Assembly: GCF_025602895.1 (NCBI RefSeq)
Contig: NW_026516231.1
Location: 248,001 to 312,000 of the forward strand
Length of the DNA: 64,000 nt
From: Polychytrium aggregatum
Lineage: Eukaryota; Chytridiomycota; Chytridiomycetes; Polychytriales
Direction of reading: 5' to 3'
Shown: positions 1 to 64,000 of the stretch, one piece after another
Position numbering within the stretch: the stretch's first letter is position 1
Layout of the letters: every line of letters starts with the position of its first letter
Position numbers and translations under genes: made by a program
The notes under the pieces: generated by a model
Databases searched by the model: none
What the model was told of the DNA's origin: nothing
Seen by the model: the letters and a program-made list of their open reading frames with translations, nothing else

Positions 1-989
1 AGTAGGGGCGTAGCAACCCTTGTGGGAGTTGGACCACTGCTTCTGGACGACATAGGTGTTGCCATCAGTGCCGTAGACGGTGGCCTGCTGGGCGTTGCAG
101 AGATCGCCGATCTCGCCGTTGGCCGAGTTGTACCAGGCAATGGGAGCAGAAATGGTGCTGCCAGTGGCGACACCGACAGCAGCATCGGTCAGAGCCTCGA
201 CGAGCTCGTGGGACGAGACGGACTGGAGGTTGTTGAGAGGCGAAGCGTTGCTACCGCAGCCACCAGCGCAAGAGCCACCCTGGTCAGGCATGACACCGTA
301 GTAGAGGTACTTGGTCGAGCTGATGTCGGAGACATCGATGGTGCCGTGGTAGGCGCAGAACTGGACACAGGACGAGTCGCCACCCATGGAGATGGAGTAT
401 CCGGGAGCAAAGTGGATAGGGAAGTAGGTGTTGGCAGTGGGCTTGATGGTGCCGCTCTTGACAAGGCTGCGGAGCCAGGTCTACAATGGACAGGGGTATA
501 TGCAGTTCGGTTAGCAATGGCGAGTGCAGATGCAGCTTATCGGAGACATAACATGCGCGAGTGTCTCACCTGGATGGCATCGTCGGTGGTGGAGGTGCTG
601 AGGCCAGAGTTCTTGGAGATGGAGGTGCCGAAGGTACCGGTGCCAATGTTCTGGGTGGGGGTGTTGTACTCGGAGAGCCAGCTGATGTAGGGAGCACCAA
701 CGATGGCGCTGTAGAAGGTGTCCATCTGGCTCTGGTAGTTGACATTGCCGCCGTAGTAGATGGGGTGCACATCAATGTTGGCAATGACCGGGCCGCCGTA
801 GTAGGTCAGGCCGCTGGAGGAGGCAGCAGCGAGCTCCTCGACCTTGGGGGCAGGGAAGATGCCATCCTTGTAGTGGACACCCTTCTGGCGGATGGCAGGT
901 GTGTTGGGGCTGTTGACGTTGCCACCACGGGGAGCAGCAGCGACGGCGCTGGCGAGGGCCAGGACGGCGACGGCAGACTTGACGAGCAT
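1..989 (-). CDS. Secreted EXORDIUM/PHI-1-like protein (3' end cut by window edge)
   Basis: The start at 989 opens with a clear signal peptide (MLVKSAVAVLALASAVAAAP). Exon 1 is 989-570, the intron 569-481 (GTGAGA...TAG) and exon 2 480-1, with phase 0 throughout. The 300 visible residues contain a YYGGPV stretch at the start of the mature protein. Near the end comes SSHELVEALTD, then GEIGDLCN and a closing GCYAP. This order (YGGGPV, HELAELxT, xEIADLC, KACYGP) matches the phosphate-induced protein 1/EXORDIUM family, secreted cell-wall-associated proteins best known from plants. The match is from remembered family motifs. Two CxxC-type cysteine clusters suggest disulphides. Because the family normally ends at this Cys-Tyr motif, only a few codons are probably missing. 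A TATA-like ttaaat on the minus strand lies about 85 bp upstream of the ATG. The biochemical role is unknown. Confidence 0.72.
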
Positions 990-2386
990 GGCTGGGGGAG
1001 AAGGGATGAGGGCGGCGTGGGAGGTTCGAGGCTGGCTCTGGAGGTCGACGAGTGCCCGGCGAGAGGCCGGGATTAAATAGCGAAGGTCATTCGCAGGAGC
1101 CACCGGCATCATGAGAGCGGCTGGCAAGGACCTCCTGGGTGGCGGACGTGCGCCTGCCTTGTCCGCAGCGCCGACGGACGCGCGGCGAAGAGGAAAGGTC
1201 GACGGGCACAGGCGCGTGGAAAAAAGCGCAAAGGGCCTTGCGCGAGCCTGGGCATGGGCTGGACTGGCGGTGTGGAAGCGGAAGTGGAAGCGGAGGTGTA
1301 GAAGTGGAAGTGTGGATGTAGAAGCGGAAGTGTGGATGTGGATCGTCGCATTTGACATCTACATTTCAACATCCACATGTCATTTACAACTTGCATTTCA
1401 ACATCCAGATGCCATTTCCACCGACATTTCAACTCTCGCGCTCGCACCAGTGTCCAGAGCCCCGTCTGCGTTCGCCCGGTCCGCGTGCACCATCGGCCAG
1501 CCGCTCTTGTTTGTCAGACGCAGCGCTGCCCTGCTGATTGTCCCGCAACAAGGCCATCTGCACCAGCCCATCCAGTCCCACCCCCACCTTCAGTTCCGTC
1601 CCCCAGCCCACTCCATACCGGCTGCCCAGCAAAATTGCATCCTGGCGCGATCCCGGTGCCCCCTCACGCAACATGTGGCCTCGGCGTGGCGGCTGGAGGC
1701 ATACCATGGATAGCGAGGTGCAACCATGTCCATGCTGGCCTGGTGCTCATGCTCGGATCCTCGCCATCGGCACTTCGTCGCGCCGTCCCCCGTTCCGGGG
1801 CTTTCGCCGCGAGGCAGCAGCGGCTATATCTACTACGACGATGCGACACCCGTCCTCGCAGCCAGCTCCCGACCTCCGCCGTCATCGCTTTTGGCCCTCC
1901 ATCGTCGTCGAATCTCCTTCCCCTTGTCGCGCATTTTCTTCTTTCCATCGCCGCTGCTCCAGCCTGCCTTTCCAGCACCTCCCCCGCCACTCAGGTCGCC
2001 TTGGATCGCTGTCCCGGGGCCATCGCTGCGGCCTCGCTCCTTTCTTTTTCTTGTGCTGCGCGGTGGTGCTGCTCAGCATGTCCTGTGGCCACAGGGCTCC
2101 CCAGGCATTCGCTCCTCCACCCCCGCCTGCTTCGACCACTCCGTGTCAATGCCATGGTCGCTGAAACAACCCCACGCATGTCCTCCCGGCCATCGTGGGC
2201 AGCGGAACACTCGTCTCTGTTGCATCTTTTGGAATGGCAGCATGAGTGCCTCCGCGATATGTCCCATGTATTCACGGCCGTGCTGCCGCCACATGACGAG
2301 CCACATGGCGGGCCACCGACTGCCGGCCGATGCCCAACCATTCAGCTCCCTGGTCTCGAAACTTGCTGCACCGTTCCCTTCCTTCG
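990..2386. other. Intergenic region with purine/pyrimidine-biased imperfect repeats
   Basis: No convincing exon on either strand. Between about 1270 and 1440 there are short imperfect repeats of gaagtggaag/gtggatgt type, followed by their complement type (catttcaacatcc), so the stretch could fold back on itself. The left part should hold the promoter of the secreted protein that starts at 989, and the right part the 3' flank of the F-box gene that ends at 2387. Confidence 0.5.
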
Positions 2387-5352
2387 CTACTCGTAGCAGA
2401 GCCAAAAGTTCGTGTAGTCAAACGTGAGGTCGCCCGCGATGCTCTCGAGACTGCGTTTCTCGAACCCGCGCGGTCGTGACTTGCAGGCGACTGCAGGAGT
2501 GCATGCCTCGCCCCACTTGAGCTCGGCCGTCGCTTCTGGATCGGCGCCGTCGGGTCGAAAGTCCCACACCAGCAGATAGACCTGTCCCATCTCGACCTCC
2601 GAGGCCGACTCGACTGTGCACATGATATAGCTGCCACTCGAGTCCATCGTGACGTCCGTGATGACCTCGGTCGGCTTGATGTACGTTCCAGCGGTATGCA
2701 GGTAGGAGCTGCTTTCGCTGAGTCGGTAGAGCAAACGGCCTTCGCAAATGTCCCATACGCAAATCTGAGGCCGCCATCCACAGCACCGAGGGACAATCAG
2801 AAAGCGTAAGAATATGCTACGGGGCAAATCACGATGCAGCTCCACCGTGTGGCAGTCGTTCACACATCGTGCCGTCGTTGGGCAGCACTTTGCACCCTCC
2901 CCTAACGGTGCTGCTGCAACTCCAACTGTCAAGCGCATGCCAGTCTGGAGTAGCTTGGAGTAGCTTGGCGACCGAGCAAGACTGTGCCTCTTTCTGCGCC
3001 AGCAAATCCGGCTCTCCAAAAACAGCAGCAACAGCGACAAGCAACAGAGCCAAACCAACCTCGTTCCATCGAATGCCGCGAGTCACCAGAATGGAGTTGT
3101 AGAGCGACAGTACTGTTGGATACGCTGACGAATCCAGCTCTTCCCGAAAGTGGCTCGAGGGCTCCATAAGCACACGAATGTGCTCGCCAGGCTTTGTCGA
3201 TACAACCAGGAATGTCGTGTTCTGGCAATCGGTAGAACGAGATGCGATGTGAGAGCCATTGCAGGCCATCCATTACTCCTGCCCACTGCCCATGGTGAGT
3301 TGTGTATCAGCATCAGCGAGCGCTCTCACCTCGAATCCGCAGACAATGTTGGTCCCCCAGAAATCAATCTTGACCTCCTTGGCGAGAATCGACCGGTCGA
3401 TCTGATCTTCATGTAGCTTCAGGTCGATTTGCTTCAGACACGTCTTTGTGCCGATATCCCAGATGCAGATGATGTTGTCGTTGCTGTAGGTCACGAATAC
3501 CTCCTCGTGCACGGCAACGTCCAGACAATCGACACCCGGGAAGTAGCCGATGCACATCCTCTTCGACAGGTCCCAGACCCGGACGTCGTGGTCCTCGGCT
3601 CCGGTCACGGCAATATTGCGCTGGTTCGTCGACAGGCAGATCAGTGCCGCCATGTGGCCCGAGAGGTATTCTGGTGTGTGGCCGTTCACTTCGCAGACCG
3701 CGAGATTGGTATCCGAGATCCAGCACAGGTATTTGCCGCAAAGCCGAAGGTTGACTGCGTATCCACTACAATCATCCCGCAACATCCGAGGGCGATGCAG
3801 AGGGTTCGTTGACGGGATATGGACGGACGCGGAAAAGCAGCCGTCAGCGATACATCATATCGCGACGAGGTGTTTTGCAGCCAGCAACATGGCTCGCCGA
3901 CCCAGCAGCATCCACTCTTCTTTGCACACCAGCATCCGCCAACGCACGATAAAGCCGTGAGCAGAGCACATCATGGGATCGGCATCCTGATCCGTCGCCC
4001 ATGAACCGTGATCGCCACGATGCCGGTGCCAGCGCTGCCCGCCACCGACTGCAGGCCCAATCCAGTACTATGCCGCATCCTTGCTCGCATCTGCTGCCAT
4101 CGACTCGTACCTGGTTGCCTGAGTAGGCTGCCCGCATTGGAGCACGTAGCGGCGACGATCACGCTTCACTCCGCGGGCACGACATCCAACGTCTGCCCGC
4201 AAATTGCCACCCTTTCGATTCATCTGCCGCTGCGGACTTGTCTGCCGTTGGTGCTGCCAAAGTGCGCCGTCGTGATCCTGGCGATGGACATCTCGCTGCT
4301 GCTGAGAGTCATTCATCAGATGACGTCGATACGACTCCTTGTAGTCCATCACGATCATGAATCGATAGTTGCCACAGTACACGTTCCAAAACTGCTCGTA
4401 GATGTCCTTCCACCGGAGGGTATTGTCGATGAAATATCCGGCCCAGGGGCGCTTTTCGGGCACAAACGAATGCCCGCTGGCTCGGCCGGCTCGGCCTGCC
4501 CGGCTTTGCTTCTTGTCCGAGAGCGAGAGGGACTGTGTCTCGGCGACGATATGGCTCAGCTCTGTATGCGCTCGCGGCTCCGACTTGGAGATGGCAGAGT
4601 GAGGGTTGATGCTGAGGATGTGGTTGTCGTTGACCAGCGTCAGCCAGCGAGACTCGGTCAGCGTTCGCCAGAGCAGTTGCTCGTACTGCAGGATCAAGCG
4701 ATGGGTTCGTCGGTTGGTCTGCATCATCTTGCAGAGGGTCTGGCCGTCCAAATAAAGCATGATCCGAAGCAAGATATCGTCGGGCAGTTGCGTATCCTGA
4801 GCGCGCAAGAATGGCATTGGTGCAGGGGATTGACGGTCAGTCCACAGCAGGCACTGTCGCTCGTCATAATGCTCCTGTGGCCTGCGCTGGTGCTGCTCGA
4901 CGGGCTGCTCCATCGAGCCAAACTTTCGGCTGTTCCCAGAGATCCTGGCCACCGAATACGGCCAAGCTCTCGATGCTGCCTCCTTGGCTTCCCCCGATTC
5001 CGCCCGCTGCGTGATCGCAGCTGACATTCAGCCCAGTGGCTTGAGCCACGCCAGGTCAAGCCAGTCCAAAAGCTCGATGCCTTGCCGACTCCGCCCTTAC
5101 CTCGTCGTATGGATCGGCTATTTGCAGGGTGGCCTTCATTTTACGGATGTAATCTTGAAGCACAGTGAGCTTTGCACCTGGCGCCAAGCTCTCATGGTAT
5201 AGCGTCTGCTCCATTGTCTCTACAAGCGAGGCAAGAGTCTGGTTGTCGGCTGTCGTCGATGGGGATCGACAGCTCATCATGGCGGCGATGTTGGTGTTGG
5301 CGCCGGTGTCGGTGTCGGTGTCGATGTCGATGTCTATAGTGATCGCAAGCAC
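2387..5352 (-). CDS. F-box / WD-repeat protein
   Basis: Probable substrate-recognition subunit of an SCF-type ubiquitin ligase. Exon 1 (5352-5101) and the start of exon 2 (5006 onward) are joined by an intron at 5100-5007, phase 0. Exon 2 carries an F-box: LPDDILLRIMLYLDGQTLCK followed by a basic stretch and LLWRTLTESRW. Downstream, an exon ending at 3330 carries WD units (VTGAEDHDVRVWDL, TYSNDNIICIWDIGT). Two more coding exons follow: 3221 to about 3087, after an intron at 3329-3222, and 2764-2387. The last contains ICVWDICEGRLLYRL and ends with TAG. The splices between exon 2 and the first WD exon (about 4280-3860) were not resolved. The N-terminus has a Asp-Ile/Asp-Thr run encoded by a GAT/GAC-rich repeat, so the true start may be a later Met. 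The F-box plus WD order supports the call; the target is unknown. Confidence 0.68.
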
Positions 5353-5677
5353 GGACGGGAGCGATTTCTTCAGATGGGATGGCGCGGCAAGATGCAGATA
5401 TGCAGGGGATGCGGAATGAGGAGAAATGGGAGCGCAAACGCTGCAAGCCCTCCGAAACGGCTCTGCTCTAGGGAGGCGAAGAAAGGGTGCAAGGAGAAGA
5501 AAGGGCGGAGCGGGGAGGGCCAGCGGGAGGACAGCGCCAGCGACAAGATTGCGATCGAATCATCCCGTGCTCCCCCGTTTTGGGCATGCATCGAACTGCA
5601 GCCGGCACTCGGTTCACATGAAGGCCGACATCTGCACTGCCGACATCTGCACAGCAGACTGCATCAACGCAAACAAT
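5353..5677. other. Spacer between two minus-strand genes
   Basis: About 325 bp lie between the F-box gene start (5352) and the end of the flavin-reductase-like gene (5678). No exon seen. It should contain the promoter of the F-box gene and the terminator of its upstream neighbour, but no clear TATA box or polyadenylation signal stands out. Confidence 0.4.
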
Positions 5678-7113
5678 CTATTCAATCTCCTTGGCGATAG
5701 CGGCGGCCTCGGCGACAGAGCGAGGCAGTGGTCGGATATCGGGAGCGACGCGGCTGGACGGCAAGGACAAACGAACGTGGTGGACATGGAGGAAAAGGGA
5801 TGGGAGCATCGGTCGACATGGAGACATACGCAGCCACAAATCAAGACCATCGATCAGTCTACGCCGAGCAGGTCGCTTCCGTCGACTTGGGTCGATGATG
5901 CTTGTCCTCCAGCCATCCATGGAACGGCGTTCACATCCGCACCAGCACGGCTTACCTGCGTTTGGCCTTGGCGCTGCGGATGTGCTCTTTGGAATAGAAC
6001 CTGCCGATGTAACCCTGGTCCTCCAGGAACGGATATCGCTTCAGGAAGTCGAGAAAGTCTTCCTGGGTAGCCCTCGTGGTAGCCGAGCGGGATTGACCGT
6101 CGTCTTGTGTGCGCTCGGCGCTGATGATCAAATGAAGCATGTCGACGTAGAACTGCGTGATGGTGTCGTTGTAGCCGTGCGTGATGAGATGCTGGTTGGC
6201 AGCGTTGTACTTTTGGATGCCCTCTCTGTGCGTTGATCAGGAGGTGGGTCGTCAGCATCACCGAGACAAGACATTATGTGGGCGACGGCGCTGCATCGGC
6301 TGGAGTATCTCGAAGATGGGGGTGGGCCCATCAGGCCCTTACCGAATGAGTGGATAAGCGTCATTCTTGCTCTCTGCTTCTTGGAGATAGATCCATGCCA
6401 TCCTAACATGCCGAGAGGGGATTGCGTTGAGTCGATGGAGCATGGACACCGCAGCGATCGACCCGCAGCGATCGATCGAGGGGGCGGACCTCCTGCTCAA
6501 GCAATCATCATAGTGCTTGGATGTGGGCCGACCGCGACTGGATCGCCTACCTGAGATGGGCCCGGTGTGTCCACTCGTTGAACGATAGCCAGCCCTCCTC
6601 GAATGCTCTCATAAAGACCTCGTCGCCGACGCTGCGAAACGAGCCCTCGTAATGCAGCAGCGGATCGCCCTTGCAGTCGAGGTCTCGGACGCCGCCGACT
6701 CCAGGAATGACCTTGACGACTTCCCCATACCACACTTCATGGTCGCCCACGACCTGGGAGGTGAACGACTTGCACACGAGCGATCCCAGGCAGCCCATCA
6801 GGATCAGGTTGCGGTCTGATTCAAAGTAGTGCGGGAATGGCGCAAAGTCGCTCTGGGTCGACGGCGACGAGAACGTGAGGGCATGAGACACCTGCTCCTT
6901 GGAGAGGACATTGACGACAAAGTTGTTGGATCGCTTCAAGATGGCCGACGTCTGTGACGGCACGCGGATGCTGAACGAGACAATCGCTGGCGAGAGCGAG
7001 ACCGAGGTGAAGGAGCTGCACGTAATGCCTCGATGGCCGGCCGCTTCATTCGGATCGTTGCTTGAGGGCTCGGTGGTCACGACCACAACTGGCTCCGATC
7101 GACGGGCAGACAT
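5678..7113 (-). CDS. Flavin reductase-like (FMN-binding split-barrel) domain protein
   Basis: Three exons close perfectly: 7113-6551, 6225-5956 and 5753-5678 (introns 6550-6226 and 5955-5754, both phase 2), giving 302 residues. Residues about 20-180 read as a flavin-reductase-like domain. PAIVSFSIRVPSQTSAILKRS and FVVNVLSKEQ are typical of the segment that contacts FMN, followed by a conserved FPHYFESDRNLIL region and a closing GDPLLHYEGSFR. The enzyme family reduces FMN with NAD(P)H or holds FMN as a cofactor. The C-terminal ~110 residues are helical and charged, ending in PLPRSVAEAAAIAKEIE, and are not part of the classic domain. That extension may be a second oligomerisation or targeting module. 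The substrate cannot be told from the sequence. Confidence 0.8.
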
Positions 7114-7838
7114 AAGAGGCCATCAGAGCGAGTCATAGCGTTCCAAGTATCCAGATGCGAGGCTGAGCCGGGGATCGGATGCGGGGATCGGCGCGATGGG
7201 ATCGAAAGCAGATTGCGGGAAGCGAGCAAGCTTGCCTCAACGGCATCGGTCCGAGGATTCGAGCCGATGGCCAAGCAAGTCGCAATCGATTTCTGCATCT
7301 CCAGACAGCTCTCCGTCTGTACCTGGGAAGGGAACTCTTCTCATCAGCGCCCGGAGTTCCTTGCCCAGAGGGCTGATAGGCGCTGGAGCCACAGACCCGG
7401 CCATGCGTGCACTGACGCTGGACCGGATGCTGCCGGAAAGGAGCTGTGTGGGCAGTCGCTGCAGCATCGTCCGGGCGAAGACAGAACGGATCATGGCTCC
7501 CGAGTCGGTGCGTTCCAGGCCGATCCGGTGGCAGGGATCGAAGCAGAGAGTGCTGCGGCTCGATTTCGGCGAGCAGATGTGCTGAAGCAGCCCGCAGCCA
7601 CCAACCAGGCCCAGGGTGGGCACAATGGGCACGATGCCTGGAGTCCCCACCGCGGGCACTGCGGACCAGAGATTGCTGTGGATGGTTGCTGCATGCTCGT
7701 GCTGTATTCAGGGACGGGAATCACAAACGAAGACCCTGGCTCCAGTCCCTCAAAAGCGATCCACATTGGCTCTTGCGTCGGCGACATCAAGCCCAAAGTG
7801 TCCGACTCCATCTTGTATATGTAGACTCCACTCCGCCG
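7114..7838. other. Intergenic region between two minus-strand genes
   Basis: About 720 bp without a convincing exon. It lies between the start of the flavin-reductase-like gene (7113) and the stop of the homeodomain gene (7839). It should carry the promoter of the former and 3' flank of the latter. Frames open here do not show protein-like composition. Confidence 0.45.
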
Positions 7839-9109
7839 TCAAATGCAATCCTCAATCGAGCGCGACTCGGATTTCTTGCGCTTCTTTGGCTTTTTCTTGA
7901 GAAGTCGCCGGCGGCTGTTGATGAACCAGCTGGAGGCAAGATGATGCCAGCCGTTGAAGCGACAAACGACATGCAATCGCGAGTAAGCACATGGGCACCG
8001 ATTGGCACATTACGGACACACTGTCGACACATCACGGACACACTGTGGCGAGTACTCGTTGCATCGTGGTCTACGTACTCATTGATCTGTTGGATACTCA
8101 GCCCCGTGCCATTTGCGAGTCTGTTCTTCTCCGAATCGCTTGGATATGGGTGGTCATGATGCTCCATCAGCCACGATGTGAGGATGGCCCTGGCTTCGTC
8201 GGAGTGATTCGGGCGCTGGCGCCGAGTGTTCTTGGTCGCTTGGGCTCGAGGAGGAGGAGGCTTCTTGGATGTCTTGCTCGATGATTTCGACTCTCCGGGC
8301 CTCTTGAAAGGCGCCGGCTGATAAGGCTGATTTACTGCAACTGAACTCGGGTCTTTGGAGGCATCTTGGGTGTTGATGATGATGGTGGATTCCGAGTGGA
8401 CCGAGGAAGCATCATCCGAGTGGCTCAATGCGGTGTTAATTGGAACAGAGTTGCTCGGCTCTGGGGGACAAGGGAGTCGAGCTTCGGTCCAAACGGGGTT
8501 ACCTGAGTACCGCTCGCTGTCGGTGATGCTGGGTGCGATAAAGAGCGGGGTACCGTCGATACTAGATGCCAGATTCAAGGATTGGACCTGTCCAGACAGG
8601 TAGCGGCTCACGCAGCTGGAGCTGCTGGACAGCACCGACGCTTGAGCCAAGTGCACGATAGCGGCCCCAAAGACTTTCTCCTTCTCGATTTCCATCCAAC
8701 AGATGGTCAGTACATCAGCCATGATGTTGGCCATGAGGGTGATGCGTTGCTGGAGCCGCGGTGGCCACGGATCTCTGCTAATGCAAAAGGAGCAGTCGGG
8801 AGCCGAGAGCAGACCAGCGTCGCAGCAAAGCTGGCAGTGCGTTGGCGATGCAAGGACCGAGCGACGGAGGGAGCCGAGATGCTTGCCGGCTTTTTGACAG
8901 AGGTCCGTGAGCCAGACCACAACTTGTTTGAGTCCGTCAATGCTGTGTTTGGCAGACATGACTATGGCGAGCTTGCGCCAATACAGCATTGTAGCGACGA
9001 TGCTACTGAGGTAGCTTTCCGAATCGCTGAGCGCCGGGAGAGCCACTTTGGCCCCATGTAGAGAGGCGTCGTCAGGGGCATCCGGCAAAGCCGAGATATT
9101 GTCGAGCAT
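7839..9109 (-). CDS. TALE-class homeodomain transcription factor
   Basis: Two exons: 9109-8079 and 7929-7839, intron 8078-7930 (GTACGT...CAG), phase 2, giving 373 residues. The homeodomain lies at about 296-357. It starts RRQRPNHSDEARAILTSW and has the three-residue loop extension around HHDHPYPSD. The recognition helix is formed only after splicing: INDWFINSRRR spans the exon junction. A basic KKKPKKRKK just after it is a likely nuclear localisation signal. The extra loop residues place it in the TALE superclass (PBX/CUP9-like in fungi). The N-terminal half holds a Cys cluster (CQLCCDAGLLSAPDCSFC) and a Ser/Pro-rich linker. Some fungal mating-type proteins are also homeodomain proteins, but nothing here shows a mating locus. 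DNA-binding function is well supported. Confidence 0.88.
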
Positions 9110-9245
9110 TCTATCTGATGCTGAGGCGGCAGGACGGCAATCGAGGAACGGGCAAGAGCCAGAGATATATGGCTGGTCGGTGACAGGTTTCGCCGATCGA
9201 CTTGACCTCGATCATCTGTCAACCCAGTTCTGTCGAGCCGAAACC

Positions 9246-9308
9246 GTCATGCTAGTCGTGCCTTGAGAATCCTGTCATGCCAGTCGTGCCTTGAGAATCC
9301 TGTCATGC
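9246..9308. repeat. Two-copy ~29-bp direct repeat
   Basis: Two adjacent, nearly identical copies of a unit containing gtcgtgccttgagaatcctg, followed by a partial third (tcatgccgg). No coding sense. A recent tandem duplication upstream of the homeodomain gene. Confidence 0.7.
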
Positions 9309-9309
9309 C

Positions 9310-10667
9310 GGATATTTCGTTCGCGTCCTTTGGCCGAGATGCTCCCACGCAGCTATCGCCGTGCCAGTTGAGTTTCTTTGGAGCAGCGAGTCGAGTCGCC
9401 ACCTAAACCACGCTGAAGCGGAACGGCGATTCTGTCGCTGATATTTCGGCCTGTCCAATGAACTACGGAGGTGCCACCCGAAGAATCCCTCAAGTCGTCG
9501 ATGCTTCCGGCCTCGCGGCTGCTGTGGAAGGGAGGGGTCATGCCGCCATCTCGGTCCACCCCCGCGGATGGCATGGTTCGCTAGCTCCGGCCATGCTGAT
9601 GCCACTCAAGGTCCAGCCCTCCAGCGAAAGGAGGGGTGCCGCTGCTGCTTGCTCTTGTGTCTGAGGAGTTTCACGGAGCGATCGGCGCACCACCCGGCCT
9701 CCGTCTGTGCTGCACATCGATTCGTCAGCGATGGCCGGCGAGGGGTTGGCGTGGGGAGCTGCCAGATGGGTATTGGGCATTGGGCATTGGATATTGGATA
9801 TTGGGTATTGGCGTTTGCATTGGACTGGGGGGCTGGCCGGGGGCAACATGGGTGGGCCGTCAGCTGCTGCCCTCGACATGGGCGCTCCGGGGACAGACGG
9901 GTCTGCATCCTTCATGGGCCTCTGCTTGGGTGGCAGCCGCCGGCCTGGCGAGCGATTTTTGCTGCAGCCACGGCCCCGTTGCATTGGTGCATCGGATGAC
10001 CCCGTCGCCCGGTGGTCGCAGACGCTATGGTTGTGCTGCTGCTGTTCCCGCCAGCGATTCGTTGCACGGCATCGCCGGGGACTCACTCCCAGCATGTACT
10101 TGACAACGGACACCCGCACCCACCCGCCAGGCTCTGCTCGGTCAGCCGCCAGCAAGGCGCCTGCACCACAGATCCTGTGGCCCCGATACGACCTGCGCAA
10201 CCGCCGATGTGCTTGCCGATGTGCTTGCCGATGTGCCCGCCAGCAAGGCGGCAAAGATCGGGGAAGGTCTTGTGAGCGGCAGTCTGGCTGCGCTGCTCCC
10301 AGCCGCCTTTCCCTGCCTTGCGCTTTGGTTGCAGAAGCAGCTGCTATTGTTGTCCAGCGAGCAGTGCGCCTGTCCATGTGGGTGCTTCGAAGCAGCCGCT
10401 TGGTGCAGCAGATATGGACGGCGCATCACATGGCCGCAACACCAACGAAAAAATGAGAAAGAACTGCCGGGGTGGCGCGAAGGAGAAAGGAGCCACGAAC
10501 ATGCTGCAGCTCGAGTTCACCCGAGAGGCTCTGATCGGCAGCCCGGGCACATCTGCAAAGTATAAAAGTCGTTCGCTGGGCAGCCGACAGCGTCCTCGGC
10601 ACCGGCACCTCCAGCAGCAGCTTGACTCTCCCAGGCCCAAAGACCCCATCGCTCACGACCTCGCGCC
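9310..10667. other. Long intergenic region with ATTGG-type short repeats
   Basis: About 1.36 kb between divergently oriented genes (homeodomain gene, -; Reeler gene, +). At 9770-9835 there is a run of imperfect attgggcattggatattgg units, related in composition to the 9-bp repeat at 14125. At about 10205-10240 a short gatgtgcttgcc unit is repeated. No exon recognised; promoters of both flanking genes are expected here. Confidence 0.45.
10560..10568 (+). promoter_or_regulatory. TATA box upstream of the Reeler-domain gene
   Basis: A canonical gtataaaag lies about 100 bp before the ATG at 10668, the usual spacing when a short 5' UTR follows. Position and sequence only; no transcript data. Confidence 0.6.
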
Positions 10668-11831
10668 ATGTTCTGCACCAAAGTGTTCTCTGTCCTGCTC
10701 GCTGCGCTCTTTGCGCTCCAGGTCCATGCCTACCCCAACGGCTCCCCCGTCTGCGACTTTGGCAACGGCACCGAAGTCGCTGAGCCAATGCGCATGCAAG
10801 TCCAGGCGCCTATCTTTGCGTAAGTGCCCTCCTGCGACGACGGAACTCGTTGCGGGCTTGCGTAGCTGTGCAATCAACGACTGCTGAACTACTCGGGTGC
10901 GGTCAGCCACAATGGCCTCAGATGAACGGCAGCAGCCGCCATGCTGCCATGCTGCCATGCTGCCATACTACCATGCTACCATGCTACCATGCTGCCATGC
11001 TGCTGCCAACGATCCCTGATTGTTTGGCCATGTCCCCACCCCGCACATCCAGCCTGTCCTCGTCCTCGGCCGCCTATACCCCCGGCTCGGCTCTGAACAT
11101 CACCCTCAAGAGTACCACCAACAACTCGGCCGCGTTCTTCACCGGCATCCTGCTCTATGCGGTCGCTGGGGACGGCTCCCGCGTCGGTACTTGGCAGCTC
11201 TCGTCCGGTTACAAGACTCTGTCGCAGTGCGACTCGACCAACGCTACCCTGACCCACTCCAACAACAAGAACAGACCCTCCGGCACCACTCTGCGCTGGC
11301 GGGCTCCCGCCTCGGCCGTCGGTAGCGTCACCTTTGTTGGTGTCATTGTCGTTCCCAACTCGCTTCTGCCTCCTCTCCACGCTCGTGCCGCTGCCCAACA
11401 GTCCGACATGAACGTTGAGGTCCTTGCCAACTTTACTCTGGCTGGTAAGCGTTGATGTTCGAATAGTCTCGCCCGAGCCATCTGGTTGGACTTGGGAGTT
11501 TACTGTCTTGCTGTGACAGAGCCTAACTCAAATGCCATTGCACTGACAATCGACTCGACTCTCTCATGCTCGTAACCGACCCATCCTTGCCTCCAATTCA
11601 CCTTCCATCAACGTCGCTGCAACTGTTTATCTCCACGATGCCATCGCGGTCGATCAATCTGCATCGGCCACAAACACCCATGAAGGTCCCAGCTCGCCCT
11701 CTTCCTCCGGCTCCCCCAGCCCTTCCAGCACTGCCAAGGCCGCCAGCGCTGCCGCTGGCTTCCAGACGACCACCGCCTTGATCTATGCCCTTGCGATTTC
11801 TATGACCTTTGCTTTGTACTTTGTTCAGTAA
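10668..11831 (+). CDS. Secreted/GPI-type Reeler-domain protein
   Basis: Exon 1 (10668-10819) encodes a signal peptide (MFCTKVFSVLLAALFALQVHA). It is joined in phase 2 to exon 2 (11053-11444) by an intron with GTAAGT and CAG ends. Exon 2 reads as a Reeler (reelin N-terminal-like) domain: YTPGSALNITLKS, FFTGILLYA, GTWQL, NATLTHSN, TLRWRAPASAVGSVTFVGVIV. This is the pattern of extracellular Reeler domains. An exon ending at the TAA at 11829-11831 supplies a Ser/Pro-rich spacer, then TTTALIYALAISMTFALYFV. That tail looks like a GPI-attachment signal or a C-terminal membrane anchor. The intron 2 acceptor is uncertain: the phase-compatible acceptor near 11686 is AAG rather than CAG. Inferred role: cell-surface adhesion or wall protein. 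Confidence 0.7.
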
Positions 11832-12203
11832 ACCTAACCTCCCCGGGACACTGGACCTCTCGCTATTCTATGATCCTGTTGTCTATGAGCACATCCTCCT
11901 CGGGACGAGGATGGTAAATATCGAAATGTAATACATGAACGCGACTGCATTGTGCAGGTCAGTGGCCAATAGCCAATGGTCAATGCCTGATCGCTGACAG
12001 TTGATGGCCAAAAACTCGGTTTGCAATGTTGCGAAGCCGTCCTTGATCGCACAGCGAACGCAGAAACCCCTCGATGACCCTTCTGGCGTGGAAGCCGTCT
12101 GTCCGTTGTGTCTGGCCGATGCTGAACCGAACAGTAAAGTGTGAATCGCAGCCTGCGACCTCCTTCCAGAGTCCCAACCAAATGATTTCGCCACCCCTTG
12201 TCG

Positions 12204-13266
12204 TCAGCTCAGGAGCTCCTCGATCCGAATCCGGTCCTTGTCGGTGTAGATCTTGCCCAGTCTGATCTTGCCATGCTTTCGATCCAAATGCTCCTTCAGA
12301 CGAATGGCATCGATGGAGTTGGACTGTCCCTCCACCAAGAACTGCAACTCGGATTCCTGCAACGAACGGGGACAGGACGACTTAGACACGAGTGGAGGGC
12401 CACATCATCCCGAGCCATACCGTTGATGCTCCAATACCGCTCCTGCTCGTACGTCATCCGCTTCTGCCCAGCTGCTGTCGATGGTCCAAACTTACCCTGG
12501 CTGCAATCGCTCGTTCAATCTTGCCTTTCATCCGATCCACGGCCTTCTTGGCTCCCAGCGTCCCTGCCTTGCCCTCCTCGCCAGTGCAGACGAGCACGCC
12601 TTGCTTTCGTCGCTCCCATCGCTTCAGCACGCTGCTGACCCATTCGTTGGTTGCCTTGCGCTCCGCAACTTCCCACGAGCGCGCCCGTCGCTCCGAGTCG
12701 TTGATCTGCTTGGCGCACGGCGGTGCGGGCGGCTGGTAGGCCAGGTACTTTGCCTTGGTGAGTGGATCCAGGTTTTGGAACCTTCGCCGTCCGATGCGAT
12801 TCGGGGAGAATGACGATCCATCGCTGAGAGGGAACGGGCGGTATTTTGCGCTATCGAGTGAATCGATCATATTGTTGTCGGTTTTGCCCTGAGTTTTGCT
12901 GTCCCCCTCGGTTTGCGGCGACTGGGATCGACCCAGACCGGCGGCCATTGCCGAGGATGTCGCCTGGCCGTCACCTTGCCCCGAGGGCCCGCTCTTGAGT
13001 GGCGGCAGAGTGCCGGCCGGGTCTCCGCTTGCGAGTTCGCTGAGCTCATTCCTTCTCTGTCTCAATGCAATTGCTCGCTGAAATCGATTTGACAACAACG
13101 CTGGGATGTGCGTGGTGATCGAGGGCGGCAGGGCATAGTGATACTCGCTCTCGGGACGAGCTTGGGTTTGCGTTTTGCTGTTCGGAGATACCTTGGGCAC
13201 CAGATCGGCCGCAGGCAGCTCCGAGGGAAACAGGGACGGCGTTCGATTTGCTCCGCGGGACGGCAT
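12204..13266 (-). CDS. Conserved-looking protein of unknown function
   Basis: Two exons, 13266-12496 and 12356-12204, joined in phase 0 (GTAAGT...GCAG), encode 307 residues. I do not recognise a family. The N-terminal half is low-complexity, rich in Pro, Ser, Gln and Gly. The C-terminal ~130 residues are compact and charged: EWVSSVLKRWERRKQG, a stretch ending VDRMKGKIERAIAARESE, then LKEHLDRKHGKIRLGKIYTD and a final RIRIEELLS. A disordered-then-helical layout with a basic face would suit a nucleic-acid-binding or adaptor protein. No signal peptide or membrane segment. The clean splice and the domain-like C-terminus make it a real gene. Confidence 0.7.
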
Positions 13267-14359
13267 CGAGTAGAGTCAGATCTTCCAAAGAGAGGATAGC
13301 CATGGGAATGGGAATCAATCGATAGACTGCATGACGACCCGGTGCTCGATAACGCAACTTGCAGATACCTCCGTTCGTTGCGCACAGCCTCTACCGTGAT
13401 TATACCACTGTATCAAGCAGTGGCGGATTAGTCACATACCAGGCAAAACCGATCGGGGTGCGGTGCCGATGGATGCGAGAGGAAAGGGTGAACTGGTGGC
13501 TGTTGGGAGAAAGGCGGCTGCTCTCCGTCGTCACGCACTGGTGATTTGCCTTCGTCTCGGAAGCCGAGTTTTGGCTGGATGCAACGGGCTGGTGGGAATG
13601 GACTGGGTCCTCGCTCGATCGACTGAAGGTCCCTGCTAGTCTTGCTCGTCGGGTTGTCTGCGACAATCGCTCCGGTGCGGCATCACTCGAATTCCAGAGT
13701 TTGGACGTCAGCGCCACTGGGCCGGTGGATTCCAATCAGATGTTGCAGGGGCTGGGTGGCGATTGGGAGGGCCACGATATTGTTGGGTCGTAACAGTTGC
13801 TACAAAATAGATTTCTTTGGATGCTGCTGAGAGCGAGGCAAGTCCACTCATTCCCTCTGCTCTGTTGATGATTATTGTTTCAGACTGAACGAGAAGAGTG
13901 TATGGCATTGTGAGATGGATGGGATCTGGTGGATCACCCCATAGCTCAAAGGGTTCACTGCCATCATTGCAAAGGAAGTGAGAGATGGGTGGAGGGACGG
14001 AATGCTGGGGTCGTGGGAGAGGGAAAGGAAATGCCAAGCTCTGCTGGCGGCGCATTCAATGTTGCAGCGATAGGCCGCACACCATATGAATCAATCGAAG
14101 AAAATGGGACACCGCTGGTTTGTATATTGGATGTATTGGATGTATTGGATGTATTGGATGTATTGGATGTATTGGATGTATTGGATGTATTGGATGTATT
14201 GGATGCCAAATACAACATCGCCGCTTCATCGGAACCATTGTGGAATATCACTGTCGGTACCATGGTGTCTGGGATGGATGATGGCGGCGCAATTTGCGTG
14301 GCTGACCGTTTGCATGTTCAGTATCGGAATGTGATGGTTTGGGAGTGGTACTCAGTGGA
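13267..14359. other. Intergenic region containing a 9-bp minisatellite
   Basis: About 1.1 kb between the start of the gene at 13266 and the stop of the Sel1 gene at 14360. The only structure seen is the perfect 9-bp repeat at 14125-14205 (listed separately). Open frames across it simply translate the repeat. Confidence 0.5.
14125..14205. repeat. Perfect 9-bp tandem repeat, 9 copies
   Basis: Nine uninterrupted copies of tattggatg. Because 9 is a multiple of 3 the frames stay open on both strands (Tyr-Trp-Met repeats on one, Ser-Asn-Thr on the other), but no surrounding coding signal supports translation. It is 155 bp downstream of the Sel1 gene stop, so it could lie in its 3' UTR. Confidence 0.9.
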
Positions 14360-15919
14360 TCACGGCCACTTGCCGAGATGCTTGAGGCTGTCTATGGCAC
14401 CTCGATGATCCTGGTAAGCAGACTTGCGATACCAGAAGACGGCAGTTTCCCTGTCTTCGGGGACACCAAATTCGCTTTCAAAGCACACGGCAAGAGTATA
14501 CTGTCCGTATCGATTGCCCTCCTCGGCCGACCTGCGGAGCCACTCGACTGCTTTGGTGAAGTCCTCGGTGACTCCATGTCCATAGAAACGGCACGCACCA
14601 ACCATCCACTGTCCGTAGGAATTGCCTTGGTAGGCAGACTTGGTGTACCACTCGAATGCCTTCGAGTCGTCCTCTGGTACACCCTGGCCACGGTAGTAGC
14701 ACTCTCCAATCCAAAACTGGCTGTCGCTATGGCCTTCGTTGGCGAGCTGTTCGAAGTCACCAGCTGCCTTTTCCCGGTCCCCAGTGGTTCCGAATCCAAG
14801 GTGCAGACATGCAGCCATCAGGTGCCTGCAGAGCCAGTCTCGCTCCGATCCCAGCCGACACAACTCAAAGAACTTGCGAGATGTGGGCGAGTCGGATAAA
14901 GTCGAATCACCAGCCAGACATTCCGACTCTCCGAACTTGAACTCATGCGATTTGTTCACTCGAATGATCTCGATGCCCTTCTGCTTGTCCTGGACAGTAC
15001 CCCGGCCGAGGTAGTGCATCCACCCAACCATGTGAGTGGCGATGGGTTTGAGGACAGGGTTGTTGGACCTGGTGCCAACTTCCTGCCAGTGGTTGAAGGC
15101 AACTTCGTCGCTCTGTTCGACATCGTGGCCGATGAACGAGAGCCATGCTCGGAGGAGCTCGATGTGGAGTCGACCATCTTCACTGCCCTGATCCGCAGGC
15201 TTGGAGTACCACTCGATGGCGGTAGTGAAGCTCTGATCGACACCTTCACCATACTGATAGCAACTTCCGAGAGCAATTTGGGCCTGAGAGATTCCGCGAT
15301 CTGCAAGACCCCGATACAGCTCGACAGCCTTGGTGTGGTCTTGGCTGATTCCAACTCCGCTGCGATAACACTCGGCCAGTCGGAACTGTGCCATAGGATG
15401 GCTTGTGTTGGCGGCGTTCTCCAAATGGCGGAAGATTCGCTGGCGGATAGCCTCTGATTTGTCTGCAGACTGATCGATAGCGAGATCGACTTGAAGGATC
15501 CGTGCCAAAAAATACGATGATGATGGGTTTCCTTGGTCTGCTTGATTATTCAACCAGGATCGGTTCGCTGTCACTTGATCCTTGCAATGAAGCGAGATGG
15601 CAATCTGGTCATTTGGTGTGAGGCCGATTCGCATCTGTCCGTCTGGATTGCACAGTCCTTCCTTCTGACACCAGGTGTGGAGGCGAGGCACCTTGGAGCT
15701 CAGGAGAGGGCGGGTGCGCTTGCACACTCGGAGCAGGGTCTTGATGGTGCTGTGATCGAGGGCGATCTGGAAACTGTCGTTGAAGCACACGATTGTGAAG
15801 ATATCTGGGCTGTGTTGGAGTGGGAGCTGGGTGATATCGGGCATCGACGAGGTTGTGCTGGCTTCAGTTTGGCTTTGGTGAGTGGCAGTTGATGCCGTGG
15901 CTGAAGCAGGCTCGATCAT
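14360..15919 (-). CDS. Sel1-like repeat protein
   Basis: A single long frame. The frame is open back to 16171, but the Met at 15919 (MIEPASATAS) is preferred because the upstream residues look like translated UTR. The resulting protein is 519 residues. The N-terminal ~100 residues include DIFTIVCFNDSFQIALDHST and LLRVCKRTRPLL, loosely like an F-box or BTB-type helical start, but not diagnostic. From about residue 115 there are Sel1 units with the usual consensus (A..LG.CY..G.GV..D..KA.EWY..AA..G). Examples are AQFRLAECYRSGVGISQDHT and SQFWIGECYYRGQGVPEDDS. There are at least seven. Sel1 repeats form solenoids that scaffold protein complexes. The same repeat class ends the pseudokinase at 54994-56817. 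Partner unknown. Confidence 0.82.
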   Translation of the reverse strand: MIEPASATASTATHQSQTEASTTSSMPDITQLPLQHSPDIFTIVCFNDSFQIALDHSTIKTLLRVCKRTRPLLSSKVPRLHTWCQKEGLCNPDGQMRIGLTPNDQIAISLHCKDQVTANRSWLNNQADQGNPSSSYFLARILQVDLAIDQSADKSEAIRQRIFRHLENAANTSHPMAQFRLAECYRSGVGISQDHTKAVELYRGLADRGISQAQIALGSCYQYGEGVDQSFTTAIEWYSKPADQGSEDGRLHIELLRAWLSFIGHDVEQSDEVAFNHWQEVGTRSNNPVLKPIATHMVGWMHYLGRGTVQDKQKGIEIIRVNKSHEFKFGESECLAGDSTLSDSPTSRKFFELCRLGSERDWLCRHLMAACLHLGFGTTGDREKAAGDFEQLANEGHSDSQFWIGECYYRGQGVPEDDSKAFEWYTKSAYQGNSYGQWMVGACRFYGHGVTEDFTKAVEWLRRSAEEGNRYGQYTLAVCFESEFGVPEDRETAVFWYRKSAYQDHRGAIDSLKHLGKWP

Positions 15920-16171
15920 GCTGGCCAAGTTGACGGAGACAGGAGGGAGGCAAGTGGGCGATGGAGATGGACATGAGACAGAGAGGCATGTTGTGGCGAA
16001 GCAAGCCAACACTGGCAAGCCAAACCCTGGCCATCCAATACCACACACAAATCTGGCTCGATTCGTTTGTTTGCTGGCTGGAGTCGTTGTTCCTCTTGCA
16101 CTGCCACAGTCATTGAACATGAATCGATCATGAAATCGAATGTGGAATCGAAGCCGCATCCTGTCATCCAA

Positions 16172-16600
16172 GTATGTGCCTCATATATTCCATATCAGAC
16201 CTGCCGGATCCATCTTGGCAACCACCTCTGCTTCGAACAGCCAGTCCTCATTGCCCACACTCGGAAGGATGTCAAGGTCAAATCCGAGATCAATGTCGTC
16301 ACAAGGACACCGAACAGCCCACCGACTCCCCGAACTCCAAGACCATCACCCTGCCCCGCACCACAGTGCCCTGCCATGATGGCCCATGAAAGATGATGAA
16401 GTGTCAAAGGCGAGATTGTGTGCTGGATTGACCAGAGTTGAGTGCATTGCCACCCGGCTCCAACCTGGATCCACCCTGGCTCCATTTGGCTTCACTGGCA
16501 GGTTGATTCCCAAAACTGGTGGCGTCTCCCAGCCTTCTCTTTCCCCCTCGCCTTCTGTCAATCTGCCTTCCATTGACATCGCCTGTCCTGAGACTCTGCA
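16172..16600. other. Divergent promoter region
   Basis: About 430 bp (680 bp if the Sel1 gene starts at 15919) separates the Sel1-repeat gene (-) from the NLR-like gene (+). No exon recognised; a shared or paired promoter is likely. No clear TATA box. Confidence 0.45.
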
Positions 16601-19600
16601 ATGTCGGGAGGTGAGTGTCGCATCGTGGCAGGATGGTGGACACTTTCACAGCAGCTGACTGGTGGCTTGCCCTGAACAGACGACTTTGATGCTTTCCTCA
16701 AGCGATATGGACTGGAGAGAAACAGGCAATGTCTGCTGGATAACGAATACGACACCATCGACTCGGTAGGTGCTGATGAGGTGGTGGAGTGTGGTCGTTG
16801 CCCAGTGGCTGATCACCTTAACGATACAGATTCTTCGGATGTCCGAGTCCGAGATGAATCAAATTGGGCTGAAGCTTGGGGCCATCAACAAGATCAAGTT
16901 TGCTCAGCACGATTATCTCAAGCAATCCACAGCCACAACAACTCCCACTGCCCCTCCAGTCGTTGCCATCTCTACCTCGACCCTCACTCCTGCCTCCACC
17001 GAGCGAGAATACAACCCGCCTGTCCTCAATCCCGAGTGGACTTGCACCAACGGCTTCCATATCCACGACATCTTCATCAGGTTTGTTGGTGGCGCTTGTT
17101 GTTGCCCGTGATCCATTCACATCCGTCTCGCATCCATCTCATCGATATCGCATCCATCCAGCTATCGTGTGGCCAGTGAGGAGGTGACTGCTGTCAAACT
17201 CCACTCGGCCCTCAGTGTTAGCCGTGTCGGCGAGCAGCACCCCTCCCATGTCTACCTGGACGCCCGATGCCTCGAGAACGGACTGGACTGGGAGGATGGT
17301 TTCATGAACGGCCTGGCCAACTCCAAGGTCATTGTGCTCCTCCTTTCCGAGGCTGGACTCGAGAGAACCAAGACTGCTGGCACCCGCCCAGACAATCAAT
17401 TCCTCGAGGTGAGTGTCGTCGATCCAGTCCAGCACCACCATCACCATCCACTCGCCATCTACTCACCAATGATCCTGTCCCAGATCGAACTGGCTCTGAA
17501 GCAGATGAAGGAGACCCAGAACACCCGCTCACCCGTCCAGATCCTGCCGATCCTCATCAAATCAAGTGTAATGATCAACGGCACCAAGTACATCAAGGAC
17601 TGGTTCCCCAACACGAACGACTTTCCCGATGCCATCCACTGCCACAGAGCCAGTCCCTCCAACCTGCACCAGATCAGCCCTCCCCTCACTGTGCGCCAGA
17701 CTCTCGAGGAGTTGCTCAAGTTGCAGGCGCTGATTGCTGCCGATGACTATGCCGTCACCAAGTGAGTGTGTCTGTGTCCGACTTACTGATGGCATCCGTC
17801 TCATCAATCAGTCAGTTGATGCAGACCATCCAGATGCTGACTCACACATCCACAGACTCGTCCCCGAGATCCGCGAGACTTGGAAGAAAACCAACCTCGT
17901 TGCCACCGTGCCAACTTATCTCCCGACTGGATCGACTGTCCTCACTGCCAACGAGAACCACGCCCTGCGACTCCTCCTCAGTCCCATCGACTCGGCCCTG
18001 GACAGACGAGCACTCGAGAAGCTGTTTGTCGAGGGCACCCGCCAATGGCTGTTCGACCAAACCACCGACTGGGTCAACCAGGACACCACCGACACTGTCC
18101 TGTGGGTCAATGCCGTTGCTGGAGTGGGCAAGTCTGTCGCTGCCGCCCAGATCGCCAACATCCTCCAGGCAAACGCACAGTTGGTGGCAGCGCTGTTCCT
18201 CAAGTACAACGACACCCGCAAGAACAACCCTCGATCGGTGCTGAATACTATCGCATACGGTCTGTGCAAGTGGTACTCGCCGATCGGCCTCAAGCTGCTC
18301 GATGCTGGCCACTCCAAGGACAGTCTCGACAAGATGAGCATCAACGATCTGTTCAAGGCCGTGATTGAGGATCCACTCGCGGCTGTCGGTGGCTACAAAC
18401 CACAGGAAGCGATCGTGATCATGGTGGATGGACTGGACGAGTGTCATCCCCGCGACGAGATCCTCGGGTTCCTGGCCAGTGGACTGCAGCGACTGCACAC
18501 GAAGCATCCGTGGCTCAAGTTACTGCTGACATCCCGTCCCGAGGACGATATCAAGGCAGCATTCGATGGAGTCCCGACCAAGACAATCGAACCCTCGAGC
18601 GAGGAGAACATCCGTGACCTCGAGGTGTTCATCCGCCACCGACTGCGAGTGTATGACACTCTCACTGACTCGGACCGCACCAAGGCAGTCGCCATCCTGC
18701 TGGACCAGTCCAAGACATTCGTGTGGATCAACCTGATCCTCAACACCGTCGACGCAGCATCCAAGGACGGCCCAGTGACACTCGCCACGATCAAGGACAT
18801 CAACGACAGCGCTGCCGATGTCGGGCAGCTGTACCACAAGACATTCGCCAAGATCCACTCGCAGTCGAGCCACCCGGCCGAGCTGGTCACCCGGCCGAGC
18901 TGGTCACGGTGGTGTCGGCCATCGCCACGGCCCAGTCGATCCTGACCCCGCAGATCATCGCCGATGTGTTTGGACTCGAGATCGGCGTCGTTCGCGAGTG
19001 TCTCAAGAGCCTCAGTCTGGTCCTCGATCCTGGCGCCAATGGACTGGGTCCCCGAGACAGCCAGTCCACCAACACCGAGGTCAAGTTCAACCACAAGTCG
19101 GTGGCGGACTATCTCCTCGGCGACGCATCGACTGGCCATCCGTGGCATGTATCGAAAGAGTTCCACACGGTGTTTGCCAAGGGATGTCTCGGTGTGATCC
19201 TCTCGCACGACCCAGTGATCAACATCTGCGACATCTACGACTTTCACGACAAGATCGCTGACCTAGAGGACAGGGTTGCAGCCAAGATCACACCGTCGCT
19301 GCGATACAGCGTCGCCCACTGGATCACACACTTTGTGTGGTGTGTGGACGGAGTGGCCGAGTCGAGTCCGGTGTGGCAGTCGGCCGAGATGGTCGATGTG
19401 GCAGCGGTGCTCACTCGGTTCGTCAAGACGCATGTGTTCTTCTGGCTCGAGTGTGGGTCGCTCACACATGTGGTCAAGCCGATCATCGAGCAACTGGCTG
19501 TGCTGCGAGGAGTGATCGCCAAGGCACCCAGCACCATCGTCGACGACACCACGAAGGAACTGGTCAAGGACACGTATCGATTCATCCGCGAGTTTGCCGA

Positions 19601-21458
19601 TCCGATCATCAAGAGTGCACCACAGGTGTACAACTCGGGGTTTGCATTCACACCGAAGGAGACGGCGATCTACAGGGCATATGCCAACCAACTCGAGGAC
19701 AAGATCCCGTTCCTGGTCACCTGCGGTCCAGCACCCACCTGGGAACCGTGTGAGATGACACTCACTGGCCACACCTGGGATGTAGTATCGGTGACGATCT
19801 CACTTGATGCCAAGTGGATTGTCTCCGGCTCCGGTGACAAGACAATCAAAATGTGGGATGCAACCACTGGCCAGCTGAAGAACACTCTCGAGGGACACGC
19901 AGCCGGTGTGCTCTCCGTGGCGATCTCGCCCGATGGCAGGTGGATTGCATCTGGCTCTGATGACAGCACCATCAAGGTATGGGATTCCACCACGGGCGAG
20001 GTGATGCACACCCTTGAGGGACACACAGGCGGTGTAAAAACCGTCGTCGTATCATTCGATGCCAAGCGGATTGTCTCTGGCTCTTGGGACAGCACGATCA
20101 AGATATGGGACATTAAAACGGGCCAAATGAAGCACACTCTCAACGGACACACAGCCGGTGCGCTCTCCGTGGCGATCTCGCCCGACGGCAAGTGGATTGC
20201 ATCTGGCTCTGATGACAGCACCATCAAGGTATGGGATTCCGCCACGGGCGAGGTGATGCACACCCTTGAGGGACATACCGACCCAGTAAACTCCTTGGCG
20301 ATCTCACCTGATGGCAAGTGGATTGCATCGGGCTCCAATGATATGACCATCAAAGTATGGGACATCTTTTCTGGCGAGCTCATGCGCAACATCACGGAGC
20401 ACCAAGATTTTGTAAATTCGGTGGCATTCTCGCCCGACGGCGAGTGGATCGCCTCCGGCTCGACTGACAAGACCATCAAGGTATGGGACTCCACCACGAG
20501 TGAGGTGAAGCACACCCTCGAAGGACATACCGACCCAGTAAACTCCATAGCCATTTCATATGATGGCAAATATCTCGTCTCGGGCTCAAGTGACGAGACT
20601 GTCAAGGTGTGGGATATCACCACACATCAATTGAAACTCGCTCTCGACGGACACTCAGGCGGTGTGAACTCCATGGCCATCTGGCCCGACGGCGAGTGGA
20701 TCGCCTCCGGCTCGACTGACAAGACCATCAAAGTGTGGGATGCCTCCACGGGCCAGCTGAAGCACACCCTCGAGGGACACACTGACACTGTAAATTCCGT
20801 GGCCATCTCCCCCGATGGCAAGTGGATTGCGTCCTGGTCATTTGATAGAACAATCAAAATCTGGAACACAAAACAATGGAATTTGACTGACAACATCAAT
20901 GTCGAATGGTATCCTTGCCAGAGCCACGGTCAGCCAACAACCTGTTATGCTGCGAATGGGAAATTTTCGGCTGATGGATCATCTCTCAGTGGAGTGTTTA
21001 GCCTATATTATCAAGGGCAATCAGGGACTGAATATTTGGAGAAGAAGATTTACTGCTGGCTACGGAATGGGAAATTGACAAGCATAAACTCAGATGAGCC
21101 ACATTCCTTTGTCGCGGCATCCGGGTCATCCACTTTGGTCGATTGGATTGATAATGACCAAGCAAACAGGTTCCAGTGGATCCGACATGGTCCATACATC
21201 CTCCATATTCCATACTCCTTCCTCAACTCCCGATATTGCTTCTCTACAAAATTCGGGGGTTTGATTGCGATGAGCAACGTTTTCCCGGTCCGGCCCCTTG
21301 TTATCCTGGTAAGTCCATATATCTTCCAATACTCTTCTCAGTTTTTGACTAACATCCTTGCCCCACAGCCAATATACATCAGCACGCAAGAGATCCATGC
21401 CGAAGTTGCGAAATGCAAGGAGAGTGGAGTACAAACAATCCAGCGCTTGTTGCAATGA
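16601..21458 (+). CDS. SAM-TIR-NACHT-WD40 NLR-like protein, frame broken at 18874-18907
   Basis: Exons: 16601-16610, 16680-16765, 16830-17080, 17162-17408, 17484-17761, 17856-21308 and 21369-21458; every junction before the break is in phase. The order is SAM (residues ~4-65; DDFDAFLKRYGLE, MSESEMNQIGLKLGAINKIK), then TIR (~109-240; HDIFISYRVASEE formed across an intron, DWEDGFMNGLANSKVIVLLL). NACHT/P-loop ATPase follows (~375-570; Walker A VAGVGKS, Walker B IVIMVDGLDE, sensor LLLTSRPE). Next come a winged-helix-like segment with FNHKSVADYLL and nine 42-residue WD repeats (19767-~20895), then a ~190-residue tail. TIR domains often cleave NAD+; NACHT-WD40 proteins act as oligomerising sensors in fungi. 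A 17-bp tandem duplication shifts the frame just after NACHT, so as written translation stops at 18945 and the WD part is lost. A recent pseudogene, an allele or an assembly error are all possible. Confidence 0.85.
18874..18907 (+). repeat. 17-bp tandem duplication that shifts the NLR frame
   Basis: Two exact head-to-tail copies of ccggccgagctggtcac (18874-18890, 18891-18907). With both copies the NACHT frame runs out at a stop at 18945. Counting one copy only, the frame continues uninterrupted into the winged-helix and WD region. It is too short for an intron. Confidence 0.92.
19767..20895 (+). repeat. Nine tandem 126-bp WD-repeat units
   Basis: Units begin at 19767 and every 126 bp after that (19893, 20019, 20145, 20271, 20397, 20523, 20649, 20775). 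Each encodes 42 residues of the form GH...VxSVAISPDGKWIASGS, then a D..IKVWD..TG...HTLE element. Units 2 and 4 are almost identical in DNA. No spacer of odd length occurs, so unequal exchange would keep the frame. Confidence 0.9.
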
Positions 21459-23108
21459 TGCGGAGCACCGTTCATTCTGTATTGTCGCCAAGTCCTCTTG
21501 ATTGTTTTTTTTTTTTTGTTTACGGTAGTTGTATATTCAGGAATATTCAACAAGCCATCAGTACCATGCGGTACCCGGCAGTGGGCGTACAAGCAGGCTC
21601 ACACACCCCTGTTGCGGCTCTCGCCGACTCTCCAGCCCACAAGGCGGACCATGGGGTGATCACTTCCTCCAAGAGGTCCCAGAGGAACTCGCATGTCTCC
21701 GGGTCCCGCTCGAGGCCCCTTACTCTGGCCATGGGAGCTCCGCTCCGGGATCTCCTCAAAGCCCATTGTTGGGGTCGCTGTCATGGCCTCGTGCCGCTCA
21801 GCGCCCCAGTCGCTCTGTCACTGCTCGGTGTGGGGAGAGGGCTGCCTCTCCTGCTGGTCGTTGGGAACGGTGTGTCTCCGAGTCCGAGGTCGTCGTCCGA
21901 GACCAGGTCTGGACTCAGGTCGGCATCGTCGATCAGATCGATGCTTGGTATTGTGTCCGAGAGCAAGTCGACACTCTGGTCGCTCTGCCAATCCCTTCCG
22001 TGGCTGGGCAGGTCGTCGTCGATGTTGGTAAGGAAGGAAAAGTCCAGATCTCTCTCCAGATCCAGGTCCCAGTATGGCACCGAACTCATTTCGGAGCTCT
22101 TGTCTGTTGAGTCGTCGTCGGTCAGCCGGAGTCGCTCCAGTCGTGCCAGCACCTCTCCGTGTGTGTTGGAGGGGGTTTGTTACATTCGTCAACTTAATAT
22201 AGTCAGACTGCCTATCAGGTCCAATAGGTTGGTATCCTGAACGTTATGTCCATAGGCAAGCCTATCTACTCTTGCTGCGGCTTGCGCTCTCAGCTACCCA
22301 TAAGATAATCGATCATGGGATCGAATCCCGCATTCTCGCCATCCAGGGTCAGATGTACACTTTACACATTACAAATGGGACACATTCCCTATCCCATATG
22401 ATAGCGAAGTATGCGATGTGCTTGCGTCAAGCAAAGCCACAAGAAATAAAACAGATTACTTTGGCAGCCTCCGAGTGAAGACCGCCGGTCGCTCTCCGGT
22501 CTCCACAATCGACCTGCACACTGTCTCGGAGTGCCAGCGATGGATGGTGCTCTTGGACACACTGAATATTGAAGCAACCTTACGCAGGCTATGGATGAGG
22601 TCGTAGCATCGCAATGCGGCGGTGCTCTTGGACACACTGGCGAATGGTCATGGCCAGCGCGCGATAACATTGGGTAACAAAATATTCGATGAATGGTCAA
22701 AACCCGGGTGTCCCGTTTTTAATTGGATTAACTGTAAAGTGTATTGACAGCCGAGAATAGCCGCGAGAGCATTGGTTGCAGCCACCAAACCTGGCTGGAT
22801 CCTGTCCTCGCTCTCCGCCGAGACGCACCGAGAGGCGCCGAGAGCGGCCGCGAGACGCCGCAGCGAGATGCCGATCCCCGTTGGCCTCGCTTCGCTGTTT
22901 TCGCTCTTTCGCCCCATCTCTGCTTTCTATCGCTTTCGTCATCACGCATTCGTCATCACAGCTGCCGTTTCAGCCGCCATCGCATCACTCCCACTGCTTC
23001 CGCACTCGCCTGCTCTCCCGACGACTCTGCCGATCGATCAGCTGCGCTCCAGCGCCGTCCCCTTCCATCCGCCACCCGCTCGGTCCTAGTTCGCCTGAAT
23101 CGCCCGCC
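21459..23108. other. Intergenic region with one weak acidic frame
   Basis: Downstream of the NLR stop there is a 13-base T run at about 21508. A 123-codon minus-strand frame (22152-21781) is Asp/Ser-rich (LERDLDFSFL, DDADLSPDLVSDDD) and begins MLARLERLRLTDDD. It has no recognised family and no splice partner that closes, so it is not called as a gene. At 22543-22562 and 22620-22639 the segment ggtgctcttggacacactg occurs twice. A sequence at 22695-22716 resembles the start of the Fanzor-like fragment at 30853. The rest should include the promoter of the gene at 23109. Confidence 0.45.
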
Positions 23109-23918
23109 ATGGATCCCGCCTTTCAGTCTGATGTCGAGGCCGACCTCAACTCCTCCTTCAAGGCTGCGGCCCTGGCCCTGACCACGCTCTACAAAGACTC
23201 GCTCAAGCACAGCAAAAACTCTTACAACCAGGGCTACTCGCAGTGTCTCCGGGACATTATGACGTTTGCATCGCAGCAAAGCCACCGCCTTCCAAACACC
23301 AACACCCACGTCATCAACGTCGCCGATCTCGTGGCCTTCATGACGGCTAGGGACAGCGAGCTGCAGAGCTTGCATCAGGGCTCTCCTTCGCAGCGCCGCT
23401 CGCACCCCGCCCCTCACGTCTCTGGTAACTCGGCCGACACCCTTCCGCCCTCCAGCCTTAGCGCCCCCGTGCCGCCATCCCAGCCGGCGGCCCAGTCAAT
23501 GCCGACCCCCAGCCCGCCGAAACCGTCGCCCGTGGAGCACCACCCTAATACTTTTTGCCCGCCGTCAACTTCGTTCACCTTCACCAGCACTGTAACGGCC
23601 GTCGATCCCTCCATCCCAGGCATCCCACTTATCCCAATGACCCAGGCCATCTTCCATCCGCCGACACCACCCGTGGGCTCGACCGAATCCAGCACACAAT
23701 CTGTTCTGGGCCACAACCAGATGATGGAGCATGCCATGGACGATGGCCATTCGGACACAGGATATCCGCACCATGGTGAACTCAAACGGCGCTGGAACCC
23801 AGAGTTTACTGCCTTTGGCCGCTCGCTGGGCCTGGATGAGCAAGCATACAAGACACTCATTGGAGATCCGTCACCCAAGCGTCAAAAATGGCGACGGGAC
23901 GACCGCATGTCAGACTGA
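23109..23918 (+). CDS. HAPSTR1/C16orf72-like protein
   Basis: A single-exon gene of 269 residues; the ATG at 23109 follows a pyrimidine-rich leader (gcccgccatgg is a good start context). Residues 12-85 contain FKAAALALTTLYKDSLKHSK, then NQGYSQCLRDIMTFA and INVADLVAFM. This matches the core of the HAPSTR1 (C16orf72) family, whose human member reads FQNAATAVTNLYKES...GYQRR..., then a helix ending EDLISFL. HAPSTR1 works with the ubiquitin ligase HUWE1 in stress responses in animals. Whether that holds in fungi is unknown to me. The middle is Pro/Ser-rich and disordered; the end is basic (PSPKRQKWRRDDR), a possible nuclear signal. The match is from remembered motif pattern. Confidence 0.62.
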   Translation: MDPAFQSDVEADLNSSFKAAALALTTLYKDSLKHSKNSYNQGYSQCLRDIMTFASQQSHRLPNTNTHVINVADLVAFMTARDSELQSLHQGSPSQRRSHPAPHVSGNSADTLPPSSLSAPVPPSQPAAQSMPTPSPPKPSPVEHHPNTFCPPSTSFTFTSTVTAVDPSIPGIPLIPMTQAIFHPPTPPVGSTESSTQSVLGHNQMMEHAMDDGHSDTGYPHHGELKRRWNPEFTAFGRSLGLDEQAYKTLIGDPSPKRQKWRRDDRMSD

Positions 23919-25484
23919 ATCCGCTTCGGCGCCCGGAAACACCCAGGACGCATGCGTGGATCTCATCCCGCACGCATGCTCCGATTCGTTTGGGGGATGA
24001 GCGCATCAACGAAACCTGTGTCTGCATGAGCGTTTCCGTATGCTAAGCACGGCAAAGCACTTCACGTCGATTCGCGGCGTTGGATCGATCAACTCAACGG
24101 CCGAAGATGGTGCCGCTGCCTTCCAATCTTGGTCGTTTGGACGAACCAGCTGCTCAAGACACACGGACAAGCGACGGACCTATGCCCGATAGATGGGCCA
24201 TTTTGTCGCTCTCGTTTCGGAGACGACTCGGATCTTTTGCGCATCAAGTTGGTCGTCTCGCTGCGTTGGCCACTGTCGCTTGGCTCGCCTGGGGTCTGCT
24301 GCCACCTAGCTGCATACACTCTGGGACACTACGGCCCGCACAGTCATCACTGTCGCCACAACTTGTCATGGTTGCTCTCCCAACACATCGTCGCTCAACG
24401 CCAGTGGTTTCGTTCTCTCATTCGATCTGCCGGGTCTGCCCAGATCTCGTCTGCCCTCCGTCTTGCTGGACCTAATGCCGCCTTGGCTTGACCCCCCCCC
24501 CTGCACCTCCCGTTTCTATCATGCCTGTCTGTCCAGCAAGTATGTTCAGCCACTCTATCCCTCGTTTGCACCATAAGCCTTTTTCTGTTTGCATAGTGCA
24601 TATCTGCACTGGTCGATATTTACAATATAGACTCATGGCAATGCTGCGGCTCCCGAGCTGTCCTGGCCGTCCTGGCCGCCCTGATCTCCATCGACGCATC
24701 CTCGGCAATTGTTTCGGGCAAAGGCCGAGTGATTGGGGCTCCAACATCGAAGGCAACAAGCGGTGCCGTCGAATCCAATAACGCATTTTGCTCGCCTGCG
24801 TTTCGCTGACCCGCATTGCTTGCTCGCTGCATCATCCGTCCACATCCACATTCATCAACAGAGCTCTGCTCGCCTCCTCGCCATCCAGGCTCGCACCCCC
24901 CCCCGCATCCGCTGGATTCCGCCGCGTCAGCGCCGGCTCACCCGATCTCCTGGTGCTGGCTCAGCCGTCGGAGCCCTCGTTGTTGGCTCTTTCCCGCATC
25001 TCGCCGAGTCGGTCCTTTATCGTCCTGCAGCGTCGCTGCTTACTGCATATCCACCGCAGGTTCCGCTCGCCAGATCTGAACCAGGCGTGCAGTTTTCTTT
25101 TATTCGGTCTGTCGCATCTGACCCTGCAAGCAATCGTTTGCTGGACCCGCTTTGCCATGGCAATCCGTCGGCTTTGTCGGCCCAGGCGTCCCCTGGCGCT
25201 CTCCTGGCCTCTCCAGGACAATGCGCTGGCTGGGCTAACTCGCTTGCCTCTCGTCCCCCATATCAATAGACAGCGGTGCAGTTCCAAGTCTCGGCCGCAT
25301 CCGCATTGCCCTCGACCACACAGGCCATCCCGTTTCTCCAGCCAGTCCGGCCGCGCTTGCCAGAGTCGCAAGTTGCTCCCATCGCTTGTTCGGCCCCTCG
25401 TCTCATCAATCGATTCCTGTCCTTGATCCTCTGATCCTTAAACCCTGCTCTTGCATCTAATCCGCTGCGGCTCCCATCCACCCC
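23919..25484. other. Long intergenic region upstream of the RasGEF gene
   Basis: About 1.57 kb with no supported exon on either strand. It contains C runs at 24491 and 24897, and a strongly pyrimidine-biased plus strand from about 24800 to 25480, as in other leaders in this window. This is consistent with a long promoter/5' UTR for the gene starting at 25485. Confidence 0.45.
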
Positions 25485-28400
25485 ATGTCTTATGTCACAA
25501 AGCGATGTCCTCGCTGCCGAGGCAATGGCCGAATCCATCCCGTCGATACTACTTTTGAGTGTACGTTTTTGCCGACGTGTCCGCACTGCGTCAAATGCAA
25601 CAACTGCATCAACGGCCGGATCGTCGGTGGAGGTGACAGCGATTCACCGACTCGGCCCGTCTCTGTCCGGTCGCCCTCGAGACCCGTAAGCAACTTCATC
25701 CCGACCGATTCGCCTGGCCAGGCCCCAATTGCAAGCAGCAATCCGGGCGTGGCTGCCACCAGCCCTGGTCCTGCTGCCGTGCCGGCCGAATCATCCGCAA
25801 ACCCTTTGATATCGGCCCCTCCGAGCTTAAGCCTGCTGCCAGAGGCGCCCGTTCTGCTCCCGAAAGCACCATCCAAGGACAAAACCCCGGTCGAGATCGA
25901 TTTCCGGTCGGCCCTGGCTCGTAAACGCAGGGACCGTGAAAAGTCGGGCCAGTCGCAAGCAGACGACCCCAGGGCATTTCCTCACGACGAGCCGAGCCAG
26001 CTTTCGGCCTCTCCCGCACCTGCGTCGACCGATACCTCGGCCGCAGAGGCCAGCTCGTCCCGGGCCGGGTCTGTCTCTGTGTCTGAATCTCCTGGCTCGT
26101 CCTCAGCGATCCCAAGCCATGTGCGGGTCGCGATGCCACGATCGTCCTCTCGCCGGAGTATCGACGAAGGGCTATCGACCCTCAACCAGGAGCAGGAACG
26201 GCTGAATCGGTTTGTAGCTGAAGAACTGGCGACCCCGGTTCAGGCCAAATTGGCTGCCTCGCCCGGTCCCCAATGCGCCTTGCCTCCGACCGAAGCGCCT
26301 GCTGAGACTCCAACCCCGACCACAACTCGTGCGCCTGCAAGTGGCTCCGAGCCCTCGGGCCAGACGGAGCTCGTATCAGTCAAGCACGACGATGCCGAGC
26401 CCTCCAAGAGTCCCTCACAGATCGAAGCAGAGGCAGACGCTATCAAATCGCAGGCCAGCACAACCGCTCCGGCGCCTTCCATCCGATGCTCGCCAGATAT
26501 GATTGCGACTGTTGAAACTGCTGATACCGCTGATACCGTCGCTATTGCCAGTGTACCAACCGCTCCGGATCAATTCATTGCCATTGCAGCGCCAGTGGTT
26601 TCGCCCAACGCTATCGCACTCGCAGACATCATGCCCCCATTCGAAATCACACCAATCGAAGTCGCTGTCACAGTTGATGTTGTGATGGCCAGCCCTCGTC
26701 ACTCAAACGCATCCAGCACCCTTGCTGCCTTGATTCCACCCTCACTGCTAGCTCGCCGACAGAGCAGCATCAAGGACCGCATCGGCGACTTGGTCATGTC
26801 GGGGCTATCGCCATCAAACATCTCACCGCCCGGTGCCCAGTCAAACACCCACTACCGCTCGATCGAGGCGCTGCATGACACAGCCCTGACCTCGAAGCAC
26901 AAGTCTGTCTTTGAGGAAGTGCCGGGAGATCCACAGCTGGCCAACAAGCAGGCTGCTGAGGTGCCGGGCGCGCAGCACGATCCGAGTATCGAGAGATCAA
27001 GTGTGCATCAAGACAAACCAAGCCCCGAGAGGCCCAGCATCCACCCCGACAAGCCCATCTCGGGCCTCAAAAAGCACTTGAGTCTATCCCACATGGCCGC
27101 CTTTTCGCACGAGCCTACAGCAACGGGTGTCTCTCCCCCTGGCTCTGCAGCCTCTGCAGTCTCTGCATCGATGCGGCGCCGGAGCGGCGAGCTGTCCTCG
27201 ACCCCAGTTTCGCCAGAGGTCGGCACCGGTACCGGTACTGTCGGCGTCAAAAAGTCCACCAAAGACTTTTTAGGGTTCGGTACGCGGCACGCCAAACGGC
27301 CGGACGAATCCATGCGGCTCCGGACTGGCATGAGCACCTCTCATGGTGACATATCCAAGTTGGTGGCGTCGACGACAAGCACCATCCCGCTGTCACCCAC
27401 CCGCAGCATCTCGACGAATGCAGGAACCCCGTCAATACCTGGCCCCCAGATTACGACGATCCCCTTGGCAACGGGCGACTCGTCTACTGCCATCGGCCTG
27501 CGCAAAGGCCGAAAGGGGCAGTATTCGACCCAGAGCATCAACTCACTCAACTCGGGCGCGGCATCGGGAGCGGCCTCGACTGCGAGCATGGCAAGTGGCC
27601 AGTCCAACGGTAGCATCAATGGTGATGCACCGGCAGGTACGTTGAGTCCAGACGCCACCGTGGACCTATCCACGGACCTAGTCTCAGAGGAGCAAATGCG
27701 GCAGCCCTGATTCTGTGGTTGATTGTGTAGTCGATTCTGCGGTTGATTGTGTGGTTGATTGTGTGGTCAATTCCAGCCCATGATAGATTCACACACTTTA
27801 ATTTGTCCATAGTGCCGATCAAAAAGGCTTTCAAGAACTTCCGCGAGTGGCACTCGAGCTTGGTTCTTGGTAAGTGGACAATCCAGCATGTCAAATTGAC
27901 TCGCTCGGCTATTGTCTAACAGCCAGTTGCCCACCACTCTGTTCCACAGACTCTGCACATCGACCAGAGCAGGTTTGTGTTGCCCGTGGCTCGTGCGTCT
28001 ATCTGGATCTGCTTTGAACTATCGGGGGAGCTCGTCTGGGCTGGAGTGCATCTGTAGCATGGCTGAGTGGCAACCCCCCCCCTTGAATCAATGCGATTGA
28101 CTGACCATCCACCTTTCGGAATCTTGCCCTTAGGAAGAATACACCTTTCCTGTTAATATTATGCTCAAGACGCTGTTTGGAACAAAGACATCGCACGGTA
28201 GGTCCCAGTGGCTCAACCTCAGTACTCAAGTTTGGTCGAAAGCTCCGATTCCGCCCCGCCTTCTCGGAAAAGCAATTAAACGCATCATTAATCCGTAGAT
28301 CCAGCCGATCGCATGTCCTGGGCAGCCCGATGCGTCCACACTTCTCGCCAGGCCGGACTCTGGGGCCAGCAGCAACAGGACGCCATATCACCTGGCACGG

Positions 28401-30852
28401 GGCTATCCGAGCTTGGTATGTTGGCGTGACGGTATATCGACGCTGCTTCCCAATAGTCAGAACTGTATGATTTTCAAGGCTGACGTGCCTTTGGTCGTGA
28501 TCATGATCAGATGCCAATCCGGAGGCCGAGATCCGCTATCGTGTGCTCGATATCTTCCAGGGTAAGCAGATGAATTGAGTGCGCTAGTTAGCATCGATCA
28601 TAGGCGCTGTGTAATTCTGTTGGTAGAGTTCCGAATGGAGGCAACTTTGCTCAAAGCGAAACTACTGCGCTCGTGTCTGGTTCGGTATCAAATATGCAGA
28701 CGGCAAGCTCGACAAGATCAAATACGAAGAGATGGATGGGCTGCTCTATGTCAGCAGCGGCACGGCATATGCCTTGTTGGATGCGCTGATCTTTCCTCTG
28801 TCGCAAGGTACGCCGTGAATCGGTGGACATTTCCCATATCGCGAGCCATCAAACTGTTATGTCGTTGACTCGCTGCCAGTGTTCCGATCGCTGACTCATG
28901 GCGCTTTGACGACTAATCCGTGGCTCACTCGCTGGCCCACTTGTCACTGGTGACGCATTTGTCACGCTTGTTGCATCGCTCCACGCTTGTTGCATCGCTC
29001 CACGCTTGCATCCAGATATGGGATATTCTGAGGTCTTTTTGGCCTCGTATCGCTTCTTCATGTCTCCTCGGACGCTACTCAACTCGCTTGTCGAATGGTA
29101 CAACGTTGACCTCGACGAGGACGCAAGCTCGTCGCAGCACCAGTTCCTGAAAAAAAATCGCCGTCAAATCCAGGGACGAGTCGCCAAGATCCTGCTTCAC
29201 TGGATCAAGAAGTTCTGGCACGATTTCACCACCTCCAAGATCCTTCTGAGGGAGCTGACGATCCTTGTCGACCAGATCTCGCAGACATCCTTTGGAGATG
29301 GACAGAAGATCACACAGGCGATTCGCGAGCAGGTGCGTGCCCATACTGACCGTGACACACACATACTGGTTGGCGCATGCTATGAAGCACATAGCGAGCA
29401 GGTTTTATGCAGGCCTGTGTGCGATAGTCGGGCTCGCTGCGACCGATGAGGCTTCATATTTACTGATTACGTATCGATTACATGCACTGCTGTGCCCGCG
29501 GGCGCCGATCTCCACAGAGATTGGCTTGGTTCACGGCGCAGTATATCGCCCCCTTTCCGATGAAGCCCAGCGGCCCATCCAGCGGGAACATGCCCCTGAT
29601 CAGCGATTCCCAGAGCGCGCGGCAGTACATTGCCAACCTGGAGCCTGAAGACCTGGCCCTGAACCTCACTACCATCGAGCGCTTCTACTTTGGCCAAGTG
29701 ACGCCGTCAGCCTATCTCCACGTACTTCACCGACCTGTTCCGCAAGCTGGCGCGGGATTGGATCCATCGCTCCGGGTCCTGGTGGATTATATCACCTGGT
29801 TCAGCTCCGTCTCGACGCTTGTGTCCAACTATGTGGGTCTCGAAGATGGGTCCAAGAAACGCGGCAAGGCCATCAAAAAGTTTATCAAAACAGCAAAGGT
29901 GTGTTCTGTGATAAGGGCCACTTCCTTGGGCAATCGATCTGGTCTGTACTCGTCGCTCACCTAGTAGTCCGAACCGCGTATATAATGTCAGGAATGCAAG
30001 AAACTCCAAAACTACAACACGATCTTTGCCATCATCCATGGCCTCAAGCGCCCGTGGATCGTAAAGCTCTCGGGTGCATGGGAGTCGCTGTCGACCAAGC
30101 ATCTGGATACCTTCCGGGACCTGGACTCGCTTATGGATCCAACGCGTGGATTCCACAACTACTGGCTGGAGCTTGGAAGCGCCAAGGTCCCTCTTGTGCC
30201 GTGCTTTGGTAGGTCTCTGGCGAGTTACACTGTCCACCAGACTGGCTCATTGGTCAACGGTGTCGTACTGGCTGCTGGCTATGCGCTGGCCTTCGAGCGA
30301 CCATGCGCAAAAGTCCGCGCGTACGTACACTGGCAGCAATCATGTGTTGTTCCCAAAATGCCCATTGCCCCCCCCCTCAATACCAGACCTGCACGAGCTG
30401 ACAGATACTGCATTCAATACCTGTTTCAAGCGCTGCATATGCACGAGCTGATCGATGCGTTCGAGGAGCACTTGACCTACGAAGAACCCCAGTCGCCTGC
30501 CGCCCCAGTAACACCGTCATCACTCGGAACCCCGGCCTCATCGATCGCGCCGGACTCGCTGACGGACGACCGCGATTTGATTCGCATCCTGAACTTTAAC
30601 AAGTTCTATGTCATGTACGAGATCATCACGGACCTCGAAATTTATCGCAACACAGCCTATCCGAAATTGACGGACTCGGATGTTGCCGGACTGGTGCTGG
30701 CATGTGTGCGCGAGCTGTCTGCGGCGGAGGTGTTTGGACCGGCTGGAGAAGACCCGACGCTGTCGGCCAGCCACAAATCAGCGCTTAAATCAGGCAGCAT
30801 CAATCTGAAGGAAAAGAAGCGGGAATCGGCGACTACAGCATTTCCAAAATGA
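25485..30852 (+). CDS. Ras guanine-nucleotide exchange factor (REM + CDC25-type RasGEF)
   Basis: Activates Ras-type GTPases by releasing GDP. Exons that close in phase: 25485-27636, 27813-27869, 27950-27972, 28134-28197 and 28511-28561. A segment ending at 28809 follows, then REM (about 29017-29331; YSEVFLASYRFFMSPRTLLN) and RasGEF exons (about 29518-29899, 29993-30210, ~30390-30852). Diagnostic RasGEF text includes IERFYFGQVTPSAYL, KAIKKFIKTAK, LQNYNTIFAIIHGL and SLMDPTRGFHNYW. The N-terminus has a compact CxxC array (CPRCRGNG..., CPHCVKCNNC), a possible zinc site, followed by ~650 disordered Ser/Pro-rich residues and a KKAFKNFREWHSSL segment. Two junctions do not close cleanly: near 28561/28630, and after DLHELTD near 30410, where the good frame resumes at HMHELIDAFEEH. 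These may be unseen small introns or sequence errors. The end FNKFYVMYEIITDLEIY is typical. Confidence 0.82.
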
Positions 30853-31200
30853 AATGGGACACCCCGTTTTTGACCAGGACAGTGTTTTTTTCTGGAATAT
30901 GAATACACACCCACTCATCGCATTCATGGCCAAGCACAGCACCATCTTGATATCGAGAAACCACACTTTGTCCGGAGCTGTGCAAGCTGCCATACGCTGT
31001 GGGATCGAGACATTAATGCCTCAAGGAACATGATCTCGGTATGTCAGTCGATCACCGCCCATGGAGATCGACCGGGTGTATTCAAGACTGTGCTCCCGAA
31101 ACCAACCAAAACCACTCGATTGCCAACCAAGACGGGAAACAATCTCACGGCCTGCCCGCTGGGGCCTACAGTCAGTCAGCGGGTTTCAGACATCTGAAGC
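30853..31200 (+). mobile_element. Decayed Fanzor/TnpB-like C-terminal fragment (copy a)
   Basis: The frame around 30948-31020 reads RSCASCHTLWDRDINASRNM. CxxC followed by W-x-RDxNASxN is the hallmark of the zinc ribbon and last catalytic Asp region of TnpB/Fanzor nucleases. It continues into GVFKTVLPKPTK at 31080-31115, shared with the copy at 52.4 kb. Upstream only fragments in mixed frames are left (WDTPFL, LDIEKP), so it is a dead remnant. It abuts the RasGEF stop (30850-30852). Orientation plus. Confidence 0.55.
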
Positions 31201-31961
31201 CAGGAAGTGACTGTCCCGTTTCTTTCTGGACCGACTGTACCAAGTCATGATGGACAACGCCGACCAGCTCTGCAGCCGGAGTTGGACGTCCTGCCCTCCC
31301 CCTGTCGAGCCTGTCTCAATACAAAGAGCACTTTTAGCACGAGCAAAAAACATCCGCCTGAAGCGTTGCGGCAATGCTGCCATCGCCATTCGGGACAATG
31401 CGCCGTGTGGGAACCGCTCGCTTTCGTCTTGAGCGAGATTGGGCTTTGTTGTGTCTTGGTCACGTGGATGCTCTTCGCAGGAAGCGATTTTCTTGCTGGG
31501 CGATGTCCATCCACTGCAATCTGCCCTCTGTCGAGTGCAACGACGCCATGTCCATCAGGTAGGCTCCGCAAGCTCTTTTGTTCATGCATTGGTGGACAGA
31601 AATGCTTCTCCGATAAGGCCACTGGCACTGACGATGGCAACGCTGGCGCTGCGGATCATCCAGAGACTTCATCGATCACCGGAAAAAGTCGGGCCTATCA
31701 TGGTGGGTAGATCCGAGCGGATATGCTCATTTGATGCTGCAAGAGGGTGGGGCTGCATCGGTCAACATGAGCTCAGTCTGACCAGGTGCTGCTCATGTCG
31801 CCGAGGGATTGTTGGACTTGGAAGGGCGCTCGTATCGGCCGGTGCTGACCCGGATCGAGCCCGCTGCGGATTATCGAACTGATTCGATTGGAAATCTGAT
31901 TTTGCGCCCTCTCTGCTCTCCCACCCATCGTCTGCTATGGACGCTCGATCCAAATCGGCAG
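31201..31961 (+). other. Unresolved upstream part of the Lys/Arg-rich gene
   Basis: Between the mobile fragment and the first supported exon (31962) there are short open stretches but no start or splice chain that closes. One frame near 31270-31420 has Cys-rich text (LPSPCRACLN, QCCHRHSGQCAVWEPLAF) that could be an exon of the gene at 31962 or of a lost gene. The segment at 31200-31235 (gactgtcccgtttctttctg) recurs in reverse at about 63715-63735. Confidence 0.35.
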
Positions 31962-32755
31962 GGACGACTTCAATGCCATCCGAGCCAAGAAGGATGACAG
32001 CGACTTCAATGAAGACCAGATGATAAAGGTGAGTGTTTGGCCGGCGAGGTGATACTGGGCCGCTGGCCTGAATCGTTGGATATCACGATAGATCTCTCTC
32101 GTGACACTATCGAGCGGTTTGAACGGCCCTGTTGTTGCCGGACTGTCGTACTGAGGCTCCTGCCGATCCATAGTATCGAAAGAAACTGGACCAGGAACGG
32201 CAGGCCAAGCTGGACTCGCGGGCCAAGGAGAAGAAAGAAAAGTCCAAGAAGAGCAAGAAGAAGAAGGACAAGGACAGGGACCAGAAGAAGAAAAAATCCA
32301 GTAGCAGCAGCAGCACCAAGAAGCGAAAGAAGCACGACAGTAGCGACGACTCGAGCGACGACTCGAGCGATGACGAGCGCCGCGAGCGACGGCATGGCAG
32401 CTCGGATTCGGACGATGAGCCCCGCAGACGAAAGCAGCGAGAGGCCGCTGACGACTCGGACGAGCACCAGAGACGCAGAGATGCTGTCGAGTCTGCTGAT
32501 CGCCGCGATCGTCGAGAGCACAACGACGAGCAGAGCCACAGGAGCCCCAGGGACGACGGTGCTGGCACTGAAGCAGGGCGGTCTCGACACAGTCATGATG
32601 AGCACCGCCGTCACGACGACCACGACCGTCGTCAACATCACGGGCACGACGGACAACATGGCGATCGCCATGACAAAAGCGAACCGTCCAGGCGCGATGA
32701 CCCGATAGACAAGAGCCACTCGAGCCGAAAGAACTCCCCGAACGATCGTCAATAG
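31962..32755 (+). CDS. Lys/Arg/Ser/Asp-rich nuclear-type protein (5' end not found)
   Basis: Two exons in phase: 31962-32028 (GRDDFNAIRAKKDDSDFNED, then QMIK and a GTGAGT donor) and 32174-32755 (phase 0, ends TAG). The second exon lacks Met and is easy to miss. It begins YRKKLDQERQAKLDSRAKEK, then runs into Lys blocks, Ser/Asp repeats (SSDDSSDDSSDDE) and a long Arg/His/Asp region rich in RRD and HRRHDD. Such composition is typical of SR-like or FAM133-like nuclear proteins that accompany pre-mRNA splicing, but no family motif is firm. The start and any upstream exons were not identified, so this is a partial model. Confidence 0.55.
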
Positions 32756-33481
32756 CAAGCGCGGTCGTATATCTCCAGCCGAGCGACCCCATCTCTGGCG
32801 CAGCTGGCGCTCCGGATACGAATGAAGCTGTTGCCAGTCTGCACACTGGTCCGCTGCTGGCACAGCAGTTTGGTGATGTTCTGCACCTTGGCCTACCAAG
32901 TCTGTGCCAACGGTGCCGACGGACATGGCGCTGCCGATTCAAAGCGTGAAGCATCTTCGTGTCGCTGCAGCGACGACAGACCCACAGCCTGGGGCAAGGC
33001 CGGATCAGAGTGCACTATCACGCTACTCTCGGTCCCTGAGAACCCGCACCGTTGTCGCTGGGGTTCGTGCACACTTTCTGGGGCGGGTCAGGCCTCCTCA
33101 ATATATTGATAATCCATCAGTGGGCATTATCGAATAGCGGCTTCATGGACTCGTCATCGCATGTGCCAGCTGGCGCAAGGCATCGTCTATGTCGCCATAA
33201 GCATCGCTCCGAGGCGCCGCAGTCCGAGTGCTGATCGCTGTGGCTGTTCACACAAGCACAAGCGGCGGGAGCATGTTTCCAGAAACCCAATGCTCTGCAA
33301 ACTTCTCAGGATGGTAGAGATGACACTCGAGGGTACCCAGAGAGCCAGAGACATGGTGACGATGTACCAAGGAGGATTTGTATTGCAACATCCGACCATC
33401 ACGCAGACAAATGCTCCTTGATTGCAACTCGCAGATTGTAATGGTGTCGGGGATGCAAGTGGCAGGTTCGCACCGGATGCA
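32756..33481. other. Convergent intergenic region
   Basis: About 725 bp between the stop of the Lys/Arg-rich gene (+, 32755) and the stop of PRE3 (-, 33482). No exon recognised; it should contain both terminators. Confidence 0.45.
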
Positions 33482-34798
33482 TTAGCCCTCCCAGAAGGTG
33501 GGCAGCTGGTTTCCAGGGACAAAAATGCGCTCGACCCCTCCCTCGGTTATTACCGCCAAGCGAATACAGCCACCGGACGAGCCATCTCTTGACATTGCCA
33601 GCGCGATCGCTAGTGCCGTCGGTTGAGCCCAGAAACAAGCAGAGACGTCATCGGCGATGCATCCGTCGACAATGACGAGGAGTGGGTGTCAGAATCAGAT
33701 TGTGCTCGCACAGCGGGTATACAGGAGCTCTGCTTCTGGAATGCGGCTCAAGCCGAGTCCACAGACCATGCGCTCGACACACCAAAGTGCACCGGAAACA
33801 GAGGTGCACTGTCTGGCTTATCAAAGCAACTTCGATCTCGCATATGGGCTTACCGCTCTTGGTGAACTCGATGGCCTCTTCCCGGGTGAAGCCGTCTCGG
33901 TAGTGGGCATCGCAGTAGCCATAGATGTAGGTCGAGCCCGATCCACCAATCGCAAAGGGGCCCTTGTGCAGCGAGCCGCCCAGCGGAATCGAGTAGACGC
34001 TTGGCCCGTCATGCTTGTCCCAGCCGCCGACGATGATTCCAGCAGAAAGACTGTCCTTGTTTTGATAGACAATGTCCTTGAATAGTCTGGCGGCCGTCTC
34101 GACACGAGGGGCCTCGCCGTGCTGGACACTGGGTCAATCAAGTCCGAGAGGGGTCGATGAGCTGGGCTGGCTGGCCATTTTTGCACCCACCACCGTTCAG
34201 CCTGTGACTCGGCTGATCCTGGCGACCAGCCCAGCGAGCATAAATATCCGAGCGACGTACGTGTAAATTTGAAGGTAGTAGTGGATGATGTCGGCGATGG
34301 CTTGGGTGTCGGCTGCACTTCCACTGCGGCAACAGAAGATGCGATCGTGGATTGGTGTCAACTTGTCGGTGACTCTGTTTGCTACAAGGCCATGGAATGG
34401 GGGATACGGGTGAGTCGGAGCTCTCGGCTGCAGCGACGATCGGATCTGCACAGCCCTCGCCCAACGATTCGAAGCCAACGGCTCGGCGCAAGCAGAAAGG
34501 ACCAGCTCGGTCGATGCCGGTGCGGTGCCTACCGATATAGGAGCCCATCGTGGTTCTCGAGTCAGCGCCAACAATGACACCGTCTTTGTACTGGACCGCC
34601 ATGATGGTGGTCTTGAATAATCGGCACAGGACAGGTTAGGTCAGCGCGAGCTCGGCGATATCTTTGGGCTGGCGGATCAACAGCCAGGCGATGTGCGCCT
34701 GCAAAATGAGCGACTGCTTTGGTTCACGATGCTGAGGAACACGGGGCGCGGGACACACTTACTCCCAGGTTCATCTCTCCGGGCTTCAAACGCTCCAT
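33482..34798 (-). CDS. PRE3: 20S proteasome subunit beta-1 (caspase-like active site)
   Basis: Five exons close exactly: 34798-34763, 34611-34533, 34381-34261, 34128-33854 and 33609-33482, giving 212 residues. The propeptide is only 12 residues ([12 protein letters not shown]) and is cut at Gly-Thr to expose the catalytic Thr ([11 protein letters not shown]). Mature Thr1, Asp17 (GADSR) and Lys33 (RVTDK) are all present, so the subunit should be active. Other family signatures are [28 protein letters not shown] and [14 protein letters not shown]. In the proteasome this subunit cleaves after acidic residues and sits in the inner beta ring. Length and intron phases are normal. The first coding exon is too short to appear as an open frame, and its GTAAGT donor confirms it. 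Confidence 0.97.
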
Positions 34799-35329
34799 CT
34801 TGATCTCGCTTGCTGGTAGGGTGCGGTGTTGGTGTCGGTGTTGAGCCGGTGTTGAGTCGGTGTTGAGCCGGTGTTGAGTCGGTGTTGATGCGCAAGACAG
34901 AGGCCGTTCGATGATCAGGCAGCCAGGACGCATCTGGCCACGTCCGCGAGCGAGCCAGGGTCGCAAACGTGGGTGCACGTGACTCGACCCATGCTGTGGC
35001 GCTGCTCCGGCCAGGTGTGGCGATGCGCCCTGTGGTTGTGGGCAGAGCCAGAGCGCCCTGTGGTTGTGGCAAGGGCAGAGCGCCCATCGAAACAGCAAGC
35101 ATGTTCAATGAGCTACTGAGACCCGATTTCGATTTTATTTGAGCAAATGGGGGGCCATGTTCGGTCAACTTTGTCATGTTGAACAGCGCGCCAAAGGAGG
35201 TGAAGCTAAGGGTGCTGTGAGATCAGGTCCATTGGCGAGCCGAGATAGCAAACGGCAGTCTCAGTGTCCAGGACTACAAAGCTCGCTGTGATCGAATACA
35301 ATGAGCCTCTGGATGGTCTGTACTTGCAA
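34799..35329. other. Spacer with two tandem repeats
   Basis: Between the PRE3 start and the receptor gene stop. At about 34828-34892 there are five imperfect copies of a ~15-bp ggtgttgag(t/c)c unit. At 35027-35085 a ~29-bp unit containing gccctgtggttgtgg is repeated twice. No exon seen; the PRE3 promoter must lie here. Confidence 0.55.
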
Positions 35330-38300
35330 TTAGAACTTGATGAGATCCTTCAAGGACTCGGCAGTGTCCTCGTGCAGCTCAAACAAGTAGCGCTGGGCAC
35401 CTGTGCCAAGACTCCACATGGCATAGCCTTTTCTGGTCTTGTGGAGCTTCCGGGTGGATTCGGTCGAAATCGAGGTGACCTGCAGATCGGCGGTCACAGA
35501 GGAGCGCGACACATCAAACACCTGGCTGTTTTTGAGTCGGATGTCGGCCGATGAGCTCCTCGCATCAGGAGGACTCTGTGTACGGATGAGGGACGAGTGT
35601 TTTAGTGATGCAGGGACGGAAGGGGCAGCGAATGCAGCGTGAGCACAACGTGCCAGTCGAGTTCCCAGCGATTCCTCCAAGCGATGCCTTTCCCAGCGAT
35701 GCTGGATACAGAGATTTCAACAGCGGGAACAACACAGCACATCTCTTTGGCATCTGTCCGGCCCTCCCGGTGCTGCCTGAATCATACCGTGTGCGTAAAC
35801 ACCAAGGTATTGTTGTCAACGACGTAGAGGTGGCAGTTGACGAGAACTTCGGTGCGGCCGCCACTGATGGTCTGCTTGTATAGCGTCACCGAGGGCAGGC
35901 AAGCCACAGGGCGCAACAGCTCGTCTTTGTACTTGCGAGCACTTCCGTTACCCCGAGTTCCGGTTTTGAGGGCTGTGGTGGTGCTCATTACTCCAGCCTT
36001 GGAATCAGCGGCTTTGACTCCAATGCTGGGATCGACTCTCAGGAGCGAAACCATGACAAATGGGATCAAGAGCGGCATGGCTGCGATGGCCATGAGGAAG
36101 TAGTAGACGAAGAACAAAGAAATGCCCGGTAGCATCATCATGAATATCGACAGCAGCAGGTAGACCACCGTCAGATTCCTGCGTATTCAAAATCAGAAGC
36201 AAAAATCGTAAGTCGACTCTGGAGATCTTCTTGACTGCCTTGACTGCCTTGACTGCCTTGACTGCCTTGACTGCCTTAATGGACTTTGCGGCTTGCGCCA
36301 ATCGAGACATGCACCGCAGCAAAACCTACACGGCAGACACCAGGACAAACTTTGTATCGTATCTGCAGTTTGCAAGCAAATAGCGTGAGAGACAGCATGG
36401 TTGCTGTGTGAGCCTCGGTATCCGAATCACGCCAGCATCGGCGTCAGACTTTCCAAGGATTTCTTACGCATAACATTTGGCATTGCGGGTCTGGAAGGCG
36501 AGGACACTGGCCAAAATAAGCCAGGCAAGATTGAAGACCAAGTAGAGCAGCGACACCATCATTTCTGTCGTCGGGTCCGTTCCCGCACAAGTCACGTAGA
36601 TGTCGAACTCGGTCTGGTAGATGTGCAGCGCATACGGGACCATACTGCCAGTCATTTCTCTTCCAACCGAAATAAGCTGGTATTGGAATGGTGTTGTCGG
36701 GCACGATTGGAAAAGCAATCAAGCCAGTCAGACGGTGGTGTTCCCTGGTGCATCTTAGCAAGCCACGCAGTCCTCAACATCAAAGGATTGCCGATACTGC
36801 AATATGAGGGGCGAGCACGGTGTGCAACACTGTGTTGAGCTATTACCACATCCATTATAAACGTCGCCGAGCAAATAAATACGGGCAGGAGTGTTGGAAG
36901 CTTGGTTTCTTTGAGAGTATGTGACTTCGACGTTTGCAGATATCCTAGCCGCATTTGACATGTAAGTCTGTTGGACCAGGAATGCATCCAAGCAGATCGG
37001 GGGGAATATTGGCTTGTAGCTTACGTATAGTCCTCGAGAGAAGACACCTGTGCAGAGTTTGGCATATCAGTCAATTGAACTGGTAGATTCTCATCTTTGC
37101 GCTGTAGTATGGCGAGAGGCATCTTACCCATGCACGAAGGACATCATGAGATTGACCCAGAAGTAATACTCAACGATGCAGTTCCTCCTTGTCGGCACGC
37201 CAATCTCGGTAATCACGCAGATCATACACAAGATAATGTAGGCGTTCGCTGGCGAGCCAGGGATATCACGTCAGAAGCATGGCATCTTCATACAGGGACC
37301 GTTTCCATGGGATATGGGCTGGCGGCAAGCCAACTGGCTCACAAGTAATGCGGCAACTCACCAAAGAACAGATAGAGCAAATTGAAATACTTCATTGTCT
37401 CGCTGCTTGTCACGGTGAGGAAGACTGCGTATATGAACAGTGATGCACAGGCAACGATGATTATCACGGCGATCGTTGTGAGGGCAGTGGCCCCGCTGCT
37501 TCCCCACTGGACGTTGAGGTAGTTGTACGGCGGATAGTCTGTCGGCAGCTTCAAAAGCGGCGAGGAAGTGTTCGTGACCGACGTCCCAAAGGTCGTCGTG
37601 TTCATAAAATAGATCTCGCAGCTTTCAGGCATGAAGTTGTCGACAGTGACATAAGCTTCGACCGTGTCGGTTATGTTTCCCATATTCAGTGTCTGTACAA
37701 CATTTAGAAAGTCAGGTTTGTGATTCAGCTGAAACAAACCGCCTTGTGGTAGGATCTTACCTCGCTGTGGACCGAAAAAGTTCTTGTGGGGCGTTCATAA
37801 GTGTCAGTATGATCGTGAAATCTGTCAGCGTACGTTGCAGTGACTCACCCAGTAACACGGTTTCCGAACGCTGGGACGTAAATGAAGAGTAAGAACACCG
37901 GTGAGTGGTAAGAACATGTGGGGCAAGCCAACATTCCGAAACTCGCTGTAGAGCGGCTCGACAAGTGTACGCACAGTCATAATCCAGGACTCCGGAGGCG
38001 CCACTAAAGGTCAAGTTCAAGAATGATTCTGTGGACAGCTGGCTCGACGTCAACGTGTTGTTTGCTATGATGCTGAAGCTGACGCCAGATTTGAGAAGCT
38101 TGGAGTTATGAAACCAGGTTCGACCGTACCAGCGTTAGTTGTGAGCACATAGCAGCAACAGAACGATAATGAGCTTGCTCGATACACATGCCAGAGACCG
38201 GGAGTGTACTCACTCGATCAAACGCCTTAGCGGCTGTCATAACACAGTCGTATGTGAGACTGGGGCGGTAGATATAAAAGTATGAGAATACATTCGTCAC

Positions 38301-40886
38301 ATGGTTGGTGGGCGTTGCTGCGAATCGATGTGTGGCATACGATAATACGTACACTGCGACCGGGAGCAGGTTCACTTCGGGAAATCCAAGTGCGCTGACT
38401 GAGTTGTTGTACTCAATGAACGAAGGCCGTGTTGGATCCACAGTCTCGGGGCCGTATCTACGCCATACGTAGAGTGATGTGAGATCAGTGCTCTCGATGC
38501 AGCGGGACTGTCAATCCATACAAGAGCTCGGCTATACAAACGCGCCACAGCAGAATTATCTTACGCATAAAAGTTCCTGCACCATTCGGCGATATCGGTT
38601 TGGGTGGTGAGTGGTGAGTGGTGAGTACCGGATCTGAATACATCGCAATAGATGCTGTAGACCAGTGCAACACTTCCTTACATATTGATCCCGCTGTGGA
38701 GTACGAAAAATGGTCAGAATACTTTGGCTTGAATCAAAGTCGAGCAACAAGCCGCAAGTCTCGTTGAATGCGGAGGCGGCTCAAGAAATATGTGATTTTG
38801 GTATCGATGCACACTCACTAGTCGCGCACGTAGGTTCCATTGATTGGTCCGCCTGCTTGAGGCACCAAAGTTGTGTTGAAATTTGTATAAAAGTTGACGG
38901 ACTCGAGCAGGGTGTTGACATCCGAGTTCATAAGGCCCTCATGAGTCAACCATGTGTATTGTGGTGCGTCCAGACCGTACCTATCAATGTATTCGGTGGA
39001 ATGTAGTCAGCCGGATCAGCAGCCCCAAGCCACTCGGGCTCTCAGCGTCCGATGCGCATTCGGGTCGTGCTTACTTCTTGCCCTGGGAGTATTCGCGATA
39101 GTGACATGGAAATGTGTCGTTTAAGCATGTAAGTGATTTTGGATGCCGCCATGGTGTCAGTGCAGCCAAGTTATCAAGTCGAGCGCTGGTAGCAGTCCTT
39201 ACATAGAGATAGGATACCGTGGCGGGGAGGATAGAGCACATGCAGACGATCACCCGGACGTTGGAGTTTTTAACGGTTTTCAGCTGAGCTGTGTAGTCCG
39301 ATGTGGTTGCTCCTTGTGATGCAATCGTTACTTGCGGATACACATTGAGCCCGAGGATTCCGGCCTGGTCCAGAAACCCAGGCAGAAAAGTTGGTCCGAC
39401 TGGATCAGAAACCGGGTCCTGAGGTCGGAATCGCGGTTAGTTGAGTTTGTGTTCATACGTGGCAGACTGATGCACGGACAACGAGATACCGAACTGCAAC
39501 CATCACGGCGATTCGACGGAGGCCCATGTTGTAGAGCCAAACGGCCATCGCTAGAATCGGAAATCAAACGAACATTCAGCTCTTTCGTCACTCTACGAGG
39601 GAGTGGCTTGCAACAGATCGCACTCGCAAGTCACTCAAGATGCAGTGCTATGATCTTATTTCCATTTCCACGCCTATGTCATGGGAATGTGCAGGAATGC
39701 GTGGGCCCTGGAGCGGTGGGCATGCCGTGAATGTGGGCCAACCCACCTCGACCCTTGAGCTCGGCCTGAGGAATGGTGCGATAGAAAGTTGGGTATGTCT
39801 GTCGATTTTGGAGCTACACGAAACATGGGTGAGATCAAGGGCCGTCTTGATATCGACGGCGTACGTTCTCAGGTTGAAGTGCATCGCATTTGGGCTCACT
39901 CACCGAGCTGTCCGAAATAATAGGCGAACACATCTAGAGTGGCGCCAGATCCGCATCAATAACCATATTTCTCGAGCGGCCAAGCTCCGAGCGTACCGAT
40001 CGACGTTTGCGTGCACTCTCCTTTCATGTGGGCTCGGCTCCAAGATACACACCGGAACATTCTGAACTCCAGCCCAAAGCGCCTCCATCTTCACAGAGTC
40101 ACCCGCCACGATCGAATCTCCGATGAGTAGATTGGCGCCCGAGTTGACCAGTGCGCGTGCAGCCATGAGCTATCAGAGAGTAAGGCGGTTTCGATGAGCG
40201 AATGTGCATGCTGTCGAGGGTGCCAACCAGCATTGGGGTGATGAGCTGGGAGGAGGCAGTTGGATGTACATACGCCCTGTGCCGTGTTTCCAAGCGAGCC
40301 GTAGGTATTGGCTGTATAGCCGACCAAACGCTGTGGAGGTGCCAAAGCAGCCGGATGTGAGACATGGTTTTGGTCAGGGGATCCACGGCCGGGTCAAGAG
40401 AGCCAAAGCTGCGCCAGACTCGTATCGATGCAGCCTTGCTAATCGTCTTACGATGCCAGGGAGGATGTCGTCCCTGCGAGCCAGGTCAATGGAGACGCGT
40501 GTGAGCGCAAATCACCGCGGGACCAAGCACAGGACAGTCCAAGGGGCATACCTGGTGTTGATGACATTGATCGCCGCCTGCATCCCAGCTTGCCTGGAGG
40601 AAGGTCCGCCGGGTCAGCATCGTCTCGTGAGCACAGATGCATATTATCACCCGTTCAGGCACGGCAGAGGCATTTGCGCCGCAGCTTACATGAGCTGTGC
40701 CTCCAGGGACGTATACCACACATAGTAGGCGTATTGGGGTGGAGCATTTACGCCGATGAGACTGAAGAAGGCCATCGAGCCGATCTTGAGGACCTGCGTG
40801 CTGTTGGTGACATTCTTGCAGCGAACGAGTGTGCACAAGAGTGCGAAACAGAGTGCCCCGTAGAGGGTCCCGTTATGCAGTCGCAT
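35330..40886 (-). CDS. Class C (GABA-B/mGluR-like) 7TM receptor with ANF-type ectodomain
   Basis: Many-exon gene. Exon 1 (40886-40690) has a signal peptide (MRLHNGTLYGALCFALLCTL) and the first ligand-domain strand. Exon 2 (40593-40552) gives QAGMQAAINVINTR, in phase 2. Later exons include ARALVNSGANLLIGDSIVAG (near 40150) and DYTAQLKTVKNSNVRVIVCM (near 39280). This is the signature order of periplasmic-binding-fold (ANF-receptor) domains. Membrane segments follow: TTIAVIIIVACASLFIYAVF (~37480), VSLLYLVFNLAWLILASVLA (~36560) and VYLLLSIFMMMLPGISLFFV (~36150). The cytoplasmic tail (35900-35330) is ~190 residues with alternating hydrophobic strands ending GAQRYLFELHEDTAESLKDL, like a PH-type fold. 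It should bind a small ligand outside and couple to G proteins inside. Several small exons between 40500 and 36200 were not placed exactly. Confidence 0.75.
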
Positions 40887-41697
40887 CTTCGCAGGTTGAA
40901 GCTAATTATGCCGTGTCAAATGTATCAGATCGAACCAAGAGGGGACCGGGGTGGAGAGTGCGGTGGACCGTGGAGAAAAGTGGGCCGAAGAGAGAGTGGG
41001 ACCGCCGGAGCGAGCAGCGCCCTCATCGTGCGCAGGTCCGATTGGCAAGGGTGCTGCGAGTGGGTATGTGCGATATGGCATCGCTCCTATGAAGAGGACG
41101 TCAGTCGGGCACTGTCGACGAGGGCCTTCCAAAGGGACATATGTACCACCTTGAGAAGTGATTGGGGGGTGACAACTCTATCCACTGCCGCCATCGACAC
41201 TGCTCAAGATGCAACGGATCACGTCTCTCGCAATGACAGGCCATACCAACGGAATACGCACCCACCAAGCACCAAAACAGACACAGGATCGAAGGTGGAT
41301 CGACCCGCACGCGTGGTGCCCAGGAGGACCTGTGGGCATTCGCGATCCCAGAGAGCGGGGTGACCGCGTCCGAGTCACCACTGCTCTCGTGCCCTGGTCA
41401 GGTGCCGGCGTGTCGTCGCTGCGCACACACGTGAGCTGCGCAGCACGCGTTTCCTTGTGCCGGGGCCTTGTTGCGGCGTGCGCGTGTGCGCGCGTGACGC
41501 CTGGCCAATCGCCGGGCCCGTCCCTTCTGCGCCCGCGCCGGCTCTTTGGCCACCCTCAAAAACCCTGTGGGACCAGCCTGTTCGGCCGAAAACCTGCCCG
41601 CTCTTGCCTGCTCTTGCCTGCTCTTGCCTGCTCTTGTCCGTTCTTGCCTGCCAACCCATCATCTGCACGTCCCTCGTCTCGGCTCGATCTGCCTCTC
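40887..41697. other. Divergent promoter region, with a ctcttgcctg repeat
   Basis: About 810 bp between the receptor gene (-) and the peroxidase gene (+). Near 41589-41650 the unit ctcttgcctg occurs four or five times in tandem, just upstream of the peroxidase start. No exon recognised. Confidence 0.5.
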
Positions 41698-44201
41698 ATG
41701 GACAAGTACCACAAACACCATAGCCACTCTGGCGCCGGCTCGGCGTTCTCCCTGCGCACTCTGCGAAAGTCAACCCTGTTCAAGCTCGCGGCCGCGGCAG
41801 CCATCCTCTATGTTGGTCGCTCAATCTTCTTCTCCCCGTCCACCGACTCGTCCTCCCGGCTGCAGATGCTTGCCGAAGAGCCCGTCTCGGAGGTTGTTCA
41901 AAGTAGGCCTCCCCCGACCAAACAGTCGCCACCATCTTCGTCGCAGCTCTTGCTTGTCCTTCACGATGACCAGCAATCTGCATCCTCCTCCAACGCTGCC
42001 ACAACGATTTCTCCCCCCCCCCAAATCACTGACGTGCATGTTCATTTCTGGCACCTCAAGGCCCTGGGGAATACGTTCCTGACCTGGATATCCTCGAAGA
42101 CATGCTCGTTGGTACGCTCGACCTGCCAGGCCGGATCTTGGGTCGCCCGCTGCTCTGCCATGGCCTCGCTGCTCACTCACCGTCATCTCCAACCAGACCC
42201 CACCAGCTCGCACGGACCCACGCCGTTTCTCCAGTCGATTAGGTAGCGATGCTTGCGTTGGTCTCGTTCGGAGATGGAGCCAATGGGACCGCCGCCACCC
42301 GAAGGCCGCACTGCCATTTGTCGTCTCTGCTGACATGCTGCCTCTCCCCGCCATCCTCCCAGGATCTGTATGTGGCACGATGACGGACCCAGCGACGGAA
42401 CGGGCGGCGATAACCCCTCGCTCTCCGTTGGTGCACACATGACCGCTGCCGCCGAGTGGGTGAGTGTTTGGTTGCGTATTACCGAGGCCAAGACGCTCGC
42501 AATGCCGCTGGAGAGACTTGTCGCAGACGACAAGCCGAGATGGACAAGCGTTGTTATCGCCCTGTGGCACGCAATCGCTCATCATGGCAACGACTGGGTC
42601 GTCTCCTAACCGTGCTCCCACACCCACCATCGCCAGGTACGAACCGCCTTCCACGACGCCGCGACATACAACAAGAACGATCGGTCTGGGGGGCTCGATG
42701 GCTCTGTTCAGTTTGAAGGAACTCGAGAAGAGAACCTGAGCAACCTCAAGGACTCGGGCGTTCCGTTCAACGTCGAGTTCTTCCGACAGTACATGGCCCC
42801 GGGTGTCTCTCGTATGTATGCCGAGCTGTCCGTACAAGCATGGTGCGGCAATCATATCAGGGTCGCTCCATTGCCGCTCCATTGCCGCTCCATTGCCGCT
42901 CCATTGCCGCTCCAAGACGGCGCCTGTCGGGTGATTGCTGTGCTGTATGCTGACTGCCGATTGCTATGATCAATGTGCCGACGCATTCAAATGTCCAGTC
43001 GCCGACATTATTGCCTTGGCCGCCGTCGCCTCCGTCAAGGTCTGCAGCGGGCCCGCTGTTCCCTACAAGTACGGGCGAGTCGACGCCACCGCCGCCAACG
43101 AGCCCAATCTGGTTCCGCTCGAGACAGAGCATGTCGACAAGCAGATGGACAAGTTTGCGCGCATGAACTTTACCAAGGAGGAGGCCATTGCCATGGTGGC
43201 CTGTGGCCACACGCTTGGCCGTGTGCATCACCACAACAAGCCCAAGCTCGTTCCCAGCAACAAGTACTACACTGGCTTCTTTGATGACAGCTATGCTCGG
43301 TTTGATAACAACATTGCCAAAAACTACGTAAACGGCGGCGGCAACATTGTGAACCCCCTGGCCAACCCGGACGGTCCTCGAGAGCTCGGCGCCATGTCAG
43401 ATGCCGATCTCTTTGCTTCTGACAAGAACGTGACAATCAAGAGGTGGGATCTTGAGTCGAAAGCACTGTCCAGCTTGCCGTAGTCTTGGCTCATGACTAA
43501 CTTGATTATGGCGGACGGACTCGGCTCTTTCTATGCTCCTTTGCATTGCAAATCTCCGCCAGACTTGCCAAATCGTCGACATACTTTGCGGCCACCTGCC
43601 AGAGGGTCTTTGACAAAATGATCAACGGCATGACCAACTTCAAAAACCCCAAGCAAAAGACGCTCCAGGGCCCAATTCGTTTCCGGACCCTGCGTCTGCC
43701 TTACTACGACTGGTCCCTGGACCCGTCGAGCTCCACCTTGAAGGGATATGTCAAGTACTTTTCATCCAGCATCCCGAACAACGAAATCATCCGCCTCGAG
43801 ATCTTTTACACCGATGCCAAGATGGGCAAGATCGTGAAGGCCCTGGACCTCATTGCCGGCGATAACTGGAAGCCGCCGGTCTATTCGATGGAAACAACCC
43901 CGGTCTGGGGACTGACGACGCAGATTCCGGTGTCGTTCACGTTCGATGCAGCCCATGGCGTGGTAAGTTGGGCGGCATAGCGGTCATGCGGCGGGTGGTC
44001 TTCTGGAACGAGGGTATGCGGTGTGTCGCTGTCGACGATGGCTCTAGTCATGTCCAATGTGCTAACCTCGCTGCCTCCGTATGCCTTCTGCAGCAATACG
44101 TCTTTGCCCGCTCACACGCAGCCGACGGCACCGTCGCCTGGTCCAACTCGTCCATCACTGGCAAGGGCAGCTACGCTGCATCTATTCCGCCCCTAATCTA
44201 A
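41698..44201 (+). CDS. Membrane-anchored heme peroxidase (plant/fungal/bacterial superfamily)
   Basis: Exon 1 (41698-41902) has a His-rich cytoplasmic start and a single hydrophobic anchor (LFKLAAAAAILYVG). It is joined to exon 2 (42061-42111) in phase 1. An exon ending at about 42462 (SVGAHMTAAAEW) joins the next, beginning VRTAFHDAATYNK at 42638, which carries the distal Arg/His. Later exons are 42999-43443, 43563-43962 and 44094-44201, all in phase. ADIIALAAVASVK and the proximal-His motif MVACGHTLGRVHH mark it as a heme peroxidase. It would reduce H2O2 using an organic donor. The last ~200 residues (RTLRLPYYDWSLDPSSS onward) form an extra beta-rich C-terminal domain. The signal-anchor suggests a type II membrane protein with the enzyme outside. 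The junction between 42111 and about 42365 is not resolved. Confidence 0.85.
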
Positions 44202-44681
44202 TCTAATCTAATTCCACGCCTCCCCCGGCCTTTGCACTGTGGCAGCGGCGCTCGATTGCCCCGCTTGTTCGTCCCTCTCTGCTATGAGCTGCCCGAGATG
44301 TCCAGCGTGTTTGGATGGATGAGACGATGTGTCCCGCTGCTCATTCAACACGCTGTGGCCGTATTCCTTGTTTTGTGTTTCCCAGCAACAGGCACCGGCT
44401 GGATCCAGGCCCGCCCCGGCTCCAGCCACTTTGTCCACGTGACGATGATCGGGGAAATTCTCCGATTGGTCGATCGCGGCGCGCAGCACACTCGTTTTTC
44501 TGCTCCAGCCGGCTCGAGTGCACTCGAGCCAGGTGTCGGTGCGGCGCCTCGCTCGCGAGATAAATCCGTCGGTGCTCGCCATTCTCTTTCTGCCCTCCCT
44601 TTCGAATCTCGCTGTTCAACTTCGAGCGAAGCCTTCACTGTCCCCGATTTCCCTCGGTTATCAACAGAACATCTCTCCAAA
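44202..44681. other. Leader/promoter region of the ribosomal protein gene
   Basis: 480 bp between the peroxidase stop and the S13 start. It begins with four copies of taatc and has a pyrimidine-rich stretch (44580-44640) just before the ATG, as is common for ribosomal-protein leaders. No separate gene seen. Confidence 0.5.
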
Positions 44682-45653
44682 ATGGGTCGCATGCACGCTC
44701 CTGGCAAGGGTATCTCCTCCTCTGCCCTCCCCTACCGCCGCACTCCCGCCTCCTGGGTCAAGACCACCCCCGATGAGGTCATTGAGCAGATCCTGAAGCT
44801 CTCCAAGAAGGGTCTCACTCCCTCCCAGATCGGTGTCATTCTCCGGTGAGCTCCCGTGTGCAGTTAGAGAGGCCGATTGGGTGGTCTTTTGCTCCGGGAG
44901 ACGGACAGGACTCGACTGGACCGGACTGGACTGGATCTCAAACCAGAACGCGGGACCAGCCCGATTCGGCAGGATTTGGATACGGAACCTTTGGACGAAC
45001 AGAGGCTCCCCGACCTGGTGGTCTGGCAGAGCTTGAACGTGGCTCGTCCTAATCGACCGATGCGCTTCTGTTGCGACTCTGCTCCTCAGTGACTCCCACG
45101 GCATTGCCCAGGTCAAGTCCGTCACCGGTAACAAGATCCTCCGTATCCTCAAGTCCAACGGTGTCGCCCCCTCCATCCCCGAGGATCTTTACCACCTGAT
45201 CAAGAAGGCCATCCAGGTCCGCAAGCACCTCGAGAAGTTCCGCAAGGACATGGACTCCAAGTTCCGTCTCATTCTGATCGAGTCCCGTATCCACCGTCTT
45301 GCCCGCTACTACAAGACCGCCGGCCAGCTCCCTCCCAACTGGAAATAGTATCCTTTTTGAATAACCGCGCGGTTCCTTGCCGCCGCTGCCTGATTGCTGT
45401 CTGCCGCCTGATGATGCCTGCATCTGCTGTTGCCACTGCTGCTTCATGCATGCCTCTGATCAGAGCGCTGCTGGGGCCCACCTCTATCATCGGTCGTTAT
45501 TGGACATTACGTGAGATGAATCTGCCTTGGCCCGGCCCCCCGGTGCTGGGGCGATTACAGGCTTGCTAATCGTCGACTTCCTTAACTCAGCACTCACCTT
45601 TCTCTTCAATCAACTCTAGCGAGGCCGCCACTGCCTCCACCCTCATTGCCTAA
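44682..45653 (+). CDS. RPS13: 40S ribosomal protein S13 (uS15)
   Basis: Three exons, 44682-44845, 45090-45347 and 45620-45653, in phases 2 and 2, giving exactly 151 residues, the usual family length. The protein begins [20 protein letters not shown]. It contains [19 protein letters not shown] across the first splice, and [20 protein letters not shown]. The last exon provides only 11 residues ([10 protein letters not shown] plus the split Tyr). Small-subunit protein that binds the central domain of 18S rRNA. The start is fixed by the conserved Met-Gly-Arg-Met. Confidence 0.97.
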
Positions 45654-45815
45654 GCGGCGACGAGTGCGCCGGCTCGGGAATCGCCCGCTGCTTCCTGTAG
45701 CCCGAAGGAGAACGCCATGGCTTCCGAGCGATATTGTATTCAATAAAGCAAAGGAGCGTACATTCGCAACCCCTGGGATCCTTGCATTTGTTCCCTCGCA
45801 TCGCCGATCTGTGGC

Positions 45816-46889
45816 TCACAGATACATGCGGTCGTATTTGCTGTCGTCGGTGCTGTAGCTGGACTGGACGACGGGCGTGGCTGCGGCGCTCTCTGCGGAG
45901 AACGACAGCCCCAGAAGCTGACACAGCGAGTCTGAGAACTGGCGGATCTGTTGCGGTTGGGAGTGCCGCGCGAGGGAAGCATTTGTTATCGGTGCCGAAC
46001 AGCTGCTGTGGTTGCGAGTGTGCATATATATATATGCTCAGTCTGGCGCACATACCTCCTCCGTTCCATAGCGAGCAGACGGCCGCTCGCGCTTCGTCGG
46101 CAGAATCAGGCCTCCGACCTGGAGCCCCTGTGTCTCGAGCGCCTGGACGATGTGCAGCGCAGTATGGTCGTTGACATCGGCGCTTGTCTTGAGCACAGGA
46201 AGATTCGCTGTCGCCGTGGGCACCGGCACCGTTGGCAAAAGCGCCGTTGGCGGTGAGTTCATTGACAATATGCCACTTGGCCAGCGCCATCTGAACACAG
46301 ACAATCACTCATTGCCGCACCCGCTTGGCGAGCTGCATGGTTGTTGCGCTGATCATTCTCACCTTCGGCAGGATATCCGTTGAGCGAGAAAAAGTGGGGC
46401 TTGGACGGATGCGAGGCAACATCGACGGCAGCGACGACAAGCACCCGTTTGGCTCCGTGCTTGTGCAGGAAGCGAGCTAACGACACTGCAAAGTGCGGTG
46501 CCTTTCCGGAAGCAATCTTGGCGGAGACCGAGACCAGCGAGACCTGCGTGGACAGACAACAGCAGCCGCCCGCTTGAGCACCCTACGACCGTTTGATGCG
46601 CTGCAGAGGCGATGCGGCCGAGTCAACAGGGACATGCGCGGAGCAGACGTACATGGATCGACGATCCCTTGCTGACGGTGGTGATTTGGATGGGGCCCTC
46701 GACCTCCTCAAAGCCGCACCAGGTGTATTCGGCGGCATATGTCCGGACTGCCTGGGGATCGTCGATCTCCCGGAGCAAGCGATATGTGCCGGCAAGGTCG
46801 TTGAAGGCCACGACGACAAATTCATCGAGACCAGGCACAGCCTGTGCGGACGGGCACGGGACAAGATCCAGCAGCAGTCGGGAATCCAT
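45816..46889 (-). CDS. Conserved multi-exon protein, function unknown
   Basis: Exon 1 (46889-46653, MDSRLLLDLVPCPSAQ) and exon 2 (46543-46363, VSLVSVSAKIASGKAPHFAV) join in phase 0. Exon 1 contains EFVVVAFNDLAGTYRLL and ends in SKGSSIH. Exon 2 contains FLHKHGAKRVLVVAAVDVAS and HFFSLNGYPAE. A third exon around 46265-46070 reads TALHIVQALETQGLQVGGLI, but its acceptor does not close with exon 2 by a standard site. A last exon near 46000-45816 may read SLARHSQPQQIRQFSDSLCQ and end DDSKYDRMYL. The alternating hydrophobic strands and an AAVDVASHP motif suggest an alpha/beta fold like that of the proteasome-assembly chaperones. I cannot confirm that. It shares a convergent 3' boundary with RPS13 (45653). 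Confidence 0.55.
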
Positions 46890-47384
46890 GGTAACAGAAC
46901 GGTGATAGATCGGAGGCAAGGCGAGGCAAGGCAAGCGAGGCAAGGCAAGCGAGGCAAGCGAGGCAAGGCAAGCGAGGCAAGGCAGGGCGATGCGGGGCGG
47001 GGCGGGGGCGACAGATCCTGGGGTCTCGGCGGAAATAGTCAAGGCAGCAGTGTGCTGATGAACAAAAGTCAACCCAGAGCAGAGCCAGCCTGGTCCAGAA
47101 CAGGCAACGCCGATGCAGGAATGCCCCAAGCCGGGGTGGCCTGGTCGATTGGTGCTGCGCACATGCCCCAGCTGCGCAGCGCCCATGATTTCTCGGCTCT
47201 GTCGGGTTCATCCCGGCCACAGGTCCTCGGCCCGATCTGCGTCGTTGGGGGGAGGGGAGCCTGCGCTCGTCAAGCACGCATCAGACACCCACCAGGCGCC
47301 CCTCGAGCGTTTCGGCTGGAGCCGCTGCTTCGAGTAACTCCCCGACCGCTGCATCGAGTACCTCCCCGACCGCTGCATCCCGCG
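46890..47384. other. Divergent promoter region with aggca-type repeats
   Basis: About 495 bp between the gene at 46889 (-) and the aminotransferase-family gene (+). At 46918-46990 there is a run of imperfect aggcaaggcaagcg units. No exon. Likely promoter for both genes. Confidence 0.5.
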
Positions 47385-48891
47385 ATGGCCATGTCGCCAA
47401 ACGGCTCCCGATCCATGTCCAAGCTCGATGATGCCCTCCATGCCGTCCTCCTGAAACGAGCCGAGAGCGGCCTCTTGCGCGCACTGATCGAGCCGCCCAA
47501 GATCGACTTTGCTTCGAACGACTATCTGTCGCTCGCCCGCAACCCGTCCATCCATGCCAGGGTCCTTCGGTTGCAGCAAGATTCATTCAACCGCAGCCCT
47601 GCCCCATCGCCCCCTTCCGGCGGATCGACAGGCTCACGTTTGCTTTCCGGAAACTCGGCGACGGCTTCCTTGCTTGAAGGCCATCTTGCTCGGTTCCACC
47701 AAGCACCCGCGGCCCTGCTCTTCAATTCTGGATACGATGCCAATCTTTCGCTCTTTGCAACGCTGCCCCAGCCCGGCGACTACATCATCATCGACTCTCT
47801 CATCCACGCCTCTGTCCACGACGGATGCAAAATCTCCAGAGCCAAGCAAGTTCTGCAGTTTGCCCACAACTCTGCTGCCGATCTCCGGCGCCAGATCGAC
47901 GCCATCCTCGCCCACCACGGCCGCCAAACCTCGACAATGCCCAACATCGTTGTCGGCGTCGAGAGCCTATATTCAATGGACGGCGATACGGCTCCGCTCC
48001 GTGAGCTCGTCGAGGTCTGCGAGTCCTTCACCAACGTCCATTTGATTGTGGACGAGGCGCATGCGACCGGGTGCTATGGACCCAGCGGCGAAGGGGTTGT
48101 TGTGCAGCTCGGTCTCCAGGATCGCATCTTTGCGAGGCTCCACACCTTTGGCAAGGCAGTTGGATGTCATGGAGGTGAGCATCGTTCGTTGTACCTGCGT
48201 CCGGTACCTGCATCCGGTACCTGAGATTCGCATATTAACGCAATCCGTGTCGTGCCTATTTTCCACCGTGTCCACAGCCGTTGTTGTCGGTTCGCCGATC
48301 CTGAAGGAGTACTTGATCAACTACGCCCGGCCATTGATCTACTCGACGTTCATGTCCCATCACAATCTGCTCGCCATTCGATGCGCATACGACTATCTGG
48401 AAGAGCATGCCTCCGAGGTAACGCCGCACAGGGTGCTGATGACGAGATTGCGGCTGTCGCTCTCGATAACTACTGTCCATCATGCGATCTGGTGGGCTGC
48501 GGCTTTGCCTCGTTCGCCCCTGGATCTCTGACCGGTCTGACACCGTTCTATTCAGCTCCAGAGTCGGCTCCACAACCTGATCCGTGAATTCAGAGAATGT
48601 ATCCAAGCCACAGCCATCCCACCGCATTACATCCTCCCTTCCGATAGTCCCATCCAGGGCATCATTGTTCCTGGAAACGCCGAGTGCTCATCGGTTTGCA
48701 CCCAGCTGCAAGGCCTCGGCTTTGATGTTCGGCCCATTCGCTCCCCAACAGTCCCCAAGGGCGAGGAGCGTCTGCGCATCTGTCTTCACCTCCACAACGA
48801 TTCGGCCCAGATCCATCAACTGGTGCGGGCTCTCTCTCAGATCCTGGCCCGTACCAACTCTCCGAGGCCAGTGCCGCGGTCGAAACTCTAG
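47385..48891 (+). CDS. 8-amino-7-oxononanoate synthase-like enzyme (alpha-oxoamine synthase family)
   Basis: Three exons, 47385-48174, 48278-48417 and 48556-48891, close in phases 1 and 0 to give 421 residues. PLP-dependent enzymes of this family condense an amino acid with an acyl-CoA; for biotin, alanine plus pimeloyl-CoA (or its carrier-protein form). Family motifs: DFASNDYLSLARNP near the N-terminus, GSTGSRLLSGN, and LLFNSGYDANLSLFATLP. Also seen are DSLIHASVHDGCKISRA, VGVESLYSMDGD, LIVDEAHATGCYG and the Schiff-base lysine in HTFGKAVG (about residue 257). YSTFMSHHNLLAIR follows. Length and motifs fit BioF-type synthases better than the longer ALA synthases or serine palmitoyltransferases. 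No mitochondrial presequence is obvious. Substrate choice is inferred, so no gene symbol is assigned. Confidence 0.88.
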
Positions 48892-48989
48892 CTTGCCATG
48901 CGGCCTCTGTCAAGTCGATCGAACCCATAGAGTCCAATACATAGCACGTTCACGCATGAGCCTGAGGAAGGTCAATGCTTTTGCTCAGA

Positions 48990-49340
48990 AACGTGGGAAG
49001 GCTTGATGACAGCATATTCAGAACGAAACGGGACAGAGCGTCCCTGAGTTTCCGCGGTGGGAAGGCCATCGGATTGCACTCTTGTCTTTGTTGGCCATGC
49101 AGCGACTTGGTTGGTTATGAGGGGGGTATCGTCTTGAGGAACTCGATCAATCTCCTGTGACGATGGACCGGCATGCATTCGGGACTCTGGATGACTCCAT
49201 GGCTTCTCGACATCAAGATCGTTGGGTGACTCGAGTCGCTTGGCTTCCAGTCTCGCTGAACACACAGGTTGGTCATGATAGGATGGGCAGTGCGTGTACC
49301 CAGGACCGGAAAATGGGAAGGCCCGGACTCAAAACAAGGT
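48990..49340 (-). mobile_element. Decayed Fanzor/TnpB-like fragment (copy d)
   Basis: On the minus strand, 49262-49180 reads LEAKRLESPNDLDVEKPW, matching the copies at 63.9 kb (REAKRLEKAEYIDID) and 52.6 kb. At about 49030 it has RSVPFRSEYAV, aligning with the CPVSFxTD segment of other copies. At 49265-49360 (plus strand) the flank resembles the flank of copy b (aaaatgggaag, caaggtgtcctg). It lacks an intact frame. It lies in the gene-free stretch 48892-49763. Confidence 0.42.
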
Positions 49341-49763
49341 GTCCTGTTTCAACATGGGTGCGCTGAGTGTTGGGCCGGGTGTGCATCGCAGCTTGCTGCT
49401 CCCGGTATCGGCACTGATGTGCTGGGCTGTTCCCCACAATGCTGGACTGCTAGAGCTCAACCGACGTCACCGAATCAGACCCGCTCCCGCTGGCCAACAC
49501 CCGAATCTATCAAACTTGACGCCAGACCATCGACCGACTCCACTGCTTCCTGTCGAGCGATCGAATCCTCCGAGATCGTTCATCGGATATCGGCTGGGAT
49601 ATCCCGACGTTGAGTCGCGTCGAACTGCACCGCTGTTCCCAGGCCCGGTGCCCAAATCAACTGCATCCAGCTGTTGCATCGAGCAACTGTGTCAGACTCT
49701 ATCATTTCCCTCTCTTGGAAGCAATATCTTATCCAGACCGCGACCCCCCGCTAACATATAGCC
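49341..49763. other. Intergenic region upstream of the coiled-coil gene
   Basis: About 420 bp following the mobile fragment, with no supported exon. The promoter of the gene at 49764 is expected here. Confidence 0.4.
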
Positions 49764-51948
49764 ATGCCCCCCAAGAAGAAAGGAAAGGGTAAAAAGTCCG
49801 GCGGTGGCAAGAAGAGGCGGAAGAGCTCAGGCATCCGAATGAAAGGAAAGCCGCTCACGGCCGAGCAAGCGTCGACTTTGATGACATATTTGCTGTAAGT
49901 TCCCGAGTCGGTATCGACGCCGGGATGCCTTGCCGGTGGACTTGGGGGGGGGGTCGGCAACATCATTCAGGGCTACGACCGAGAAGGACATGCAACTTTA
50001 CATTATGTTCCTTTCGCTTTTAGAGTCGAGTCTCGGAAACAGTCGATTGCGCTCTACAAAGAATGGTGTCATGAGGAGTAAGCCCAGCGCACCGTCCTTG
50101 CACACCCACAGCGTAGTTGGCTACAATATCGCCGCCATCATCCCAGCCGTAGTTCGTTTCTGAGCCCGTCAAGTGTGGGATAAAACTCGCCGCACGGAAC
50201 TTGGCGGAGCTGATCAATTGTTGAGCCTTGTTCTTGTGCTTGCACTCGACACAGAAAGGAGACAATGCGTCGGCTACGATCGAAGCTCAAGCACATACAA
50301 CAGGATCAGGTAATCGCTTGAACCCAGATCGAATCGATTCTCTGTGTCTCGGCGCACTTGCTAGACTTTGTCCAGAGAGGCTATCCATGTGTTTCCCGCC
50401 ATGCTCAAGTTCCAGCTGCTTGTGCATATCACTGACTGGATAATGAACATCTGGGTGGCGTCTGGCCGCAACAGTACGAAACCATCAAGAGCACCGTCGA
50501 TGCCACCGAGACGCTGGACAGTCGCATCATCACCACCGAGAGCGAGCAGGAGCAGCTTCCCGAGATGTCGATCGACAGGAAGCTCGCCCGGCAGCGCGAT
50601 GAGATTGAAGGTAAGCCGCGCTACGAAGCAGCCAACCAGGGGCTAAATGCTTGACCAGTATGCTGAATCGACAGCATTCATAACTGGCCCGGACAACCCA
50701 GAGCTCCAGACCACCCTGGATCGCCTGGAAGAGGAAATGAGCAAGATCAAGCTCAACAACGAAGACATGACCCGCTTCCAGAACGAGGGCGGTGCACTGC
50801 AGCTGGAAACAGTCCTGTCCCAGCTCAAGGAAGACGCCCTCTCTGCCCGTGACCGCCACGAGGCGGAGGTTGAGAGTCTCAAGAAAAAGCATGAGAACAG
50901 CTTGATATCCACTGATAAGCGGGCCGAGCGCATCATCGAGGACCTCGAGACGGTGGCTAGCAAGGTGAGCGAATGGCACCACATGCATTGCGAAAGCTTG
51001 GGTCTGTCTGGGAGTGATGAGCATAAGTAGGTTCTTTGCTTGGCCCCAGTAAAATGCGGTCGCCAGAGGCGCTGGTCCGAAGCGAGTCGACCATGCCATG
51101 CGATGTGCATATCCGGGATACACCAGAGCATGCATTGCTGACCACCCTGTCGCTCTTTCTCGGCGTAGCACGTCATGGGAGACATCCCGGACCCAATTGT
51201 GACCATGGTGCGCAAGAATCGGCAGCTCAAAGCCAACTTGATCACCATTCGCCAAGAAGAGATTGAGCTGAAAAGGAAACTCCAGGGCCTCGAACAGGAG
51301 AACATGACCCTTGTCGAGCGGAGTATACAGGTCGACTGGAACATGCTCTACGGAGACGACGGCAGTCTCGAATTTGGCGTCCCAAGCTCCTCCGAGTGCG
51401 ACAGTGATCACAGCCCGGAGGAGCTTAGCGACGACAATGACGATCAACCCGATGCACAAAGTCTGCCATCGAACCCTGCCCGCTGTAAGCCAACTGCTGA
51501 AAACGATGTCGACGAGCCCTCGGTTCACGATCCCTGCACACACAGTCGCGGGAGCGCCAAGCGAGTCCGCTTTAACCAAGTCCCTGACCCCACCCCGGAG
51601 GAGCCTCAGCCCGACCAACGAGAGCCCGCTCGCCCCACGCATCCGTCTGGGCGAGTTCTGGCTCCGCTTTCGTCCTTTACCTCGTCGACGTTCGCTTTAC
51701 CGACAGTCCAGAGTCGGACGACCTTACTTCCACTACCATCAAACCTCGATCTTGCCATGAAAGAAGTCATCTCGCTTGAGATGGCTCGCCGGAAGAAGCA
51801 AACTGAGCAAACAGGGGTCAACGGAATGGCAGTGCGTCTCGGCAAGCTGGACTTGGAACTTGGCGGTCCGCCGAGATACTACTCCAAGCTTGTCAATACC
51901 TATCCATACCCGCCCATGCCGGCGATTTCTCCTGTCAAGAACAAATGA
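49764..51948 (+). CDS. Long coiled-coil protein, possibly flagellar/basal-body
   Basis: Begins MPPKKKGKGKKSGGGKKRRK, then LTAEQASTLMTYLL before a GTAAGT donor at about 49896. Later exons include SRKQSIALYKEWCHEE (about 50025-50078), MRRLRSKLKHIQQDQ (about 50264-50310) and a segment ending DRKLARQRDEIE. Two long coiled-coil exons follow: 50676-50964 (RLEEEMSKIKLNNEDMTRFQ) and about 51172-51948. Heptad patterns are clear. The C-terminal third is acidic then Pro/Ser-rich and ends PMPAISPVKNK. The Lys-rich start followed by central coiled coil resembles the CCDC/BBOF1-type (DUF4515) basal-body proteins found in flagellated eukaryotes. That would suit a zoosporic fungus, but the match is by architecture only. 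Some of the short 5' junctions are uncertain. Confidence 0.6.
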
Positions 51949-52129
51949 GTGGCGGCACCGCAGACCGACTGCCCGTATCGTCAACTGCCCATAAGCGTCG
52001 TGTCTGACGGTGTATCCTTGGTCACTGGAGTCACAAAATCGAAGGGAGCATCCCATTTCAAGTCAGCAGTCAATTTTGTCCTAGATCTTGACCACACTCC
52101 TAGCACACAGCGACCATGCATTGGGATTT

Positions 52130-52225
52130 TGTCCGAGGAATATGGCGGAGGTAATGAACATGGTGGATGTGATGGATGTGATGATCATGGTGGATGTGAT
52201 GGATTTGACGGAGGAAATGGATGAA
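52130..52225. repeat. GGATGT/GATGAT-rich low-complexity stretch
   Basis: Imperfect copies of gtggatgtgatgg type. No coding sense. It sits about 190 bp after the stop of the coiled-coil gene. Confidence 0.6.
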
Positions 52226-52389
52226 ATGAACGTATTCCAGTCGAGAACATTGCGTTGTCTTGATTTGAACACACTCATTCTTGGGGGGCAGGTCATTCAA
52301 GTAGTACCCCCCCCCGCCTGGAGAAGGAAAAATGCAGGGACAATACTCGTTTTCGCTCTGGTTTCAGAGGCCTGAACCCCGTTGAACTT

Positions 52390-52720
52390 CCGTAGGTTCC
52401 AACGATCAAACCGTGCGATTGATTTTGTTGGTTTGGGAAGCATGGTCTTGAATATGCCTGTGGCGACCATCAATTGACATACTGAGATCATGTTGGTGGT
52501 TGCGTTGGTGTGGGAGTGGTGCATACATCGGAACATCCGAGCACCTCTGTGGTCTCTCGATATCAATATACTCGGGTGGTTCGAGTCGCTTGGTTTCCAG
52601 GCACTGTGAGAATACTGTTTGGGCATGGTTGCGATGGGCGGTGGGTATTCACGTTCCAGAACAAAAAATAGTCCTGGCCAAAGTAGAGTGTCCCCGTTCC
52701 AAAATGGGTATGCAAGAAAG
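52390..52720 (-). mobile_element. Decayed Fanzor/TnpB-like fragment (copy b)
   Basis: The minus strand reads FRCMHHSHTNATTNMISVCQ, where NATTNM corresponds to the INASRNM of copy a, followed by GIFKTMLPKPTKSI, matching copy a's GVFKTVLPKPTK. Upstream NGDTLLWPGLFFVLE corresponds to the GDTPFLTRTVFF-like start of copy a. A neighbouring frame gives QCLETKRLEPPEYIDIE, matching copies d and e. The key RD of the motif is lost, so it is inactive. Confidence 0.5.
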
Positions 52721-52919
52721 CGGAATTGATCGAGTTTGGGTGACACTCCTATTTCGTCGAGGACAAGCCGTTGCGACAGCACTCAAAGCTGGAACGCACG
52801 AGGCAATCAGCTGAAGTTTTCAGAAGCCACTTCAACATGCCCAAAGTGGAGAGGGCTCCCTGTTCCTGAGCCAGGGTTGTCGTTGTGGCCTGGATCGTGA
52901 ATACACTCCCATCCATCAT

Positions 52920-53085
52920 GACCAATCAATGTGCCAAGGAAATGGGAGTCGGAGCGACCGGAGAAGGTCGAGTGTCTTGATATCAAGAATAGTTCGCACG
53001 AAGCTATTCAAATGCCGGATGCATACAGCCACACCCTCACATCGCAACATCCATGCCAGTCAACCAGGTGCGTTCGAGTTCTGGC
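52920..53085 (+). mobile_element. Decayed Fanzor/TnpB-like fragment (copy f)
   Basis: Plus-strand DNA gagaaggtcgagtgtcttga at about 52962 aligns with gagaaggccgagtatattga of copy e, and the translation KVECLDIKNSS parallels KAEYIDIDAPW. It lies head-to-head with copy b, 200 bp away. Its frame runs into the LRR-like frame downstream by chance. Confidence 0.38.
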
Positions 53086-53297
53086 TGGGTGACACATGTC
53101 CCGAAACAGCAGGTCTGTATGAGGACGGTATCATCAAACGACACCATGTGGACGGAATCAACAAGCAAGCAGCACATCGCCCCTCAAATACCCCCACTGT
53201 CGCCTCTGCTCCGCGTCGTCTCGCCTCTCAGATCGGCCTCGGTCTGTCTCCCATCTGCGGCCTGTCTCCATCCGCCACGCCGGCTTCAATCGAAACT

Positions 53298-53990
53298 ATG
53301 AGAATCATACCTGGTCGAGGAGGACCTCGCTCGCTTCGACCTGCTCACCATCCTGGTCACAAGTCTATCGAGTCCCTGGAAGGCATACCGAAAGTCCTTC
53401 CCTTGGTCACATGGGTTAACCCCAGTAAATCCATTCGACTGACTTGGCTCCATGGACTGTCAAATGTGCCAATGCTGCTTGAGCTAGACATTCCAACCGA
53501 TATCGAAGGCATCGTGGATGTTCCCGAGGAGCTCCCGTCTCTCACCAAGCTCACAATATCCTCGCACATGCCCCACAACATCTTGAACCAACTCCCAACA
53601 ATGTCAAAGCTCAATCATCTCGTCCTCTCAACTCAATTTGTGAGCCTGGCCGATCTGCATGTGAATCAAAGCTCCCTCACAGTCCTCGACTTGCAAGATT
53701 GCTGCGAATTGAAGTCGTTGGATGACATTCCCTCGTATCCCAAGCTCGAGATTCTTTACGCCCCTCGGTCGATAAAGAGAGTCAGCGGACTCGTCGACAA
53801 GCTTCCCTCGCTCAAGACACTGCACTTGGACTCAAGTATGAGGCCATCACATCATTCCCTGTTGGTTGACACGTTTGGCCGATATGCTGGCTCTTTCAGA
53901 CTTCGAAAGGTGATTTCCGGGCTTCCGAAGGGATGCCGAGTTGTGTTCAACGATTCGTTCGAGTACACCTTTGGCCGATTCTTGAGGTAG
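53298..53990 (+). CDS. LRR-like repeat protein
   Basis: The frame is open from 52929, but the upstream part overlaps the mobile-element fragment. The Met at 53298 (MRIIPGRGGPRSLRP) is taken as a conservative start, giving 230 residues. An alternative is an exon starting after the CAG near 53232. From residue ~60 there are leucine-rich-type units of ~22-25 residues: ELPSLTKLTISSHMPHNILN, KLNHLVLSTQFVSLADLHVN and SSLTVLDLQDCCELKSLDDI, then PKLEILYAPRSIKRVSGLVD. These form a curved binding surface in LRR proteins. No signal peptide, membrane segment or partner domain is visible. It may be a fragment of a larger gene. Confidence 0.55.
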   Translation: MRIIPGRGGPRSLRPAHHPGHKSIESLEGIPKVLPLVTWVNPSKSIRLTWLHGLSNVPMLLELDIPTDIEGIVDVPEELPSLTKLTISSHMPHNILNQLPTMSKLNHLVLSTQFVSLADLHVNQSSLTVLDLQDCCELKSLDDIPSYPKLEILYAPRSIKRVSGLVDKLPSLKTLHLDSSMRPSHHSLLVDTFGRYAGSFRLRKVISGLPKGCRVVFNDSFEYTFGRFLR

Positions 53991-54993
53991 CTCGGCATGG
54001 AGCTGCTCAATGTCATGTGCTTCTTTCTCCAGGTTGTGTACTCGATACTCTCCATTCCACTCCGTTTCGGTTTGTTTCTTCTAATTCAAATTTCTATCTC
54101 ACACTTCCAATATCTCACTTCATCCGATCAGATTGTGTGATATTCGTACTGAAGGACGGCTCTGGTGCTGCGGTGTGAGACGAGCCTGCTTTGTGGTTGC
54201 CGAACCCGAAGCGAGTCCAAATCCCTCATAATCTATGACAGTCCACACACCGCACTTGGCCATGGACTCAATCGAGAGCAGACACCAGTTGTCGTGGACA
54301 TCCTGGGGCACTGCCTTCTCCCGCATTCTCGCTGGTGGATCTCCGTGAGTGATGATGGTACATTGCAAGGAGCAGTCCACCCAGACCCCAACGAGATAAC
54401 TGTGGTGTCCTCGATGCACACCCCCATCGCCACCATGATCGAGTATCCGTGGAAGCAACGCATGAGAAATGACAGAGGATCGAAAGCACGCACCACACTC
54501 CTGCATTGCACGTCAATGCCAGTCGAGACCATGCTCCCGAATCCAACCGCCACGTCCAACCGATCATTGTGAGGAATTGCTGACGCGATTGTCCTTCTTT
54601 GCTCCCAATGAGCTCTTTGTGCTGTCCAATCCGGGCTGCCATCCAGTATCACGTGGCTATGCGCAGTACAAACAACGCGCTCTCGTGCGCGCTTGTTTCA
54701 GAGTCGCGCTCCCAAATCGAGCAGTGCCATTTGCCTGTGATACAGCCGCTTGCCATGTCGGGTGTCGATAAATCCTGGCCGCTGTTCCATCACCATCGCC
54801 CTCCAGGTTTCTTTCCACGATGCCCGTGCTCGAAACTGCCGCTGCCGTCGCTGCTATCGCTGCACTCGCTCAGCATTCCAGTGGCTCCTTCCAAGGCCTC
54901 GCCCAAGCTGCCAAGACCCTCTTCACCGCTGTCCAGTAGGCGGATGAGAATCTAAAGTCGTGGGAATTCCTGGTCAATCCTTCCTGCGATATT
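53991..54993. other. Intergenic region and broken 5' extension of the pseudokinase gene
   Basis: Mostly non-coding. At 54500-54560 a plus-strand segment (MLPNPTATSN) weakly resembles the MLPKPTK segment of the Fanzor-like copies. From 54820 an ATG opens a frame that is in register with the pseudokinase gene but is interrupted by a TAG at 54937-54939; see the gene entry and finding. Confidence 0.45.
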
Positions 54994-56817
54994 TTGCTCA
55001 CTCTCTCCCGGTCTCGGACAAATGCGCCTGGGTTCTCCGAGCAAGCGGACAAGCTCACTACCTTCTTCAACACTATCCGTGACTATTACACCAACGAGGT
55101 CCAGTCCCTCCACAAGGTCCTGCGAGTCTTCAAATCGGACAAGATCCGCCGCCGAATCGAGCAGTACTGTCGACAACTCGATTGCCTCTGTCAGAATGTC
55201 GCCCTGGAACTGACCATCGACAGCAACAATCGTCTCAATGACGCAGACCTCCGCCGAACCCTGCAACAAGACGAGAACCAGAACAAGACTCAGATCAATG
55301 AACTGGCTTCTCTGATGCAGCAGAACCCCGCCATGGCTTTGCAGTGGCTCAACATCCCAGTGAATGGGCAGCAAGACCAGCAGCGGCACCAGGGAGCCGC
55401 GGCGCTTGAGGAGCTCCGGGATGACAGCTCAACCAGTGCCGATTGGAAGAACAAGGCCATCATCCCCCTTCTCGAGACGCTGAAAAGAACATCTCCTGCC
55501 GCCGAGTCCGCCCAACCTGAAAGCTGGCGCATTTTCCCAGCCTCCATCATCAACCGCTCCGCTGAACCCATCTTTTCTGGTGGCTTTGGTGATGTTTACA
55601 CTGCCACGTTGAAAAGCGCCTGCGTTGCCGTGAAGCAATTCCGACGCAGCTTCCTGGATAATGAGATTGCCGAGTTCCGCAAAGAGATTGGGATCTGGCA
55701 TCAACTGAGCCACAAGCACATCCTCACACTCTGCGGCGCCTGCGACACTGCGGAGAAGCCCTTCATTGTCTCCCCATTCATGAAAAACGGCACCCTCAAA
55801 TCGCACCTGGGTGGGTCCTCCCATCGCTCCCTCAACGAGAAGCTTTGCTTGATGAGCGAGGCGGCTTCAGGCATGGCGTATCTCCACAGCAAGAGCATCA
55901 TCCACGCGAACCTGAAATCCTCCAACGTCCTAATTGGACCAAGCTTTGAAGCGCTGATTTGTGACTTTGGCATGTCCCGCATCAAAGAAATCTCGTCATC
56001 GTCGACCTCTCGCACACCTGCCACACCCATGGACGGAACGCTGATGTACAAGGCCCCGGAGATGTTCCAGGCTACCAATCTGAAGCGTGCCTCCCCTGCC
56101 ATCGACGTCTACGCCTTTGCCATTCTCTGCTGTGAGGCACTCAAGAATTGTAGCGCCATATTCTTGGCCACACAGAAAATTGAACGTGATGTCCCCAATG
56201 GCACGCGGCCCCGCCGGTTCGATGGAGTGCCTGACCCACTGTGGGCACTGATCACCGAATGCTGGGACCAAGATCCAACCAAACGCCCAGCCTTTGAAGT
56301 GGTATCCTCTCGGGTGAGCGCCATCAGATATGAAGCAGCCGCAGGAGATCCGGAAGCGCAGTTCACCATTGGAAAATCGGTTTACTTTGACGCGAAGAGC
56401 TACCCCGATGCCTTCGAGTGGTACACCAAAGCCGCCAATCAAGGGCATGCGCAAGCCCAGTACATCCTCTCCGAATGGTACCACTATGGCTTCTTTGTTA
56501 CCCAGGACGATGCCAAAGCCGCAGAGTGGTGCATCAAGGCCGCGAAGCAGGGACATGCAAAAGCCCAGTACAAAGCCGGCGAGTACTGTGAGTATAGCGT
56601 TGGTGTCACCAAAGACGATGCCAAAGCCGCCGAGTGGTACATCATGGCCGCGGAGCAGAAATATGCAAAAGCTCAGTACAAAGCCGGCGAATGTTACAAA
56701 AAAAGCAAAGGTGTTATGAAGAATATCGAGACTGCTCGATACTGGTACAGAATGGCTGCTGACCAGGGCTATGTGTCCGCCCAGTCCGCACTCGATCAGC
56801 TCCCTGACAACCAATGA
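54994..56817 (+). CDS. TKL-type pseudokinase with MLKL-like helical N-terminus and Sel1 repeats
   Basis: The uninterrupted frame runs from Met 54994 to 56817 (607 residues). Residues 1-170 are helical (FFNTIRDYYTNEVQSLHKVL, RRRIEQYCRQLDCLCQNVAL), like the four-helix N-termini of MLKL and plant/fungal relatives. The kinase domain (~185-450) has a Gly loop (FSGGFGDVY), the VAIK lysine (VAVKQF), the alpha-C Glu region (FRKEIGIWHQLSH) and DFG (CDFGMSRI). The catalytic loop reads IHANLKSSN, so the HRD Arg and the catalytic Asp are replaced. It is probably a pseudokinase. Four Sel1 repeats follow (PDAFEWYTKAANQGHAQAQY and similar). In frame 5' of this start, from ATG 54820, lie 39 more codons with a matching hydrophobic helix, but a TAG at 54937 separates them. 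The gene may thus be 5'-truncated or broken. Confidence 0.8.
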   Translation: MLTLSRSRTNAPGFSEQADKLTTFFNTIRDYYTNEVQSLHKVLRVFKSDKIRRRIEQYCRQLDCLCQNVALELTIDSNNRLNDADLRRTLQQDENQNKTQINELASLMQQNPAMALQWLNIPVNGQQDQQRHQGAAALEELRDDSSTSADWKNKAIIPLLETLKRTSPAAESAQPESWRIFPASIINRSAEPIFSGGFGDVYTATLKSACVAVKQFRRSFLDNEIAEFRKEIGIWHQLSHKHILTLCGACDTAEKPFIVSPFMKNGTLKSHLGGSSHRSLNEKLCLMSEAASGMAYLHSKSIIHANLKSSNVLIGPSFEALICDFGMSRIKEISSSSTSRTPATPMDGTLMYKAPEMFQATNLKRASPAIDVYAFAILCCEALKNCSAIFLATQKIERDVPNGTRPRRFDGVPDPLWALITECWDQDPTKRPAFEVVSSRVSAIRYEAAAGDPEAQFTIGKSVYFDAKSYPDAFEWYTKAANQGHAQAQYILSEWYHYGFFVTQDDAKAAEWCIKAAKQGHAKAQYKAGEYCEYSVGVTKDDAKAAEWYIMAAEQKYAKAQYKAGECYKKSKGVMKNIETARYWYRMAADQGYVSAQSALDQLPDNQ

Positions 56818-57386
56818 TCCCGCAATTTCCTCCCATCCGATCGACTTTTGGTGCTTTCACAATGACGATTACATTCTCGGATTATTTTATGCTACTCACA
56901 CCCACGGGCACAACGAGACTAGTGCCTTTTGTTTATGTAGCTCATCCTTGTGTTTCAGTTTGAAACCATCGGTGCCTGATCGGTGTCTGGTCGGCGCATG
57001 ATTGGCGCTCGCAGTTCGGGATCTCAGGGTTGTTTGGAAAGCAGAACGACAGATAAGAAGATCGATTTCTTTCGTCTTTTGACTGGACAATTGTCTCGAT
57101 ATGGCGGGTGATGTGGCTGCACTCGAGGTGCATAGCTCCGAAGATGTATTCCTTATGCCTCGGAACACTTCCGTAGCTTCCGAGTGAGGGTAATGGCAAC
57201 GCGTGATGCTCTTGGGCAACAAATGTGTGGTTCTAGGTCCATAAGGCCTGTAATTTTCCGGGAGGCTGTGATTGAATCGCTAGTGTCGGAGGGTTCATTC
57301 CCATGCGCTCTCACCTCCAAACCTCAAGTCGGGCTTCCTTCCTCCCGTCGCATCCATCGAGTGGGCTGTCTGTGCCTCAAACGGCG
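56818..57386. other. Intergenic region between tandem plus-strand genes
   Basis: About 570 bp, AT-richer than its neighbours, with no exon recognised. Terminator of the pseudokinase gene and promoter of the receptor gene should lie here. Confidence 0.45.
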
Positions 57387-60300
57387 ATGAGTGCTCCCGC
57401 GACCCACATGCCCTTCCGCCCTGTGCTCGTGCTGTGGTCCATCTCACTCATCTTGGGGATCGCAGGTAGGCGACTTTCTTTGCTCCTCCGAGATGCCATC
57501 AATGATCGCCCCTGATACTGATCCCACCGTCCGGCCTCAGGCGCATGGGAGCAGATTGACCCCGCGCTCGTTGGGGTCGGGGCCACCTTTCCAGCGTCGC
57601 TATACTCGACGCTTGCCCAAGTATACTCTGAGTACGACAGCGTGTGGAGCTACACATTCACCGGTACGAGCTCTGGTGCAGGCCGAACCGCCCTCATCTC
57701 GGGTGCACCCAACTTGACTTGGGCCGCCTCGGACACCATTCCGCCAAACACTTCGTTCATTGGCCCTGGAGGCACCCTTGGACAGCTGGTTCCCATTCCA
57801 TCAGTTATCGGGTGAGTCCTGAGCTTCCGGGCGTAGCCAGGGATGCAGTCAGTGACGGGCCAGGGATGCAGCCCGAGGTGGAGTCAGAGATGCAGTCCGA
57901 CGGAGCCGACGCGCATTGGTCTCATTTTTTCCTTCCTTTCCCTCGGTTACAGTGGCATTGCCGTGGTCTACCACCTCAACATAACCAACCTTGTTCTTAC
58001 TCGGCAGAATGTTGCCGACATCTTCACGGGAAAAATCGCTGCCTGGAACGACTCGCGGCTCGTCCAGAATAACCCTGCGCTGGCGAGTATCAGCGCGCCG
58101 ATCCAGACAATCGTGCGGAGCGGCTCGTCTGGAACGACTTCCAACTTCCTCTGCGCCCTGGGGTCATTCGATCCAACCCTCAACCTCCCCTCCATGCCTA
58201 CTTATCCCCTTTCCTCATGGGGATCGGCCAGCCAGCCTTTCTTTGGAACCACAAACACCATGGTCTCCAATACCATCCAAGTGAGCCCGTACACGATCGG
58301 ATACGTGGACTATTCCGATGCATCCAGCACGCTGGCGTCGCTAGGATCTAGCCAGAGCATGTACTCGATTGCTCGCATTGTGAATCGGAACGGAGATGTC
58401 GTTATGCCTTCAATTGGGGCATTTCAGGTAAAGATCCTGCTGCTCATGCTCTCCAGCCCAAGCTCCAATGATGATCCCGGCCAGCCCCGATCCCAATCGA
58501 GTGCATGACTGTTGACGAGCCTGTTGCTCCATCAGACCGCCCTTTCAATACCGCCGGCCCAGAATCTGTCGTCGGTGCCGCACTTCTCGGACGACGTTGC
58601 AAGCATTGTGCAATCGCTCTATATCGACTCGAGCGTTCCGGGAGCATACCCGCTGTTGGCGCCAACATATGTGTTTCTGCGCCAGGATTCGGATATTTAT
58701 GGCGTCGCCGAGCCAAAGATTCGAGCGACGCTTCGGTTCATATTCTGGATGATATTCGGAGGTACTGAGCTGGTAAGCAGGGCAGTGTTGCGGCCGTGGT
58801 GCCGTTCGCCAGGCTCTGCAACACGGATCAGTGTCCGTGACGATCCACACCCTATTCCACGCACTTGATACACCATGCAGCTCAGTAACGCACTCGTCGA
58901 CAGCTGCCCTCGCCACGACCGACGGCCTCGCCCTCCACCGAAGCCATCTTCACGCAAAATCAGTTTGTTCACTTCCAAGACCGCACCCTGCTGGCTTTTG
59001 CTTACGACGCCCTCAAACTCGTTACCCATGGTGGGGTCGCTCTCTTTGATCCCCGCTCGCCCTGCAACCCAGCCTTTGATGCAAATGGCAGCTACGTCAG
59101 CGCCAACTCGTGCAAGCACGGGTACTGTGTCGTTGACGGGCCCTTCCAGGATGCCTCAGTCGCTCAGTGTATCTGCGACGTGGGCTTCTACAACAACGAG
59201 CACACTGACTGCTCCGAGCCTGCCGAGCCCTTCATGGTGCTCTTCTCGGGGTATCATGCATTCAACTGCGGAGTCATCGCCCTGCTTTTGGCCGCGGGGC
59301 TATGTAACAGCGCCATACTAGTCCTCCTGATTGTGTGGAAGGACAAGCCCGACATCCGAGCCATTTCGCCAAACTGCTGCTACATCATCGTGGTTGGATG
59401 CCGTAAGAATCGAATCGATGGCTGATTTGATGTCCTTCGCACCGAGCAGGAACGCGTCTAAAGAGCACATCCGTTGACATAGTGTGTTGCCGGGTCCCTG
59501 GAATATCATGATTTCCCATCGAGCTGACAAGGCCTGTGCACTTCCGTCAAGTCCTTGGTCAGGTCGGCGCACTCTTCTATTCAGCCGAGCCGAGCAGCAT
59601 GGTATGCACAGCCCGCATCTTCTTCCCCGTTGCTTCTTTCTCCTCCGTCTTCAGGCAAGTCCAAAGGCAGTCATAGTCCTTGCATTGCGGGCCGGATTGA
59701 GCCACTGGGAACCCCCAGATGCTCGAGTCGATCCAGGGCCACTGCTCCGCTGCTGACACTGCCTCTGATCATCGCACTGCTCCCGCCACTCAGCATGCTG
59801 CTAATGAAGTCTCTGCGCATATACATGATATTCGAGAACAAGCGAATGCGTATCTTCAAGACCCCCGACTGGAAACTCATGCTTGGGACAGCGTTCGTCG
59901 TTGCTATCGAGTTGGTCATCTGCACCTTCTGGGTTGTCTTTGAGCAGCCAAAGGTTCAGGTGGAAGGCAGTCTCTATATTTTGACTTGCAGCACTCCTTC
60001 GGGATCGACGAATGTACCCGAGGTGCTCCTCTACGTGCTCAACGGAGGCATTATGGCAGGATGCGTCTTTGCGGCCTACCTCACCAAGAATGCCCATCGG
60101 CGCTTCCAGGAATCCAAGGCCATTGGGCTCTGCAGCTATCTGGTGCTTATCACCCTTCTATTGTGTTTGCCCATCGCCTATGCGCTCACAAACGATCCCG
60201 AGTCCTATGCGCTCTATGCTATCGGGCGAGCTACTCTGTCGTGCGTGGTGATTGTGGTCTCGTTGCTGGTGCCGCTGGTGCTCTTCAGCGGTCGCCTCAT

Positions 60301-60913
60301 CCGCACCCTCTTCAACCAGCAGAGCGAGCTCGAGCCTCGCTCCCAGGTCAGTTCTCCGAAAGCAACCAGCGAATCTGACCAGGCGAGTCAGGGCATGGCT
60401 GCCACAAACCTCTTTGCCTTTGGCTACGACTGCAGTCTCCGAGGCTTCAAGTTCGGTGGTGCCTGGGTGTCATCCACGGTGCTGGTCTTCACGAGTCTAG
60501 ATCTGATCGAGTTCCGGGAGCCGAGGATTGATGGATGCGTCCAAGCCAGCTTCCGCTTCTCGTCTTGCCAATGCAGACCCTGCGAGACGACCAAGGATCC
60601 TGATTCAGAGCAGGGGGCGACGAGGAGCATCTGGCTTCGACACAACAAGACTCTCTTCACACTCGAGTTTGTCTCCAAGAGAAGTGCAGAGCTGTTCCTC
60701 GAGAATTATGCCAGTGCCAGATCCCGACCAAGCGTCGTTTTGGGCCGACTGCAGCACGATTCAATGATGGCGTCGGACGATGTGGCGGACATGGCCACAC
60801 ACAAGCCCGAGGAGACGATCCTGGCGAGATTCAGAACCGACAACCGGCCCATGCCGGGAGCCAGCCCCACCTCCGGTCTAGCCGGCATCATCGGTTCGGC
60901 CCTTGACTCCTAA
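57387..60913 (+). CDS. Class C-type 7TM receptor with PstS-like phosphate-binding ectodomain
   Basis: Seven exons close exactly: 57387-57465, 57541-57811, 57953-58427, 58536-58772, 58904-59402, 59552-59654 and 59737-60913 (946 residues; intron 6 is GC-AG). A signal peptide (residues 1-26) is followed by a PstS-type domain (~32-340): GVGATFPASLYSTLAQVYSE, GTSSGAGRTAL, WAASDTIPP, GGIAVVYHLN, ADIFTGKIAAWND, RSGSSGTTSNFLCA and AYPLLAPTYVFL. This is the motif order of the phosphate-ABC-transporter binding protein. An EGF-like Cys segment (CKHGYCVVD, CICDVGFYN) leads to the membrane core (~470-740; GVIALLLAAGLCNSAILVLL, PLIIALLPPLSMLLMKSLRI, SYLVLITLLLCLPIAYAL). A ~200-residue tail has PH-like strands (STVLVFTSLDLIEF, KTLFTLEFVSKRSAELFLEN). 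Inferred role: extracellular phosphate, or a similar oxyanion, sensed and passed to G proteins. Confidence 0.82.
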
Positions 60914-61785
60914 GGCGGCGCATGATGCGTCCGGCCATACACTCGCCCGGCTGAAACCAAGACTGGCTGTTCAGACACTCCGTGGGAACTGTCTTGACAC
61001 GGAGGCCGCCAAAGGCACCGAGTGCCAAAAATCAGGGACGGAGCAGGACTGACCAATGCTGCAAATACATACTGCAACCACGATGCAACAACCTAGAGTC
61101 CTCGATGTAGGTGCCCGGCGATCCCCGATGCGGCCAGCGGGAAATGCGGGGGTCTTTCTTGGCGATGGGAACGTCTTCCTTCCGTCGCCAGTGATTCCCC
61201 AGACGGAGGAGCTGTCTCCCCGGCTGCCCCTCGCCGTCCTCTGGCTGGCCAAGGCACTCCCCAGCGACCCCCCTCGCCTTCCCCGGACCTGTCTGCCCGT
61301 TCCCGTCCGTTCCCGCCTGGCGGCCGCCCTGTCTGCGGGTCCGGGCACATGGCCTTGGTGATTTCCCCCAAGTCGCCCGCGACACAGCCGTGCCACAGCC
61401 GTGCCACACCTTGCTGCCCACCAGCCTCCCCCCGCCCTTCCGGCCTTGTTTTCACAGCAGGAAAGTCGCGGGTCTGTCCCAGACTTCCTTAATTAGCAGG
61501 GTAGGTTGCTTCCCGCGGGAGCCTGCTAACCTGGGGAAGCAGGGATCTGCTGTGAAAAAAATCCCCCCCCCTTTTCATCACGGGCGCTGGCCTGCATCCA
61601 ATCCTGCGCAACCTGGCTCATCGATGCTTGGCATATATATATGTTGCTATCCGCCGCAGCTGCCCTCGGTATCCATTCTCTGCACCCCCCGCCTCCACAG
61701 CGTTCGTCCGCCTTCCCCATCAGCGTTGCGTACCTCTGCATCTGCATTTCTCCATCCTCACTCGTGTCTGCCATTCGCTGTCATC
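60914..61785. other. Promoter region of the PQ-loop gene
   Basis: About 870 bp without a supported exon. It contains a nine-base C run at about 61563 and a TATA-type sequence at 61632. Pyrimidine-rich from 61680 to the start codon. Confidence 0.5.
61632..61642 (+). promoter_or_regulatory. TATA-type element upstream of the PQ-loop gene
   Basis: The sequence catatatatatg lies about 150 bp before the ATG at 61786. Good TATA match; the distance allows a ~120-base leader. Confidence 0.5.
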
Positions 61786-63191
61786 ATGGTCGAGTTGTCC
61801 GATTTCCTTGGCGTGTTCTCCATCCTCTGCTGGGTCGTTGTCATTGCCCCGTAAGTAGTGCTGGACCAGCCCGGCCCCTTGGCTGTGGTCGTGGCCGTCT
61901 CGACCCTGCATGCCCATGTGTCTCTGCCGCCTTGCCTGTCGGCGTGTCGTGTGAATCTGCATGTCGTTTGCCTGTCTGCAACCCATGAGTGCCCTACACG
62001 CCATGGGTGTGTTGCGTCTAAAGACTCTGTCTATCGCTATCGTTACTTACAACATGCACCTCCGACCATGCTTTTGGCGCTCGTCCGAACATTCCAACCC
62101 ATCCACTCGACCCGTCATCTGGACCCACCTTCTCGATCCCATCTCCTTGATTCCCACACATCCGCCTCCGTGAACGCCACCGTCCCCACCACCCTGTCCC
62201 TCGAACCACACAGCCAAGTGGTCGTCAACTACCGCCGCAAATCCGGCGAGGGCGTGTCGGAGATCCTGCTATTCATGTGGCTGCTTGCCGACTTGTTCTC
62301 GCTCGTGGGATCCGTCCTCAACAATCTCTTCTACACCGTCATCCTGCTGGCCATCTACCACCTCGTCACGGACTCGATCCTGACCTTCCAGCTGTTCTTC
62401 TACCGGTACCGCAACCGACGCCTGAACCCTGCTCAGAACGGGCTCGCCGCCTCGGACCTCGAAAAGTCCAAGCCCGATACCTCGTCGTCTGCGCTCGTGG
62501 ACCATGAGGTCGAGGGCTCGGAAGAACACTCGGACCCCAAGACCAGCGACTCGGACCTCGTCGAAGAGCCCCGCGCTGCCTCCGGCATGCCCACCCGGAT
62601 GCTGGTCTGGACGGGCCTTCTGGCCCTCAACTTTGCCATGCATTCGTATTCCGCCCAGAGCAGCCTGTCGGCATCCTCGGGCTTCTCGGGTCGAGTCTTT
62701 GCGGTCGATGCGGACACGAGTGCCAGCTCGGTCTCCGGGCCCACCTGGCAAAGCATTGTGGCCGATGTCACGGGCTACATATCGGCAGCTCTCTATCGTG
62801 AGTACCAGCCGATTGTCTGTTGTCCTGCCCCGTCTTGCCCCTCCTTACCCTGGTCTGCACGGCCTGCACGGTCTGCATGGTGCAGAGCCTTGGTGGCCAT
62901 ACCGCTTACCTTTGCTTCTCTCTGTCCCATCCCGCCATTGTAGTCCTCTCCCGTGTTCCTCAAATCGTCAAAAACTACCGAAACAAGTCATGCCAGGGAC
63001 TATCGATCCTCATGTTTGTCTTCTCCGTCCTCGGCAACGGCACCTATGGCGCCTCCATCATTTGCTACTCGACCGAGTCGTCCTATCTCATCAAAAATGC
63101 CCCCTGGATCCTCGGCGCAATCGCCACCCTCCTGCTGGACTTTGTCATCTTTGCCCAGTTCTACATCTATCGCGCCAGCCCCAGTGCCTAG
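61786..63191 (+). CDS. PQ-loop repeat transporter (vacuolar/lysosomal amino-acid exporter type)
   Basis: Three exons, 61786-61850, 62214-62797 and 62944-63191, close in phases 2 and 1 to give 298 residues. Two PQ-loop units are each completed by splicing. The first is VVVIAPQVVVNYRRKSGEGV (P|Q at the exon junction); the second is LSRVPQIVKNYRNKSCQGLS. Seven hydrophobic segments fit the SLC66/Ypq family, which exports cationic amino acids or related solutes from the vacuole or lysosome. A charged loop (residues ~100-170, Ser/Glu/Asp-rich) separates the two halves, as in Ypq1 and PQLC2. The prolines of both PQ motifs, needed for the hinge movement in the family, are present. Substrate is inferred from the family only. 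Confidence 0.9.
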
Positions 63192-63660
63192 GCAGCGATC
63201 CCAGTCGCTGTCCTTGTCCTGGTCTGGTCCTGGTCTGGTCCTGGCCATCCGAATTGCGCCGCCGGCATAGTCTCGCCGTGGCAGTAATACGACCTGCCCA
63301 AAGCGTTTGCCGGCCCAGGCCATCGTCCTCCCCGATGCACTCGGCTCTCAGTGCCACGACCGCGATGGAGCCTGCATACCCGAAACACCCTCCTCTGGCA
63401 TGTTTGCTCAACTCGAGCCCCTTGGCTTGACTGAGCGACCGGCTCGACGACAGAGCTTAGCCGCAGAGCTCCAACTTCTATCCAAGTTTTGTTCCTTTCT
63501 ATGGCACCCTGGCTGACACTTGGAGGCTCTCTTGCGCTGCTACGGCCGCGCCGGATCCCCGGGCCATCTTGCATTCTATGCCACCCATGTAAACACTGTA
63601 CTTTTCTACTGGACTCGATAGCGTCCCATCCCGAATCAAATATAGCTTGTTGGCAAGCAA
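63192..63660. other. 3' flank of the PQ-loop gene
   Basis: About 470 bp without a supported exon. Near 63210 a ctggtctggtc unit repeats. Otherwise nothing recognised. Confidence 0.45.
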
Positions 63661-64000
63661 AATCCGAGTCCTGCATATCAGCGCAGGTGGGGCGAGGGAA
63701 GGCTGTAGAGTCAGTCCGGAAAGAAACGGGACAGTCCTTCTCTGGCATCAGCGATGCAAGTCTGCTGATCTGTAGGCTCCAGTGGGCAAGCCGTGCAATT
63801 GTTTCTCGTCCTGGTTGGCAATCTCTTTGTGTGGTGCATTCACTCGATGTGGGAGTGTGATGCACTTACTCGACCCTCTGGACAGTTCCATGGTGCATCG
63901 ATATCAATATACTCGGCCTTCTCGAGTCGCTTGGCTTCCCGGCACTGTGAGCACACCTGGAGATCGAGTCGCTTGAATCGCCGTGGCTGGCTGGTGCCTT
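63661..64000 (-). mobile_element. Fanzor/TnpB-like fragment (copy e), running off the window
   Basis: Minus strand 63990-63870 reads LDLQVCSQCREAKRLEKAEY, then IDIDAPWNCPEGR with a GTAAGT right after it. CxxC plus WNC looks like a zinc-ribbon exon. Downstream at about 63745-63715 comes CPVSFRTDST, matching CPVSFWTDCT after copy a (31220). It is the best-preserved of the set in the zinc region and may continue beyond the right edge, so whether it belongs to an intact copy cannot be judged. Confidence 0.45.

Follow-up and report, generated by a model that had tools for sequence, protein, structure and literature searches.

A class C receptor with a PstS-type binding domain in the chytrid fungus Polychytrium aggregatum: a candidate phosphate receptor and its gene family

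Even in mammals, the way in which phosphate levels are detected is described as unknown (PMC10104895), and the inhibition of CaSR by phosphate, which mutation of R62 abolishes, is one documented case at the level of a receptor (PMC6795806). A locus of the chytrid Polychytrium aggregatum raises the question of whether a eukaryote might sense phosphate outside the cell with a receptor built on the bacterial phosphate-binding protein PstS. The locus lies in a window of 64,000 nucleotides (GCF_025602895.1, NW_026516231.1, forward strand, 248,001-312,000); all coordinates given here are window positions and all features are on the + strand. We consider it reasonably probable that the locus encodes a class C GPCR which carries a PstS-type (type II) flytrap, not an ANF flytrap, and which senses phosphate as its presumed ligand.

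The seven in-phase exons proposed in a preliminary description of this DNA could be rebuilt exactly, yielding a protein of 927 amino acids (57387-60913) without an internal stop. Exon 1 (57387..57465) starts with an in-frame ATG, ends at a GT donor and encodes a signal peptide predicted from hydropathy, with a hydrophobic stretch at about aa 10-28. Exon 2 (57541..57811; motifs GVGATFP, TSSG and AASD), exon 3 (57953..58427; phosphate-loop motif VRSGSSGTT) and exon 4 (58536..58772) provide the N-terminal, middle and C-terminal parts of a PstS-type domain. Exon 5 (58904..59402) encodes a linker, an EGF-like stalk, TM1 and the start of TM2, exon 6 (59552..59654) covers TM2-TM3, and exon 7 (59794..60913) extends from the end of TM3 to TM7 and through the cytoplasmic tail, stop codon included. 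The order from the N-terminus is signal peptide, PstS-type domain, six-Cys EGF-like stalk, class C 7TM region and conserved tail. The introns are GT-AG, the sole exception being intron 6 (GC-AG, donor gcaagt); relatives have a GT donor in the matching intron after the 103-base exon, and GC is also found in the near-copy L019. This near-copy, on contig C16, matches the window locus at 99.8% over 6.2 kb, encodes the same protein and is probably the other haplotype.

The genome (64.7 Mb, 418 contigs) contains at least 58 matches to 7tm_3 and at least 28 to PBP_like_2, counted exon by exon as lower bounds. Each of the 28 PBP_like_2 matches is followed on its strand, 424-1866 bases further 3', by a 7tm_3 match, an arrangement with a probability of about 0.002 by chance for each, and a paralogue on contig C365 holds both domains in one uninterrupted frame of 1089 codons. 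Of the 24 family loci that were fetched, 16 have the exon lengths 475/237/499/103, 4 differ by an extra 3 bases in one exon, and 4 are built differently; individually, the 475-base exon is found in 17/24 and the 103-base exon in 22/24. These 24 loci include near-copies, and because their gene models were derived by fitting to either the window protein or the C365 protein, the exact exon borders lean on those proteins. Given the single frame of the C365 paralogue and the complete pairing, the window locus is, as far as sequence can tell, one gene joining both domains. The likelihood that two adjacent genes were misjoined here, exons 1-4 coding for a PstS-like secreted protein and exons 5-7 for an orphan 7TM receptor, is negligible; the two-gene or mis-splicing reading is rejected on the strength of the single-frame paralogue, the 28/28 pairing and the exon pattern common to the 16 loci.

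At 95% identity, the window protein and the 24 loci, which represent 25 of the 28 PBP loci, collapse into 12 types, and residues were counted on one representative per type. The other 11 types are 31-63% identical to the window protein. In seven of seven comparisons of the window gene with other types (7 of the 11, with dS near or past saturation), pN was smaller than pS in the binding domain, stalk, core and tail, consistent with purifying selection on all four parts and with a genuine gene family that selection maintains. For other ectodomains, the genome has, at exon level, 5 matches to Bmp, all paired with 7tm_3, and 2 each to ANF and SBP_bac_1, none of them paired with 7tm_3; chitin synthase matches are present as well and, like those to G-alpha, fit a fungus.

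The PstS-type domain comprises aa 33-352 (57558..58766, two introns within). A Pfam scan of the whole protein returned only PBP_like_2 (aa 33-327, E 5.3e-16) and 7tm_3 (aa 477-718, E 4.3e-38), both above curated cut-offs, bearing out the PstS-like domain and multi-helix region that had been noticed earlier. TIGR00975, the PstS family of NCBIfam, matches aa 38-352 with E 1.4e-32, and the score of 113 bits against an equivalog cut-off of 205 places the domain as a distant relative of PstS by homology, below equivalog status. In a PDB search, E. coli PstS entries top the list (chain 1qui, E 1.9e-14) and every chain matched to E 1e-5 is a phosphate-binding protein or a phosphate-transporter subunit; among binding proteins, the profile and chain matches of the domain point to PstS specifically.

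Aligned with E. coli PstS (b3728), the domain is identical at 70 of 278 positions (25%) and keeps eight of eight phosphate contacts (hypergeometric 1.2e-5), which we take to be T10, F11, S38, D56, R135, S139, G140 and T141 in the E. coli protein. The corresponding residues are T42 and F43 (57585..57590; T10, F11), S71 (57672..57674; S38), D91 (57732..57734; D56) and, within R172-T178 (58116..58136), R172, S176, G177 and T178 (R135, S139, G140, T141). The site thus appears intact and well supported in the window protein, and we infer phosphate as the ligand. The position of D137 is occupied by Gly (G174), as in 12/12 family types, versus Asp in 7/7 bacterial or phage PstS. The top PDB match, chain 1qui, has Gly at this position too, and in crystallographic studies of D137 mutants, 1qui and related structures, phosphate reportedly still binds. 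With Gly for D137, the specificity or affinity for phosphate may differ. The last PstS helix would fit by eye into exon 5 (about aa 371-402), but the 12 real segments could not be told from their 240 shuffles by a profile built on six PstS C-termini (4.4 vs 3.8 bits for the best, among the top rows), and the helix is therefore not claimed there.

Between the binding domain and the membrane, six cysteines, C408-C457 (59063..59212), form an EGF-like stalk, and all six are present in 11 of 12 types; the exception is L026, whose gene model is doubtful in this region. Of four stalks scanned with Pfam EGF, that of L017 scores above the cut-off (4.1e-7), the window stalk falls below it (0.01), and the remaining two give weak EGF-type matches, also below. 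The EGF-like linker of the preliminary description is thus weak in the window copy.

The class C core, aa 464-735 (59231..60334, two introns within), scores 131.8 bits with 7tm_3 against a cut-off of 33.5, and its best match is mGluR2 (2.9e-13), followed by other mGluRs, CaSR and GABA-B. Class C GPCRs are characterized by a TM3-ECL2 cysteine pair and the K3.50/E6.35 switch. By alignment with mGluR2, K560 (59807..59809) and E661 (60110..60112) occupy the positions presumably numbered K3.50 and E6.35 in the mGluR scheme, and both residues, together with the cysteines of TM3 and ECL2 (loop 2), are present in 12/12 types. The protein therefore combines a 7tm_3 match above the cut-off, the cysteine pair, the switch and a large N-terminal flytrap preceded by a predicted signal peptide, the Venus-flytrap fold being taken from homology. 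The 7TM core, the cysteines and the switch are shared with mGluR2 and CaSR, but these have an ANF-type (type I) flytrap and a nine-Cys domain, whereas the window protein has a PstS-type flytrap and a six-Cys stalk; neither the ANF flytrap nor the nine-Cys domain, the marks of the mGluR/CaSR subfamily, appeared among Pfam matches to E 1 over the whole protein. The profiles and the eight kept contacts agree with the earlier proposal of a PstS-type, type II ectodomain on a class C core. The proposal that the fusion arose separately from GABA-B/mGluR receptors is in keeping with the ectodomain, which belongs to a different class of binding proteins, but the 7TM core is homologous to that of mGluR.

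E. coli PstS, which shares the domain family and the contacts, is a soluble importer subunit, whereas the window protein has Gly for D137 and is fused to a receptor core. The partnership with PstC/PstA permeases that is typical of PstS finds no counterpart here: at E 0.001, the genome yielded 0 matches to BPD_transp_1, the ABC-importer permease domain, with 14/14 controls detected. Bacterial contamination or an importer subunit, considered as explanations of the locus, are rejected in view of the spliced exons and the 0 permease matches. One could also imagine a transporter whose seven helices conduct the phosphate caught by the PstS part. We know of no 7tm_3 transporter, and both the class C identity of the core by sequence, with its switch residues kept, and the missing permease matches make this very improbable, even though the authors who described PBP_like_2-7tm3 fusions in Plasmodiophora brassicae termed them phosphate transporters (PMC4815078).

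The cytoplasmic tail of about 200 residues, as described earlier, is confirmed and contains a conserved block, aa 763-870 (60416..60739). Its mean conservation over the 12 types is 0.60, equal to that of the 7TM region (0.60), and 13 columns are invariant across 8 aligned types, a set without L040, whose tail diverges within the block. In scans of 8 of the 12 types, PH_29 matched one tail (E 0.019), the unrelated DUF6226 also matched one (E 0.018), and EVH1 chains matched at E ≥1 only, giving a hint that the tail might be a PH-like domain.

In our preferred reading as a phosphate-sensing class C receptor, extracellular inorganic phosphate would enter the cleft and be held by T42, F43, S71, D91, R172, S176, G177 and T178, upon which the two lobes would close. 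The lobe motion would be transmitted to the seven helices by the six-Cys EGF-like stalk, which would replace the nine-Cys domain of mGluR and CaSR. Once the K560-E661 lock is released, the helices would activate a G-alpha protein of the cell (80 exon-level G-alpha matches are found in the genome), while the conserved tail domain may modulate or anchor the receptor.

The phosphate site varies within the family. All eight contacts are present in 6 of 12 types, and in L017 and L026 the sole change is Ser for T10, a residue also found in 3 of 6 other bacterial or phage PstS. Accepting Ser for Thr, 8 of 12 types keep the site, as do 5 of 6 other bacterial or phage PstS by the same count. L040 has His for R135, and L023, L027 and L033 keep 2, 4 and 4 contacts, respectively. 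It is conceivable that the receptor is the same and that its site was retuned, with Gly for D137, to a different oxyanion, a small phosphorylated compound or a phosphonate. The Gly in all 12 types, the His in L040 and the differences between pockets would fit such a ligand; the site kept in 8 of 12 types, much as in bacterial and phage PstS, argues against it, and we regard this alternative as unlikely. With the site lost in three of the 12 types and R135 replaced by His in a fourth, the family is not tied to phosphate as a whole.

The three types with few contacts form one clade (100/99 in binding-domain trees) and represent one change of state. All three are altered at 4 of 8 contacts; of the 156 other positions that the five sister types conserve, all three are altered at 6 (Fisher p 0.00045), two of which, aa 69 and 70, lie next to contact S71. 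Taken singly, the three types give p values of 0.0056, 0.043 and 0.02. The 7TM and tail of the altered-pocket types stay conserved. Because the pocket was rebuilt in a single clade, its members probably bind another ligand or act as non-binding partners. A precedent for the latter is GABA-B2, the non-binding, G-protein-coupling partner of GABA-B1. By analogy, intact members might bind phosphate and the altered clade might supply partners that couple to G proteins, an arrangement suggested by the concentration of changes at contacts, the support of the clade and the conserved 7TM and tail. A new ligand would explain the altered pockets equally well, and in the 7TM tree, none of the nine inner branches is well supported (95/80, the treekit mark) and L033 does not join L023 and L027; we consider the partner arrangement rather improbable. 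This tree, in which L040 and L038 are long, pairs L020/L022 and L023/L027 like the binding-domain tree and leaves L033 unplaced, so that the congruence of the domains is only partial evidence for one fusion. Returning to phosphate as the ligand of intact members, we tentatively suggest, at a confidence slightly below an even balance, a dedicated family of eukaryotic phosphate receptors at the cell surface, class C GPCRs that adopted a PstS flytrap, in which most lineages keep the PstS site and one clade has rebuilt the pocket through concerted changes of T42, F43, R172 and T178, yielding receptors for new ligands or non-binding partners.

A search for a bacterial donor of the binding domain, based on the aligned domains of the window protein and L017, found none: 0 of 143 stretches in genome contigs and 0 of 52 in viral contigs were confirmed, the scans reaching close relatives only. 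With the L017 domain as query, plasmid PstS reached at most 28.4% identity among the matches listed (15 of 63) and phage PstS at most 27.2% (10 of 44 listed). The receptor binding domains form one side of a 100/100 branch opposite seven bacterial or phage PstS, too few to name the source.

The architecture itself has precedents. PBP_like_2 is fused N-terminally to 7tm_3 in the window protein, which is the arrangement of the receptors described by Krishnan et al. 2012 (PMC3251606) and in Plasmodiophora in 2016 (PMC4815078). The former list PBP_like_2 for SPPG_06488, a Glutamate-family receptor of Spizellomyces punctatus, and report other type II domains on fungal class C receptors. SPPG_06488 resembles the window protein in its Glutamate-family 7TM, its N-terminal PBP_like_2 and its chytrid host; compared by description only, it is a single gene in a domain listing, and the accessible text makes no mention of PstS, of a phosphate site, of a tail domain or of any expansion. 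The Plasmodiophora brassicae fusions, likewise compared by description only, have the same domain pair in a protist, with transcriptome-supported single coding regions and phosphate as the suggested solute, and were read by their authors as transporters unique to that organism (PMC4815078). Seppala et al. 2016 (PMC5168858) describe class C GPCRs of gut fungi that have type II binding ectodomains and, in some cases, EGF-like modules, the latter in few members; these ectodomains are of the sugar-uptake type or the pectin-lyase fold, whereas that of the window is PstS. Dictyostelium class C receptors with a Bmp-type ectodomain (PMC3251606) also place a non-ANF binding protein on a 7tm_3 core, but one of a different clan (CL0144 versus CL0177). 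A 2025 survey puts the number of Glutamate-class receptors in fungi at 918, with an enrichment in Blastocladiomycota and Chytridiomycota, and the accessible part of a 2025 choanoflagellate GPCR paper (PMC12716839) contains neither 'PBP' nor 'periplasmic'. Literature searches joining class C GPCR, PstS and fungi found none, and those for PstS and chytrids none on receptors, by title; phosphate-site residues and a clade with altered pockets are not discussed in the accessible parts of the cited work. Since the architecture is found in PMC3251606 and PMC4815078, the earlier statement that no receptor of this design had been characterised stands, within the literature searched, for functional characterisation only; new here are the expanded family, the intact site and the clade with a changed pocket.

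Phosphate sensing by the window receptor is what we infer from these comparisons. As the binding chemistry of PstS is known, a receptor built on PstS makes direct eukaryotic sensing of extracellular phosphate testable. The family demonstrates that one flytrap can be exchanged for another in class C receptors and offers intact as well as altered pockets in a natural series, and in this fungus it may let a eukaryote sense phosphate directly.

In one clade of the receptor family, formed by the types L023, L027 and L033 (family members grouped at 95% identity) together with their near copies, the predicted phosphate contacts have been lost in concert, and the 7TM region and the tail remain conserved. 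The loci L035 (contig C113) and L036 (C383) are two copies of one altered-pocket relative and carry, according to their fitted exon models, an identical in-frame stop within the EGF-like stalk, which may indicate either a pseudogene or a model error.

In the tail of the window receptor, a conserved cytoplasmic domain (60416-60739, plus strand), with 13 invariant columns across 8 types, may be PH-like. Intron 6 of the gene (59655-59793, plus strand) has a GC donor (gcaagt), and some relatives have GC donors at other introns. The family is mostly spliced, except for L017 on contig C365, which lacks introns and is possibly a retrocopy or an ancestral form. The receptor gene (57387-60913) lies directly 3' of a single-exon frame (54940-56817, plus strand) whose predicted protein has a tyrosine-kinase-like domain (PK_Tyr_Ser-Thr, 1.9e-45) and, after it, Sel1 repeats (3.8e-29).

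The genome also contains five Bmp-domain matches, on contigs C359 (two places), C104, C210 and C334, each with a 7tm_3 match about 0.9 kb 3' of it. These pairs represent another type of class C receptor, like the Bmp-type ones described from Dictyostelium (PMC3251606).
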